47,839 bases of DNA. It comes from an uncultured Roseovarius sp. Its GTDB lineage: Bacteria; Pseudomonadota; Alphaproteobacteria; Rhodobacterales; Rhodobacteraceae. Shown here piece after piece: positions 1 through 47,839 of the stretch. The position numbers and the translations under genes are program-made. Position 1 is the stretch's first letter. Each line of letters begins with the position of its first letter. The notes below the pieces were generated by a model. That model searched no databases and had not been told where the DNA came from. It saw nothing but the letters and a program-made list of their open reading frames with translations. The stretch is from the NCBI GenBank assembly GCA_947499555.1, contig CANMOU010000007.1, forward strand, positions 1 to 47,839, written 5' to 3'.

Positions 1-51
1 GAAGGCGGCCGCACCGTCGGCGCCGGCGTGGTCTCCAAAATCATCGAGTGA
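1..51 (+). CDS. tuf: Elongation factor Tu, C-terminal end (partial)
   Basis: Only the last 16 codons and a TGA stop are in the window. The residues EGGRTVGAGVVSKIIE are the conserved C-terminus of EF-Tu, the GTPase that delivers aminoacyl-tRNA to the ribosome. The start lies outside the window. A second tuf gene in the same orientation begins at 47763, so this genome has at least two copies, as is common in proteobacteria. A strong intrinsic terminator follows at 88-117. Confidence 0.95.
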   Translation, partial: EGGRTVGAGVVSKIIE

Positions 52-87
52 TCAAGAACACAAATCAACGCGCGACCGTGTGTTTTC

Positions 88-117
88 AAAGGGCGTTCTT
101 CGGAACGCCCTTTTCTT
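88..117 (+). terminator. Rho-independent terminator of tuf
   Basis: A perfect 8-bp stem (91-98 with 103-110) is closed by a TTCG tetraloop and followed by TTTTCTTT; an AAA before the stem can extend pairing. It lies 37 bases after the tuf stop and also faces the end of the convergent XRE gene. Confidence 0.93.
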
Positions 118-136
118 TCATGATCATGACCCGCAG

Positions 137-934
137 CTAACGAGGCTCGGGTCCGAAGAGGTTCTGAAGCCTGGTTTCGGTTTCATCATCCAGCGGCACC
201 ATCAGCTCAATTTCGATCTGTTCAAGGCGCACATCCTGCAGGGTTGCGAAGCTGCCAACAAAAGGTGTCATGCGAAGACGTGACCCATCTGGAAGGCCCA
301 TTTCAGCACAGGTCATGACCGGGCCTGAACCGGGCCCCGTGATGCCGCGGGAGACATCATCAAACAGTCCAGACGCGCGCGCGGATTCGAACGCAGCCCG
401 AACGGTCTGATCTCGCTCAGACGCCGCCAGAAGCCTGAAATAGAAGCCGGGGCTGACCGCGTCCCAATTTAGAATGGCGGCGCGGAACTCGGGCGACAAC
501 ACCATGGACAAAAGGCTTTGCGGCCCCTCTGAGAGGTCGATGCCGAAAATGGCAAACATGGCCGTTGCGCTATGGTTTGCACGCAAGACGGTCCAGTCAC
601 GGTCCAGCGCAAATGCCGGGAACTGCCAGTTGCGCAGAACGCGCCTTTCAATCGTGTCGAGCGCATCGGCGATCTCAACATCTGTAAGTTGCCGTTCAGG
701 GAACGGATTGCGCAGCCCGGAGGCTTCAAACAGCGCGCTGCGTTGTCCGGTAGAGAGGTTAAGCTCAACCGCGATCCGGCGCAGGAACTCTGGCGTCGCA
801 CGAGAGCGGCCGGTTTCGAGAAATGACAAGTGGCGCTGGGTGCTGCCAAGTTTCTGCGCCAATGCCAATTGGCTGAGACCGAGCGCCTGACGGATCCCAC
901 GCAGCGCAAGACCAAAATCGCTTGTAATTGCCAT
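137..934 (-). CDS. XRE-family regulator with MmyB-like ligand-binding domain
   Basis: A 265-residue DNA-binding regulator. An N-terminal lambda-repressor-type helix-turn-helix spans about residues 8-65 (LGLSQLALAQKLGSTQRHLS followed by LETGRSRAT). The remainder, with NWQFPAFALDRDW and LRANHSATAMF, resembles the MmyB-like ligand-binding domain typical of actinobacterial and proteobacterial XRE regulators. Two ATGs are adjacent at 937 and 934; the second sits 5 bases from AGGAGG, so 934 is preferred. The gene is divergent from the MAPEG gene, and convergent with tuf across the terminator at 88-117. The ligand and targets cannot be read from the sequence; control of the divergent MAPEG gene is a reasonable guess. 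Confidence 0.85.
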   Translation of the reverse strand: MAITSDFGLALRGIRQALGLSQLALAQKLGSTQRHLSFLETGRSRATPEFLRRIAVELNLSTGQRSALFEASGLRNPFPERQLTDVEIADALDTIERRVLRNWQFPAFALDRDWTVLRANHSATAMFAIFGIDLSEGPQSLLSMVLSPEFRAAILNWDAVSPGFYFRLLAASERDQTVRAAFESARASGLFDDVSRGITGPGSGPVMTCAEMGLPDGSRLRMTPFVGSFATLQDVRLEQIEIELMVPLDDETETRLQNLFGPEPR

Positions 935-1009
935 CATTCCCTCCTGGGGAATTGCTTCTATTCCTTCTTATTCTTAGCTCAGGCGCAGAAAACATGAAAG
1001 GAACGTGCA

Positions 1010-1390
1010 ATGGTTTTCTGGATCCTGGCCGGATTGGGCCTTTATCTGTTGAATGTCTACGGAGCGGGCAGCATGCTTATGCTGCGGGTTGGCCCGGCGG
1101 CCTATATGGGGCCGCGAGACACGTTGCCGGAACCTGCAAAACTCTACGCACGCGCGCTCAAGGCGGCCACGAATTTTGCCGAAAATCTTCCGGTTTTTTT
1201 GACCCTGGCGGTTCTTGCACTCGTCGTTGATGGCGCAGACCTGGCCTTGGCCGAGCAGGGCGCAATGGTGTTCGTGCTGTCGCGTGTCGGCTATATCGCG
1301 GTCTATCTCTCGGGCATTCCCTATATCCGTTCTTTGGTTTTCATGGTTGGCATCATCGGGCTTGGGATGATGGCACTTGCACTTTTCTGA
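1010..1390 (+). CDS. MAPEG-family integral membrane protein
   Basis: A 126-residue protein of four predicted membrane helices (about residues 3-22, 55-75, 80-100 and 105-125). The cytoplasmic segment RALKAATNFAENLPVF carries the Arg/Asn/Glu pattern of MAPEG (membrane-associated proteins in eicosanoid and glutathione metabolism). Bacterial members are mostly of unknown substrate; some have glutathione transferase or peroxidase activity. AAAGGA precedes the ATG by about 8 bases. It is divergent from the XRE regulator, with about 75 bp between them. A long hairpin without a clean T-run follows at 1406-1439. Confidence 0.85.
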   Translation: MVFWILAGLGLYLLNVYGAGSMLMLRVGPAAYMGPRDTLPEPAKLYARALKAATNFAENLPVFLTLAVLALVVDGADLALAEQGAMVFVLSRVGYIAVYLSGIPYIRSLVFMVGIIGLGMMALALF

Positions 1391-1405
1391 GACCTGACAG
1401 GCCTT

Positions 1406-1439
1406 GGTGCATCGGTTTTGGCAAAATTGCCGATGCACC
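1406..1439 (+). terminator. Hairpin after the MAPEG gene
   Basis: A 10-bp stem (1406-1415 with 1430-1439) has a loop that can itself pair TTTT with AAAA. There is no T-run on the plus strand, so it is a weak or Rho-assisted terminator, or only an mRNA 3' stabilising stem. Confidence 0.4.
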
Positions 1440-1451
1440 GCTCAATCTCGC

Positions 1452-1480
1452 TTGATTCCCGTGCGCAGGTGCCGTAATCC
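1452..1480 (+). promoter_or_regulatory. Candidate sigma-70 promoter for tRNA-Trp
   Basis: TTGATT (1452-1457), a 17-bp spacer and TAATCC (1475-1480) place a start site near 1487, just upstream of the mature tRNA 5' end at 1494. Spacing is ideal and both boxes are imperfect. Confidence 0.5.
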
Positions 1481-1493
1481 GAGCCCTGGCCTT

Positions 1494-1569
1494 AGGGGTA
1501 TAGCTCAGCTGGTAGAGCGACGGTCTCCAAAACCGTAGGTCGCGGGTTCGAACCCTGCTGCCCCTGCCA
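1494..1569 (+). tRNA. tRNA-Trp (CCA)
   Basis: A 76-nt cloverleaf. The acceptor stem AGGGGTA pairs with TGCCCCT, with one G-U pair. The D arm is normal, the anticodon loop CTCCAAA carries CCA, and the T arm has GTTCGAA. The discriminator is G, and the 3' CCA is encoded. tRNA-Trp just upstream of secE-nusG is a common bacterial arrangement and helps anchor this locus. Confidence 0.97.
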
Positions 1570-1811
1570 AAATATTTTCCTTATTTTATACTAAGTTAAC
1601 CGTGAATGACGCAGACATCCAAGATGGGGTGTGTCCTTATTGCAAGTCTATACATTTGAACAGGTTTGCCACATTTCAGCCTGCATAAGGTCATTCTTTG
1701 GCCCTTTTTCGGACATAGCTTGCCTTAGTCTGACATCGCGCCTGCGCGCGCTGCCGGTCTAACACGTGGGGGCGTGAAACGAACACCGTGGGTGGTGAGG
1801 GTAGTGCTGCT

Positions 1812-2729
1812 ATGACGGACACCGTAAGTTCTATGCCTTTCGGACATGCCGTAAAGGACCAAAACCCGCGTCCAATGACGCGCGAGCCAAATCCGAACAT
1901 CCATGACCCGAACTCGCCCGAGATGACGGCGATGATCAAGTCGATGCTGCTTGATCAGAAACGCGAAGAGCGGCAGCGTCGCTTGCCCGAGCTTTCGCCG
2001 CCGGAACGTCATGTGGCCCCGTCGGTGTCCGAGGAAGAGAATTCGGATCGGCTTACCAAGCTTGATATCTCACGCCTTGTGCCCACCATGCCCGCGTTGC
2101 GATCGCGCCGCACCCGCCCGTTGGAAGAGGCGGAACTCAATGCAGCGACACCCGAGCTTGACGAGGAGGTCGAGCTCTTGTCCCGACAGGCACTTGAGCC
2201 TGAGCCGGACGATATCATCACAAAGGAAGATGTCGCGGATATGATTAAGAAAGATAAAATAGCGCGCGCGGCTGCGCCCGACGCGCCACGCAAGAACTTC
2301 AAGCGCGATATCCTGCCGGTACTGAAGGCTCATTTTGAGACGGTTAGACAGCATGCGAAGAAGATCAAAACCAAGCATGTCTGCCTCGCGGTCGCCGCGC
2401 TTGTTATCATCTTGCGCCCCTGGCTGGTGGTTGGCGTGCTGCTGACGCTGCTGATGGTGTTCGCGATCACGTATCTGTCGCTGGGCCCTGAACGGTTCGG
2501 CGAAATCATCAAGGCACGCTGGCTGCTCTTCAAGAAGCGCAAGCCGGAGAAAGCGGAACAGTATTTCAAGAAGGCAACTGAACTTACCGAGCAATATAAC
2601 GCCAAAATCGCCAAGCTTCCCGAGAAGTTCGCCGATGCGCTGACCCTGCCGGATCTGGCGGAGCTGGAAAAGGAAGACGACAGGCCAGACCCGTTTGAAA
2701 GGCTGGCGGGCCAGGCCGAGGAGGTTTAG
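1812..2729 (+). CDS. Conserved hypothetical membrane protein upstream of secE
   Basis: About 305 residues with no enzyme motif that I recognise. The N-terminal 175 residues are hydrophilic and acidic (many Glu/Pro runs, probably disordered). A Lys/Arg-rich segment (KNFKRDILPV, QHAKKIKTKH) precedes one or two membrane helices at about residues 190-225. A basic, helix-forming C-terminal part (LFKKRKPEKAEQYFKKATEL) follows. The start is uncertain: ATG 1812 has GGTGAGGG about 10 bases upstream, while an in-frame GTG at 1788 would add eight residues. The position between tRNA-Trp and secE on the same strand suggests co-transcription or readthrough. Function unknown. Confidence 0.75.
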   Translation: MTDTVSSMPFGHAVKDQNPRPMTREPNPNIHDPNSPEMTAMIKSMLLDQKREERQRRLPELSPPERHVAPSVSEEENSDRLTKLDISRLVPTMPALRSRRTRPLEEAELNAATPELDEEVELLSRQALEPEPDDIITKEDVADMIKKDKIARAAAPDAPRKNFKRDILPVLKAHFETVRQHAKKIKTKHVCLAVAALVIILRPWLVVGVLLTLLMVFAITYLSLGPERFGEIIKARWLLFKKRKPEKAEQYFKKATELTEQYNAKIAKLPEKFADALTLPDLAELEKEDDRPDPFERLAGQAEEV

Positions 2730-2784
2730 CTCCGGCATATCGGCAACAGGGCTGTTGCGGCGAGGGACCGTGGCGGCTCTGCTC

Positions 2785-2813
2785 TTGAATTCAGCGTGGT
2801 TGCGACGTATGTC
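2785..2813 (+). promoter_or_regulatory. Candidate promoter for secE-nusG
   Basis: TTGAAT (2785-2790), 17-bp spacer, TATGTC (2808-2813), 36 bp before the secE start. It is recognised only by box match and spacing. Confidence 0.4.
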
Positions 2814-2848
2814 GACACCTGAAATCAGCCCTTCACAAGGTGGGTCCC

Positions 2849-3046
2849 ATGGCAGGCACCAATCCGCTTCAATTTATTCAGCAGGTTCGCGCAGAGGTTT
2901 CCAAAGTTGTTTGGCCGACGCGCCGAGAGGTTTTGCTGACGACCATTATGGTGTTCATCATGGCGGCGTTGACAGCGGTGTTCTTCGCTTTGGTTGACCT
3001 GTTGATCCGTAGCGGCCTGGAAGGGCTATTGGGGCTGTTCAGTTAA
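2849..3046 (+). CDS. secE: Preprotein translocase subunit SecE
   Basis: A 65-residue single-span form of SecE, the essential small subunit of the SecYEG channel in the inner membrane. The conserved amphipathic segment QQVRAEVSKVVWPTRREV (residues 11-28) precedes one transmembrane helix (about 29-53). ATG 2849 is preferred because AAGG lies 8 bases upstream; an in-frame GTG at 2840 would add three residues. It is followed by nusG as in most bacteria, but 190 bp apart, with a GC-rich hairpin between them. Confidence 0.95.
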   Translation: MAGTNPLQFIQQVRAEVSKVVWPTRREVLLTTIMVFIMAALTAVFFALVDLLIRSGLEGLLGLFS

Positions 3047-3118
3047 GGGCGTAAAAATCCCGAACCCTGCCCTTGAAAAGAAGGGCGACAAGCGGTAATT
3101 CACCCAATATTCCGAGAC

Positions 3119-3156
3119 AGCGCGCGGCGATTCGAGCCCGCGCGCTGATTTGTTTT
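3119..3156 (+). terminator. GC-rich hairpin and T-rich tail between secE and nusG
   Basis: The 9-bp stem AGCGCGCGG (3119-3127) pairs with CCGCGCGCT (3138-3146) and is followed by GATTTGTTTT. This looks like an intrinsic terminator or attenuator, so nusG expression probably depends on partial readthrough or on its own promoter. A smaller CCCTT/AAGGG hairpin lies at about 3070-3086. Confidence 0.6.
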
Positions 3157-3236
3157 ATCGGGGTGGTTTTGGCGCATTGCCTGAACGAACAGGGATTTCC
3201 GGCCAAGTGCCGACAGCTAGAGATGTGAGGTCCAAA

Positions 3237-3770
3237 ATGGCGAAACGGTGGTACTCGGTGAGCGTTCTCTCGAATTTCGAGAAGAAAATCGCGGAGCAGA
3301 TCCGTCAGTCCGTGGCCGATCAGGGCCTTGAGGATGAGATCGACGAAGTGCTGGTGCCGACCGAAGAGGTGATCGAGGTCCGGCGCGGCAAGAAAGTGAC
3401 GTCAGAGCGCCGCTTTATGCCCGGCTATGTGCTTGTGCATATGGAGATGTCGGACCAAGGTTATCACCTGATCAACTCGATCAACAAGGTCACCGGGTTT
3501 CTTGGGCCACAAGGGCGTCCGATGCCGATGCGCGATGCCGAAGTGCAGGGAATCCTTGGCCGCGTCGAGGAAGGTGCCGAGGCACCCAAGCTGATGATCA
3601 GTTTCGAGGTGGGCGAGAAGGTCAAGGTCAACGATGGCCCGTTTGAAGATTTCGATGGCATGGTCGAGGAAGTCGACGAGGACAACCAGCGCCTCAAGGT
3701 GACGGTGTCGATCTTTGGTCGCGAGACGCCGGTCGAGCTTGAATACACGCAGGTGACCAAGCAGAGCTGA
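3237..3770 (+). CDS. nusG: Transcription termination/antitermination protein NusG
   Basis: A 177-residue NusG. It binds RNA polymerase, suppresses pausing, and couples transcription to Rho or to ribosomal S10. The N-terminal NGN domain starts with KRWYSVSVLSNFEKKIAEQI and includes RRFMPGYVLVHMEM. The C-terminal KOW domain begins near VGEKVKVNDGPFEDFDGMVE. The start at ATG 3237 gives the canonical MAKRWY terminus with GAGG 6 bases upstream. rplK normally follows directly; here an oppositely oriented gene begins 8 bp after the nusG stop and a DUF3179 gene intervenes before rplK. Confidence 0.97.
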   Translation: MAKRWYSVSVLSNFEKKIAEQIRQSVADQGLEDEIDEVLVPTEEVIEVRRGKKVTSERRFMPGYVLVHMEMSDQGYHLINSINKVTGFLGPQGRPMPMRDAEVQGILGRVEEGAEAPKLMISFEVGEKVKVNDGPFEDFDGMVEEVDEDNQRLKVTVSIFGRETPVELEYTQVTKQS

Positions 3771-3778
3771 GTCTGGGA

Positions 3779-4345
3779 TTAGGTCGCAAACCTTGTGATT
3801 TCGCGGATGCAATCGAATGGTGTGCCTCTGAGGGCCTCGCGCACCAAAGCTTCGGCTTGGCCGAAGTCGTTGACTTCAAAACCGAAATTGACCTCTGGTT
3901 CGCCTGTCTCAAGGTTTGCGCCGATGTCTGCTCCGCTCCACTCACCTGCGTCGGCCTTCGCCATCGCGGTCTCTACTAACTCCATGGCTTGGTTGCGAAA
4001 ATCAAGAGGATCATAGCCGTTCGGAATATCAGATTGATTGAAGTATATCTCGATCGATCGATACGAGATTTCTGCTGTGGGAAGCTCTTTCAAGACATCA
4101 AAACTATCTTCCAGCGGCGTTCCGAATGTTTTGTCTATGGCAACATACTCGGCCACCAACAGATCGCTTGTCTTGAAGCTCACCCATGCTCGTCCCTCGA
4201 CGGGTTCTCCAGCGTGTCCAAGGCCCTTGGCGTGTAACGTCGTATCGACGGCCGCGAGGAAAGGCTCCAGGTGAGAAACAACCGCGTCGCGCGTGGCCGC
4301 GCTGTCTGGTTGTGATGGCGAAATGGCAAGGATCAGTTGGGCCAT
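3779..4345 (-). CDS. Hypothetical protein, family not recognised
   Basis: A 188-residue soluble protein, acidic overall, with no signal peptide or membrane segment. It starts MAQLILAISPSQPD and ends in a repeat-free alpha/beta-looking region. I recognise no catalytic motif. ATG 4345 is chosen because AAAGGGGAG lies just upstream; a longer start at 4372 lacks a ribosome site. Its stop is 8 bp from the convergent nusG stop, and its promoter must lie in the gap that holds the 11-bp repeats. Base composition is somewhat lower in GC than its neighbours, which could reflect transfer. Confidence 0.7.
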   Translation of the reverse strand: MAQLILAISPSQPDSAATRDAVVSHLEPFLAAVDTTLHAKGLGHAGEPVEGRAWVSFKTSDLLVAEYVAIDKTFGTPLEDSFDVLKELPTAEISYRSIEIYFNQSDIPNGYDPLDFRNQAMELVETAMAKADAGEWSGADIGANLETGEPEVNFGFEVNDFGQAEALVREALRGTPFDCIREITRFAT

Positions 4346-4440
4346 GTGACTCCCCTTTAGGCATCGATACACTAGGCATCAATTTAGAGACCCGTTCTGG
4401 CGGATTTATGGGCGAAGCAAGGCAAAATCCGCGCTTCTAA

Positions 4441-4540
4441 GGTTAACGCCCTTATTTTGCTGGGATCCAGACGTCGGTATTACATCGGTATCACGTCGGT
4501 ATTGCGTCGGTGCGGGGTCGGTAAAGGACGTCGGTTAACG
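4441..4540. repeat. 11-bp-period tandem repeat (TCGGT) bounded by GGTTAACG
   Basis: TCGGT occurs at 4474, 4485, 4496, 4507, 4518 and 4531, with spacings of 11, 11, 11, 11 and 13. The unit is close to ACGTCGGTATT. The array is framed by two direct copies of GGTTAACG at 4441-4448 and 4533-4540. It lies in the 407-bp gap (4346-4752) between the divergent orphan gene and the DUF3179 gene. The phasing equals one helical turn, which would suit co-operative protein binding on one DNA face. No protein is known to me that binds it. I see nothing else in this gap. Confidence 0.75.
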
Positions 4541-4752
4541 CAAGGTGCGGTGTAGAGCGATCTTGTCGCAACGGGTTTTCAAAGAACCGGCTTGGCTGGC
4601 CATCTTCAGAGGTCTGTTGCGTTACCGAAACTTTGGCCGGAACGGCGCGTTCAGATCCTGTTCACCAAGTGCTGATGCAATCGTGATTAGCCATCTTGTC
4701 CGGATCGGCCATTTTGAGGGCCAACAGAAATGTGGTCAGGAAAGGGTCTTTG

Positions 4753-6138
4753 ATGGCAACTGCATTTGGCTTGGCACCCCGTCTTCTGGTTTTGGCAATG
4801 GCGTTGGTGGTGTCTGCGTTGTGGTCCACGGGTGCGCGCGCCGAGAGCGCGGCAAAGCTGCCCGCCTATGTGATCGAGCAGGTTGGCGCGCCTCCGGCGA
4901 TCCCGCAAGGGGGCCTCTCCGAGGAACTGAAATCCGCCGTGAAGGTGGCCTTCGTTGACAGCATCGAAGGCTCGACCTGGGGGACGGACCAGGAGGTGGC
5001 ATTGCGCACCATTGCAGAGTCCAAGGACCCGCGCCTGGCTTGGCCCATCAGCGATCTGATGCGGTTCGCGCCGGGCCATGCGCTTAATGTGCAGCTGGCC
5101 AATGCCGCCGCCACCTTGCTTGAGATTGACACGCCTCAGGAAAATCACTGGGGGATCGTGACCGACCACCTGATTGCATGGGATGTGCCTGCGCCGCCGG
5201 ACTACCTTGCCGCCAAGCGTGCCATCTTTACCGGGGTCATTCCAGGTTGGGACAAGATCTTTGTCGAAGGTGAGATTGACTGGCGGCTGGTCTCCTGGGG
5301 TGGGGTGCTGATTGATGATCGCGGCTATGACAAGACGGACGAGCAATGCAACTGCATCCCGGCCGCCGATAATCCAGAAGTCAGCAGCGCCGCCGAGGCG
5401 ACCTGGCTGAAGGACAGCGATATCGTCTTTGGTGTGGTGGTGAATGGAGAGGCACGCGCCTATCCGCGCCGGATCATGGAAGTGCGCGAGATGGTGAATG
5501 ATACGCTTGGCGGGCGTGATCTTGGGATTCCCTATTGCACGCTTTGTGGTGCCGCGCAGGCTTATTTCACAGATGAAGTTCCGGATGGTGTGGAACGCCC
5601 GATCCTGCGCACCTCGGGTCTTTTGATCCGATCCAACAAGGTGATGTATGACGTGCGCACGCATTCGGTGTTCGACACGTTTCTGGGTCATGCTGTAACC
5701 GGGCCGTTGGCCAAGAAGGGCGTAAAATTGAGCCAGGCAGGGGTTGTAACGACCGACTGGGGGACCTGGAAGGCGCAGTACCCAGAGACAACCGTGCTGG
5801 TCGAGGCGCTGGCGCTTGGCCGCGATTTCGATTTCCGCAATGGCCGTGACGCGAATGGTCCGATTTTCCCGGTAGGGGATGTGGACCCTCGCCTGCCGGT
5901 GCATGAAGACATCATCGGCATCATCACTGCCTCGGGAAAACCAATTGCCTTCCAGCGCAGCAAGGCGATGGCCGCACTTCAGGGCGGCAAGGAAATCGGT
6001 GTGGAAAACGTGCGGCTGAAATTGGATGCTGGCGGGATCAAAGCCGTGGACGCCAATGGCAACGACCTTGGCAGTCATCAGGCCTTCTGGTTTGCCTGGT
6101 CACAGTTTCACCCTGATACCGAGCTTTGGAGCGGGTGA
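4753..6138 (+). CDS. Exported DUF3179 domain protein
   Basis: A 461-residue exported protein. The Sec signal peptide occupies about residues 1-30 (LLVLAMALVVSALWS, cleavage after ARA). The DUF3179 signature lies in the second half: FGVVVNGEARAYPRRIMEV, GIPYCTLCGAAQAYF, RTSGLL, DVRTHSVFDTFLG. The family's function is not established. The paired cysteines in CTLC, and CNC near residue 200, suggest a metal or disulfide site. ATG 4753 with AGGAAAGGG upstream is preferred over 4696 because it puts the signal peptide at the N-terminus. It is inserted between nusG and rplK and is followed by a hairpin at 6175-6197. Confidence 0.85.
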   Translation: MATAFGLAPRLLVLAMALVVSALWSTGARAESAAKLPAYVIEQVGAPPAIPQGGLSEELKSAVKVAFVDSIEGSTWGTDQEVALRTIAESKDPRLAWPISDLMRFAPGHALNVQLANAAATLLEIDTPQENHWGIVTDHLIAWDVPAPPDYLAAKRAIFTGVIPGWDKIFVEGEIDWRLVSWGGVLIDDRGYDKTDEQCNCIPAADNPEVSSAAEATWLKDSDIVFGVVVNGEARAYPRRIMEVREMVNDTLGGRDLGIPYCTLCGAAQAYFTDEVPDGVERPILRTSGLLIRSNKVMYDVRTHSVFDTFLGHAVTGPLAKKGVKLSQAGVVTTDWGTWKAQYPETTVLVEALALGRDFDFRNGRDANGPIFPVGDVDPRLPVHEDIIGIITASGKPIAFQRSKAMAALQGGKEIGVENVRLKLDAGGIKAVDANGNDLGSHQAFWFAWSQFHPDTELWSG

Positions 6139-6174
6139 GGCCTCAAGACCTTATTGGAATAAGCTTGCCAAAGT

Positions 6175-6207
6175 CGCGCGCTCGGTGTAGGCGCGCGTCA
6201 GTCTTTT
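6175..6207 (+). terminator. Terminator after the DUF3179 gene
   Basis: CGCGCGC (6175-6181) pairs with GCGCGCG (6191-6197), followed by TCAGTCTTTTT. It separates the DUF3179 gene from rplK, whose promoter should lie between here and 6300. No convincing boxes are visible there. Confidence 0.6.
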
Positions 6208-6315
6208 TGTGAAGACATCCCATGTGGGAGGCGAGGGCATCGCGATGCACGGACCAGACCACATCAACATAGGCCAAGGGGCGCGCCCTGAGGCTGTTTG
6301 AAAAGGAGAAGGCCC

Positions 6316-6741
6316 ATGGCCAAGAAACTTGCCGGCACCATGAAGCTTCAGGTGCCTGCCGGACAAGCGAACCCATCTCCGCCGGTCGGTCCGGCGCTGG
6401 GTCAGCGCGGCATCAATATCATGGAATTCTGCAAGGCGTTCAACGCCAAGACGCAGGACATGGAGCCCGGAGCCCCGTGCCCGACGGTGATCACCTATTA
6501 TCAGGACAAGTCCTTTGAAATGGACATCAAGACGCCGCCTGCGTCTTACTACCTGAAAAAGGCCGCCAAGTTGAAATCGGGCGCGACCAATCCCGGCCGC
6601 GAAACCGTGGCCTCGGTTTCTGCCAAGCAACTGCGGGAAATCGCGGAAGCGAAGTGGAAAGACCTGAACGCAAATGACGTGGAAGCCGCGATGAAGATCA
6701 TTGCTGGCTCGGCACGGTCCATGGGCATCGAGGTAAAGTAA
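6316..6741 (+). CDS. rplK: 50S ribosomal protein L11
   Basis: 141 residues, the normal length. L11 binds 23S rRNA at the GTPase-associated centre and is the switch for RelA-type stringent control. The N-terminal domain [21 protein letters not shown] and the C-terminal rRNA-binding domain ([17 protein letters not shown]) are intact. ATG 6316 gives [10 protein letters not shown] with AAAGGAG 7 bases upstream. It is followed one base after its TAA stop by rplA, so the two are translationally coupled. Confidence 0.98.
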
Positions 6742-6742
6742 G

Positions 6743-7441
6743 ATGGCGAAACTTGGAAAACGTACAAAAGCGGCACGTGAAGCCTTTGCAGGCAAAGACA
6801 ATGTGACCGTGGAAGAGGCTGTTGCGCTGGTGAAATCAAACGCAACCGCCAAGTTCGATGAAACCGTCGAGATCGCCGTGAACCTGGGTGTTGACCCGCG
6901 TCATGCCGACCAGATGGTCCGGGGTGTTGTTGGCCTGCCAAATGGCACCGGCAAGGATGTGCGTGTGGCCGTCTTTGCCCGTGGCCCCAAAGCGGATGAA
7001 GCCAAGGAAGCGGGTGCGGACATCGTTGGTGCCGAAGACCTGATGGAAACCGTACAGGGCGGCACGATCGAGTTTGATCGGTGCATTGCCACGCCTGACA
7101 TGATGCCCATCGTTGGCCGTCTGGGTAAGGTGCTAGGTCCCCGTAACCTCATGCCGAACCCCAAAGTGGGCACGGTAACCATGGATGTGGCTGATGCCGT
7201 GAAAGCCGCGAAGGGTGGCGAAGTGCAGTTCAAGGTCGAAAAGGCCGGTGTTGTGCACGCAGGAATTGGCAAGGCATCTTTTGACGAAGGCAAGCTTGTG
7301 GAAAACGTGCGTGCCTTTGTGGATGCGGTGCAAAAAGCCAAGCCGGCTGGTGCCAAAGGCTCTTACATGAAGAAAATCGCGCTGAGTTCCACCATGGGAC
7401 CGGGCGTGAGCATTGATGTGACGAGCGCCGTTACGGAGTAA
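6743..7441 (+). CDS. rplA: 50S ribosomal protein L1
   Basis: 232 residues, full length. L1 forms the mobile L1 stalk at the ribosomal E site and in many bacteria represses its own L11-L1 mRNA. Hallmarks are the start [15 protein letters not shown], and [21 protein letters not shown] at about residues 121-141. The start overlaps the ribosome-binding context in the rplK end. An intrinsic terminator follows at 7466-7495, which makes rplK-rplA a separate transcription unit from rplJ-rplL; two unrelated genes sit between. Confidence 0.98.
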
Positions 7442-7465
7442 CGTCTCTTACGTAACGACATGCAG

Positions 7466-7496
7466 ATAGCCCCGCCGATCAGCGGGGCTATTTTTG
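7466..7496 (+). terminator. Rho-independent terminator of rplKA
   Basis: TAGCCCCGC (7467-7475) pairs perfectly with GCGGGGCTA (7482-7490), loop CGATCA, then TTTTT. It overlaps the last codons of the convergent hydrolase gene. Confidence 0.92.
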
Positions 7497-8255
7497 TGAA
7501 GACGGGTGCGCGACACTGTTGCGCCACTGACCGCCGCAAGACTTTGCAAGGCGCGCAACTCCACGACGATCATGCGCAATTGCCGCCGAAAGCAGGCCGG
7601 GCAGGACAGCTGCGTCCCGCAGATGCCGACCCAGCGAGGAATGAGATTGTCCGGGAAAGGCGAATTGATCGAGACCCTCGCGTTGGGTGAAGGCCTGCAT
7701 ATGCGCCTGATCGTCGATCATTCCGTGAAACAGAAAACTTTGCGCGGGGGGCGGTGCAACCTCTGCTGTCTCCACCTCGAAAGCCTTGATTTGTTTGCGC
7801 CAGTAATGCCACCGACGCTCGCCCTTTATAGCGCCGGGCATCATCGAGAACTGTGGTGAAATTGCCAGAGCGGCGTGGACGGGGAACAAGGACGATGCTG
7901 CGAGGGCGGAGAAGGCCCCCAGGCTTAGCCCCAAAGTGGTGACGCGGGTGGCCCCTGTTTCGCGGATGACCGTCTGCACGGTGCTTTCAAGCTTCTTGCG
8001 GAACTCTTTGTTGTTCAGCCAGGATCGCGAAAGGTCGCTGATGAACAAGGCATGACGGCTGGTGTTGGACAGCACGGTGCCCAGAAACTCATCCGGTGGC
8101 ATTTCCGCGCGCCGCCGCCCGATGCTGGAGAAGGATATGACCAGATCCTCGCCAGTGCCGGGGCTGTAGCGGATCCGGATCGGAGGCTGGTCAACAAGAT
8201 CATGCAGCGCTCTGGGCTTGGTGGGTTTCGTGTCGTCCTTGGCCTGTATATTCAT
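7488..8255 (-). CDS. Alpha/beta-hydrolase-fold serine hydrolase
   Basis: About 255 residues from the proposed start. GLSLGAFSALAASS is a GxSxG nucleophile elbow with Ser as nucleophile. HGMIDDQAHM near the C-terminus supplies a probable Asp, and FPGQSHSSLGRHL a probable His. Substrate unknown; esterase or thioesterase are possible. The start is uncertain: no clear ribosome site precedes ATG 8255, and in-frame ATGs at 8267, 8288 and 8324 extend into AT-rich sequence that is probably promoter. It is convergent with rplA (4-bp overlap with the terminator stem) and divergent from the EAL gene over about 218 bp of AT-rich sequence. Confidence 0.75.
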   Translation of the reverse strand: MNIQAKDDTKPTKPRALHDLVDQPPIRIRYSPGTGEDLVISFSSIGRRRAEMPPDEFLGTVLSNTSRHALFISDLSRSWLNNKEFRKKLESTVQTVIRETGATRVTTLGLSLGAFSALAASSLFPVHAALAISPQFSMMPGAIKGERRWHYWRKQIKAFEVETAEVAPPPAQSFLFHGMIDDQAHMQAFTQREGLDQFAFPGQSHSSLGRHLRDAAVLPGLLSAAIAHDRRGVARLAKSCGGQWRNSVAHPSSQK

Positions 8256-8473
8256 GGCAGGAAACATAACGGTACAAACGAAGCTCATGAAAGAGAAGAT
8301 TTGCGTTGAGTTGAATGAATACATGAATTTTAGAGAAAACCTTCTTAATTCGGCAGCGCCGGGGCGCATGCGCTTACAGTTTCCAAACGCTTTGTGATGA
8401 TGATCGTCTCGTATCAGCGTGATCCGATGTTGGATGGCTGTACGGACCTTGACGAGTTTCACGGAGTGTATGT

Positions 8474-9694
8474 GTGGCGGCGAACCGGCTCATCCTGTTG
8501 CAGCCTGGCGAAGTGCTTTACCGGGAGGGGGACCCCAACGATTGTGGTTTCGTGATCGAGAGTGGCGAGGTTCTTCTGCATGCGGAAGTGGATGGCGTGC
8601 GCGTTGAATATGAGCGACGCAGCGCGGGATCGATTGTGGGTGAGCTGTCGATCCTGACCGGCAAGCCGCGCGTGGTGACGGTTGAAGCAACGCAGCCCAG
8701 CCGGATTTTTCGCATCTCGGCGCGTCAGATTCTGGATCGGTTCGAGCGGTTGGATCCGGTCCTGCGTGCCTGCGTTGATACGTCCATAAATTTTGCCGCC
8801 CGGTACTCGGAAGAGCCACGCGGGCCAAGATCGGACGTGCCATTGGCGGCGCCGACCCTGCGCAATTCGGAAGAGTTTGTTGAACGTCTGCGACTGGAAG
8901 AGGACATCAAGCTAGGTCTGGCCGATGGCGAATTCTTTATGCTGTTCCAGCCGATTGTACGTATCATGGACGGCGCGATTGTGGGTGTTGAGGCGCTTAT
9001 GCGCTGGCAGCACGCAACGCTTGGTTCAATCTCGCCGGGGAAGTTCATCGAAATCGCAGAAGCCATCGAAACGATCAGCGACCTGACCCGATTCGCCATC
9101 TCGGAAGCGGTCTCTGCCTGGCAACATGTGAAAGTGGCCGTCCCGGAGGCGGAAACATTCTTTGTATCAGTGAACGTGTCTGGTGCAGAGATCGCGCGCC
9201 CGGACTTCGCAGATTACGTCAGCTTCGTGATGGACCAGCACGCCATGTTGCCCGGTGCCCTGCGGCTGGAGGTGACCGAGACAACTGTTCTCAGCGATCC
9301 GCTGCACGCGGTCGAAAACCTTTGCCGTTTACGCGATTTGGGATGCGGGATTTCGCTTGATGATTTCGGCACCGGGTATTCCAATCTTGCGCAGCTCAAG
9401 AAACTGCCGCTCAGTACATTGAAGATCGACAAGGTTTTTGCCGGTGACGTGCATCGCAACCTGTTTTCGCGCAATATCGTGCGCATGCTGGTCGATCTGG
9501 GCCGGGAAATGAAAATGACGGTGATCGCTGAAGGGGTCGAGGACAAGGAGAATGTCGATGCCCTCTTGGACCTGGGGTGCCATTTTGCCCAAGGCTATTA
9601 TTTTCATAAGCCATTGTCCGAAACGGATCTGATTTCTTTGATGCAAGACCGGAGCGATGTTCGGCTCAAGTCTGCCTCCTGGTCAAAGATCTAA
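8474..9694 (+). CDS. Cyclic-nucleotide-binding domain fused to an EAL c-di-GMP phosphodiesterase
   Basis: 406 residues. Residues 1-115 form a CRP-like cNMP-binding fold (GEVLYREGDPNDCGFVIESG, GSIVGELSILTGKPRVVTV) without a following HTH. Residues about 140-395 form an EAL domain. The catalytic set looks complete: EAL at 173-175, SVNVSG, EVTET, DDFGTGYS at about 296-303, LKIDK, AEGVE and QGYYFHKP. The protein is therefore probably an active c-di-GMP phosphodiesterase regulated by a nucleotide. The start is GTG 8474 with GGAG upstream; an overlapping ATG at 8470 is out of frame. Its location between rplA and rplJ ties second-messenger turnover to a ribosomal locus, at least by position. Confidence 0.92.
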   Translation: MAANRLILLQPGEVLYREGDPNDCGFVIESGEVLLHAEVDGVRVEYERRSAGSIVGELSILTGKPRVVTVEATQPSRIFRISARQILDRFERLDPVLRACVDTSINFAARYSEEPRGPRSDVPLAAPTLRNSEEFVERLRLEEDIKLGLADGEFFMLFQPIVRIMDGAIVGVEALMRWQHATLGSISPGKFIEIAEAIETISDLTRFAISEAVSAWQHVKVAVPEAETFFVSVNVSGAEIARPDFADYVSFVMDQHAMLPGALRLEVTETTVLSDPLHAVENLCRLRDLGCGISLDDFGTGYSNLAQLKKLPLSTLKIDKVFAGDVHRNLFSRNIVRMLVDLGREMKMTVIAEGVEDKENVDALLDLGCHFAQGYYFHKPLSETDLISLMQDRSDVRLKSASWSKI

Positions 9695-9837
9695 GCCGTC
9701 CCCGACCGGAGTGGGCCTTGTGAGAGAAGCCAGTGGCGCATCCTTGCCAAGGCTTCCGTCGCGCCATGAGCTCATTGCATCTTCCGACGTCTTTTTCGCC
9801 TATTTGAGCGGCAGTTTGCGCCTTGTTTAATTGGGGC

Positions 9838-9866
9838 TTGGCATTTTCTGCGATGCAGTCTAAACC
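9838..9866 (+). promoter_or_regulatory. Candidate promoter for rplJL
   Basis: TTGGCA (9838-9843), 17-bp spacer, TAAACC (9861-9866), giving a start near 9873 and a leader of about 225 nt before rplJ. This is the best sigma-70-like match in the 405-bp gap 9695-10099; the rest of the gap holds only the leader hairpins. Confidence 0.5.
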
Positions 9867-10030
9867 CCGACCTGCACGCATGGTCCGATTCGTCGGGCCA
9901 TTTGTGTTTCGTCCGAGACGGTGGGTGCGTCGGGTTTGCCGATGCTTAATGTCCTGCCTGAGACGGGAAAGACCAGAATTCTACGCGGCTCTCCTGAGAT
10001 GTCCCCGTGTCTGGCTCAGCCCGTTTAGCG

Positions 10031-10082
10031 GACCCAATGCTGGGTCTTTTGGCCCAGCCAGACTGAGCCGGGGATGATCCCC
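10031..10082 (+). promoter_or_regulatory. rplJ leader with mutually exclusive hairpins
   Basis: Hairpin A pairs GACCCA (10031-10036) with TGGGTC (10041-10046), followed by TTTT, and looks like a short terminator. Hairpin B pairs GCTGGG (10039-10044) with CCCAGC (10053-10058) and uses the same bases, so A and B exclude one another. A third hairpin, GGGGA/TCCCC, at 10070-10082 precedes the ribosome site. Leaders before rplJ are known L10 or L10-L12 autoregulation sites in other bacteria; applying that here is inference. Confidence 0.5.
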
Positions 10083-10099
10083 ATAACTGGAGTGAAACT

Positions 10100-10618
10100 G
10101 TGGATAGAGCCCAGAAAGAGAAAGTGGTCGAGGAACTCGGCCAGATCTTCGAAAGCTCTGGCGTCGTCGTGGTAGCCCACTACGCAGGCCTTACAGTTGC
10201 TGAAATGCAGGATCTTCGTGCCCGCGCCCGCGAGGCCGATGCATCTGTTCGCGTTGCCAAGAACAGGCTCGCCAAGATTGCCCTTGATGGAAAGCCATGC
10301 GCCAGCATTGCTGACTATCTGTCGGGCATGACCGTGCTGACCTTCTCTGACGACCCCGTGGCGGCTGCCAAGGTGTCTCAGAACTTTGCCAAGGATAACA
10401 AGAATTTTGTGATCCTCGGCGGGGCCATGGGGGAGCAGGCACTGGACCCGAAAGGCGTCGAAGACGTGTCGAAAATGCCATCGCGCGAGGAGCTTATTGC
10501 TTCGATCGTGGGCTGCATCGGCGCACCTGCTTCGAACATCGCCGGGGCCATTGGCGCACCTGCCTCGAACATCGCGAGCATTCTGTCGTCCATTGAGGAA
10601 AAGGCAGAAGCGGCATAA
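10100..10618 (+). CDS. rplJ: 50S ribosomal protein L10
   Basis: 172 residues. L10 anchors L7/L12 dimers to form the ribosomal stalk. The start is GTG 10100 with GGAGTG upstream, giving [14 protein letters not shown]. The rRNA-binding N-terminal domain contains [11 protein letters not shown]. The C-terminal part carries a tandem 11-residue duplication ([10 protein letters not shown] then [10 protein letters not shown]) just before the L12-binding helix; at DNA level it is a 33-bp-period repeat. It is followed after 77 bp by rplL. Confidence 0.97.
10517..10575 (+). repeat. 33-bp duplication inside rplJ
   Basis: 26-base segments at 10517-10542 and 10550-10575 match at 24 of 26 positions with a 33-bp period, encoding GAPASNIA twice in frame. 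Both differences are silent, which suggests selection on the protein repeat or recent duplication. Confidence 0.85.
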
Positions 10619-10695
10619 CGCAACTGGAAAAGGTCTGGCGTGGGCTTGCAAGTCTGACGTTGGAACACATCTAAGAGAACGGAAAAGAGCTAATC

Positions 10696-11082
10696 ATGGC
10701 TGATCTGAAAAAACTCGCTGAAGAGATCGTTGGTCTGACGCTTCTCGAAGCACAAGAACTGAAAACTATTCTAAAAGACGAATACGGCATCGAGCCCGCC
10801 GCTGGCGGCGCAGTGATGGTTGCTGGTGCTGCAGGCGGCGACGCAGGCGGCGACGCTGGTGGCGCGGAGCAATCCGAATTTGACGTGATCCTGAAATCGG
10901 CCGGTGCGTCGAAGATCAACGTCATCAAAGAGGTGCGTGCGATCACTGGTCTTGGGCTGAAAGAAGCCAAAGACCTCGTCGAAGCCGGTGGCAAAGCTGT
11001 CAAAGAGCAGGTTTCCAAAGAGGAAGCTGAAGAGATCAAAGGCAAGCTGGAAGCAGCTGGCGCCGAGGTCGAACTGAAGTGA
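10696..11082 (+). CDS. rplL: 50S ribosomal protein L7/L12
   Basis: 128 residues, slightly longer than the E. coli protein because of an extended hinge with [10 protein letters not shown] (about residues 47-56). The N-terminal dimerisation domain starts [19 protein letters not shown]. The C-terminal factor-binding domain contains [20 protein letters not shown] and [12 protein letters not shown]. The protein recruits translation GTPases such as EF-Tu and EF-G. Its stop codon lies inside the first hairpin of the intergenic region before rpoB. Confidence 0.98.
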
Positions 11083-11208
11083 TCCCGCTGATGGCGGGAT
11101 CATCCCGGGCGTGACCCGGGATCTCCTGTCATCTTGATAAGTCTCCGGACCAGATCCGGGGCGTGGATCAGGAAATCGTGGCTGGATCCGGGAAAATCCG
11201 GGTCCAGC
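11081..11208 (+). promoter_or_regulatory. Cluster of three hairpins in the rplL-rpoB gap
   Basis: Hairpin 1: GATCCCGC (11081-11088) with GCGGGATC (11094-11101). Hairpin 2: ATCCCGGG (11102-11109) with CCCGGGAT (11115-11122), directly abutting the first. Hairpin 3: an 11-bp stem 11181-11191 with 11198-11208, loop GAAAAT. None is followed by a T-run. In E. coli this gap holds an attenuator and an RNase III site that set the rpoB:rplL ratio; a similar role here is inference. The rest of the gap (11209-11387) holds only the rpoB ribosome site. Confidence 0.6.
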
Positions 11209-11387
11209 CGAACCTGTCTCAGAGAGGTCCCAGACATTTGGGGGTTCTCTCAGGCGAGGTTCAACGATCGGGTGGCTCCAAGTGGGACGGGAGCCAAGAA
11301 TGGATCGGAACCCGCTGTCTCTGATGGACGTGCCGCTGGGCCCCGACAGCGCGCATGACCGGTGAGAAATGAAAGGTGACCCGTCAC

Positions 11388-15557
<4,170 letters not shown>

Positions 15558-15606
15558 CCGCCCCACAACCCCTTTTCCCCTCTGCACCTGATTGAAGGAT
15601 TCTCAA

Positions 15607-18600
15607 ATGAACCAGGAACTGACAAACAACCCGTTCAACCCCAACGCTCCGGCCAAGGTGTTTGACGAAATCAAGGTCTCGCTGGCCTCGCCAGAACGTA
15701 TTCTGAGCTGGTCCTATGGTGAGATCAAGAAGCCCGAGACGATCAACTACCGGACGTTCAAGCCCGAGCGTGACGGCCTGTTCTGTGCGCGTATCTTTGG
15801 TCCAATCAAAGACTATGAGTGTCTCTGCGGCAAATATAAGCGCATGAAGTATCGCGGCGTTGTCTGCGAGAAATGCGGTGTGGAAGTTACCCTGCAAAAG
15901 GTCCGCCGCGAACGGATGGGCCATATCGAACTCGCCGCGCCGTGTGCCCATATCTGGTTCCTGAAGTCGCTGCCTTCCCGCATCGGCCTTATGCTGGATA
16001 TGACGCTGCGCGATCTGGAGCGTGTGCTTTACTTCGAGAACTACGTGGTGATCGAGCCGGGTCTGACCGACCTGACTTATGGCCAGATGCTCTCGGAAGA
16101 AGAGTATATGGATGCGCAAGACGCCTATGGCATGGACGCGTTCACGGCCAATATCGGGGCCGAAGCCATCCGTGAAATGCTGGCCAATATCGACCTTGAA
16201 AACGAAGCCGAGACGCTGCGCGCTGATCTGGCCGAAGCCACGGGTGAATTGAAGCCCAAGAAGATCATCAAGCGTCTGAAGGTCGTTGAGAGCTTCATCG
16301 AATCCGGCAACCGCCCGGAATGGATGGTGCTGACCGTTGTGCCGGTTATCCCGCCAGAGCTGCGCCCGCTGGTGCCGCTTGATGGCGGCCGGTTCGCGAC
16401 GTCTGACCTGAACGACCTGTACCGCCGGGTGATCAATCGGAACAACCGTTTGAAGCGGCTCATCGAGCTGCGTGCACCTGATATCATTGTCCGCAACGAA
16501 AAGCGGATGCTGCAGGAATCGGTTGATGCTTTGTTCGACAATGGCCGTCGGGGCCGCGTCATCACGGGTGCCAACAAACGCCCGTTGAAATCGCTTTCAG
16601 ACATGCTCAAAGGCAAGCAGGGCCGCTTCCGTCAGAACCTTCTGGGCAAGCGCGTCGATTTCTCGGGCCGTTCGGTCATCGTGACCGGACCGGAGCTGAA
16701 GCTGCATCAGTGTGGCTTGCCGAAGAAGATGGCGCTTGAGCTCTTTAAACCGTTTATTTACAGCCGCTTGGAGGCCAAGGGCCTGTCGAGCACGGTAAAG
16801 CAGGCGAAGAAGCTTGTCGAAAAAGAACGCCCGGAGGTTTGGGATATCCTCGATGAGGTGATCCGCGAGCACCCGGTGCTTCTCAACCGTGCGCCGACGC
16901 TCCACCGCCTTGGTATTCAGGCGTTTGAGCCGGTTCTGATCGAAGGTAAGGCGATTCAGCTTCACCCGCTGGTCTGCTCGGCCTTTAATGCCGACTTTGA
17001 CGGTGACCAGATGGCGGTACACGTGCCGCTCTCGCTTGAAGCACAGCTCGAAGCGCGTGTTTTGATGATGTCGACGAACAACGTTCTGTCGCCTGCCAAC
17101 GGCGCGCCGATCATCGTGCCGTCGCAGGATATGGTTCTGGGCCTCTACTACACCTCGATCATGCGCGACGGCATGAAGGGCGAGGGCATGATCTTTGGCT
17201 CGATCGAAGAGGTGCAGCATGCGCTCGACGCAGGTGAGGTGCATCTGCACGCCAAGATCACCGCGCGCATTCCGCAGATCGACGAAACCGGTCAGGAAGT
17301 CGTGCAGCGCTTTGAAACCACGCCGGGCCGTGTCCGGATCGGGGCGCTTCTGCCGATGAACACCAAGGCTCCGTTCGAACTCGTGAACAAGCTTCTTCGC
17401 AAGAAAGAAGTGCAGCAGGTGATCGACACCGTCTACCGCTACTGTGGTCAGAAAGAGAGCGTGATCTTCTGTGACCAGATCATGTCGATGGGCTTTAAGG
17501 AAGCGTTCCGTGCAGGCATTTCCTTTGGCAAGGACGACATGGTCATCCCGGATGACAAGTGGACAATTGTGGAAGAAACCCGAGATCAGGTGAAAGGGTT
17601 CGAACAGCAGTACATGGACGGCCTGATCACCCAAGGCGAGAAGTACAACAAAGTGGTCGATGCCTGGTCGAAATGTAACGATCAGGTCACCGATGCCATG
17701 ATGGGAACGATCTCGGCCGATGTGAAAGACGAGAACGGTGCCGTGCAGGAGCCGAACTCCGTCTACATGATGGCGCATTCCGGTGCGCGGGGGTCTGTCA
17801 CGCAGATGAAGCAGCTGGGCGGTATGCGCGGCCTGATGGCCAAGCCGAACGGTGACATAATCGAAACACCGATCATCTCGAACTTCAAAGAAGGTCTGAC
17901 CGTGCTTGAGTACTTCAACTCGACCCACGGTGCGCGGAAAGGTCTGTCGGATACGGCTCTGAAAACCGCGAACTCAGGCTATCTGACCCGCCGTCTGGTG
18001 GACGTGGCGCAGGACTGCATCGTGCGTGAGCACGACTGTGGCACGGATCGTGCGATCACAGCCGAGCCTGCGGTCAATGATGGTGAGGTTGTGGCGTCTC
18101 TGTCCGAGCGTATTCTGGGCCGTGTCGCGGCCGAGGATATCGTTCATCCCGGTTCAGGGGATGTCCTGGTTGCCAATGGTCAGCTTATCGATGAGCGCAC
18201 AGCGGATGCGATTGAGGAAGCCGCGGTTCAGACCGCACGTATTCGCTCGCCGCTGACCTGCGAAAGCGAGGATGGCGTCTGTGCCATGTGCTATGGTCGT
18301 GACTTGGCGCGCGGCACGATGGTAAACACCGGCGAAGCAGTCGGCATCATCGCGGCGCAATCGATTGGCGAACCGGGCACGCAGCTTACGATGCGGACCT
18401 TCCATATTGGCGGTGTTGCGCAAGGGGGCCAGCAATCCTTCCTGGAAGCCAGCCAGGCGGGTAAAGTCGTCTTTGAAAACGCGCAGACCCTTGAGAACGC
18501 CAATGGCGAGACGCTTGTCATGGGCCGTAACATGAAGCTTCTGGTCATGGGCGACAAGGATGTCGAACTGGCCAGCCACAAGGTTGGCTACGGCTCCAAG

Positions 18601-19848
18601 CTCTTTACCAAGGATGGGGCGAAGGTTGCGCGTGGTGATAAGCTCTTTGAGTGGGATCCCTACACGCTTCCGATCCTCGCCGAGAAAAGCGGGACGGCCA
18701 AGTTTGTTGATCTCACCTCGGGCATTTCGGTGCGTGACGTGACCGATGACGCGACCGGCATGACACAGAAGATCGTGTCCGACTGGCGTGCCGCGCCCAA
18801 GGGCAATGAGCTTAAGCCTGAGATCCTGATCGCCGATAAGGATGGCGAGCCGGTTCGCAATGATGCGGGCAACCCGGTGACCTATCCGATGTCGGTGGAT
18901 GCGATCCTGTCGATTGAGGATGGCCAGGATGTTCATGCCGGTGACGTCGTGGCGCGAATTCCGCGTGAAGGTGCCAAGACCAAGGACATCACCGGGGGTC
19001 TGCCGCGTGTGGCCGAACTCTTTGAGGCGCGTCGCCCCAAAGATCACGCCATCATCGCCGAGATCGACGGCTATGTGCGCTACGGTCGCGACTACAAGAA
19101 CAAGCGCCGGATCAGTATCGAGCCTGCCGATGAAAGCATGGAACCCGTCGAATACATGGTGCCCAAGGGCAAGCATATTCCCGTTCAGGAAGGGGATTAT
19201 GTCCAGAAGGGCGACTACATCATGGACGGCAACCCCGCCCCGCACGACATTCTGTCGATCATGGGGGTCGAGGCGCTGGCGGATTATATGATCGACGAGG
19301 TGCAGGACGTTTATCGTCTGCAGGGCGTGAAGATCAATGACAAGCATATCGAGGTTGTCGTCCGTCAGATGCTGCAGAAGTGGGAGATCCAGGATTCTGG
19401 TGAAACCACGCTTCTGAAAGGCGAACATGTGGACAAGGCCGAGTTCGATGCCGCCAATGAAAAGGCGATTGAGCGCGGCAAGCGTCCGGCGCAGGGTGAA
19501 CCGATCCTTCTTGGGATCACGAAAGCAAGCTTGCAGACACGCTCTTTCATCTCTGCGGCGTCGTTCCAGGAAACCACGCGTGTTCTCACCGAGGCATCGG
19601 TGCAGGGCAAACGCGACAAGCTTGTCGGTCTGAAGGAAAACGTCATCGTGGGTCGCCTTATCCCGGCGGGCACCGGGGGCGCCACGCTTCAGGTTCGCCA
19701 GATCGCGCAGCAGCGTGACAACGTTGTCATCGAGGCCCGCCGCGAGGAAGCCGAGGCGGCCGCCGCTCTGGCAGCTCCGATTGACGATATCGTCGGAGGA
19801 GATGAATTCGATACGTTTGTCGAAACGCCCGAAAGCCGCGAAGAGTAA
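15607..19848 (+). CDS. rpoC: DNA-directed RNA polymerase subunit beta'
   Basis: 1413 residues. The N-terminal zinc site [20 protein letters not shown] is near residues 75-94. The catalytic magnesium loop [12 protein letters not shown] is near residue 460. The second zinc cluster ([11 protein letters not shown]) is near 885, and the trigger-loop TMRTFHIGG near 929. ATG 15607 has AAGGA upstream; a longer start at 15592 lacks support. With RpoB it forms the polymerase clamp and active centre. A terminator at 19875-19909 ends the unit. Confidence 0.98.
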
Positions 19849-19874
19849 GTCGAAGGCAACGGATTGAGAAATTG

Positions 19875-19909
19875 AAATGCCCTGCTGAAATGGTGGGGCA
19901 TTTTCTTTT
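19875..19909 (+). terminator. Rho-independent terminator of rpoBC
   Basis: AATGCCCTGC (19876-19885) pairs with GTGGGGCATT (19893-19902), with two G-U pairs, and is followed by TTCTTTT. It lies 27 bases after the rpoC stop. Confidence 0.85.
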
Positions 19910-19985
19910 GGGCTGGAGACAGCGGCTTCGGTTTTTGGGAATGTCTGCTTTGAGCCCATTCAACACCTCTGTTCATCGCACCCAT

Positions 19986-20052
19986 GGCACGGAATTGAGG
20001 GGCGTAGCCCCGCCGTGCCAGCGCCGGACCGGCCCGATGGGCCGGCGCTTTG
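19986..20052. repeat. Double-hairpin, REP-like intergenic element
   Basis: Two adjacent GC-rich stems. GGCACGG (19986-19992) pairs with CCGTGCC (20013-20019), with an inner GGGGC/GCCCC stem. AGCGCCGG (20020-20027) pairs with CCGGCGCT (20042-20049), with an inner GGCC/GGCC stem and TTTG after. It resembles repetitive palindromic elements found between genes in Rhodobacteraceae; multi-copy status cannot be tested here. It occupies the middle of the 409-bp gap 19849-20257; I see no gene in that gap. Confidence 0.5.
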
Positions 20053-20257
20053 TTGACGTAAGGCGCTCCGAAAGTTTGGCGGCCTGACTTGTCGGGCATA
20101 AAGCGCGTTGGTCACACTTCGGATGCGCCGTCCCCCGGTCCGCCGCTGTCACGGCTCGGTGGATGGCAGCTTAGTCCCGCATAGCAGACACAAACTGCCC
20201 GACCGAAGCTCATGAAAATCATTTGCCCCGGAAGCCGCTTTCTGGAAACGTGATCCG

Positions 20258-20776
20258 ATGATCCGCGCAACATCCCCGATTGATTTGGTGCTGACGCCGA
20301 CGGGTGTCCGCTTTTGCGGGCGCCGGTATCCTTGCTCCATCGGCAGTGGCGGCATCCGAGCGGACAAGCGCGAAGGGGACGGTGCGACGCCGGTTGGCGT
20401 GCACCGCATTGTCGGTATGCTCTATCGCCCGGATCGCATGGCGCGACCGGCGGATTGGGCAGTGCCAATCCGGCCCGGTGATCTTTGGTCAGACGATCCC
20501 GAGCATGAGGATTACAACCTGATGGTGCGGCATCCCTATCTTCATTCGCATGAGGTGCTGCGCCGGGCCGATCCACTTTATGATCTGGTTTTGATCACAG
20601 ATTGGAACTGGCCCCGGGCTGCAAAGGGGCGTGGATCGTGCATTTTTCTGCATCAATGGCGCAGGCCGGGCTATCCAACAGCCGGTTGCGTGGCGTTCCG
20701 GCGCGATCACTTGCGGCAGATCGCGGCGCGGATCACCTATGAGACGCGGCTGATCGTGCGGCCAAGGTCTTTTTGA
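20258..20776 (+). CDS. L,D-transpeptidase (YkuD-fold) family protein
   Basis: 172 residues. Catalytic motif: His132 in IFLHQWRRPGYPTAGCVAF with the nucleophile Cys144. The usual S-HGC is replaced by TAGC, as in the stand-alone YkuD-like branch. An upstream GGIRADKREGDGATPVGVHRI is the conserved substrate-side segment of that branch. The family makes 3-3 peptidoglycan cross-links or anchors proteins to peptidoglycan. No signal peptide is visible, which is odd for a wall enzyme; the start at 20258 is the first good ATG. The stop codon lies within a perfect 12-bp hairpin. Confidence 0.85.
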   Translation: MIRATSPIDLVLTPTGVRFCGRRYPCSIGSGGIRADKREGDGATPVGVHRIVGMLYRPDRMARPADWAVPIRPGDLWSDDPEHEDYNLMVRHPYLHSHEVLRRADPLYDLVLITDWNWPRAAKGRGSCIFLHQWRRPGYPTAGCVAFRRDHLRQIAARITYETRLIVRPRSF

Positions 20777-20800
20777 AAGACCTTGGCGCAAGCTCTTGCG
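20761..20800. terminator. Bidirectional terminator between convergent genes
   Basis: GCCAAGGTCTTT (20761-20772) and AAAGACCTTGGC (20776-20787) form a perfect 12-bp stem with a 3-base loop spanning the L,D-transpeptidase stop codon. A second small stem, CGCAAG/CTTGCG, follows at 20787-20800. The convergent yggS-type gene ends at 20807. Confidence 0.6.
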
Positions 20801-20806
20801 ATGCAT

Positions 20807-21460
20807 CTAGCCATAAGCTCGTGCACCAAAAATCGCGCTGCCCACACGCACATGGGTCGCCCCAAGGGCGATTGCTGATTCAAAATCACTGCTCATGCCC
20901 ATGGACAAGCCCTTAAGCCCGTTTCGTTCGGCAATCTTGGCCAAAAGGGCAAAATGCAGGCTGGGTTCTTCATCGATGGGCGGAATGCACATCAGCCCCT
21001 CAATCGGCAAATCCATAGACCGGCAATCGGCTACGAACGCATCTGTTTCGCTTGGCGCGATCCCGGCTTTTTGATCTTCTTCGCCCGTGTTGACCTGGAT
21101 GAAAAGGTTCGGACAGTGCCCTTCCTCTTGCGCAAGTCTCGCAAGGGTTTTGGCCAATTTTGGGCGGTCCACGGAGTGGATCGACTGAAACAACTCAAAA
21201 GCCTGCCGCGCCTTGTTGGATTGCAAAGGTCCGATGAGATGCAACTCAATAGCCGGAAATACCTCTCGAAACGCGGGCCATTTTCCGGCAGCTTCCTGCA
21301 CCCGGTTCTCGCCAAAAATCCGGTGTCCTTCCTTCAGAACCGCTTCGACACGTTCATTGGGCTGCACCTTGGAGACGGCGATCAGCGACACCGAGTCGAC
21401 GGGCCGCTCTGCGGCTTGGCAGGCTTTTTCGATGCGCGACGTAATATCTTGCAAACCCAT
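20807..21460 (-). CDS. YggS-family PLP-binding protein (PLP homeostasis)
   Basis: 217 residues with the fold-type III alanine-racemase-like barrel of PLPBP/YggS. The PLP lysine is Lys31 in LIAVSKVQP. Other signatures are FGENRVQE, HLIGPLQSNKAR, VNTGEEDQKAG, MGMSSDFESAI and RVGSAIFGAR. The family has no known catalysis and buffers pyridoxal 5'-phosphate. ATG 21460 has GAGG upstream and gives MGLQDITSRIEKAC. It is divergent from the DUF3576 lipoprotein gene with 188 bp between. Confidence 0.93.
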   Translation of the reverse strand: MGLQDITSRIEKACQAAERPVDSVSLIAVSKVQPNERVEAVLKEGHRIFGENRVQEAAGKWPAFREVFPAIELHLIGPLQSNKARQAFELFQSIHSVDRPKLAKTLARLAQEEGHCPNLFIQVNTGEEDQKAGIAPSETDAFVADCRSMDLPIEGLMCIPPIDEEPSLHFALLAKIAERNGLKGLSMGMSSDFESAIALGATHVRVGSAIFGARAYG

Positions 21461-21648
21461 GGGTGCCTCATTTGGTTCTGATCTTGCTGCAGGCCCTATG
21501 TGCCACAAGCCGATAATCCCAGACAATACCGACATTTACCTGAACCGGTGCTTCGCATTGAAACTTCTCGCGGGCAAGTGTGGGCAAACTCCTTGCTCCG
21601 GTCTTAACGGTTAGATAGTAGAGTAGGGAAACAGTAACGGACGGCTCT

Positions 21649-22140
21649 ATGATCTCTGCCCGGAAGATGAGAAGCGCTGGTTTGCTCTTTGCAGCGTTGT
21701 GTGTGTTGGCGTCCTGTGGCGCGTTTCGGGGTGCAAAGCTTGATCCGAAAGCGTTCGAGGTCGAAGGCGGACGCGAGGCGACTGTTGGCACGCAGACGGG
21801 TGGCACAAGCATTCTGGATGCATTCCGAGGTGACGGTACGGCCGGGATCAAGGTAAACCGGTTTCTCTGGACAGCCTCTCTTGAAGTGCTCGATTTTCTG
21901 CCGGTTCAAAACGCGGATCCGTTTACAGGCGTGATTTCAACAGGGTTTGGTACGCCGCCAGGTGGTGGGCGTGCCTATCGGGCGACGGTTCTGATCAGCG
22001 ACCCCGCGCTTGATGCGCGGTCCCTTAACGTCGCTTTGCAAAGCCGCAGCGGGCCGGTTTCGCCGGAGACACAGCGCGCGGTTGAAGATGCCATTCTGTC
22101 CCGGGCGCGCCAGCTGCGTGGACAGGCCGGCCGTTTCTAG
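21649..22140 (+). CDS. DUF3576 lipoprotein
   Basis: 163 residues. Type II signal peptide with lipobox LASC (Cys24), so the mature protein is probably lipid-anchored. The core IKVNRFLWTASLEVLDFLPVQNADPFTGVISTGF, RAYRATVLI, RSLNVALQ matches DUF3576, a conserved alphaproteobacterial family typically found directly upstream of leuS-lptE. That context suggests an outer-membrane or envelope role. Here the partnership is interrupted by an oppositely oriented glycosyltransferase gene. The stop is 10 bp from that gene's stop. Confidence 0.85.
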   Translation: MISARKMRSAGLLFAALCVLASCGAFRGAKLDPKAFEVEGGREATVGTQTGGTSILDAFRGDGTAGIKVNRFLWTASLEVLDFLPVQNADPFTGVISTGFGTPPGGGRAYRATVLISDPALDARSLNVALQSRSGPVSPETQRAVEDAILSRARQLRGQAGRF

Positions 22141-22149
22141 ACGCTTTTC

Positions 22150-23397
22150 TCAGAGCACCGCACCGCCCATCACCTCGGACAGCCAGTTCGTATGCCGGGG
22201 CAGGCATAATTTCTGCAGATCGTAGTCTTGCTGGATTCTGGCGCGCGCATTTTGACCCAACCGGACGCGCGCCGACGGATCCTCAAGCAACATGCAGATC
22301 TCCGAAACAAGCGCATCACCGTCAAAGAAATCAACCAGCCGACCTTCATGATCGTGATCGATGACCTCTCGTACGGGTGCGGTGTCGCTTGCGACGATTG
22401 CGGTTTCGCAGGCCATGGCCTCGAGCAGGCTCCAACTGAGCACAAAGGGGTAGGTGAGATAGACATGAACGCGGCTCACCTGAAGCAACGTTTGGAATTG
22501 GTCGTAAGGAACACGGCCGGTGAAATGTACGCGCGCCCAGTCTGCATCGGAGATTAGACCGCGTATTTCGTCGACAAACACCTGTTTCCAGTTTTTTCCC
22601 TTGGGTGATGCGGGTCCATAGCTGATCTGCTCACCACCGACGATAATGATTTGCGCGCCGGGTCTTTGCGACAGTATCTCGGGCAGGGCCCGCATGAATC
22701 GGTGAAAGCCACGGATCGGTTCGAGATTGCGATTGACGAAGGTGATCACTTCATCGTCGCGGGTCAAAGTTTGCCCGGTCTGAAGCTTCAGCCGAGCGGC
22801 AGGGTTTGGGCCAATCGCGGTCGTGTCGATCCCGTCGTGGCAGACGGTGATCTTACTTCGGAACGGCGGGGGGAATGTGTTCGCCTGAAACTCTGTTGGG
22901 CTCAGCCCCGCGTCGGCCTGATCAAAATGCAGTTCGTTGTTGAGGTTCTTCAAGCGGATGCGAAGTTTCTGCAGCTCTGGGTCCGGGCCGGGGAACTCTG
23001 GATCAAAAGCAAGGTGGTCTGCGCCCGCCTGATAGTAGAGCTCGCAATAGATCGCCAGTTTCGCCTCAGGCCAGACATCGCGAAGGAACATGGCTTCGCC
23101 CCAGCCCGGATGCGCCAGGATCAGATCTGGCGTGAACCCCTGTTCCCGGAGAGAGCGGGCTGCATGAAAACAGGCTTCGGCACGGGTCACTTTCGTGTCG
23201 AGATCGATGAGCCAGGGATGGACATTCTGGCCGGATCGTTCCGGAAGGGCGTAAGGCACGATGCGGATGCCGCGCCAATGTGTTGCCTTTTCAACTTTCA
23301 AAGTAAGGGCGACGCATTGATGCCCGCGCGCTGCCAGAAGCGGCGCAAGATGCTTATACTGGCCGGGAAAGTTCTGATGGATGAAAAGGATTTTCAT
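22150..23397 (-). CDS. Glycosyltransferase family 4-like protein
   Basis: 415 residues, GT-B fold. The N-terminal Rossmann start is MKILFIHQNFPGQYKHLAPLL. The C-terminal donor domain contains FVNRNLEPIRGFHRFMRALP, IIIVGGEQ, VHFTGRVPYDQ, and ATG-like donor-binding VYLTYPFVLSWSLLEAMACE. The latter is the EX7E-type region of retaining GT4 enzymes, and is followed by GRLVDFFD and an N-A-R-x-R-I-Q C-terminus. Acceptor unknown; exopolysaccharide or glycolipid is plausible. ATG 23397 gives the canonical start, and a longer frame to 23487 lacks homology-like sequence. It is divergent from leuS. Confidence 0.87.
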   Translation of the reverse strand: MKILFIHQNFPGQYKHLAPLLAARGHQCVALTLKVEKATHWRGIRIVPYALPERSGQNVHPWLIDLDTKVTRAEACFHAARSLREQGFTPDLILAHPGWGEAMFLRDVWPEAKLAIYCELYYQAGADHLAFDPEFPGPDPELQKLRIRLKNLNNELHFDQADAGLSPTEFQANTFPPPFRSKITVCHDGIDTTAIGPNPAARLKLQTGQTLTRDDEVITFVNRNLEPIRGFHRFMRALPEILSQRPGAQIIIVGGEQISYGPASPKGKNWKQVFVDEIRGLISDADWARVHFTGRVPYDQFQTLLQVSRVHVYLTYPFVLSWSLLEAMACETAIVASDTAPVREVIDHDHEGRLVDFFDGDALVSEICMLLEDPSARVRLGQNARARIQQDYDLQKLCLPRHTNWLSEVMGGAVL

Positions 23398-23591
23398 ATG
23401 AGCAGTCAAAGCGTCTCTTTGGCGAGTACCATCTGAACACTGACGGATTTTATGGATGGTTAACAGCCGCGATTGAAAACTTCGCATCTTCTGCGTAGCG
23501 CTGCCCTATTTTTCACCCTCGGCACTGGACCATGCGTGCCCATGGGCCTATCACGTCTCGGAGTTTTGAATCTAAGAGGTTTGATCCGGTC

Positions 23592-26144
23592 ATGTCGCGT
23601 TACTCTGCTGCCGAGATCGAGAAGAAGTGGCAAGAGGCCTGGGATAAGGCCGGGATCTTTCGCGCCCAGCGGTCGAAGGACAAACCCAAGTATTACGTGT
23701 TAGAGATGTTCCCCTATCCCTCGGGGCGCATCCATATGGGACATGTGCGCAACTACACGATGGGCGATGTGATTGCGCGGTATAAGCTCTCCACAGGGCA
23801 TAACGTGCTGCACCCGATGGGGTGGGACGCGTTCGGGATGCCCGCGGAAAATGCCGCTATGGCGTCAGGGGGGCATCCCAAGGACTGGACCTATGGCAAC
23901 ATCGCTGACATGCGCGGCCAGATGAAGCCACTGGGGCTTTCCATCGACTGGAGTCGCGAATTTGCGACATGTGACGTCGAATATTATGGACAACAACAGG
24001 CGCTGTTCCTGGATTTCCTCGATAAAGGGCTGGTTTACCGCAAGAACGCGGTGGTGAACTGGGATCCGGTCGACATGACCGTGCTGGCCAATGAGCAGGT
24101 GATCGACGGCAAGGGTTGGCGTTCTGGGGCCGAGGTCGAGCGGCGCGAGCTGACGCAGTGGTTCTTCAAGATCAGCGATTTTTCAGAAGAGTTACTGGAA
24201 GCGCTTGAGACGCTGGACGATTGGCCCGCGAAGGTGCGGTTGATGCAGGAAAACTGGATCGGCAAGTCACGCGGTCTGCAGTTCTCATTCGAGCGCACAG
24301 ATGGTGGTGCGCCGATTGAGGTTTACACAACGCGGCCCGACACGCTTTTGGGGGCGTCTTTCGTGGGTATTTCCCCCGATCATCCGCTGGCCAAGGAATT
24401 GGCCGATGGCAACGCAGATGTGGCCGCGTTCCGTGCAGAATGCACCAAGGGTGGAACCACCGAAGAAGCGCTGGAAAAGGCCGAGAAGCTGGGTTTAGAC
24501 ACCGGTATCAAGGTGCGCCATCCGCTCAATCCGGAATGGGAACTGCCGGTCTGGATCGCGAATTTTATCCTCATGGACTATGGCACCGGGGCGATTTTCG
24601 CCTGTCCGGCGCATGATCAGCGCGACCTCGATTTCTGCCGGAAATACGATCTGCCGGTGAATGATACTTTCTTTGCCGAGAGTGATGACACGCCGGTGGC
24701 GAACGAGGCTTTCGTGCCGCCCAAGACAGAGAAGGTCCGGTGGGTGAACCATTTCACAGGGATCGATCTGGCAACGGGGCAAGAGGCGATTGATGCCACG
24801 ATTGAATTCGCCGAGAAGGCAGGTTGGGGGCAGGGCGTCACACAATTTCGCCTACGCGATTGGGGCCTTTCCCGTCAGCGGTATTGGGGCTGCCCAATTC
24901 CGGTTGTGCATTGTGATGCCTGCGGTGTGGTGCCCGAGAAGAAAGAGAACCTGCCGGTAGAGCTGCCCTATGACGAGGATGGCACACCGATTGATTTCTC
25001 GATCCCGGGCAACCCGCTTGATCGTCACCCAAGTTGGCGGAACTGCACATGCCCCAAATGCGGGGCGGACGCGCAGCGTGAGACGGACACGATGGACACA
25101 TTTGTGGACAGCTCATGGTATTTCGCGCGGTTCACCGCACCACGGGCCCAAACGCCCACGGTGGCGGAAGATGCCGAATACTGGATGAATGTCGATCAGT
25201 ATATCGGCGGGATTGAGCATGCGATTTTGCACCTGCTTTATTCACGCTTCTTTGCCCGCGCGATGCAGATTTGCGGGCATTTGCCCAAGAAGGCGATTGA
25301 GCCCTTCGATGCGCTTTTCACGCAAGGTATGGTGACGCATGAGATTTACCAGACGCGGGATGGCAAGGGGCGCCCGGTCTACCACCTGCCCGAAGAGGTA
25401 ACGGACGGAAAACTGGCAGATGGCACTGAGGTTGAAATCATCCCCTCCGCCAAAATGTCCAAATCGAAGAAGAACGTTGTGGACCCTGTGAACATCATCG
25501 ACGCATTCGGCGCCGATACTGCACGCTGGTTTGTCCTCTCCGACAGCCCGCCGGAGCGGGACGTGGAATGGACCGCCGCCGGGGCCGAGGCCACGTTCAA
25601 GCATTTGTCGCGTGTGCATCGACTGGTGTCCGAGATTGCATCGGATGGCACGCCCGCCAATGAGGCGGAAGATCAGGCGCTTTTGCGCGAGATGCACAAG
25701 GCCATTCATGACGTGACCGGTGGTGTGGAAAGCTTTGGCTTCAACGCGGCGATTGCCAAGCTGTACGCTTTTACCAACACGCTGGCCAAATCCAAGGCCG
25801 GGGCCGAAGCGAAGCGCGAGGCCGCAACGGTGTTGGCGCAGCTTATGTCCCCCATGACGCCGCATCTCTCGGAAGAGCTGTGGGCGACATTGGGCGGCGA
25901 GGGGCTTGTGGCACAGTCCGCCTGGCCCAAGGCGGATGAGGCGATGCTGGTGGAAGACACCGTGACCCTGCCCATTCAGGTCAATGGCAAACGTCGCGCT
26001 GAAATCAGCGTGCCCAAGGATATGGACAAGGCGGAGGTTGAAAAAATCGCGCTGACGCAGGATGCTGTTCAGCGGGCTATGGAAGGGGCCACGCCCAAAA
26101 AAGTCATCGTTGTTCCGGGGCGGATCGTGAATGTCGTCATTTAG
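23592..26144 (+). CDS. leuS: Leucyl-tRNA synthetase
   Basis: 850 residues, class I synthetase. HIGH-type motif HMGH at residues 48-51, KMSKS near 621-625, and a CP1 editing domain with [20 protein letters not shown] zinc-type CTCPKCG lies near residue 485. It charges leucine tRNAs without reading their anticodon, which matters for the UUA-anticodon leucine-type tRNA at 32344. ATG 23592 gives the usual [14 protein letters not shown] start with AGAGG 12 bases upstream; an upstream ATG at 23532 is less likely. Its end overlaps lptE by 14 bp. Confidence 0.98.
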
Positions 26145-26622
26145 CCGTCGCAGTGTCATTCTGGGGTTGCCCGCCGCCTTAGCGGCCTGCGGGTTTTCGC
26201 CCGCTTTTGCGCCGGGTGGTGCCGCGACACGACTTCAAAACAGCATTCTTTTGGATGAGCCCGTGGGGCGTGAAGGCTTCCTTTTCAATCGCCATTTCGA
26301 GGGCCGGCTGGGGCGCGGAAGTCCCGCGCGTTACGGCCTGAGCTATTCAATCTCCGTTGACGAAGATGCAATCGCCATCACCGAAGACAACGTGATCACG
26401 CGTTTCAATCTGCTTGGTAGCGTCAAATATGCCTTGCGCGATATGCAAAGCAAGGCGGTGCTTGTATCGGGTAAGGTGGACAATTTTACCTCTTACTCAG
26501 CCTCTGGAACAACCGTGGCCACACAGGCGGCGCAGCGTGACGCTGAGGCCCGTTTGATGATCATTCTGGCCGATCAGGTCATCAACAAGCTGACCGCCGA
26601 GGCCGGTGCGCTTCCGGCATGA
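26131..26622 (+). CDS. lptE: LPS-assembly lipoprotein LptE
   Basis: 163 residues. Signal peptide with lipobox LAAC (Cys20) followed by GFSPAF. The conserved mid-part includes [35 protein letters not shown], and [22 protein letters not shown]. LptE plugs the LptD barrel and delivers lipopolysaccharide to the outer leaflet. It overlaps leuS by 14 bp and holA by 4 bp (ATGA), so the three form a translationally coupled operon. This leuS-lptE-holA order is standard in alphaproteobacteria. Confidence 0.93.
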
Positions 26623-27644
26623 AGCTTTCGCCGCGGGATGCGCCAGCCTATTTTGCGCGACCTGACCCGGAAAAGACCGGGCTTCTGATCTACGGCAATG
26701 ACAGCATGCGCGTGGCACTTAGACGGCAAGAGGTTATCGCCGCGCTGATTGGCCCTGACGGTGAAGAAGAAATGCGGCTGACGCGCATTTCGGCGTCGGA
26801 TCTGCGGAAGGATCCGGCGCTTCTGAATGACGCGATCAAAGCGCAGGGCTTCTTTCCCGGACCGCGCGTTGCGTTCGTGGAAGAGGCCAATGACACGGTG
26901 GCACAGATCGTCGTCGACGTGCTTGACGACTGGCAGGCGGGCGACGCGCAGGTGGTGGTGACTGCCGGGAGCCTCAAGGCAACATCAAAACTGCGCAAGC
27001 TTTTCGAAGGCCATAAGTCAGCTTATGCGGCGGCAATCTATGACGATCCGCCAAGCCGCGCGGAGATCGAGGCAACACTTTCAAATGCCGGGTTGCGTGA
27101 TGTCATGCCCGAAGCCATGCGCGATTTGACCACGCTCGCGAATGAGCTTGATCCTGGCGATTTCCGGCAGACGGTTGAGAAGCTGGCGCTTTACAAGCTT
27201 TCGGATGAAACCCCGGTTTCGCCTGAAGATATTGTGGCCTGTGCCCCGGCGTCGACGGAAGCCGATCTTGATGATGTTCTGCATATCGTGGCCGAAGCAA
27301 GATTGGGAGAAATTGCTCCGATTATGAAACGCCTGAGGGCTCAAGGTGTGCAGCCGGTTGGGCTTTGCATGGCGGCCATGCGTCATTTTCGAACCCTCTA
27401 TTCCGCTGCTTCTGACCCCGGAGGTCCGTCGCAGGGGATTGCCAAAGTTCGCCCGCCGGTTTTCGGACCGAGACGCGACCGGATGCAGCGGCAAGCCGCA
27501 AGCTGGGGAGCGGCAAAACTGGAAGAGGCGCTGGGTCTTCTGACCGACACCGACCTTCGCCTGCGGTCCGCTGGTCAAACGGCGCCGGACATGGCGCTGG
27601 TGGAGCGCGCGTTGATCCGGCTGGCCACGCTGGGGCGACGCTAA
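26619..27644 (+). CDS. holA: DNA polymerase III subunit delta
   Basis: 341 residues. Delta opens the sliding clamp in the clamp-loader complex. The start [27 protein letters not shown] is the family N-terminus. AAA-like segments (FVEEAND, VVVTAGSLKATSKLRKLFEG) lack a functional P-loop, as expected. The C-terminal collar domain has MRRLRAQG-type sequence around residue 230 and ends MALVERALIRLATLGRR. Its stop is only 3 bp from that of the convergent GFA gene. Confidence 0.95.
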   Translation: MKLSPRDAPAYFARPDPEKTGLLIYGNDSMRVALRRQEVIAALIGPDGEEEMRLTRISASDLRKDPALLNDAIKAQGFFPGPRVAFVEEANDTVAQIVVDVLDDWQAGDAQVVVTAGSLKATSKLRKLFEGHKSAYAAAIYDDPPSRAEIEATLSNAGLRDVMPEAMRDLTTLANELDPGDFRQTVEKLALYKLSDETPVSPEDIVACAPASTEADLDDVLHIVAEARLGEIAPIMKRLRAQGVQPVGLCMAAMRHFRTLYSAASDPGGPSQGIAKVRPPVFGPRRDRMQRQAASWGAAKLEEALGLLTDTDLRLRSAGQTAPDMALVERALIRLATLGRR

Positions 27645-27647
27645 GGC

Positions 27648-28076
27648 TTACTCCGGCGGCGCGAACATCGCAAAGACTTCGGCACCGGTCATTGTCTTGC
27701 GCTCACCTGCGAAGGCATAGCTGTCAGGTTTTTCGTCGATGAAAATCTCTTCGGTCATTTCAATGCCGTTTGCATCATCGAGGAGGCCCAGACCGATATG
27801 CATATCGCCCTTCATCGGCCCGTCTGCAGTCACACGGTAAAACAGGTTGGTGCCGCATGTCTTGCAAAAGCACCGCTCCGCCCAGTCTGATGACTTGAAA
27901 GCGGATATGCTAGTTGCGCCTTTGACACTGGCCGCACCGGCCTTGACGTGCACGCCCATGAAAACCCCGCCTGACCATCGGCGACACATAGTGCAATGGC
28001 ATGCTCCGGTGGTTGACGGAGCTTCGTGCAGGGTCATTTCTACGGCTCCACAAAGGCAGTGTCCTTTGGCAGTCAT
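27648..28076 (-). CDS. GFA family zinc protein
   Basis: 142 residues. Cysteine set of the GFA (glutathione-dependent formaldehyde-activating enzyme-like) fold: Cys7 and Cys9 (GHCLCGAVE), Cys26, Cys28 and Cys31 (ACHCTMCRRWSG), Cys69, Cys71 and Cys74 (RCFCKTCGTNLFY). The family binds structural and catalytic zinc; most members have no proven activity. AAAGGA precedes the ATG. It is divergent from a glutathione S-transferase gene with 138 bp between, so a thiol-related role is possible but unproven. Confidence 0.9.
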   Translation of the reverse strand: MTAKGHCLCGAVEMTLHEAPSTTGACHCTMCRRWSGGVFMGVHVKAGAASVKGATSISAFKSSDWAERCFCKTCGTNLFYRVTADGPMKGDMHIGLGLLDDANGIEMTEEIFIDEKPDSYAFAGERKTMTGAEVFAMFAPPE

Positions 28077-28214
28077 GTCAGGGTCCTTTCATATGCGGGT
28101 TTCAGCGATCATACCGGAAGATTGTGACAGATTTTGTCAGTAACCCCGCTTTACGCTTGTCATTTCCGAGTTGGCAGCGGAGTTTCGAAAAAGCATCACC
28201 GCAAGGAGCACGGA

Positions 28215-28802
28215 ATGTACGATGTCATCGGCAGCCGAGCGACCAGGGCCATCCGCGTTTTGTGGATGCTGGAGGAAATCGGAGCGCCCTATAACCATGT
28301 GGCCGCATTACCCAGAAGCGCAGAAGCGCGAGAGGTTAACCCGTCTGGCAAGGTCCCAAGCCTGCGTGACGGCGATACGGTCCTGACGGATTCGTCCGCA
28401 ATCCTGACCTATCTTGCCGACAAGCATGGCGCTCTGACTTTTGCGCCCGGCACGCCCGAACGTGGGCGCCAGGACGTGTTCTTGCATAACGTACTTGATG
28501 AGATTGACGGCGCGCTTTGGATGGCCGCGCGGCATAGTTTCGTTCTTCCTGAAGAGCGGCGCGTGCCGGATGTCAAAGAGACGCTTAAATGGGAATATAC
28601 CCAAAATCTCTCGCGTCTCGCAGATCGTCTTGAAGGCCCATTTCTTATGGGCGACACTATGACAGTGCCTGATATTGTCCTCACCCACTGTCTTGGCTGG
28701 GCGGAACGCGCAGGATTTGATGACGCGGGCGAGACGCTTAATGCCTACCGGGTTCGCATGGAAGCGCGGGAGGCATTTCAAAAGGTGCTCAAATTTCCTT
28801 GA
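28215..28802 (+). CDS. Glutathione S-transferase family protein
   Basis: 195 residues. Thioredoxin-fold N-terminal domain (VIGSRATRAIRVLWMLEEIGAPY) with the glutathione-binding VNPSGKVPSLRDGDTVLTDSSAIL (cis-Pro and Asp-Ser pair). The C-terminal helical domain includes FLMGDTMTVPDIVLTHCLGWA with the N-cap Asp. CAAGGAG lies upstream of ATG 28215. Substrate unknown. Confidence 0.93.
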   Translation: MYDVIGSRATRAIRVLWMLEEIGAPYNHVAALPRSAEAREVNPSGKVPSLRDGDTVLTDSSAILTYLADKHGALTFAPGTPERGRQDVFLHNVLDEIDGALWMAARHSFVLPEERRVPDVKETLKWEYTQNLSRLADRLEGPFLMGDTMTVPDIVLTHCLGWAERAGFDDAGETLNAYRVRMEAREAFQKVLKFP

Positions 28803-28891
28803 ACAAGGCGCTGTCGACGCGAATGTGATGCCTTCGTGTGCGCAGACTGGTCTAGATGCTCTGTCAGCCACTTATTTTGGAGGACAACATC

Positions 28892-29137
28892 ATGTCATTG
28901 CTCAAGATCGTCCCGGGCATTGCAGTTGCAGTTGCGCTGGCGGTACCCGTCCTGGCCGCGGACCTTAAAATGACAGGGCCAGATAACACGCAGGTCCATA
29001 TCAAATGTGACAGCACCAATTGCCGCGTGAAGCAGAAGACGGCTGATACCAAGTGGCGCACCGTTGAGAACACCAAAGGCGGCAGCCGGAACTTTGACAA
29101 GCTGAAGACCAAGTATCAGGAAGCCGGTTACAAGTAA
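28892..29137 (+). CDS. Small exported hypothetical protein
   Basis: 81 residues with a clear Sec signal peptide (residues 1-22, MSLLKIVPGIAVAVALAVPVLA). The mature part of about 59 residues is basic and has two cysteines (CDSTNC), which could form a disulfide. TTGGAGG lies 8 bases before ATG 28892, supporting this start over the longer frame at 28856. Its end overlaps the convergent flavoprotein gene by 10 bp. I do not recognise a family. Confidence 0.75.
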   Translation: MSLLKIVPGIAVAVALAVPVLAADLKMTGPDNTQVHIKCDSTNCRVKQKTADTKWRTVENTKGGSRNFDKLKTKYQEAGYK

Positions 29138-30306
29138 CTCTTGCCTTGCATGGCCCATTTGGCCGCCGCCAAGCCAGCCCAGCGGCCAGTGGCAAGGCAT
29201 GCTGTGATCAGGTAGCCCCCGGTGGGGGCTTCCCAGTCGAGCATTTCACCAGCGGCGAATGTATCCGGTCTTGTGGTGAGCATCAGGTTTTCGTCGAGCG
29301 CTTCGAGACGCAGGCCGCCTGCCGTCGAAATCGCCTCATCCATCGGGCGGGGCGCATCGAGCGGGACAGGCAGCGCCTTGATGACAGGCGCAAGATCATC
29401 GGGCAGGGGCCGGGCGAATTCCATAAGTAGAGCCTGTCTGACAGGATCAAGGCGCAGCGTTTTTCGCAGGTGATTTGAAAGGCTCGTCTTGCCACGTGGC
29501 TTGGCAAGACGTGTCTTCAGCGCCAGAAGAGACAGGTCAGGTGCAAGATCCAACGTAAGTGGGGTGCCGCGTCGCAGAAGCCGTGAAAGAGCATAAATGC
29601 CGCCGCCTTCAATTCCGCGTTCCGACAGGATGATCTCGCCGCGCGATACCTGGCTGCCCGCCCGAAGTGAAATGCCCTTCACTGGTTTGCCAAAATGCCG
29701 GGCCATATGATCCGACCAACGGATTTGGAATCCTACATTAGCGGGTTCGAAGGCGGCGATCTGTTCGTCCGGAAACTGAGCCACCCATGCGCCGTCTGAT
29801 CCAAGTCGCGCCCAGCTTGCTCCACCACAGGCAAGGATAGTGACATCGGGGGTCAGATGTTCCTCTCCTTCCGGGGTGTCGAATTGCAGCCTATCGTCGG
29901 CCCAGCCGGTCCAGCGCCAGTTGCGGTGAAGCGTGACGCCAAGTCCGTCAAGTCGCGCAAGCCAGGCGCGCAGGATCGGAGAGGCTTTCATAACCTTCGG
30001 GAAAACCCGCTTGGTGGATCCGGTGAATATCTCTTGCTCCAGGCTCTCCGCCCATTCCACGACGGCGTCGGGGCCGAACGCCAGGATTGCGGCCTGCAGC
30101 TGAGGAGCGGCGTCCGGGTAGTGAGACATGAACTGGTCCAGCGGTTCGAATTTTGTCAGGTTCAGCCCGGATTTGCCTGCCATCAGAAACTTGCGCGCGG
30201 GCGATGGTTTGGCTTCGGCGATTGTCACACGCAGCCCGGCCATGGCAAGCGTATCGGCTGCCATAAGCCCGGCGGGGCCTGCTCCGATGACGATGGCGGA
30301 TTTCAT
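29128..30306 (-). CDS. BaiN/HI0933-type flavoprotein (TIGR03862-like)
   Basis: 392 residues. N-terminal FAD-binding Rossmann motif AIVIGAGPAGLMAADTLA, then AEAKPSPARKFLMAGKSGLNLTKFE, the signature of the HI0933/BaiN family. C-terminal FAD contact TTRPDTFAAGEMLDWEAPTGGYLITACLATGRWAG. The reaction is unknown for this branch; some relatives act on flavins or steroids. It overlaps the upstream mscS-type gene by 4 bp (ATGA), implying coupled translation. Confidence 0.9.
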   Translation of the reverse strand: MKSAIVIGAGPAGLMAADTLAMAGLRVTIAEAKPSPARKFLMAGKSGLNLTKFEPLDQFMSHYPDAAPQLQAAILAFGPDAVVEWAESLEQEIFTGSTKRVFPKVMKASPILRAWLARLDGLGVTLHRNWRWTGWADDRLQFDTPEGEEHLTPDVTILACGGASWARLGSDGAWVAQFPDEQIAAFEPANVGFQIRWSDHMARHFGKPVKGISLRAGSQVSRGEIILSERGIEGGGIYALSRLLRRGTPLTLDLAPDLSLLALKTRLAKPRGKTSLSNHLRKTLRLDPVRQALLMEFARPLPDDLAPVIKALPVPLDAPRPMDEAISTAGGLRLEALDENLMLTTRPDTFAAGEMLDWEAPTGGYLITACLATGRWAGLAAAKWAMQGKSYL

Positions 30307-31637
30307 GTGCCGGGAGGAGCCACCTCACCCAGTCCCTTGTGATGAACAACCTGCTGCGGGAAGGGGATCTCGATATCGTGTTCCTTCAAGGCATTCCAGA
30401 TTGCGAAAAGCACCTGAGGCGTGAACCGGTTCTTGCCATCGTCAATGCCATTGACCCAGAATTCCACCGCGAATTCGACGCCGCTGTCACCAAAAGCGCG
30501 CAATTCACAATCGGGCCTGTCAGGTTCCTGCAGAATGAAATCGAGCTTGGATACAGCCTTTTCTATGATGTCTGGTACGATGTTGATGTCAGTGTCGTAG
30601 CTCACTGAAAAAGGGGCCTCATAGCGGTTGGCGCTGCCCTGATCGGAGTAGTTGACAACGCGAGTGGTGATGAAATCCTCGTTTGGGACAACAATCCAGC
30701 GGCCATCGAAGGTCTCCAGGATCATGGCGCGCGCGGTTGTTTTCACGATCGTGCCTGCCTCGCCATTATCGAGCTCCACATAGTCACCTACGGTGGCCTG
30801 CCCTTCAAGCAGCAGGATCACACCAGATATGAAGTTTGACGCGATCTTTTGCAGCCCGAAACCAAGCCCGACACCAATCGCGCCGCCCAGCACCGCCAGT
30901 GAGGTCAGCGAGATACCGAGAAAGTTCATGAGGATCAGGAAGGCGGCACCGAAAATCGCTATCTCTGCGGCCTTGGCTGCCAGATGTCGTGTCGCCGGTC
31001 GAATTTCTTCCTGGGCGTGGATGTAGCTGTGAGATTGCTCGTTGGACCATCGTCCAAGCCAGAACATGACTGCAGCGGCCACGACGGCCTTGAGCAGCCA
31101 CAGAAGGTCAAAAGACATGTTCCCGAGGGGGACAATGGTTTCCTCAAGCCGAGTCGTTACCAGATCCAGCAGGCCCAGAGCGTAAAGCGCGGCCACGGGG
31201 ATCAGGACGTACCGGCCTATGACCTTCAGGAAAAGATCGGAAATGATGTCGCGAACAAGGGCACGGACGGCGAGGAAAAGGAACACGCGCTTGCCAAAAG
31301 CAATGACTTCGCCAGACCCAAAGACCGAGCGGGTCACGGTTTCACCGATGCCGGTAAATGCATAAGCCATAAGCAGCAAGATCAGCGGCAGGAAGATCAG
31401 TACAAAGCGCCGCGTGTTCGCGATGACATGGATCTGCTCTTCGGGCGGCGTTAGAATGCCGGTGAGTGCAGGTCGCAGTTTGCGGCTGACCAGCCAGGCC
31501 AATATGTAGGCCGCGATCAAAAGCGCGAATTGTGACCAGGCAGCGGGGCTTAGAAGCCAGGATTTGGCAATCTCCAAGCCCTGTTCTGCGTAGGACATGA
31601 CCTGCCCCAAGAGTTCCGGCGCATTCTCGAAATCCAT
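30303..31637 (-). CDS. MscS-family mechanosensitive channel
   Basis: 444 residues. Five predicted membrane helices (about residues 28-46, 71-92, 105-125, 145-165 and 178-195) precede the MscS pore helix. The pore region is SLTSLAVLGGAIGVGLGFGLQKIASNFISGVILLLEGQATVGDYVELD. A cytoplasmic beta and alpha/beta domain ends near VNGIDDGKNRF. The family opens on membrane tension to relieve hypo-osmotic shock. ATG 31637 has AAGGGG upstream; a longer frame to 31817 overlaps the HNH gene remnant and is rejected. It is transcribed with the downstream flavoprotein. Confidence 0.92.
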   Translation of the reverse strand: MDFENAPELLGQVMSYAEQGLEIAKSWLLSPAAWSQFALLIAAYILAWLVSRKLRPALTGILTPPEEQIHVIANTRRFVLIFLPLILLLMAYAFTGIGETVTRSVFGSGEVIAFGKRVFLFLAVRALVRDIISDLFLKVIGRYVLIPVAALYALGLLDLVTTRLEETIVPLGNMSFDLLWLLKAVVAAAVMFWLGRWSNEQSHSYIHAQEEIRPATRHLAAKAAEIAIFGAAFLILMNFLGISLTSLAVLGGAIGVGLGFGLQKIASNFISGVILLLEGQATVGDYVELDNGEAGTIVKTTARAMILETFDGRWIVVPNEDFITTRVVNYSDQGSANRYEAPFSVSYDTDINIVPDIIEKAVSKLDFILQEPDRPDCELRAFGDSGVEFAVEFWVNGIDDGKNRFTPQVLFAIWNALKEHDIEIPFPQQVVHHKGLGEVAPPGT

Positions 31638-31711
31638 GACGCACCCCTTGTCAAATTGCTCATGCCCGCCACCCTCTTGCCTGACACAGAAAGGCGGATC
31701 AAGAAAAAGAC

Positions 31712-31840
31712 ATGGAAGACCCGATTTGCCCCCTTTGTCGCCGTCCCATTCCGCCCGATGTCCGGCAAAGCCTGCATCACCTGGTGCCGAAGCTGAAGGG
31801 CGGCAAGGGCGGGCCAACGGTGCTTTTGCATCAGATCTGC
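31712..31840 (+). pseudogene. HNH endonuclease gene, 5' part, interrupted by the transposon
   Basis: Codons 1-43 of a small HNH nuclease: MEDPICPLCRRPIPPDVRQS, then LHHLVPKLKGGKGG and TVLLHQIC. The reading frame runs into the transposon and stops four codons later (TAG at 31850-31852). The missing part continues in frame at 34978-35151 and begins with HNEIH, so the insertion separates the two halves of the catalytic motif. Joined, they would encode 97 residues, a normal length. The remnant cannot make an active nuclease. Confidence 0.93.
31832..31839. repeat. Target-site duplication, left copy (CAGATCTG)
   Basis: The 8-bp palindrome CAGATCTG lies just outside the left inverted repeat. The second copy is at 34978-34985. 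Removing the element and one copy restores the HNH reading frame exactly. Eight base pairs is the usual duplication length for IS1595-family elements. Confidence 0.92.
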
Positions 31841-31865
31841 GGCCTTAGGTAGCAAGCGCACCAAG
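31840..31865 (+). repeat. Left terminal inverted repeat
   Basis: 26 bases beginning CGGCCTTAGGTAGC. It matches the reverse complement of 34952-34977 except at positions 8 and 17. Confidence 0.93.
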
Positions 31866-31920
31866 CATCTGCTGGATCAAAAGTGTACGCTTGTCGCCAA
31901 AGACAAAAGCCCACTTTACG

Positions 31921-32310
31921 ATGCCCAGATCATACTTTCGCCCGATCAAAGAAGAGACGGTTATCAGCGTCCTGCACTACCTGCGCCAAGTCGCAGTGCG
32001 GGATGGACTGGATACCCTGCCACACGTTAACGCGTTGCTGGCCGCACGAGGGGTTGAACCCGAGGAGTTGGAGGTGCCGCGCAAGACGCCCAAGGCATTC
32101 CGCAAAGGTGAGTTGCGTCGGTTGGTGCTGGAAGCGCTCAGAGATGGACCTCAGACGGGCGCAGAGATTGCGCGCAAGGTACAGGGGCAGAAGCCTGAGT
32201 TAACGTTCAAGCAGACTTACAAGCGGGTTTATATCTGTCTGAATACGCTTAAGGGGCGCGGTGTGGTGAGGCTTGAAAAACACCTGTGGATCATTCTTGA
32301 TAGAATTTGA
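31921..32310 (+). CDS. Passenger gene A, putative winged-helix protein
   Basis: 129 residues. The C-terminal half (KGELRRLVLEALRDGPQTGA, then EIARKV, KQTYKRVYICLNTLKGRGVV, RLEKHLWIIL) reads as a winged helix-turn-helix: helix, turn, recognition helix rich in Lys/Tyr/Arg, then a two-strand wing. The N-terminal half may mediate dimer or partner contacts. ATG 31921 is the first ATG; a TTG at 31891 could add ten residues, and neither has a clear ribosome site. It ends in TGA, and its last codons overlap the -35 box of the downstream tRNA promoter. A regulator of that promoter is a natural guess, not shown. No known family recognised. Confidence 0.7.
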   Translation: MPRSYFRPIKEETVISVLHYLRQVAVRDGLDTLPHVNALLAARGVEPEELEVPRKTPKAFRKGELRRLVLEALRDGPQTGAEIARKVQGQKPELTFKQTYKRVYICLNTLKGRGVVRLEKHLWIILDRI

Positions 32311-32336
32311 CAGGCGATAATTGATAAGCTATCAAT
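32307..32336 (+). promoter_or_regulatory. Promoter and overlapping palindrome before the UUA-anticodon tRNA
   Basis: Perfect -35 TTGACA (32307-32312), 17-bp spacer and TATCAA -10 (32330-32335) predict a start near 32342, two bases before the tRNA. A 17-base inverted repeat, ATTGATA-AGC-TATCAAT (32320-32336), covers the -10, as expected for an operator where a repressor would block polymerase. Confidence 0.75.
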
Positions 32337-32343
32337 CAAGAGT

Positions 32344-32431
32344 GCCCGCATGGCGGAATGGTAGACGCAGCGGTTTTTAAAACCGAGGTCCTGTGCGGGG
32401 CGTGCCGGTTCGAGTCCGGCTGCGGGCACCA
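32344..32431 (+). tRNA. Leucine-type (class II) tRNA with anticodon UUA, predicted UAA suppressor
   Basis: An 88-nt class II cloverleaf. Acceptor GCCCGCA pairs with TGCGGGC, discriminator A73, encoded CCA. D arm is GCG/CGC. The anticodon stem is GCGGT with ACCGA, giving four pairs and a G27-A43 mismatch, and the loop TTTTAAA places TTA at positions 34-36. The variable arm is 17 nt and can pair GTCC with GGGC. The T arm is GCCGG/CCGGC. The body is leucine-like, but UAA (Leu) would require TTTAAAA in the loop. UUA pairs with the stop codon UAA. LeuRS does not read the anticodon, so charging with leucine is plausible. The mismatch and low-GC loop leave decay as an alternative. Confidence 0.82.
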
Positions 32432-32454
32432 CGTCGCAACCGAAAGGAAACCAA

Positions 32455-32856
32455 ATGGCGAGTGCAAAAGATCAGATGAAAATGCTTCAAGCAGAACTTG
32501 AACGGGTTCGGGATGAAATCTCGAAACTGAAAGTGGAAGAAGCACTGCTTGTCAAAATGCTTGGCAAAATGGGAGATAAAACCGTTTCTAAGGGTGGCAG
32601 AACACGATCACCTGCGGTTAAACCAGTGGTGCTTGATATAATGAAGGAGGTTGACGGGCGGGGCGCAACCACCGCCGAAGTCGATGAACGGGTACGACAT
32701 GTTGTGCCGTCTGTAGCGAAGGATACAGTTGGTTCTATTCTGTCGCGCCTCAAAAGTGACGGCGCTCTGACTTACATCGGGGAGCGTTATTATTTGAAGG
32801 GAAAAGAGCCTAGCGCAGAAGACGTTAACGCTATGGCGCTTAGAATGATTAAGTGA
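32455..32856 (+). CDS. Passenger gene B, coiled-coil plus winged-helix-like protein
   Basis: 133 residues. Residues 1-40 form a charged amphipathic helix with heptad character (QMKMLQAELERVRDEISKLK). Residues about 55-118 look like a winged helix (VVLDIMKEVDGRGATTAEVD, then GSILSRLKSDGALTYIGERY with a YYLKG wing). A strong ribosome site (AAAGGA) precedes ATG 32455, only 23 nt after the tRNA, so tRNA and gene B are probably one transcript. It ends in TGA, not TAA. A perfect hairpin follows, then the second tRNA. Family not recognised; nucleic-acid binding is inferred from the fold pattern only. Confidence 0.75.
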   Translation: MASAKDQMKMLQAELERVRDEISKLKVEEALLVKMLGKMGDKTVSKGGRTRSPAVKPVVLDIMKEVDGRGATTAEVDERVRHVVPSVAKDTVGSILSRLKSDGALTYIGERYYLKGKEPSAEDVNAMALRMIK

Positions 32857-32860
32857 ATTG

Positions 32861-32898
32861 GAAACGCCGGGGTTGCAGCCCCGGCGTTTCTGTTTGGT
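32861..32898 (+). terminator. Perfect 12-bp hairpin after gene B
   Basis: GAAACGCCGGGG (32861-32872) pairs with CCCCGGCGTTTC (32879-32890), followed by TGTTTGG. It could terminate, but the next tRNA starts 10 bases later with no visible promoter of its own. It may therefore act as a leaky terminator or as a processing stem in the tRNA precursor. Confidence 0.7.
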
Positions 32899-32899
32899 A

Positions 32900-32976
32900 G
32901 CCCTCGTAGCTCAATCGGATAGAGCAACCGTGTGCTAAATGGTAGGGTGCTGGTTCAAGTCCAGCCGGGGGCACCA
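32900..32976 (+). tRNA. Arginine-type (class I) tRNA with anticodon GCU
   Basis: A 77-nt class I cloverleaf. Acceptor GCCCTCG pairs with CGGGGGC (one G-U pair), discriminator A73, encoded CCA. The D loop has A20 after GG. Anticodon stem is ACCGT/ATGGT with one G-U pair, and the loop GTGCTAA puts GCT at 34-36. The variable loop is 5 nt. The T arm is GCTGG/CCAGC. GCU reads serine codons AGC/AGU, yet serine tRNAs have a long variable arm and this does not. A20, C35, U36 and A73 are arginine identity elements known from E. coli, so ArgRS charging is predicted. G32 is unusual (normally C or U). A conventional annotation would label it Ser by anticodon. Confidence 0.82.
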
Positions 32977-33030
32977 ATCGGAATAGACTAAGTTCCTGTG
33001 CGGGGTCTTTGTCGCATCCAGCTTTAGCCT

Positions 33031-33061
33031 ACAAAAAAAATAAAATTGACGCACGTCAATC
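33031..33061 (-). terminator. Rho-independent terminator of the transposase gene
   Basis: On the minus strand a 7-bp stem, ATTGACG/CGTCAAT (33045-33060), is followed by TTTTATTTTTTTTG. It lies just past the transposase stop at 33082 and insulates the tRNA side of the element. Confidence 0.85.
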
Positions 33062-33081
33062 TTGTTGACTCATCAAGTCTA

Positions 33082-34044
33082 TCAATTTGCTTTTTGCCAA
33101 TATCCCTTCCATTGGCGGCTGACCGGCGATCCCATTGCATTACTGACCAGCCGATGCGCTAATTCTCCATTGTCGCTACGACGATTATCTTCCAGCCATG
33201 CAGCGTGGTTCGCATACTGGTAAAGATGTTGTGGGCTGACGCCATGATGTTGACCTGTCACCATGCGGCGCAGGCGCGCAAAGTAGCTTTCTGCCATGTT
33301 GGTATGCTTGCCGTGGTCGCTGTAGCATTCGCTGTGGTTCACGCGCTCGACTTCCCAACCCATATGTAGCAAATCCCAATGGCTGGCTTCGTCGGCTGAC
33401 ATCGTGGCCATACGGTCTACGTTCTCACGTGCCAACGCCACTCCTTCGAACTCATTCTTGGTGACAATAGGCAGCGTACGACCTTCACGCTCGCGCAGGG
33501 CCACAACTACCCGACGCTTGCCGGTCTGGTTTTCTTTCAGGCGGCGATCCACACGGTTCTCTTTGACGTTCGCAGGGCGAACGTGGCCACCAAAGTATGC
33601 GCCATCAATCTCAACATGGCCCTCTAGAACCTCACCAGTCTGGACCTCTTGCGCCATCGCCTCACGCAGCTTGTGAGCCAGCACAAAGGCTGTCTTGTAT
33701 TGGCAATCCAGATCGCGGGACAACTGAATCATGGACACACCTTTGGCCGCGTTCACGATGATGCAGATAGCGGCCAGAAGATCTACAAAGGCCATCTTGC
33801 GGCTGGCAAAGATGGTGCCGGACGTAACCGAGAATTGGTGGTGACAGTTCTTGCACTTGAACTTGCGGCGCGTGGTGATGCTGTAGGTCTTGTCATGGCT
33901 ACAACGGGGACAAATTGCCTCGCCATTGGTCTCAGGCCAACGCATTTCACAGAACGTCTTATATGCCGCGTCCTCACCGCCCTTGTAGATCGAGCGAAGG
34001 CTGAGTGTGCGTGATGCGGCTGAGAGTAAGAAGTGCTGTGCCAT
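33082..34044 (-). CDS. IS1595-family (ISXO2-like) transposase
   Basis: 320 residues, full length for the family. N-terminal zinc ribbon with Cys45, Cys48 (CPRCSH), Cys64 and Cys67 (CKNCHHQFSVTSGTIF). The catalytic core starts with VEIDGAYFGG (Asp147), a second acidic site in TMSADEAS (Asp218) and HGKHTNMAESYFARLRR (Asn249, Glu252) as the third site. No frameshift or stop is present, so the enzyme looks intact. It is divergent from the DUF6471 gene; the 102-bp gap holds palindromes that may control both. The C-terminal part, GKAR-like in some relatives, ends RQWKGYWQKAN. Confidence 0.95.
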   Translation of the reverse strand: MAQHFLLSAASRTLSLRSIYKGGEDAAYKTFCEMRWPETNGEAICPRCSHDKTYSITTRRKFKCKNCHHQFSVTSGTIFASRKMAFVDLLAAICIIVNAAKGVSMIQLSRDLDCQYKTAFVLAHKLREAMAQEVQTGEVLEGHVEIDGAYFGGHVRPANVKENRVDRRLKENQTGKRRVVVALREREGRTLPIVTKNEFEGVALARENVDRMATMSADEASHWDLLHMGWEVERVNHSECYSDHGKHTNMAESYFARLRRMVTGQHHGVSPQHLYQYANHAAWLEDNRRSDNGELAHRLVSNAMGSPVSRQWKGYWQKAN

Positions 34045-34057
34045 TTGTATCGTATCC

Positions 34058-34145
34058 GTTACCTATGTAACAGATATGGTACGTTGACGTATCACATACA
34101 AGGGCATATGTAATAAATATATTACTTTTTATATCACAGGTGATA
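34058..34145. promoter_or_regulatory. Palindromes between transposase and DUF6471 genes
   Basis: GTTAC-CTAT-GTAAC at 34058-34071 and TATCAC-AG-GTGATA at 34132-34145 are perfect inverted repeats. A further half-site, GTATCAC, lies near 34090. The second palindrome ends one base before the DUF6471 ATG and covers its ribosome site. This AT-rich gap must contain both promoters; autoregulation is inferred. Confidence 0.5.
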
Positions 34146-34146
34146 C

Positions 34147-34353
34147 ATGCCCGAGCAAACCGAGTGGGAAATGAAGGCCGCAAACCTTCTCAAGGCGGAG
34201 TTGAAACGTAAGGGCGTGACTTACGCTGGATTGGCGGAATTAATTGGAGAGAAAGAGGTGAATATCCGCAATAAACTGTCCCGAGGGAAGTTTAGTGCGG
34301 CGTTTCTTCTTCAGTGTCTTGCTTCGATAGAATCTGACGCTCTTCGAATTTGA
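34147..34353 (+). CDS. DUF6471 helix-turn-helix-like small protein
   Basis: 68 residues. TEWEMKAANLLKAELKRKGV, TYAGLAELIGEKEVNIRNKL, SRGKFSAAFLLQCLASI is the DUF6471 pattern, which looks like a compact Cro/C1-type helix-turn-helix. Members are frequently found next to IS1595-type transposases, so a regulatory role in transposition is plausible. Its 3' end overlaps the convergent membrane-protein gene by 62 bp, an overlap unusually large for a host gene pair. Confidence 0.85.
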   Translation: MPEQTEWEMKAANLLKAELKRKGVTYAGLAELIGEKEVNIRNKLSRGKFSAAFLLQCLASIESDALRI

Positions 34354-34885
34354 GCCTAGGCAACATTGAAGAATACATACTGCGCGCAAAATCATTTTTG
34401 CCGCTTTCGATATACTTCAAGTATTCAGCAAAAAAAGCATTTACATCAGGGACATCACTCAACTGTCCGGGAACCTGAGGCAGGTCAAAGAAACTTAGCC
34501 GCTTATTCAAATCGCTAAGGTGTTTCTCAACGTCTATAAAATGACGAATGAACCAGTTGTTGCGGAAAATTAGTACGCCTGTGTGCGCTAAGTTTTTCAT
34601 GCGCCATCTTTGCCAAAAGGTGCTTGTCCTTTCAGCTTTGGTCAACAAGTGCACACACCACTCGTAACAAATACCACCCGAGATAAACAAACTCACATAA
34701 AGCACTGCGGGAGTTGTCGCAAAATCTATGATTTTGTCCAGGGTCATGCTGATCCAGCCCCATCCTTGCGGGACCAGATCGGAGAAGCCCGAAGAAGCAG
34801 CAAAGTTCTCAATGTTAAGGCCGAGTATGACCAACACCGGCCAAGTAAAAAGCCATCTAACACATTTCGACAATAGATCGCGCAT
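34292..34885 (-). CDS. Passenger membrane protein, family not recognised
   Basis: 197 residues with two hydrophobic helices at about residues 10-28 (LFTWPVLVILGLNIE) and 55-75 (TPAVLYVSLFISGGICYEW). A soluble, charged C-terminal part of about 115 residues follows, rich in aromatic and charged residues. GC is clearly lower than in host genes. Start at ATG 34885 with weak TTAGG upstream. It is the only passenger ending in TAA; a UAA readthrough would add 32 residues before a TGA, antisense to the DUF6471 gene. Function unknown. No toxin or transporter motif seen. Confidence 0.65.
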   Translation of the reverse strand: MRDLLSKCVRWLFTWPVLVILGLNIENFAASSGFSDLVPQGWGWISMTLDKIIDFATTPAVLYVSLFISGGICYEWCVHLLTKAERTSTFWQRWRMKNLAHTGVLIFRNNWFIRHFIDVEKHLSDLNKRLSFFDLPQVPGQLSDVPDVNAFFAEYLKYIESGKNDFARSMYSSMLPRLKFEERQILSKQDTEEETPH

Positions 34886-34951
34886 GACCTAAGAATTGCA
34901 CAATACACAAGTGAAAGTGGAGTCGTATTCATTCTAACCTCGATCTGAGGC

Positions 34952-34977
34952 CTTGGTGCGTTTGCTACCGAAGGCCG
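34952..34977 (-). repeat. Right terminal inverted repeat
   Basis: Reverse complement begins CGGCCTTCGGTAGC and matches the left repeat at 24 of 26 bases. Confidence 0.93.
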
Positions 34978-34985
34978 CAGATCTG
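34978..34985. repeat. Target-site duplication, right copy (CAGATCTG)
   Basis: Second copy of the 8-bp direct duplication; it leads in frame into the HNH gene 3' part (CAG ATC TGC CAC AAT). Confidence 0.92.
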
Positions 34986-35151
34986 CCACAATGAGATTCA
35001 CGCCACGCTGACCGAGGCGGAACTGGCGCGGGACTATTCTACGATCGACGCGCTCAGGACGCATCCGAGGTTGGAAAAGTTCGTGCACTGGATTGCCAAG
35101 CGGCCGCCGGGGTTTCATTCGAAGACACCCGGACGGCGGCGGAAAAGGTGA
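34978..35151 (+). pseudogene. HNH endonuclease gene, 3' part
   Basis: The frame reads QIC (the duplicated target site), then HNEIHATLTEAELARDY and, near the end, FVHWIAKRPPGFHSKTPG, with a TGA stop. With the 5' part at 31712-31840 it makes a 97-residue HNH protein with CPLC zinc knuckle, HH and HNEIH motif. Downstream is the multicopper oxidase gene after 54 bp, so the intact gene may once have been co-transcribed with it. Confidence 0.93.
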
Positions 35152-35205
35152 GACCTTGACGTTGAGGCGGGTTGCGCCAAAGTGGCGTAGAGGGAGATTG
35201 CTGAG

Positions 35206-36576
35206 ATGAGCCTGACGCGACGTGGATTCCTGGCCAGTGCCGGTGCAGGCACGCTGCTTGGCGCGGTGCCGGGCCGGGCTTCGCAAGGACCGGTGACGCT
35301 GGTCGCCCAGCCAGGTGAAGTGCAATTGGCGCCGGGCGAGTTCCCCAAGACCAAAGTCTGGACGTATGATCAGAGTGTCCCAGGGCCTCTCTTGCGTTAT
35401 TCTCGTGGCGATGAGTTACAGCTTCAGCTCACCAACAACCTACCGCAAGCCACCACAGTGCACTGGCATGGCTTACGCCTTCCAAATCTGATGGATGGCG
35501 TGCCGAATATGACCCAAAGCGAAATCCTCACAGGAGAGCAGTTTGATTATCGGTTCGCGCTAAAGGACGCAGGGACGTTCTGGTATCACCCGCATGTCAA
35601 TTCGCAGGAACAGATCTCTCGTGGTCTGTCGGGCGTTCTGATTGTGGACGAACCCGACGCGCCCGATGTGGATGATGAGATTGTCGTTGTGCTGGATGAC
35701 TGGCGTCTGGACGAAAACGCTCAGATGCACGAGTCCTTTGGCAATCGCCACGACATGTCGCATGCGGGTCGACTGGGCAATTTCGTCACGGTCAATGGCT
35801 TGCCGGAGTTAATTTCCCGACAGCCACGTGGTGCGCGTCTGCGTCTTCGGTTTGTCAATGTGGCCACCGCCCGCATTTTCGAGCTTCAACTGATCGACAT
35901 GACCGGGTGGATCATGGCGCTTGATGGAATGCCGCTCCCGGAGCCACAAAGCGTGGAGATATTGCGCCTCGCCCCTGCGCAAAGGGCCGATTTGTTTGTT
36001 GATCTGACGTCTGACGAGCCTGTTATTGGATCAGTTGAGCGAGATGGGACCTATGCGACGGTGAGCTTCGATGTGAGCGGTGGCGAGGTGACGGCAAGAC
36101 CTCATCCGCCGACATCTTTGCCGCCAAATGAGATGCCTGAGGTTGATCTTGAAGATGCACGGCGGACACCTGTGGTCATGGAGGGCGGGGCGATGCGAGG
36201 CCTGCCCGAAGAGGTGGTTTGGAAGGGGCAGGTTATGGATGCCCGACGCGCCGCTCAATCCGGGCAGTTCTGGGCCTTCAACGGGGTTTCCGGGCGTCCT
36301 GATGAGCCGCTGCTCAAAGCTTTCCAGGGAGAGACAGTGCGCATCCCGATCACCAACCGCACCGCTTTCCCCCATGCGATGCATCTGCATGGCATGCATT
36401 TTCGCGAAGTGCTGGACAACGGTGCGCTGGGTCCGTGGCGCGACACACTGTTGGTGCAGCGCGATGAGTCCCGCGAAATTGCATTTGTGGCCGATAATCC
36501 GGGCAACTGGATGTTCCACTGCCACATGGCCGCGCACCAGATGTCAGGCATGATGAGCTGGATACAGGTGGTTTAA
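35206..36576 (+). CDS. Tat-exported multicopper oxidase
   Basis: 456 residues, three cupredoxin domains. Twin-arginine signal TRRGFLASAGAGTLLGAVPG at residues 4-23. Copper ligands are complete: HWHG (His86, His88), WYHPH (His128, His130), HAMHLHGMHF (from His390) and HCHMAAHQM (His438, Cys439, His440, His444). The axial position probably is Met449. The enzyme should oxidise a substrate (cuprous ion, phenol or similar) with reduction of O2 to water in the periplasm. The start has GGGAGATTGCTGAG upstream. Specific substrate cannot be inferred; CueO, CopA or laccase-like are alternatives. Confidence 0.92.
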   Translation: MSLTRRGFLASAGAGTLLGAVPGRASQGPVTLVAQPGEVQLAPGEFPKTKVWTYDQSVPGPLLRYSRGDELQLQLTNNLPQATTVHWHGLRLPNLMDGVPNMTQSEILTGEQFDYRFALKDAGTFWYHPHVNSQEQISRGLSGVLIVDEPDAPDVDDEIVVVLDDWRLDENAQMHESFGNRHDMSHAGRLGNFVTVNGLPELISRQPRGARLRLRFVNVATARIFELQLIDMTGWIMALDGMPLPEPQSVEILRLAPAQRADLFVDLTSDEPVIGSVERDGTYATVSFDVSGGEVTARPHPPTSLPPNEMPEVDLEDARRTPVVMEGGAMRGLPEEVVWKGQVMDARRAAQSGQFWAFNGVSGRPDEPLLKAFQGETVRIPITNRTAFPHAMHLHGMHFREVLDNGALGPWRDTLLVQRDESREIAFVADNPGNWMFHCHMAAHQMSGMMSWIQVV

Positions 36577-37193
36577 GGCGTCCGTTGACAGAGCGCCTTG
36601 ATGGCGGCGGCATGATCGGCGGTGGCTGACAAGGTGTCGGCGCAGAGTGCCTTTGCGGTGTCAAGCAGATCTTGTGCTTCGACGATCTTGTCAAAAAGCC
36701 CCCACTGAAGGGCCTGCTCTGCCTCGATTTTTTGGCCCGCCATGAGAATTGTCTTGGCCCGGGACAGCCCGATCAGCTGAACCAGACGACCAGGATCGGA
36801 CGGTTGCGGCAAAAACCCAAGGCGCATCACTGGGTAAAATATCTTGGCAGAGGCGACAGACAGGCGCAAATCACACGCCAGCACCATGCCGATTGCCCCG
36901 CCAGCGACGGTCCCGTTCAGCGCGGCGATGCTCAGGCCGGGCAGGGCGGCGATGGCACCCGAAAGACGTTCCCAGACCGGGTCCGTGGCAAGACCGGTCT
37001 TGGCCGCCTCAAGGTCCATCCCGGCCGAGAATACCTTGCCCTCGCCAGTAAGAATGATCGCGCGCGAGTCCTGTGCGGCTTCGGCGATTTCGGCAAGCTC
37101 AACGAGCATGGCGCGGGTCAGCGAATTCGCCTTGTCCGGACGAGCAATGGTTACACGCCAAAGCCCATCCTCGCTTTTGTCGAGGCGGATCAT
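36573..37193 (-). CDS. Enoyl-CoA hydratase/isomerase family protein
   Basis: 206 residues, shorter than the 255-260 residue norm. Crotonase fold: RPDKANSLTRAMLVEL, oxyanion-hole FSAGMDLE and LNGTVAGGAIGMVLACDLRL. The usual catalytic Glu pair is not evident: the FLPQPSD segment replaces the canonical FxPExG. The reaction is therefore uncertain. ATG 37193 overlaps the upstream SDR gene by 4 bp (ATGA). The multicopper oxidase stop at 36576 and this stop at 36573 overlap. Confidence 0.85.
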   Translation of the reverse strand: MIRLDKSEDGLWRVTIARPDKANSLTRAMLVELAEIAEAAQDSRAIILTGEGKVFSAGMDLEAAKTGLATDPVWERLSGAIAALPGLSIAALNGTVAGGAIGMVLACDLRLSVASAKIFYPVMRLGFLPQPSDPGRLVQLIGLSRAKTILMAGQKIEAEQALQWGLFDKIVEAQDLLDTAKALCADTLSATADHAAAIKALCQRTP

Positions 37194-37939
37194 ATCAAGC
37201 CCACCCGCCTGCGAATTCCCTCGTCCCGCAGCGAGATCTCGGTGCCTATGAACTCGTCCGCGTCTTTTGTACACATCCACATCAAGGCCCGCGCAGGCCA
37301 GTCAGCTGGGATATGGTCCGACCAATCCAGCTGACTCACCGGGTTGATGCCGCTGGTCTTGATCTCGTGCTGCATGTCAGTCGCGACCGTCCCCGGCGAA
37401 AGACCCATTGCCCGCAGACCAGATGCGCGGCCTTCTTTATCGGCACAGCGCGTCAGCATTGCGGCCCCGGCTTTGGAGGTACAGTAATGGCTCCAGCCTT
37501 CTAATGCGCTGCTGGCGGCACCGGAACTGATAGTAATGATGGTGCCGCCACCCGCCTTGGCCATGGCGGGCATCGCTGCGCGCATGCCATAGAAGATGCC
37601 TTTGAGGTTGATATCGATCACCTGGCCCCAGGCCTCTGGATCGGCGTCTGCAAGATGTGAGATCGGGTCGATCACACCGGCATTCCCGATCAGGATATCC
37701 AAGCCGCCAAAATGATCGCAGGACGCAGCGACGGCCTTTGCGACATCGTCATAGCAGCTCACATCGCATGCAACGGCCAGGGCCTGCGGTCCCAACTCGG
37801 CGGCGATTGCATCAATCGCGCCTTTGCTTCGCGCCGTGATGACAACATTCGCCCCCACTTTGGCAAAGGCACGCGCCGATGCTTCCCCGATGCCGCGGCT
37901 GGCGCCGGTGATCAGAACGGTTTTTCCATTGAAATCCAT
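37190..37939 (-). CDS. SDR-family oxidoreductase
   Basis: 249 residues. Cofactor-binding GASRGIGEASARAFA (TGxxxGIG), NAG, catalytic Ser in ISSGAASSALEGW and YCTSKAG (Tyr-x3-Lys). ATG 37939 has AAAGGG upstream and gives MDFNGKTVLITG. It is upstream of, and overlaps, the enoyl-CoA hydratase gene, suggesting joint use in acyl metabolism, though substrate is unknown. It is divergent from the DUF2125 gene over about 147 bp. Confidence 0.92.
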   Translation of the reverse strand: MDFNGKTVLITGASRGIGEASARAFAKVGANVVITARSKGAIDAIAAELGPQALAVACDVSCYDDVAKAVAASCDHFGGLDILIGNAGVIDPISHLADADPEAWGQVIDINLKGIFYGMRAAMPAMAKAGGGTIITISSGAASSALEGWSHYCTSKAGAAMLTRCADKEGRASGLRAMGLSPGTVATDMQHEIKTSGINPVSQLDWSDHIPADWPARALMWMCTKDADEFIGTEISLRDEGIRRRVGLI

Positions 37940-38086
37940 ATATTCATCCCTTTGTCTTCGAAAGAGGGTCACAACAATGTCAAAATGACACCTATTCGGT
38001 GCCCAAGACTTGCGCAACAAGCCCTTGACCATCCCCTGGCTTGCACGGAAGCTAGGGGCGAATTTTTTGAAACGGAAGGGTTCATC

Positions 38087-39625
38087 ATGACCTCATTTGG
38101 TAAGGCCACACTTCGCAGCAGTACTTCGGCGGTGGCTTTGGGATTTTTCATGACCGGAACGGCCGCATTGGCCGATGTGACGGCTCAGGACGTCTGGGCT
38201 GACTGGAAAGGGTATATGGCAGGCTCTGGATATACGATGTCTGCCGAAGAAACGCTTTCGGGTGATACGCTCTCGGTCTCCAATATTGTGATGAGCATGG
38301 AGATCCCGGAAGAGGACACAAATATCAGTGTCGAAATGGGTGAGATTACCTTTGTTGAAAAAGGGGATGGTACCGTTTCAGTCGAATTTCCGGCGTCGGT
38401 CCCCTTCAATATCGTGATAGATGGGCCGGACGCGGAAGATGTCAAAATCGCGATGGATTACACGAATACGGGTCTCATAATGACCGTTTCGGGCGATCCC
38501 AATGACATCACCTATAACTACACTGCCGCCGAAATTGCCCTGAAGTTCAAGGAAATCCTTGTTGAGGGCGAGGGCATCGATATTGGTGCACTGGATGTCT
38601 CGGTTGCCGATCTTGTCGGTACGACGACGATGAAAGTCGGGGATCTGCGGGTCGCTGACCAGAAGCTGACCAGCGGCGCCGTGACCTACAATGTGGATTT
38701 TGCTGATCCGGAGTCTGAAGATGGACGGCTCATTCTGAAAGGGTCCATGGCGGGCTTGGATGGTTCGGGCGTGAGCACGCTGCCGCTTGAGATGGATGCA
38801 GCAGAGATGAGCGCGGCCGTCGCGGCGGGTTTCGCCGTCGATGCCAACCTGTCCTATCGCGACAACGCCATGGAATTCCAGTTCACGGAAGATTCTGAAA
38901 CTGTGCAGGGCAGCACAAGCTCGGCGACCGGTGCTGTGAAAATCGCGATGAGTGACAAAGGGCTGCTCTACGATGTCTCAACCACTGGGACAAAGGTTTC
39001 AATGGTCGGCGGAGAGATTCCCCTGCCAATCGAATTTTCGTTGGAAGAGTCCGGTTTCAAATTTGGCATGCCTATTGCCAAGGGCGAGGAAGAACAGGAT
39101 TTCGCTTTCGGCATCACCATGGGCAATTTCACAATGTCGGATCTGATCTGGGGCATCTTTGATCCCTCCGGCCAGTTGCCACGTGATCCGGCAACAATTG
39201 CCATCGACCTGACCGGCAAAGCCAAGCTCTTCATGGACATCCTCAACCCAGAGGAAATGGCCAATGCAGAAAGTTCTGGTGAAATTCCGGGTGAATTGAA
39301 TTCTCTGAACGTGAACACATTGACGGTGCGCGCAGCAGGGGCCGAACTCACAGGGTCAGGTGCGTTCACCTTCGACAACAACGATCTTGAGACCTTTGAT
39401 GGGATGCCCGCGCCTGACGGTTCGGTTGACCTCAAACTCGTGGGCGCAAACGGCCTGCTCGACAAGCTTGTGGCCATGGGCTTCGTACCGGAAGATCAGG
39501 CGATGGGCGCTCGGATGATGATGGGTCTTTTTGCGGTTCCCGGCGACGGCGAGGACACGCTGAATTCCAAGATCGAAGTCAAGAGCGATGGTCAGGTCCT
39601 GGCCAATGGTCAGCGTCTGCGTTGA
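38087..39625 (+). CDS. Exported DUF2125 domain protein
   Basis: 512 residues. Signal peptide about residues 1-29 (SSTSAVALGFFMTGTAALA). The mature protein is acidic and beta-rich, with repeated segments such as YNYTAAEIALKFKEILVEGE and AELTGSGAFTFDNNDLETFDG. These are typical of DUF2125, an alphaproteobacterial family of unknown function (some members resemble AsmA-like or lipid-transfer folds, a guess). ATG 38087 with GGAAGGG is preferred; a frame extending to 37712 runs antisense through the SDR gene. Followed 102 bp later by a TldD/PmbA gene. Confidence 0.85.
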   Translation: MTSFGKATLRSSTSAVALGFFMTGTAALADVTAQDVWADWKGYMAGSGYTMSAEETLSGDTLSVSNIVMSMEIPEEDTNISVEMGEITFVEKGDGTVSVEFPASVPFNIVIDGPDAEDVKIAMDYTNTGLIMTVSGDPNDITYNYTAAEIALKFKEILVEGEGIDIGALDVSVADLVGTTTMKVGDLRVADQKLTSGAVTYNVDFADPESEDGRLILKGSMAGLDGSGVSTLPLEMDAAEMSAAVAAGFAVDANLSYRDNAMEFQFTEDSETVQGSTSSATGAVKIAMSDKGLLYDVSTTGTKVSMVGGEIPLPIEFSLEESGFKFGMPIAKGEEEQDFAFGITMGNFTMSDLIWGIFDPSGQLPRDPATIAIDLTGKAKLFMDILNPEEMANAESSGEIPGELNSLNVNTLTVRAAGAELTGSGAFTFDNNDLETFDGMPAPDGSVDLKLVGANGLLDKLVAMGFVPEDQAMGARMMMGLFAVPGDGEDTLNSKIEVKSDGQVLANGQRLR

Positions 39626-39727
39626 TCACCGCGGTCAAGACACCTAATTGACGACAACTAAGAGGCCCGCGGACTTGCAGAGCCGCCGGCCTCGGACTAC
39701 CTGTTGCGAGCCCAACAGGAGAACTGA

Positions 39728-41074
39728 ATGTCCCGCCCTTTGCCATCCCTTACCGAAGCGTTGCTGAGCGCAGCGAAAAAGGCAGGCGCGGATGCGGCGG
39801 ATGCGATGGCGCTGGAAGGCCGTTCGCTTGATATCGCTGTCCGCAAAGGGGGGCTTGAACAGGCGGAACGGGCGGAAGGCACCGATATCGGTTTGCGGGT
39901 GTTTGTGGGCCAGAGACAGGCTTGCGTCTCTGCATCGGACACAAGCGATGCGACCATAACGATGCTCGCTGACCGTGCCGTTGCGATGGCAAGGGAAGCT
40001 CCGGTTGATCCGCATGCAGGTTTGGCAGATCCGGCGCAGCTTGCGACTGACTGGGACGTCCAACAGCTTGAATTGGCCGACCCGTCTCCTGAACCGTCGC
40101 CAAATGAACTGCAGACACAGGCCTTGGAGGCGGAAGCGGCGGCTCAGGCGGTGAAAGGTATCTCGCAGGTGCAGTCCGCTTCGGGCAGTTATTTGGCACA
40201 GCGGATTCAAATTGCAGCCAGCAACGGATTTGTGGGCGGATATGAGCGGACCAGACGGTCACTCAGCTGTGGCGCGATTGCCGGCGATGGCGCGGCGATG
40301 CAGCGCGATCATGATGGTGACAGCCGGATTTTTGCAGATGACTTGCGCGCGCCACGAGACATTGGTCAAAGCGCGGGGGAACGTGCGGCGCAGATGCTCG
40401 GTGCGCGCAAGCCACCTACTGGCGCTTATCCGGTCGTCTTTGACGAGCGGATCGCGGGTTCTCTTGTCGGTCACCTGTTGGTCGCCTCCAACGGAGTATC
40501 TGTGGCGCGTGGGTCATCCTGGCTCTTGAACAAGCTTGGAGAGCGGGTTCTGCCAAAAGGCGTGTCGCTGATTGAAGATCCCTTGCGCCCGCGGGTTTCA
40601 GGCTCAAGACCCTTTGATGCAGAAGGATTGCCGACGGCGGCGCGGCATATCGTTGAGGATGGTGTGCTCAAAGGCTGGACGCTTGATCTTGCGACGGGGC
40701 GCAAACTTGGCTTTGACTCGACCGCCAACGCGCGTCGCAGCGCGGCTGCCCCGCCCAGTCCGGGCGTGGGAAATGTGGCGCTGAGCCAGGGCGATAAATC
40801 GAAAGACGACTTGCTTGCTCAAATGGGGACTGGGCTTTTGGTGACGTCGATGATCGGGTCGACGATCAATCCGAATACCGGCGACTATTCGCGCGGCGCC
40901 TCGGGCTTTTGGATCGAGAATGGCGAGATTTCCTATCCGGTCAATGAATGTACGATTGCCGGTAATCTGCTCGAGATGCTTCTTACGCTGCAACCTGCCA
41001 ATGACGCACGGATGTGGCTCAGTCGAACGGTTCCATCGCTTCTTGTCGAGGGCATGACACTTGCCGGGGACTGA
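39728..41074 (+). CDS. TldD/PmbA family metalloprotease-like protein
   Basis: 448 residues. PmbA-type protein: KKAGADAADAMALEGRSLDIAVRKG, GLRVFVGQRQACVSASDTSD and the C-terminal SMIGSTINPNTGDYSRGASGFWIENGEISYPVNECTIAGNLLEM. In E. coli TldD and PmbA form a heterodimeric protease that matures microcin B17 and degrades CcdA. PmbA supplies no zinc ligand, so a TldD partner elsewhere is expected. AGGAG lies upstream of ATG 39728. It overlaps the next gene by 14 bp. Confidence 0.93.
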   Translation: MSRPLPSLTEALLSAAKKAGADAADAMALEGRSLDIAVRKGGLEQAERAEGTDIGLRVFVGQRQACVSASDTSDATITMLADRAVAMAREAPVDPHAGLADPAQLATDWDVQQLELADPSPEPSPNELQTQALEAEAAAQAVKGISQVQSASGSYLAQRIQIAASNGFVGGYERTRRSLSCGAIAGDGAAMQRDHDGDSRIFADDLRAPRDIGQSAGERAAQMLGARKPPTGAYPVVFDERIAGSLVGHLLVASNGVSVARGSSWLLNKLGERVLPKGVSLIEDPLRPRVSGSRPFDAEGLPTAARHIVEDGVLKGWTLDLATGRKLGFDSTANARRSAAAPPSPGVGNVALSQGDKSKDDLLAQMGTGLLVTSMIGSTINPNTGDYSRGASGFWIENGEISYPVNECTIAGNLLEMLLTLQPANDARMWLSRTVPSLLVEGMTLAGD

Positions 41075-41852
41075 TCTGGAATTGCTGGTTAAGGCCGCCC
41101 ACGCCGCTGGCGATGTTGCGCGGCAGTTTTCCGGGCCATCCGCCAAGGTTTGGGAGAAACCGGGCGGTGCCGGGCCGGTGACTGAGGCCGATCTGGCGGT
41201 CAACCGTGTCTTGGAAGATACTTTGCGGTCGGCGCGGCCAGATTATGGCTGGCTTTCAGAGGAATCCGAGGACGGCGGCGCGCGGCTTGATCGGGACCGT
41301 GTTTTCATTGTTGACCCAATCGATGGCACACGAAGTTTTATGGAAGGATCGCAGATCTGGGCGCATTCCCTTTCCGTGGTAGAGCGGGGCAAAGTTATCG
41401 CCGGGGTGATCTATCTTCCCATGCGAGACAAGCTTTATGCAGCTGCGCTCGAGGGCGGTGCTACGCTGAACGGCACGCCGCTTCGAGTTGGCGCTAGGAT
41501 TGAGCCGGATGGCGCGACGATGTTGGCCGCCAAACCAAACTTCAAAGGTGAGTTCTGGCGACGTGGTGAGCATCCGGGGTTGGTGCGAAACTTCAGGCCG
41601 TCTCTGGCCTACCGGATGGCGCTTGTGGCAGAAGGCCGTTTCGACGCGATGATGACGCTGCGCAGCGCCTGGGAATGGGATATCGCCGCCGGGGCGCTCA
41701 TCCTGCAAGAGGCCGGGGCGGCTGTGTCAGACCAAAGCGGGGCAGGTCTGGTCTTCAACAACCCCGAACCCAAGGTGCCCGGCGTTTTGGCGGCCAATCC
41801 TCAATTGCATGAGACGTTAACCCGGTCCTTGGTCGAAGGAGCAGTGATCTAA
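41061..41852 (+). CDS. Inositol monophosphatase family protein (CysQ-like)
   Basis: 263 residues. Metal-binding motifs are in place: WLSEES (Glu), DPIDGTRSFMEG (Asp-x-x-Asp-Gly-Thr) and WEWDIAAGALILQEAGA. The family hydrolyses inositol phosphate, 3'-phosphoadenosine 5'-phosphate or sugar phosphates; CysQ is one option. The start is TTG 41061, with GAGGG 8 bases upstream; no ATG exists near the N-terminus. It overlaps the pmbA-type gene by 14 bp, indicating translational coupling. Confidence 0.88.
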   Translation: MPGTDLELLVKAAHAAGDVARQFSGPSAKVWEKPGGAGPVTEADLAVNRVLEDTLRSARPDYGWLSEESEDGGARLDRDRVFIVDPIDGTRSFMEGSQIWAHSLSVVERGKVIAGVIYLPMRDKLYAAALEGGATLNGTPLRVGARIEPDGATMLAAKPNFKGEFWRRGEHPGLVRNFRPSLAYRMALVAEGRFDAMMTLRSAWEWDIAAGALILQEAGAAVSDQSGAGLVFNNPEPKVPGVLAANPQLHETLTRSLVEGAVI

Positions 41853-41950
41853 GCATCTTCCGCACAATCCGCTGGAGTTTTCTGAATAAGTCTGCAGCCA
41901 GCAAGCCGGTGCAGCTTGTGTCGGGCGTTGCCGCGGTCTAGAGCCGGATT

Positions 41951-42853
41951 ATGACACGATCTGATAACCTGACTGGCGCTCTTTTGATGATGGCCTCGAT
42001 GGCGTCGTTCACCTTCAATGATGCGGCGGTGAAGGCGTTGGCGGGCGAAGTGCCGCTGTTTCAGGTGCTTGTGCTGCGCGGTGTGCTTACGACGACCCTG
42101 ATCTTCGTAATGGCCTGGCGGATGGGAGCGTTACGCGCGCGACTGCCGCGACGAGATTGGGTCTTGGTGGCTGTGCGAACCTTGGCGGAAGTGGGTGCCG
42201 TCTATTTCTTCCTCACAGCGCTTTTCAACATGCCGATTGCCAATGTCACAGCCATCCTTCAGGCCTTGCCGCTGACTATCACGTTGGCGGCGGCGCTGTT
42301 CCTGAGTGAGCCGGTGGGTTGGCGGCGAATGCTGGCTATTCTTGTGGGGTTCTGCGGGGTCATGCTGATCGTTCGACCGGGCACAGAGGATTTTAATTTC
42401 TACGCCATCTACACGCTTGTGGCGGTGGGGTGTGTGACCGTGCGCGATTTGACAACGCGGCGTCTGTCTCGCGAAACGCCGTCGATCTTTGTGACGCTCA
42501 TCACGTCGGCGGCGGTGATGGTGATTTTCGGCACGCTCAGCCTTGGGATCGAATGGGTTTCCCTTGAAGGGCGGCAAGCCGGTTTAATCGGGCTTGCGGG
42601 TGTCTTGGTGATCGGGGGCTATCTCTTTTCGATCATGACCATGCGCGTGGGCGAGATTAGCTTTATCGCCCCTTTCCGCTACACCAGTCTTTTATGGGCG
42701 CTCTTGCTGGGTTGGATCGTTTTTGGTGAATGGCCAGAAGCCCTGACGCTGCTGGGCGCTGCGATTGTGGTCGGCAGTGGGCTCTTTACGCTTTACCGCG
42801 AAGTGCAGTCGGGGCGCCGAAGGCCGCTTGCACAGCCGCCTCGTCGACATTGA
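41951..42853 (+). CDS. DMT-superfamily (EamA) transporter
   Basis: 300 residues, ten predicted membrane helices in two EamA repeats. The first repeat has SFTFNDAAVKALAGEVPLFQ, VLVLRGVLTT, ALFNMPIANVTAILQALPLT and VGFCGVMLIVRPG. The second has AVGCVTVRDLTTRRLSRETP and RVGEISFIAPFRYTSLLWALLLGWIVFGEWP. Substrate unknown (amino acids, nucleotides or metabolites are typical). Its end overlaps the convergent rhamnosyltransferase-like gene by 68 bp. Confidence 0.92.
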   Translation: MTRSDNLTGALLMMASMASFTFNDAAVKALAGEVPLFQVLVLRGVLTTTLIFVMAWRMGALRARLPRRDWVLVAVRTLAEVGAVYFFLTALFNMPIANVTAILQALPLTITLAAALFLSEPVGWRRMLAILVGFCGVMLIVRPGTEDFNFYAIYTLVAVGCVTVRDLTTRRLSRETPSIFVTLITSAAVMVIFGTLSLGIEWVSLEGRQAGLIGLAGVLVIGGYLFSIMTMRVGEISFIAPFRYTSLLWALLLGWIVFGEWPEALTLLGAAIVVGSGLFTLYREVQSGRRRPLAQPPRRH

Positions 42854-43610
42854 AGCGCGCCTTGAAAAAGGTGCGGTCGGTATCCGTCAGAGGTTTGAGG
42901 CCCGTATCCTTGCCGCGCGCGCGGCTGTCATTGTCGTCATGAACTGCCCGCAGATACATCGGCGTGGTCGGATCGATGATGGTGGGCATGGTATGGTGCA
43001 GCTTGTGATGCGCAAAGTTCATCACGGTCTGCATGTCACCTGGCCGGAAGAGAACGGCCAGACCGCATGCCAGGAATTGCCCTTGGATCTCTTGCGCGAG
43101 AATTCCGTCCGGGGTGAGTTTGACCGAATAGCCGCGTGAGAATTCAATGACGAGGTTCTGCCACTCGCTTCGCAGTTTCCAGGCAAGCCTTGCGGTGCGC
43201 CGGATGCTGCGAACGAAATTGGCACCCACCGCATCATCATCATCAAGACGGAATTGCAGGCTTTCCAACTCATCATTGCCGAGTTCTCTGAGGATCACGT
43301 CCTGCATGGCGGTACGGTGTTTGGCCGGAGGTGCGGTGACGACCTTGATCTCGGGCACTGGTGCGCAGATGTCATTGAGCCTTTCCCAGTAGGGTTTGGG
43401 CATTCGCTCACCGGTGACGACCAGAAAAGTGAAACGCTTATCCTTTTGCGCTGCAATAGACGGTAGTGTGAGTGTCTCGAAATGGCGAAACCGCAGCGCC
43501 ATGCGCTCAGGCGCAAACAGGTAAGCTTCACGCTCTTCCACACTGTCGTGCATGCGCTTGAAGCCGCCAATGGCGGGGTAGGAAAACCGGCAAAGTCCGA
43601 TAACGCGCAT
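42786..43610 (-). CDS. Putative rhamnosyltransferase (PF11316-like)
   Basis: 274 residues. GT-A-like: RVIGLCRFSYPAIGGFKRMH at the start and SLQFRLDDDDAVGANFVRSI with a DxD-type acidic cluster at about residues 120-124. Later YSVKLTPDGILAQEIQGQFL and THMPTIIDPTTPMYLRAVHD-like sequence fits the rhamnosyltransferase family common in Rhodobacteraceae. Acceptor unknown. ATG 43610 is chosen from the start of the conserved sequence; there is no strong ribosome site. It is convergent with the DMT gene (68-bp overlap). Confidence 0.82.
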   Translation of the reverse strand: MRVIGLCRFSYPAIGGFKRMHDSVEEREAYLFAPERMALRFRHFETLTLPSIAAQKDKRFTFLVVTGERMPKPYWERLNDICAPVPEIKVVTAPPAKHRTAMQDVILRELGNDELESLQFRLDDDDAVGANFVRSIRRTARLAWKLRSEWQNLVIEFSRGYSVKLTPDGILAQEIQGQFLACGLAVLFRPGDMQTVMNFAHHKLHHTMPTIIDPTTPMYLRAVHDDNDSRARGKDTGLKPLTDTDRTFFKARFNVDEAAVQAAFGAPTALRGKA

Positions 43611-43732
43611 ATAGGTGCCGCTTGCGGTGCGTTTCAATTGTGCAAAGGTTGCAAATGCTGCTCCGGTGAGCAAGGTCAAACGGTGGCACTCTGGAAAATC
43701 GGAAACGCCTGTGTCGCAACCGCCCACGGCTG

Positions 43733-43761
43733 TTGACAGGCGCTTCGACTCCCCCTATACG
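43733..43761 (+). promoter_or_regulatory. Strong sigma-70-type promoter of the str operon
   Basis: Perfect TTGACA (43733-43738), 17-bp spacer, TATACG (43756-43761). A start near 43768 gives a leader of about 225 nt before rpsL. The 382-bp gap 43611-43992 otherwise holds no gene that I can support. Confidence 0.8.
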
Positions 43762-43992
43762 CCGCTCATCTCGGTGCCGGGGGCAACTTCGAAATCCGAA
43801 ATCAAAATTTAAGTGGACAAGATCCGGGCCGTTTGAGCGCCTTGATCCTCTGGGAGCCCACCGCGTCGTTTGCCTCGGAATGGAAACGATTGCGGCCTTT
43901 TCGCTTTGCGGACGCGTGAAGCGCTTTGAGATGAAACCGCACGAGGTCGTTCTTGTGCAGACACATGTGTTGAGAGACGGGAAAGAGACCCT

Positions 43993-44364
43993 ATGCCAAC
44001 GATCCAACAGCTGATCCGCAAGCCGCGGCAGCCGAAAGTCCGATCCACCAAGTCGCTGCACCTCCAGGGGTGCCCGCAAAAACGTGGCGTGTGCACACGC
44101 GTCTACACCACCACACCGAAAAAGCCGAACTCGGCGATGCGGAAAGTGGCCAAGGTGCGCCTGACCAACGGGTTCGAGGTGATCAGCTATATCCCCGGTG
44201 AAAGCCACAATCTGCAGGAACACTCGGTGGTTCTGATCCGTGGCGGTCGTGTGAAGGACCTTCCCGGTGTTCGGTATCACATTCTTCGCGGCGTTCTGGA
44301 TACCCAAGGCGTCAAAGACCGTAAGCAGCGTCGTTCAAAATACGGCGCGAAGCGCCCTAAGTAA
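43993..44364 (+). CDS. rpsL: 30S ribosomal protein S12
   Basis: 123 residues, normal length. S12 monitors decoding accuracy at the A site. Intact landmarks: [20 protein letters not shown] (Lys43 region) and [14 protein letters not shown] (Lys88 region); both streptomycin-resistance lysines look wild type. It starts [20 protein letters not shown]. rpsG follows after 12 bp in the str operon. Confidence 0.98.
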
Positions 44365-44847
<483 letters not shown>

Positions 44848-44869
44848 AACTCTTTAGAGGCAAAGCATC

Positions 44870-46987
44870 ATGGCACGCGATTATCCGCTCGACCGCTACC
44901 GCAACTTTGGCATCATGGCCCATATCGATGCAGGCAAGACGACCTGCAGCGAACGGATCCTGTATTACACTGGCAAATCCCACAATATTGGTGAGGTGCA
45001 CGACGGTGCGGCCACCATGGACTGGATGGAGCAGGAGCAGGAACGCGGCATCACCATCACATCTGCCGCGACGACCACATTCTGGGAACGCACTGAAGAC
45101 GGTCAGACCGCTGATACGCCGAAGCACCGCCTGAATATCATCGACACGCCCGGCCACGTGGATTTCACCATCGAAGTCGAGCGGTCTTTGGCGGTTCTCG
45201 ACGGTGCTGTCTGTGTTCTTGACGCGAATGCGGGTGTTGAGCCGCAAACCGAGACGGTCTGGCGTCAGGCCGACCGCTACAAAGTTCCGCGGATGGTGTT
45301 TGTCAATAAGATGGACAAGATCGGTGCCGATTTCTTCAATTGTGTGAAGATGATCGAGGACCGCACGGGCGCGCGTCCGGTGCCGGTCGGTATTCCGATC
45401 GGATCGGAAAGCGACCTGGAAGGTCTAATTGATCTGGTGACCATGGAAGAATGGCTGTGGCAGGGCGAAGACCTCGGCGCAAGCTGGGTCAAGGCCCCAA
45501 TCCGTGATAGCCTTGCTGGTTTGGCCGCCGAATGGCGCGAGAAGATGATCGAAGCCGCCGTCGAGCAAGATGACGACGCGATGGAAGCCTATCTTGAAGG
45601 CAATGAACCTGATGTGCCGACCCTGCGCAAACTGCTGCGCAAGGGCACGCTGGCGCTGGACTTTGTTCCGGTACTGGGCGGCTCCGCGTTTAAGAACAAA
45701 GGTGTTCAGCCTCTTCTCAACGCTGTGATCGACTATCTGCCGAGCCCGCTGGATGTGGTTGATTACATGGGCTTCAAACCAGGCGATGAGAACGAAGAAC
45801 GCAACATCGCACGGCGTGCAGATGACAACATGGCATTTTCGGGCCTCGCGTTCAAAATCATGAACGACCCCTTCGTGGGCTCGCTGACCTTCACGCGTAT
45901 CTATTCGGGTACGATGAAGAAGGGCGACACGATGCTGAACTCGACCAAGGGCAAAAAAGAGCGCGTTGGTCGGATGATGATGATGCACTCGAACAACCGC
46001 GAGGAAATCGAGGAAGCCTTTGCAGGCGACATCATCGCGTTGGCAGGTCTGAAAGACACGACCACGGGTGACACGCTGTGTGATGAGAAGGATCCGGTGG
46101 TTCTTGAAACCATGACCTTCCCTGATCCTGTGATCGAGATCGCGGTTGAGCCGAAAACCAAAGGCGATCAGGAGAAGATGTCTCAAGGTCTGGCCCGTCT
46201 GGCGGCAGAAGACCCCTCCTTCCGTGTGGAGACCGACCTTGAGAGCGGTCAGACCATCATGAAAGGCATGGGCGAATTGCACCTCGACATTCTGGTGGAT
46301 CGTCTGAAGCGTGAATTCAAGGTCGAAGCCAATATCGGCGCGCCGCAGGTGGCCTATCGCGAGACCATTTCGCACGAGGTGGAACACACCTACACCCACA
46401 AGAAACAGTCGGGTGGCTCGGGTCAGTTCGCCGAGGTGAAAATGATCATCACTCCAACCGAGCCGGGCGAAGGCTACTCCTTCGAGAGCCGCATTGTGGG
46501 TGGTTCCGTTCCCAAGGAATACATCCCCGGTGTTGAAAAAGGCATTGAGTCTGTCATGGACAGCGGCCCGCTCGCTGGCTTCCCGGTGATCGATTTCAAA
46601 GTGGCGCTGATCGACGGTAAGTTCCACGACGTGGACTCGTCCGTGATGGCCTTTGAGATCGCCGCACGGATGGGCATGCGCGAAGGTCTGAAAAAGGCCG
46701 GTGCGAAACTGCTTGAGCCGATCATGAAAGTCGAGGTGATCACGCCGGAAGAATACACTGGCGGCATCATTGGTGACCTGACATCCCGCCGTGGCCAGGT
46801 GTCCGGACAAGAGCCGCGCGGCAACGCGATTGCGATCAACGCAAACGTGCCGCTCGCGAATATGTTCGGCTATATCAACACGCTGCGTTCGATGTCTTCG
46901 GGCCGCGCCCAGTTCACCATGCAGTTCTCGCACTACGAACCGGTGCCGTCGAACATCTCGGAAGAGATTCAGGCGAAGTACGCGTAA
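44870..46987 (+). CDS. fusA: Elongation factor G
   Basis: 705 residues, full length. GTPase motifs: G1 AHIDAGKTT (residues 17-25), switch [16 protein letters not shown]4 [10 protein letters not shown]. Domain IV has [11 protein letters not shown] and [21 protein letters not shown]-terminal [21 protein letters not shown]. It drives ribosome translocation and recycling. Fusidic-acid region residues look unremarkable. The next gene, a lipoprotein, starts 12 bp later, between fusA and tuf. Confidence 0.98.
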
Positions 46988-46999
46988 GAGGACGAATAG

Positions 47000-47695
47000 G
47001 TGCTGTTGATACGTCGCATATTCTTGTTGTGTTTCGCTGTGTTCGGACTGGCCGCTTGTGCCGGCCCGGCGCCGACAACGTCTGCATTGGATCCAGCGTC
47101 GCGCGACAATATTGTGATCGCCGATGTGGCCGTCGATGTGACCAAGATGGGTGCGCAGACACAAGGCCGACCAGTGCCAAGCTCATCGGTCAAGTCATTG
47201 TTGGAACGCGAAGCGACAAGTCAGCTGCGTGGGCAAGGCAAAGGCAATCGCAAAGTGCGCGCCGTCTTGGCGATTGATGATGTGAACATCATCACGGCTG
47301 GCCAATCCATTTTGGTGGGTGGTGAAAGCACGATGTCAGGCACAGTCTCGTTGGTTGACCCGCGTTCGGGTCAAGCACTTCTTGCGCCAACCAAAGTGAC
47401 GTCTGGTGGCGGTGGTTGGGTGGCAGGTGGCTTGATTGCCGCGGCAACACGGGATGACGCTGCGACTGAGTTGCGTCAGATGTCGAACGAGTTTGTGGCG
47501 CGCGCGCGGATACTGACTGTCGGCGATCCTTTGACCGTTTCAAGTACCACAGTTGCGAATGCTCAACCGACTGAACAGGAAGTGTCTTCCAGCCAAGATG
47601 CCGCACTTTCAGAAGCTGAGCGAGAGAAACGCGAAGCGGAGTTGAAATGTCGCCAATCCATTTCGATCAACTGCAAGAAGAAACTGAGTAACTAG
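47000..47695 (+). CDS. Lipoprotein of unknown function between fusA and tuf
   Basis: 231 residues. Type II signal peptide with lipobox LAAC (Cys20) after FLLCFAVFG. The mature part is about 210 residues: a conserved middle (KVRAVLAIDDVNIITAGQSI, STMSGTVSLVDPRSGQALLA) and a charged C-terminal tail EAEREKREAELKCRQ with two cysteines. I do not recognise the family. Start GTG 47000 with GAGG 8 bases upstream. It separates fusA from tuf, which are normally adjacent, and may be co-transcribed with the str operon. Confidence 0.75.
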   Translation: MLLIRRIFLLCFAVFGLAACAGPAPTTSALDPASRDNIVIADVAVDVTKMGAQTQGRPVPSSSVKSLLEREATSQLRGQGKGNRKVRAVLAIDDVNIITAGQSILVGGESTMSGTVSLVDPRSGQALLAPTKVTSGGGGWVAGGLIAAATRDDAATELRQMSNEFVARARILTVGDPLTVSSTTVANAQPTEQEVSSSQDAALSEAEREKREAELKCRQSISINCKKKLSN

Positions 47696-47762
47696 ATAGT
47701 CGCCGACACGGCGGGCGAACTGAAACAAGAGATACAGAAATACCAAAGAAAGGGAACTTCCC

Positions 47763-47839
47763 ATGGCAAAGGAAAAGTTTGATCGCACGAAGCCGCATGT
47801 GAACATTGGCACGATTGGCCATGTTGACCATGGCAAGAC
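47763..47839 (+). CDS. tuf: Elongation factor Tu, N-terminal end (partial)
   Basis: The first 25 codons, [20 protein letters not shown], end in VDHGK, the G1/P-loop of EF-Tu. AAAGGGAAC is the ribosome site. It is the second tuf copy seen; the gene continues beyond the window. Confidence 0.96.

Follow-up and report, generated by a model that had tools for sequence, protein, structure and literature searches.

A recurrent module of a Leu-like tRNA with an altered anticodon, a linked gene and a matched variable-arm repeat inside an IS1595-family transposon

Related systems

IS1595-family insertion sequences and tIS with passenger genes were reportedly described by Siguier et al. in 2009, and allo-tRNAs are said to have been the subject of work by Mukai et al. 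in 2017. In type I toxin–antitoxin systems, an antisense RNA controls a harmful protein product; the module described here would resemble them if, as proposed, an antisense RNA restrains its harmful product, but its putative toxin is a tRNA instead of a protein, and its antisense RNA is a prediction.

The window is the whole stretch of DNA that was analysed, 47,839 nucleotides from an uncultured Roseovarius sp. It contains an element that shares with the IS1595 family, as treated in the accessible part of PMC5704250, the transposase family, inverted ends, 8-bp duplications and passenger genes. That part does not mention tRNA passengers, whereas the window element has them; furthermore, the set formed by its first tRNA gene (tRNA1) and gene B spans at least two transposase subgroups and also occurs without a detected transposase. 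Allo-tRNAs, according to the accessible part of PMC7609411, are likewise natural tRNAs with an anticodon that does not fit the body, ochre included; theirs, however, have an 8/4 or 9/3 acceptor branch and mostly Ser or Ala identity. In contrast, tRNA1 has an ordinary 7/5 branch (7-bp acceptor, 5-bp T stem), a Leu-like body, a linked gene B and a matched variable-arm repeat, and its assignment to the allo-tRNAs was rejected on the acceptor branch. Another relative is the group of tRNAs with a 4-bp anticodon stem, where a 27–43 mismatch is tied to stop-codon readthrough in the portion of PMC13092985 drawn on here; that work, however, centres on tRNATrp CCA, and the words ‘mobile’ and ‘transpos-’ are absent from its text. 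No description of such a tRNA1–B–repeat module was found in searches of open papers; the carrier is an ordinary kind of transposon and the module inside it matches no system found.

The transposon and its genes

The limits of the element and its target site, found by inverted-arm and TIR/TSD scans, are as follows.

31832–31839, no strand: left copy of the 8-bp target duplication, CAGATCTG
31840–31865, + strand: left terminal inverted repeat
34952–34977, − strand: right terminal inverted repeat
34978–34985, no strand: right copy of the target duplication, CAGATCTG

The inverted arms 31832–31865 and 34952–34985 are 34 nt long and 94% complementary with the 8-bp copies of CAGATCTG counted in, and thus agree at 24/26 positions once these copies are removed, as the original prediction had it for its 26-bp inverted repeats. 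The TIR+TSD scan returned an element at 31840–34977 with an exact CAGATCTG on each side, which bears out the predicted 8-bp duplication. The element occurs once in its own genome. The HNH reading frame, said earlier to be joined across the insertion, is uninterrupted in relatives, so that the empty site looked for by the original prediction has been found: a query made of the joined flanks gave a single match spanning the insertion point in 22 of 29 congeneric genomes, covering most of the query length in 21 of those 22, and one intact congener product of the interrupted gene scored 24.4 bits with Pfam HNH (cut-off 21.4). The transposase is indeed ISXO2-like, with 134.9 bits against NCBIfam transpos_IS1595 (cut-off 75) and 1.2e-34 against Pfam DDE_Tnp_IS1595. 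The element 31840–34977 is, as predicted, an IS1595-family transposon, and it interrupts an HNH gene. Among plasmid records, the whole element matched 16, in transposase- or tRNA-sized pieces only and with none covering 80%. The element contains the following protein genes, and a hairpin after B.

31891–32310, + strand: gene A, 139 aa, possible winged helix (sub-threshold matches only)
32455–32856, + strand: gene B, 133 aa, no named family
32861–32890, no strand: strong hairpin after B, terminator-like without a clear T run (−27.3 kcal/mol, z −5.0)
33082–34044, − strand: transposase, IS1595-family (ISXO2-like), 320 aa (NCBIfam, Pfam)
34147–34353, + strand: DUF6471 gene (Pfam 4.3e-23)
34292–34885, − strand: 197-aa protein, earlier called a membrane protein, no family found

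The DUF6471 gene is as first described. As for the two proteins described as winged-helix-like, both A and B are encoded, but the label itself corresponds to sub-threshold matches alone. A match to gene A is present at 18/32 related transposase loci. Gene B probably encodes an N-terminal coiled coil and a winged-helix-like domain, judging by an alignment that looks like a dimeric DNA-binding protein and by a weak match to MCM4_WHD (0.005, below cut-off). No named family exceeded the threshold for B proteins in Pfam, NCBIfam, PADLOC or PDB sequences; in PHROGs, which has no cut-offs, the best match (E 1.9e-4) was a family of unknown function. Two B-type query proteins found no match in plasmid records, nor did one such query in phage records.

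The tRNA1–B module

The transposon had been described as carrying two tRNA genes as passengers. Both genes exceed the Rfam tRNA cut-off, and the description is further supported by the recurrence of the tRNA–B set and by the empty site in relatives.

32307–32335, + strand: sigma70-like promoter TTGACA-N17-TATCAA before tRNA1
32344–32431, + strand: tRNA1, anticodon UUA (tta)
32389–32400, + strand: tRNA1 variable arm, TCCTGTGCGGGG, present twice in the element
32900–32976, + strand: tRNA2, class I, Arg-like body, anticodon GCU (gct)

With the window included, the searches yielded 33 distinct tRNA1 genes linked to B, and tRNA1–B is a recurrent module. Inverted ends with exact 8-bp duplications surround the set at 10 of the 26 loci tested (window included), so the set does recur in other IS1595 elements and at other targets, as the original prediction had proposed to check. 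A genome scan yielded 26 complete tRNA1 among 28 B loci. The count of 33 leaves out L157 (tRNA1 broken by NN), L158 (B present, no tRNA1 found), L177 (no tRNA) and L133 (a distant B-like gene followed on its 3′ side by two UGC tRNAs). L167 and L170 were dropped for tRNA1 identical to those of L138 and L150, and L172 and L175 for identity with L147 and L143; L111/L124 make one count, and L112, L113 and L115 have the same tRNA1s as L136, L139 and L159. The module rule likewise holds for L124, a locus found in an earlier search. In viral-contig loci fetched once this rule was already formed (held out; five non-duplicate), the anticodon was non-Leu in 5/5 and the repeat was present in 3/5, one of the two loci lacking it ending just past B. 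In a class scan, 7/9 more distant B-like places besides that of the window (L116–L119, L121–L123) had no tRNA within about 1.5 kb. The tRNA-Ala(cgc) reported by ARAGORN beside the transposase in L084 and L089 was set aside as a different tRNA-like gene.

The set is a module separate from its carrier transposon, since it occurs without a detected transposase and is missing from close transposase relatives. No IS1595 transposase was detected near the module in L138, L149, L150, L151, L154 and L161, the first of which adjoins a gene matching Pfam Phage_integrase. Near close relatives of the window transposase, no B match was found at 32 loci, and no variable-arm-type repeat in 22 oriented, tested loci, where 220 nt beside the transposase stop were compared with 1.4 kb beyond. 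The repeat as a general property of the transposon group was thus rejected, the 22 related loci lacking a 12-nt repeat and the window having one.

Upstream of tRNA1, the −10 of the promoter-like site ends 8 nt before the gene; the promoter-like score there has a mean z of 1.64 (31 loci). TTGATA/TATCAA boxes overlap this site, and 22 such boxes lie in 12 upstream 140-nt regions (0.07 expected in each), the motif having been picked post hoc. The promoter-like site, like the second copy of the variable arm (32994–33005), is absent from the original prediction.

Altered anticodons

By sequence, tRNA1 has a class II cloverleaf nearest Leu tRNAs, together with A73, as in leucine-accepting tRNAs, an encoded CCA and a G27·A43 mismatch; with the anticodon masked, its best match is host tRNA-Leu UAA, with discriminator A. 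Its anticodon UUA would read the stop codon UAA. Among the 33 tRNA1, the anticodons are UUA (20), UGA (4), UCC (3), UGG (2), UUU, GGA and ACC (1 each), with one 8-nt loop; a Leu anticodon occurs in 0/33. Of the 31 tRNA1 compared with class II host tRNAs, nearly all lie closest to a Leu tRNA, with that of L150 nearest a Ser tRNA; several Rhodobacteraceae tRNA1 match class I Arg CCU equally or better because of the acceptor stem.

The 27–43 anticodon-stem mismatch is found in 22/24 UUA/UGA tRNA1 (UUA 18/20, UGA 4/4) against 0/43 host tRNAs; it is present in the single UUU tRNA1 and in 0/7 of those with UCC, UGG, GGA or ACC. UUA/UGA tRNA1 with 7-nt loops keep U33 and A37. According to work cited in the accessible part of PMC13092985, a natural G27–A43 mismatch improved UAG reading by an anticodon-switched tRNAThr.

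UUA being the commonest anticodon, and the mismatch being one that favours readthrough in what is accessible of PMC13092985, tRNA1 might be harmless and assist hosts, as a suppressor or by codon supply, in reading nonsense mutations or rare codons. However, UGA, UCC, UGG, UUU, GGA and ACC would place leucine at codons for Ser, Gly, Pro and Lys, the module's own host already has normal tRNAs for Leu and for most codons targeted by the tRNA1 variants, and readthrough was not seen to be required by any gene of the element; such a role is quite unlikely. Codon recoding inside the element was likewise rejected: an unsystematic look noticed no gene needing UAA readthrough, and UAA stops are not avoided in UUA modules (B, 3/19; transposase, 5/15), which also gives no indirect support for insertion of an amino acid at UAA.

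The tRNAs could also be punctuation, providing RNase P/Z sites that free the B message, with a neutral anticodon. tRNA2, whose nearest host tRNA is tRNA-Arg CCU, lends this some colour: its anticodon stem has only 3–4 of 5 pairs in 9/9 other modules, and in Rhodobacteraceae-type modules a short ORF occupies its position. A neutral anticodon, however, should at times be Leu or decay, which is at odds with the absence of Leu anticodons and with the retained U33 and A37 noted above; the variable-arm repeat would also be left unexplained, and we consider punctuation very unlikely. Since tRNA2 is optional (10/33 modules) and its stem degenerate, the pair of tRNAs is less essential than the combination of tRNA1, B and the variable-arm repeat.

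The variable-arm repeat

32980–33019, no strand: hairpin region with the second variable-arm copy (32994–33005), candidate antisense RNA on the − strand

In the window, the direct repeat joins 32386–32400 and 32991–33005. A 10–17-nt copy of the module's own tRNA1 variable arm lies 3′ of B in 31/33 modules, and the matched arms take 24 distinct forms. The repeat changes in step with its own tRNA1 variable arm: across 27 loci, the own-pair scores sum to 626, as against a permuted mean of 361 and a best of 427 in 2000 permutations.

The repeat may serve as a source of antisense RNA, or it may be a protein-binding site, most simply for B (autoregulation or decoy), with no antisense RNA; B would then recognise the variable-arm sequence twice, in tRNA1 (the gene or the RNA) and in the hairpin. 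The likeness of B to a dimeric DNA-binding protein, with its weak MCM4_WHD match, would fit such a site, as would the imperfectly palindromic variable arms, the TTGAT boxes on both flanks of window-type modules and a sense-strand hairpin that folds at least equally well in 9/27 loci, the window among them. Against it, the match is kept through all 24 arm forms, for which base pairing is a simpler explanation than repeated re-matching of a protein, and the closing stem of the hairpin appears, by eye, to vary with compensation. A binding site is therefore judged unlikely.

Evidence for the matched repeat is strong; that from strand, fold and promoter for an antisense RNA is modest or mixed. The opposite-strand RNA would form duplexes of −68.2 kcal/mol with its own tRNA1 and −51.7 kcal/mol with those of other modules (means); in raw duplex energy, which ignores self-structure, the own pair ranks first in just 15/27, partly because close relatives share arms. 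The opposite-strand promoter-like score has a mean z of 0.99 (−0.14 on the control side), and by eye no good −10 box follows the antisense-strand TTGACG block in tRNA2-type modules. The closing-stem z is −1.08 on the antisense strand, −0.68 on the other and −0.18 at random places, and is lower on the antisense strand in 20/27 loci. Whole-hairpin folds are unremarkable relative to shuffles (mean z over 27 loci, sense −0.50, antisense −0.58); the antisense strand folds better in 18/27 loci, and the window hairpin gives −16.5 antisense versus −17.0 sense, or −9.6 versus −12.0 in a second computation. With RNAalifold, two groups (of 10 and 4 sequences) came out in favour of the antisense strand, and two others (of 3 and 4) in favour of the sense strand.

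The IS1595 copies examined mostly have the hairpin directly behind the stop of a convergent transposase gene, whose message could thus carry a 3′ UTR antisense to tRNA1, with tRNA1 limiting transposition. In L152 and L163, however, the transposase gene is codirectional with tRNA1 and situated 5′ of it, yet the repeat keeps its place at the far end of the module, which rules out this control as a general role; the repeat is also kept in the loci listed above without a detected transposase. Regulation of the transposase is thus highly improbable. Integrative elements often carry partial tRNA copies, and this, with the Phage_integrase gene near L138, could suggest that integration beside a tRNA gene left behind an att-like or recombination site. 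But the repeat copy is internal to the transposon, not terminal; the 2.3-kb element of L143 has no recombinase, because transposase and B account for all its ATG-initiated ORFs of 80 aa or more, those lying opposite these two genes aside; and one crossover would not give separate D-arm, variable-arm and 3′-end matches with a replaced anticodon arm. An att-like origin is extremely improbable.

Proposed mechanism

In the best, though tentative, reading of the sequences, one that we regard with some doubt, tRNA1 is a mistranslating tRNA under the control of B and of an antisense RNA to its variable arm, in a toxin–antitoxin-like arrangement. Since bacterial LeuRS makes no use of the anticodon, tRNA1 would be expected to receive leucine; if transcribed, it would insert leucine at UAA in the window module and would be harmful. 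B, a probable winged-helix protein, would bind the TTGATA/TATCAA boxes and control the tRNA1–B promoter through them. A short RNA made on the opposite strand, from the hairpin 3′ of B/tRNA2, would be complementary to the variable arm of tRNA1, pair with tRNA1 or its precursor and keep it inactive. No other part of a Leu tRNA is as free to become unique as its variable arm, so such an antisense RNA would spare the Leu tRNAs of the host. The toxin would be tRNA1, the antitoxin the antisense RNA and the regulator B. Observed are the anatomy of the module, its recurrence, the altered anticodons, the matched repeat and the 27–43 mismatch; transcription, charging, decoding, toxicity, antisense pairing and binding by B are inferred. 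Speaking against the model are the UAA stops kept in UUA modules, the unremarkable whole-hairpin folds and mixed strand results, the absence of the 27–43 mismatch from the seven modules with UCC, UGG, GGA or ACC, and L158 and the more distant B-like places that lack a tRNA.

Possible too, though distinctly doubtful, is the broader proposal of an addiction or defence class in which a Leu tRNA with a wrong anticodon is the harmful agent, silenced by an antisense RNA and a winged-helix regulator, and spread by IS1595 among Alphaproteobacteria. The variable arm would then act as a lineage specificity tag, comparable to the loop sequences in plasmid antisense incompatibility.

Biological meaning

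The set could represent a self-controlled module, not described before, whose effect is to disturb protein synthesis. If the model is true, mistranslation serves mobile DNA as a weapon under control or a means of addiction, tRNAs can be toxins, and RNAs can be antidotes to them. Natural ochre and missense tRNAs borne by transposons would then also be available, and whether bacteria use deliberate mistranslation could be tested directly in laboratory strains.

Transposon and target site

The IS1595-family transposon of the window is 3138 bp long (31840–34977) and bears CAGATCTG on both sides; its transposase scores above the NCBIfam IS1595 cut-off, and the element is single-copy in its own genome. 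The original prediction of an interrupted HNH gene proved correct, and relatives have the empty site: for a query made of the two joined flanks, 22 of 29 congeneric genomes have a gene that runs unbroken through the insertion point (21 matching most of the query, G837 part of it), and one uninterrupted product exceeds the Pfam HNH cut-off. Between gene A, the first gene inside the transposon, and the transposase lie the following features:

32344–32431, tRNA1, anticodon UUA
32455–32856, gene B, between tRNA1 and tRNA2
strong hairpin, between B and tRNA2
32900–32976, tRNA2, anticodon GCU
32994–33005, second copy of the tRNA1 variable arm, after tRNA2 and before the transposase

For the DUF6471 gene (34147–34353), 27 of the 32 loci with a related transposase have a match; it may belong to the machinery of the transposon itself.

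Recurrence of the tRNA1–B module

Across 394 family genomes, B has three matches besides its own, each immediately preceded on its 5′ side by a UUA tRNA and with a transposase of the IS1595 type, truncated in one case, nearby. A profile scan of genome contigs gave 28 B loci, in hosts including Rubellimicrobium, Rhodobacter, Rhodovulum, Cognatishimia, Thalassovita, Roseovarius, Methylorubrum, Methylobacterium, Nitratireductor, Jiella, Sphingopyxis, Novosphingobium, Sphingomonas and Methylocystis. A complete class II tRNA is directly 5′ of B in 26 of them, never with a Leu anticodon (0/26); of the remaining two loci, L157 has a tRNA1 broken by NN and L158 has none. Viral contigs contain seven B loci, all with non-Leu anticodons (two duplicate earlier loci), and a scan of 391 genomes of the order gave six besides its own, of which L172 and L175 share their tRNA1 with L147 and L143, and L177 lacks a tRNA. 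The distinct tRNA1s number 33 (26 from genome contigs, five from viral contigs, L124 and the window). More distant B-like proteins have no tRNA alongside at seven of nine places. At L133 (5284–5620, genome G443), a distant B-like gene is followed on its 3′ side by a tandem pair of Leu-like class II tRNAs, both with anticodon UGC (Ala); three IS1595 transposase queries gave no match in the surroundings.

The module is mobile. At 10 of 26 loci tested (the window, L137, L139, L143, L145, L148, L152, L155, L162 and L163), tRNA1, B and the transposase all lie within a segment bounded by inverted ends (21/24 or better) and an exact 8-bp duplication. At L140, L141, L147 and L159 the same scan recognised inverted ends with no exact duplication, and at the rest it gave nothing convincing. 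The transposases of module carriers make up two or more subgroups, the window and L112 types being 28% identical.

Long matches to the window transposase occur in 24 of 393 other family genomes, usually without the module: no B match was found at 32 fetched loci of related transposases, nor a variable-arm repeat at the 22 of these tested. The closest full relative, L152 (Jiella pelagia; transposase 69% alike), does carry the module, with tRNA1 UGA and tRNA2 GCU.

Other unusual tRNA-like genes were also seen. Two relatives of the window transposon that lack the B module have a gene called Ala CGC, lacking CCA, 105–110 nt beyond the transposase on its strand (L084 5816–5889; L089 7114–7186), which may be a tRNA passenger of another kind. 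L148 has an extra 78-nt, class I-sized tRNA-Leu (gag) 5′ of tRNA1 inside the element (5460–5537, ARAGORN), perhaps spurious. In the host genome, four odd tRNAs packed closely together (Trp CCA, Arg UCU, ACG, CCG; G000:C1:87773–88069, L067) differ from the chromosomal copies and perhaps derive from a mobile element.

tRNA bodies and anticodons

When the anticodon is masked, the host tRNA closest to tRNA1 is tRNA-Leu UAA, from which the tRNA1 anticodon differs at position 35, and the one closest to tRNA2 is tRNA-Arg CCU. Bacterial LeuRS is not known to read the anticodon. Neither tRNA is a needed isoacceptor, since Leu (UAA, CAA, UAG, CAG, GAG), Ser GCU and Arg (UCU, CCU) tRNAs are already encoded by the host. 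The 33 tRNA1s have the anticodons UUA (20), UGA (4), UCC (3), UGG (2), UUU, GGA and ACC (one each); one, at L144 (5887–5974), has an 8-nt anticodon loop and is a possible frameshift suppressor.

Pair 27–43 is mismatched (G·A or A·A) in 18/20 UUA, 4/4 UGA and 1/1 UUU tRNA1s, as against none of seven with UCC, UGG, GGA or ACC and none of 43 host tRNAs. According to work cited in PMC13092985, a natural G27–A43 mismatch in anticodon-switched tRNAThr improves UAG reading relative to the paired version. The pattern fits tRNAs selected for readthrough rather than decaying copies; counting against such tuning, UAA stops are not avoided by the element genes (B, 3/19; transposase, 5/15).

Variable-arm repeat

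Each of the 27 loci first examined has a copy of its own variable arm 3′ of B, with one mismatch at L140, where the transposase frame is broken. The own-pair sum over these loci was 626 (permuted mean 361, maximum 427; 2000 permutations). The window alone scored 24, where 200 shuffles reached 20 at best, and at L140, L147 and L151 shuffles equalled the observed score, so the strength of the evidence lies in the set, not in single loci. The repeat is present in 31 of 33 modules, its matched sequence taking 24 different forms; of the other two, L164 stops right behind B, and L169 has no copy within 620 nt.

By eye, the stem enclosing the copy reads GGAAG/CTTCC, GGAAA/TTTCC, GGAAT/ATTCC, GGTAG/CTACC and others, and seems to vary with compensation. 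Also by eye, the Rhodobacteraceae copy region matches the D arm (GACGCA) and 3′ end (GCCACCA) of tRNA1, with a short hairpin in place of the anticodon arm. In general, partial copies of tRNAs are common in integrative elements. A conserved 38–50-aa ORF (YRPYITTKDGRKIWAKWYGKKAFRI or YRASIRLRNG..AFRI type) lies between B and the repeat in L136–L144, L147 and L148; in Rhodobacteraceae-type modules it takes tRNA2's place at 11 of 12 loci searched by motif.

Strand and promoters

On mixed folding results, the strand opposite to tRNA1 and B (antisense) is preferred, though not proven, as the source of a repeat RNA. Closing-stem z was −1.08 antisense, −0.68 sense and −0.18 at random places (antisense lower in 20/27); the whole hairpin was unremarkable on both strands (mean z −0.50 sense, −0.58 antisense), and lower on the antisense strand at 18/27 loci, the window not among them. 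RNAalifold gave antisense and sense values of −26.6 and −21.7 for ten Rhodobacteraceae, −16.2 and −13.4 for four other sequences, −32.4 and −33.4 for three Rhizobiales, and −21.9 and −24.2 for four sphingomonads. With self-structure ignored, the predicted window antisense RNA had a pairing energy of −65.5 with its own tRNA1, better than with any of ten host tRNAs tested (−37.5 to −51.0).

Sigma70-like sites 5′ of tRNA1 have a mean z of 1.64 (31 loci), the −10 ending 5–16 nt before tRNA1 in 13/31; in the window, TTGACA-17-TATCAA stops 8 nt short of tRNA1. TTGATA/TATCAA boxes, a motif picked after inspecting these same sequences, number 22 across the 140-nt upstream regions of 12 window-type modules (0.07 expected per region). 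Beyond the copy, the antisense promoter-like score averages z 0.99 versus −0.14 on the control side (27 loci); the best-positioned sites are those of Rhodobacteraceae, most of them TTCACC-16-TACATT or much like it. Window-type modules instead have a CACGTCAATCYTGTTGAT-like block there (10/11, by eye), which may be a promoter or operator.

Possible role

In the preferred model, tRNA1 would mistranslate and would be controlled at two points, by B at its promoter and by the antisense RNA at its variable arm. Any anticodon would then serve provided that it was wrong, which matches the spread seen, and the variable arm, where the match falls, would be the place where an antisense RNA could be specific. 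No description of a module of this kind was found in the open literature searched, which included passages of PMC13092985, PMC5704250, PMC8629427 and PMC7609411. For the bacterium or the transposon, such a module may serve in addiction, defence or copy-number control.
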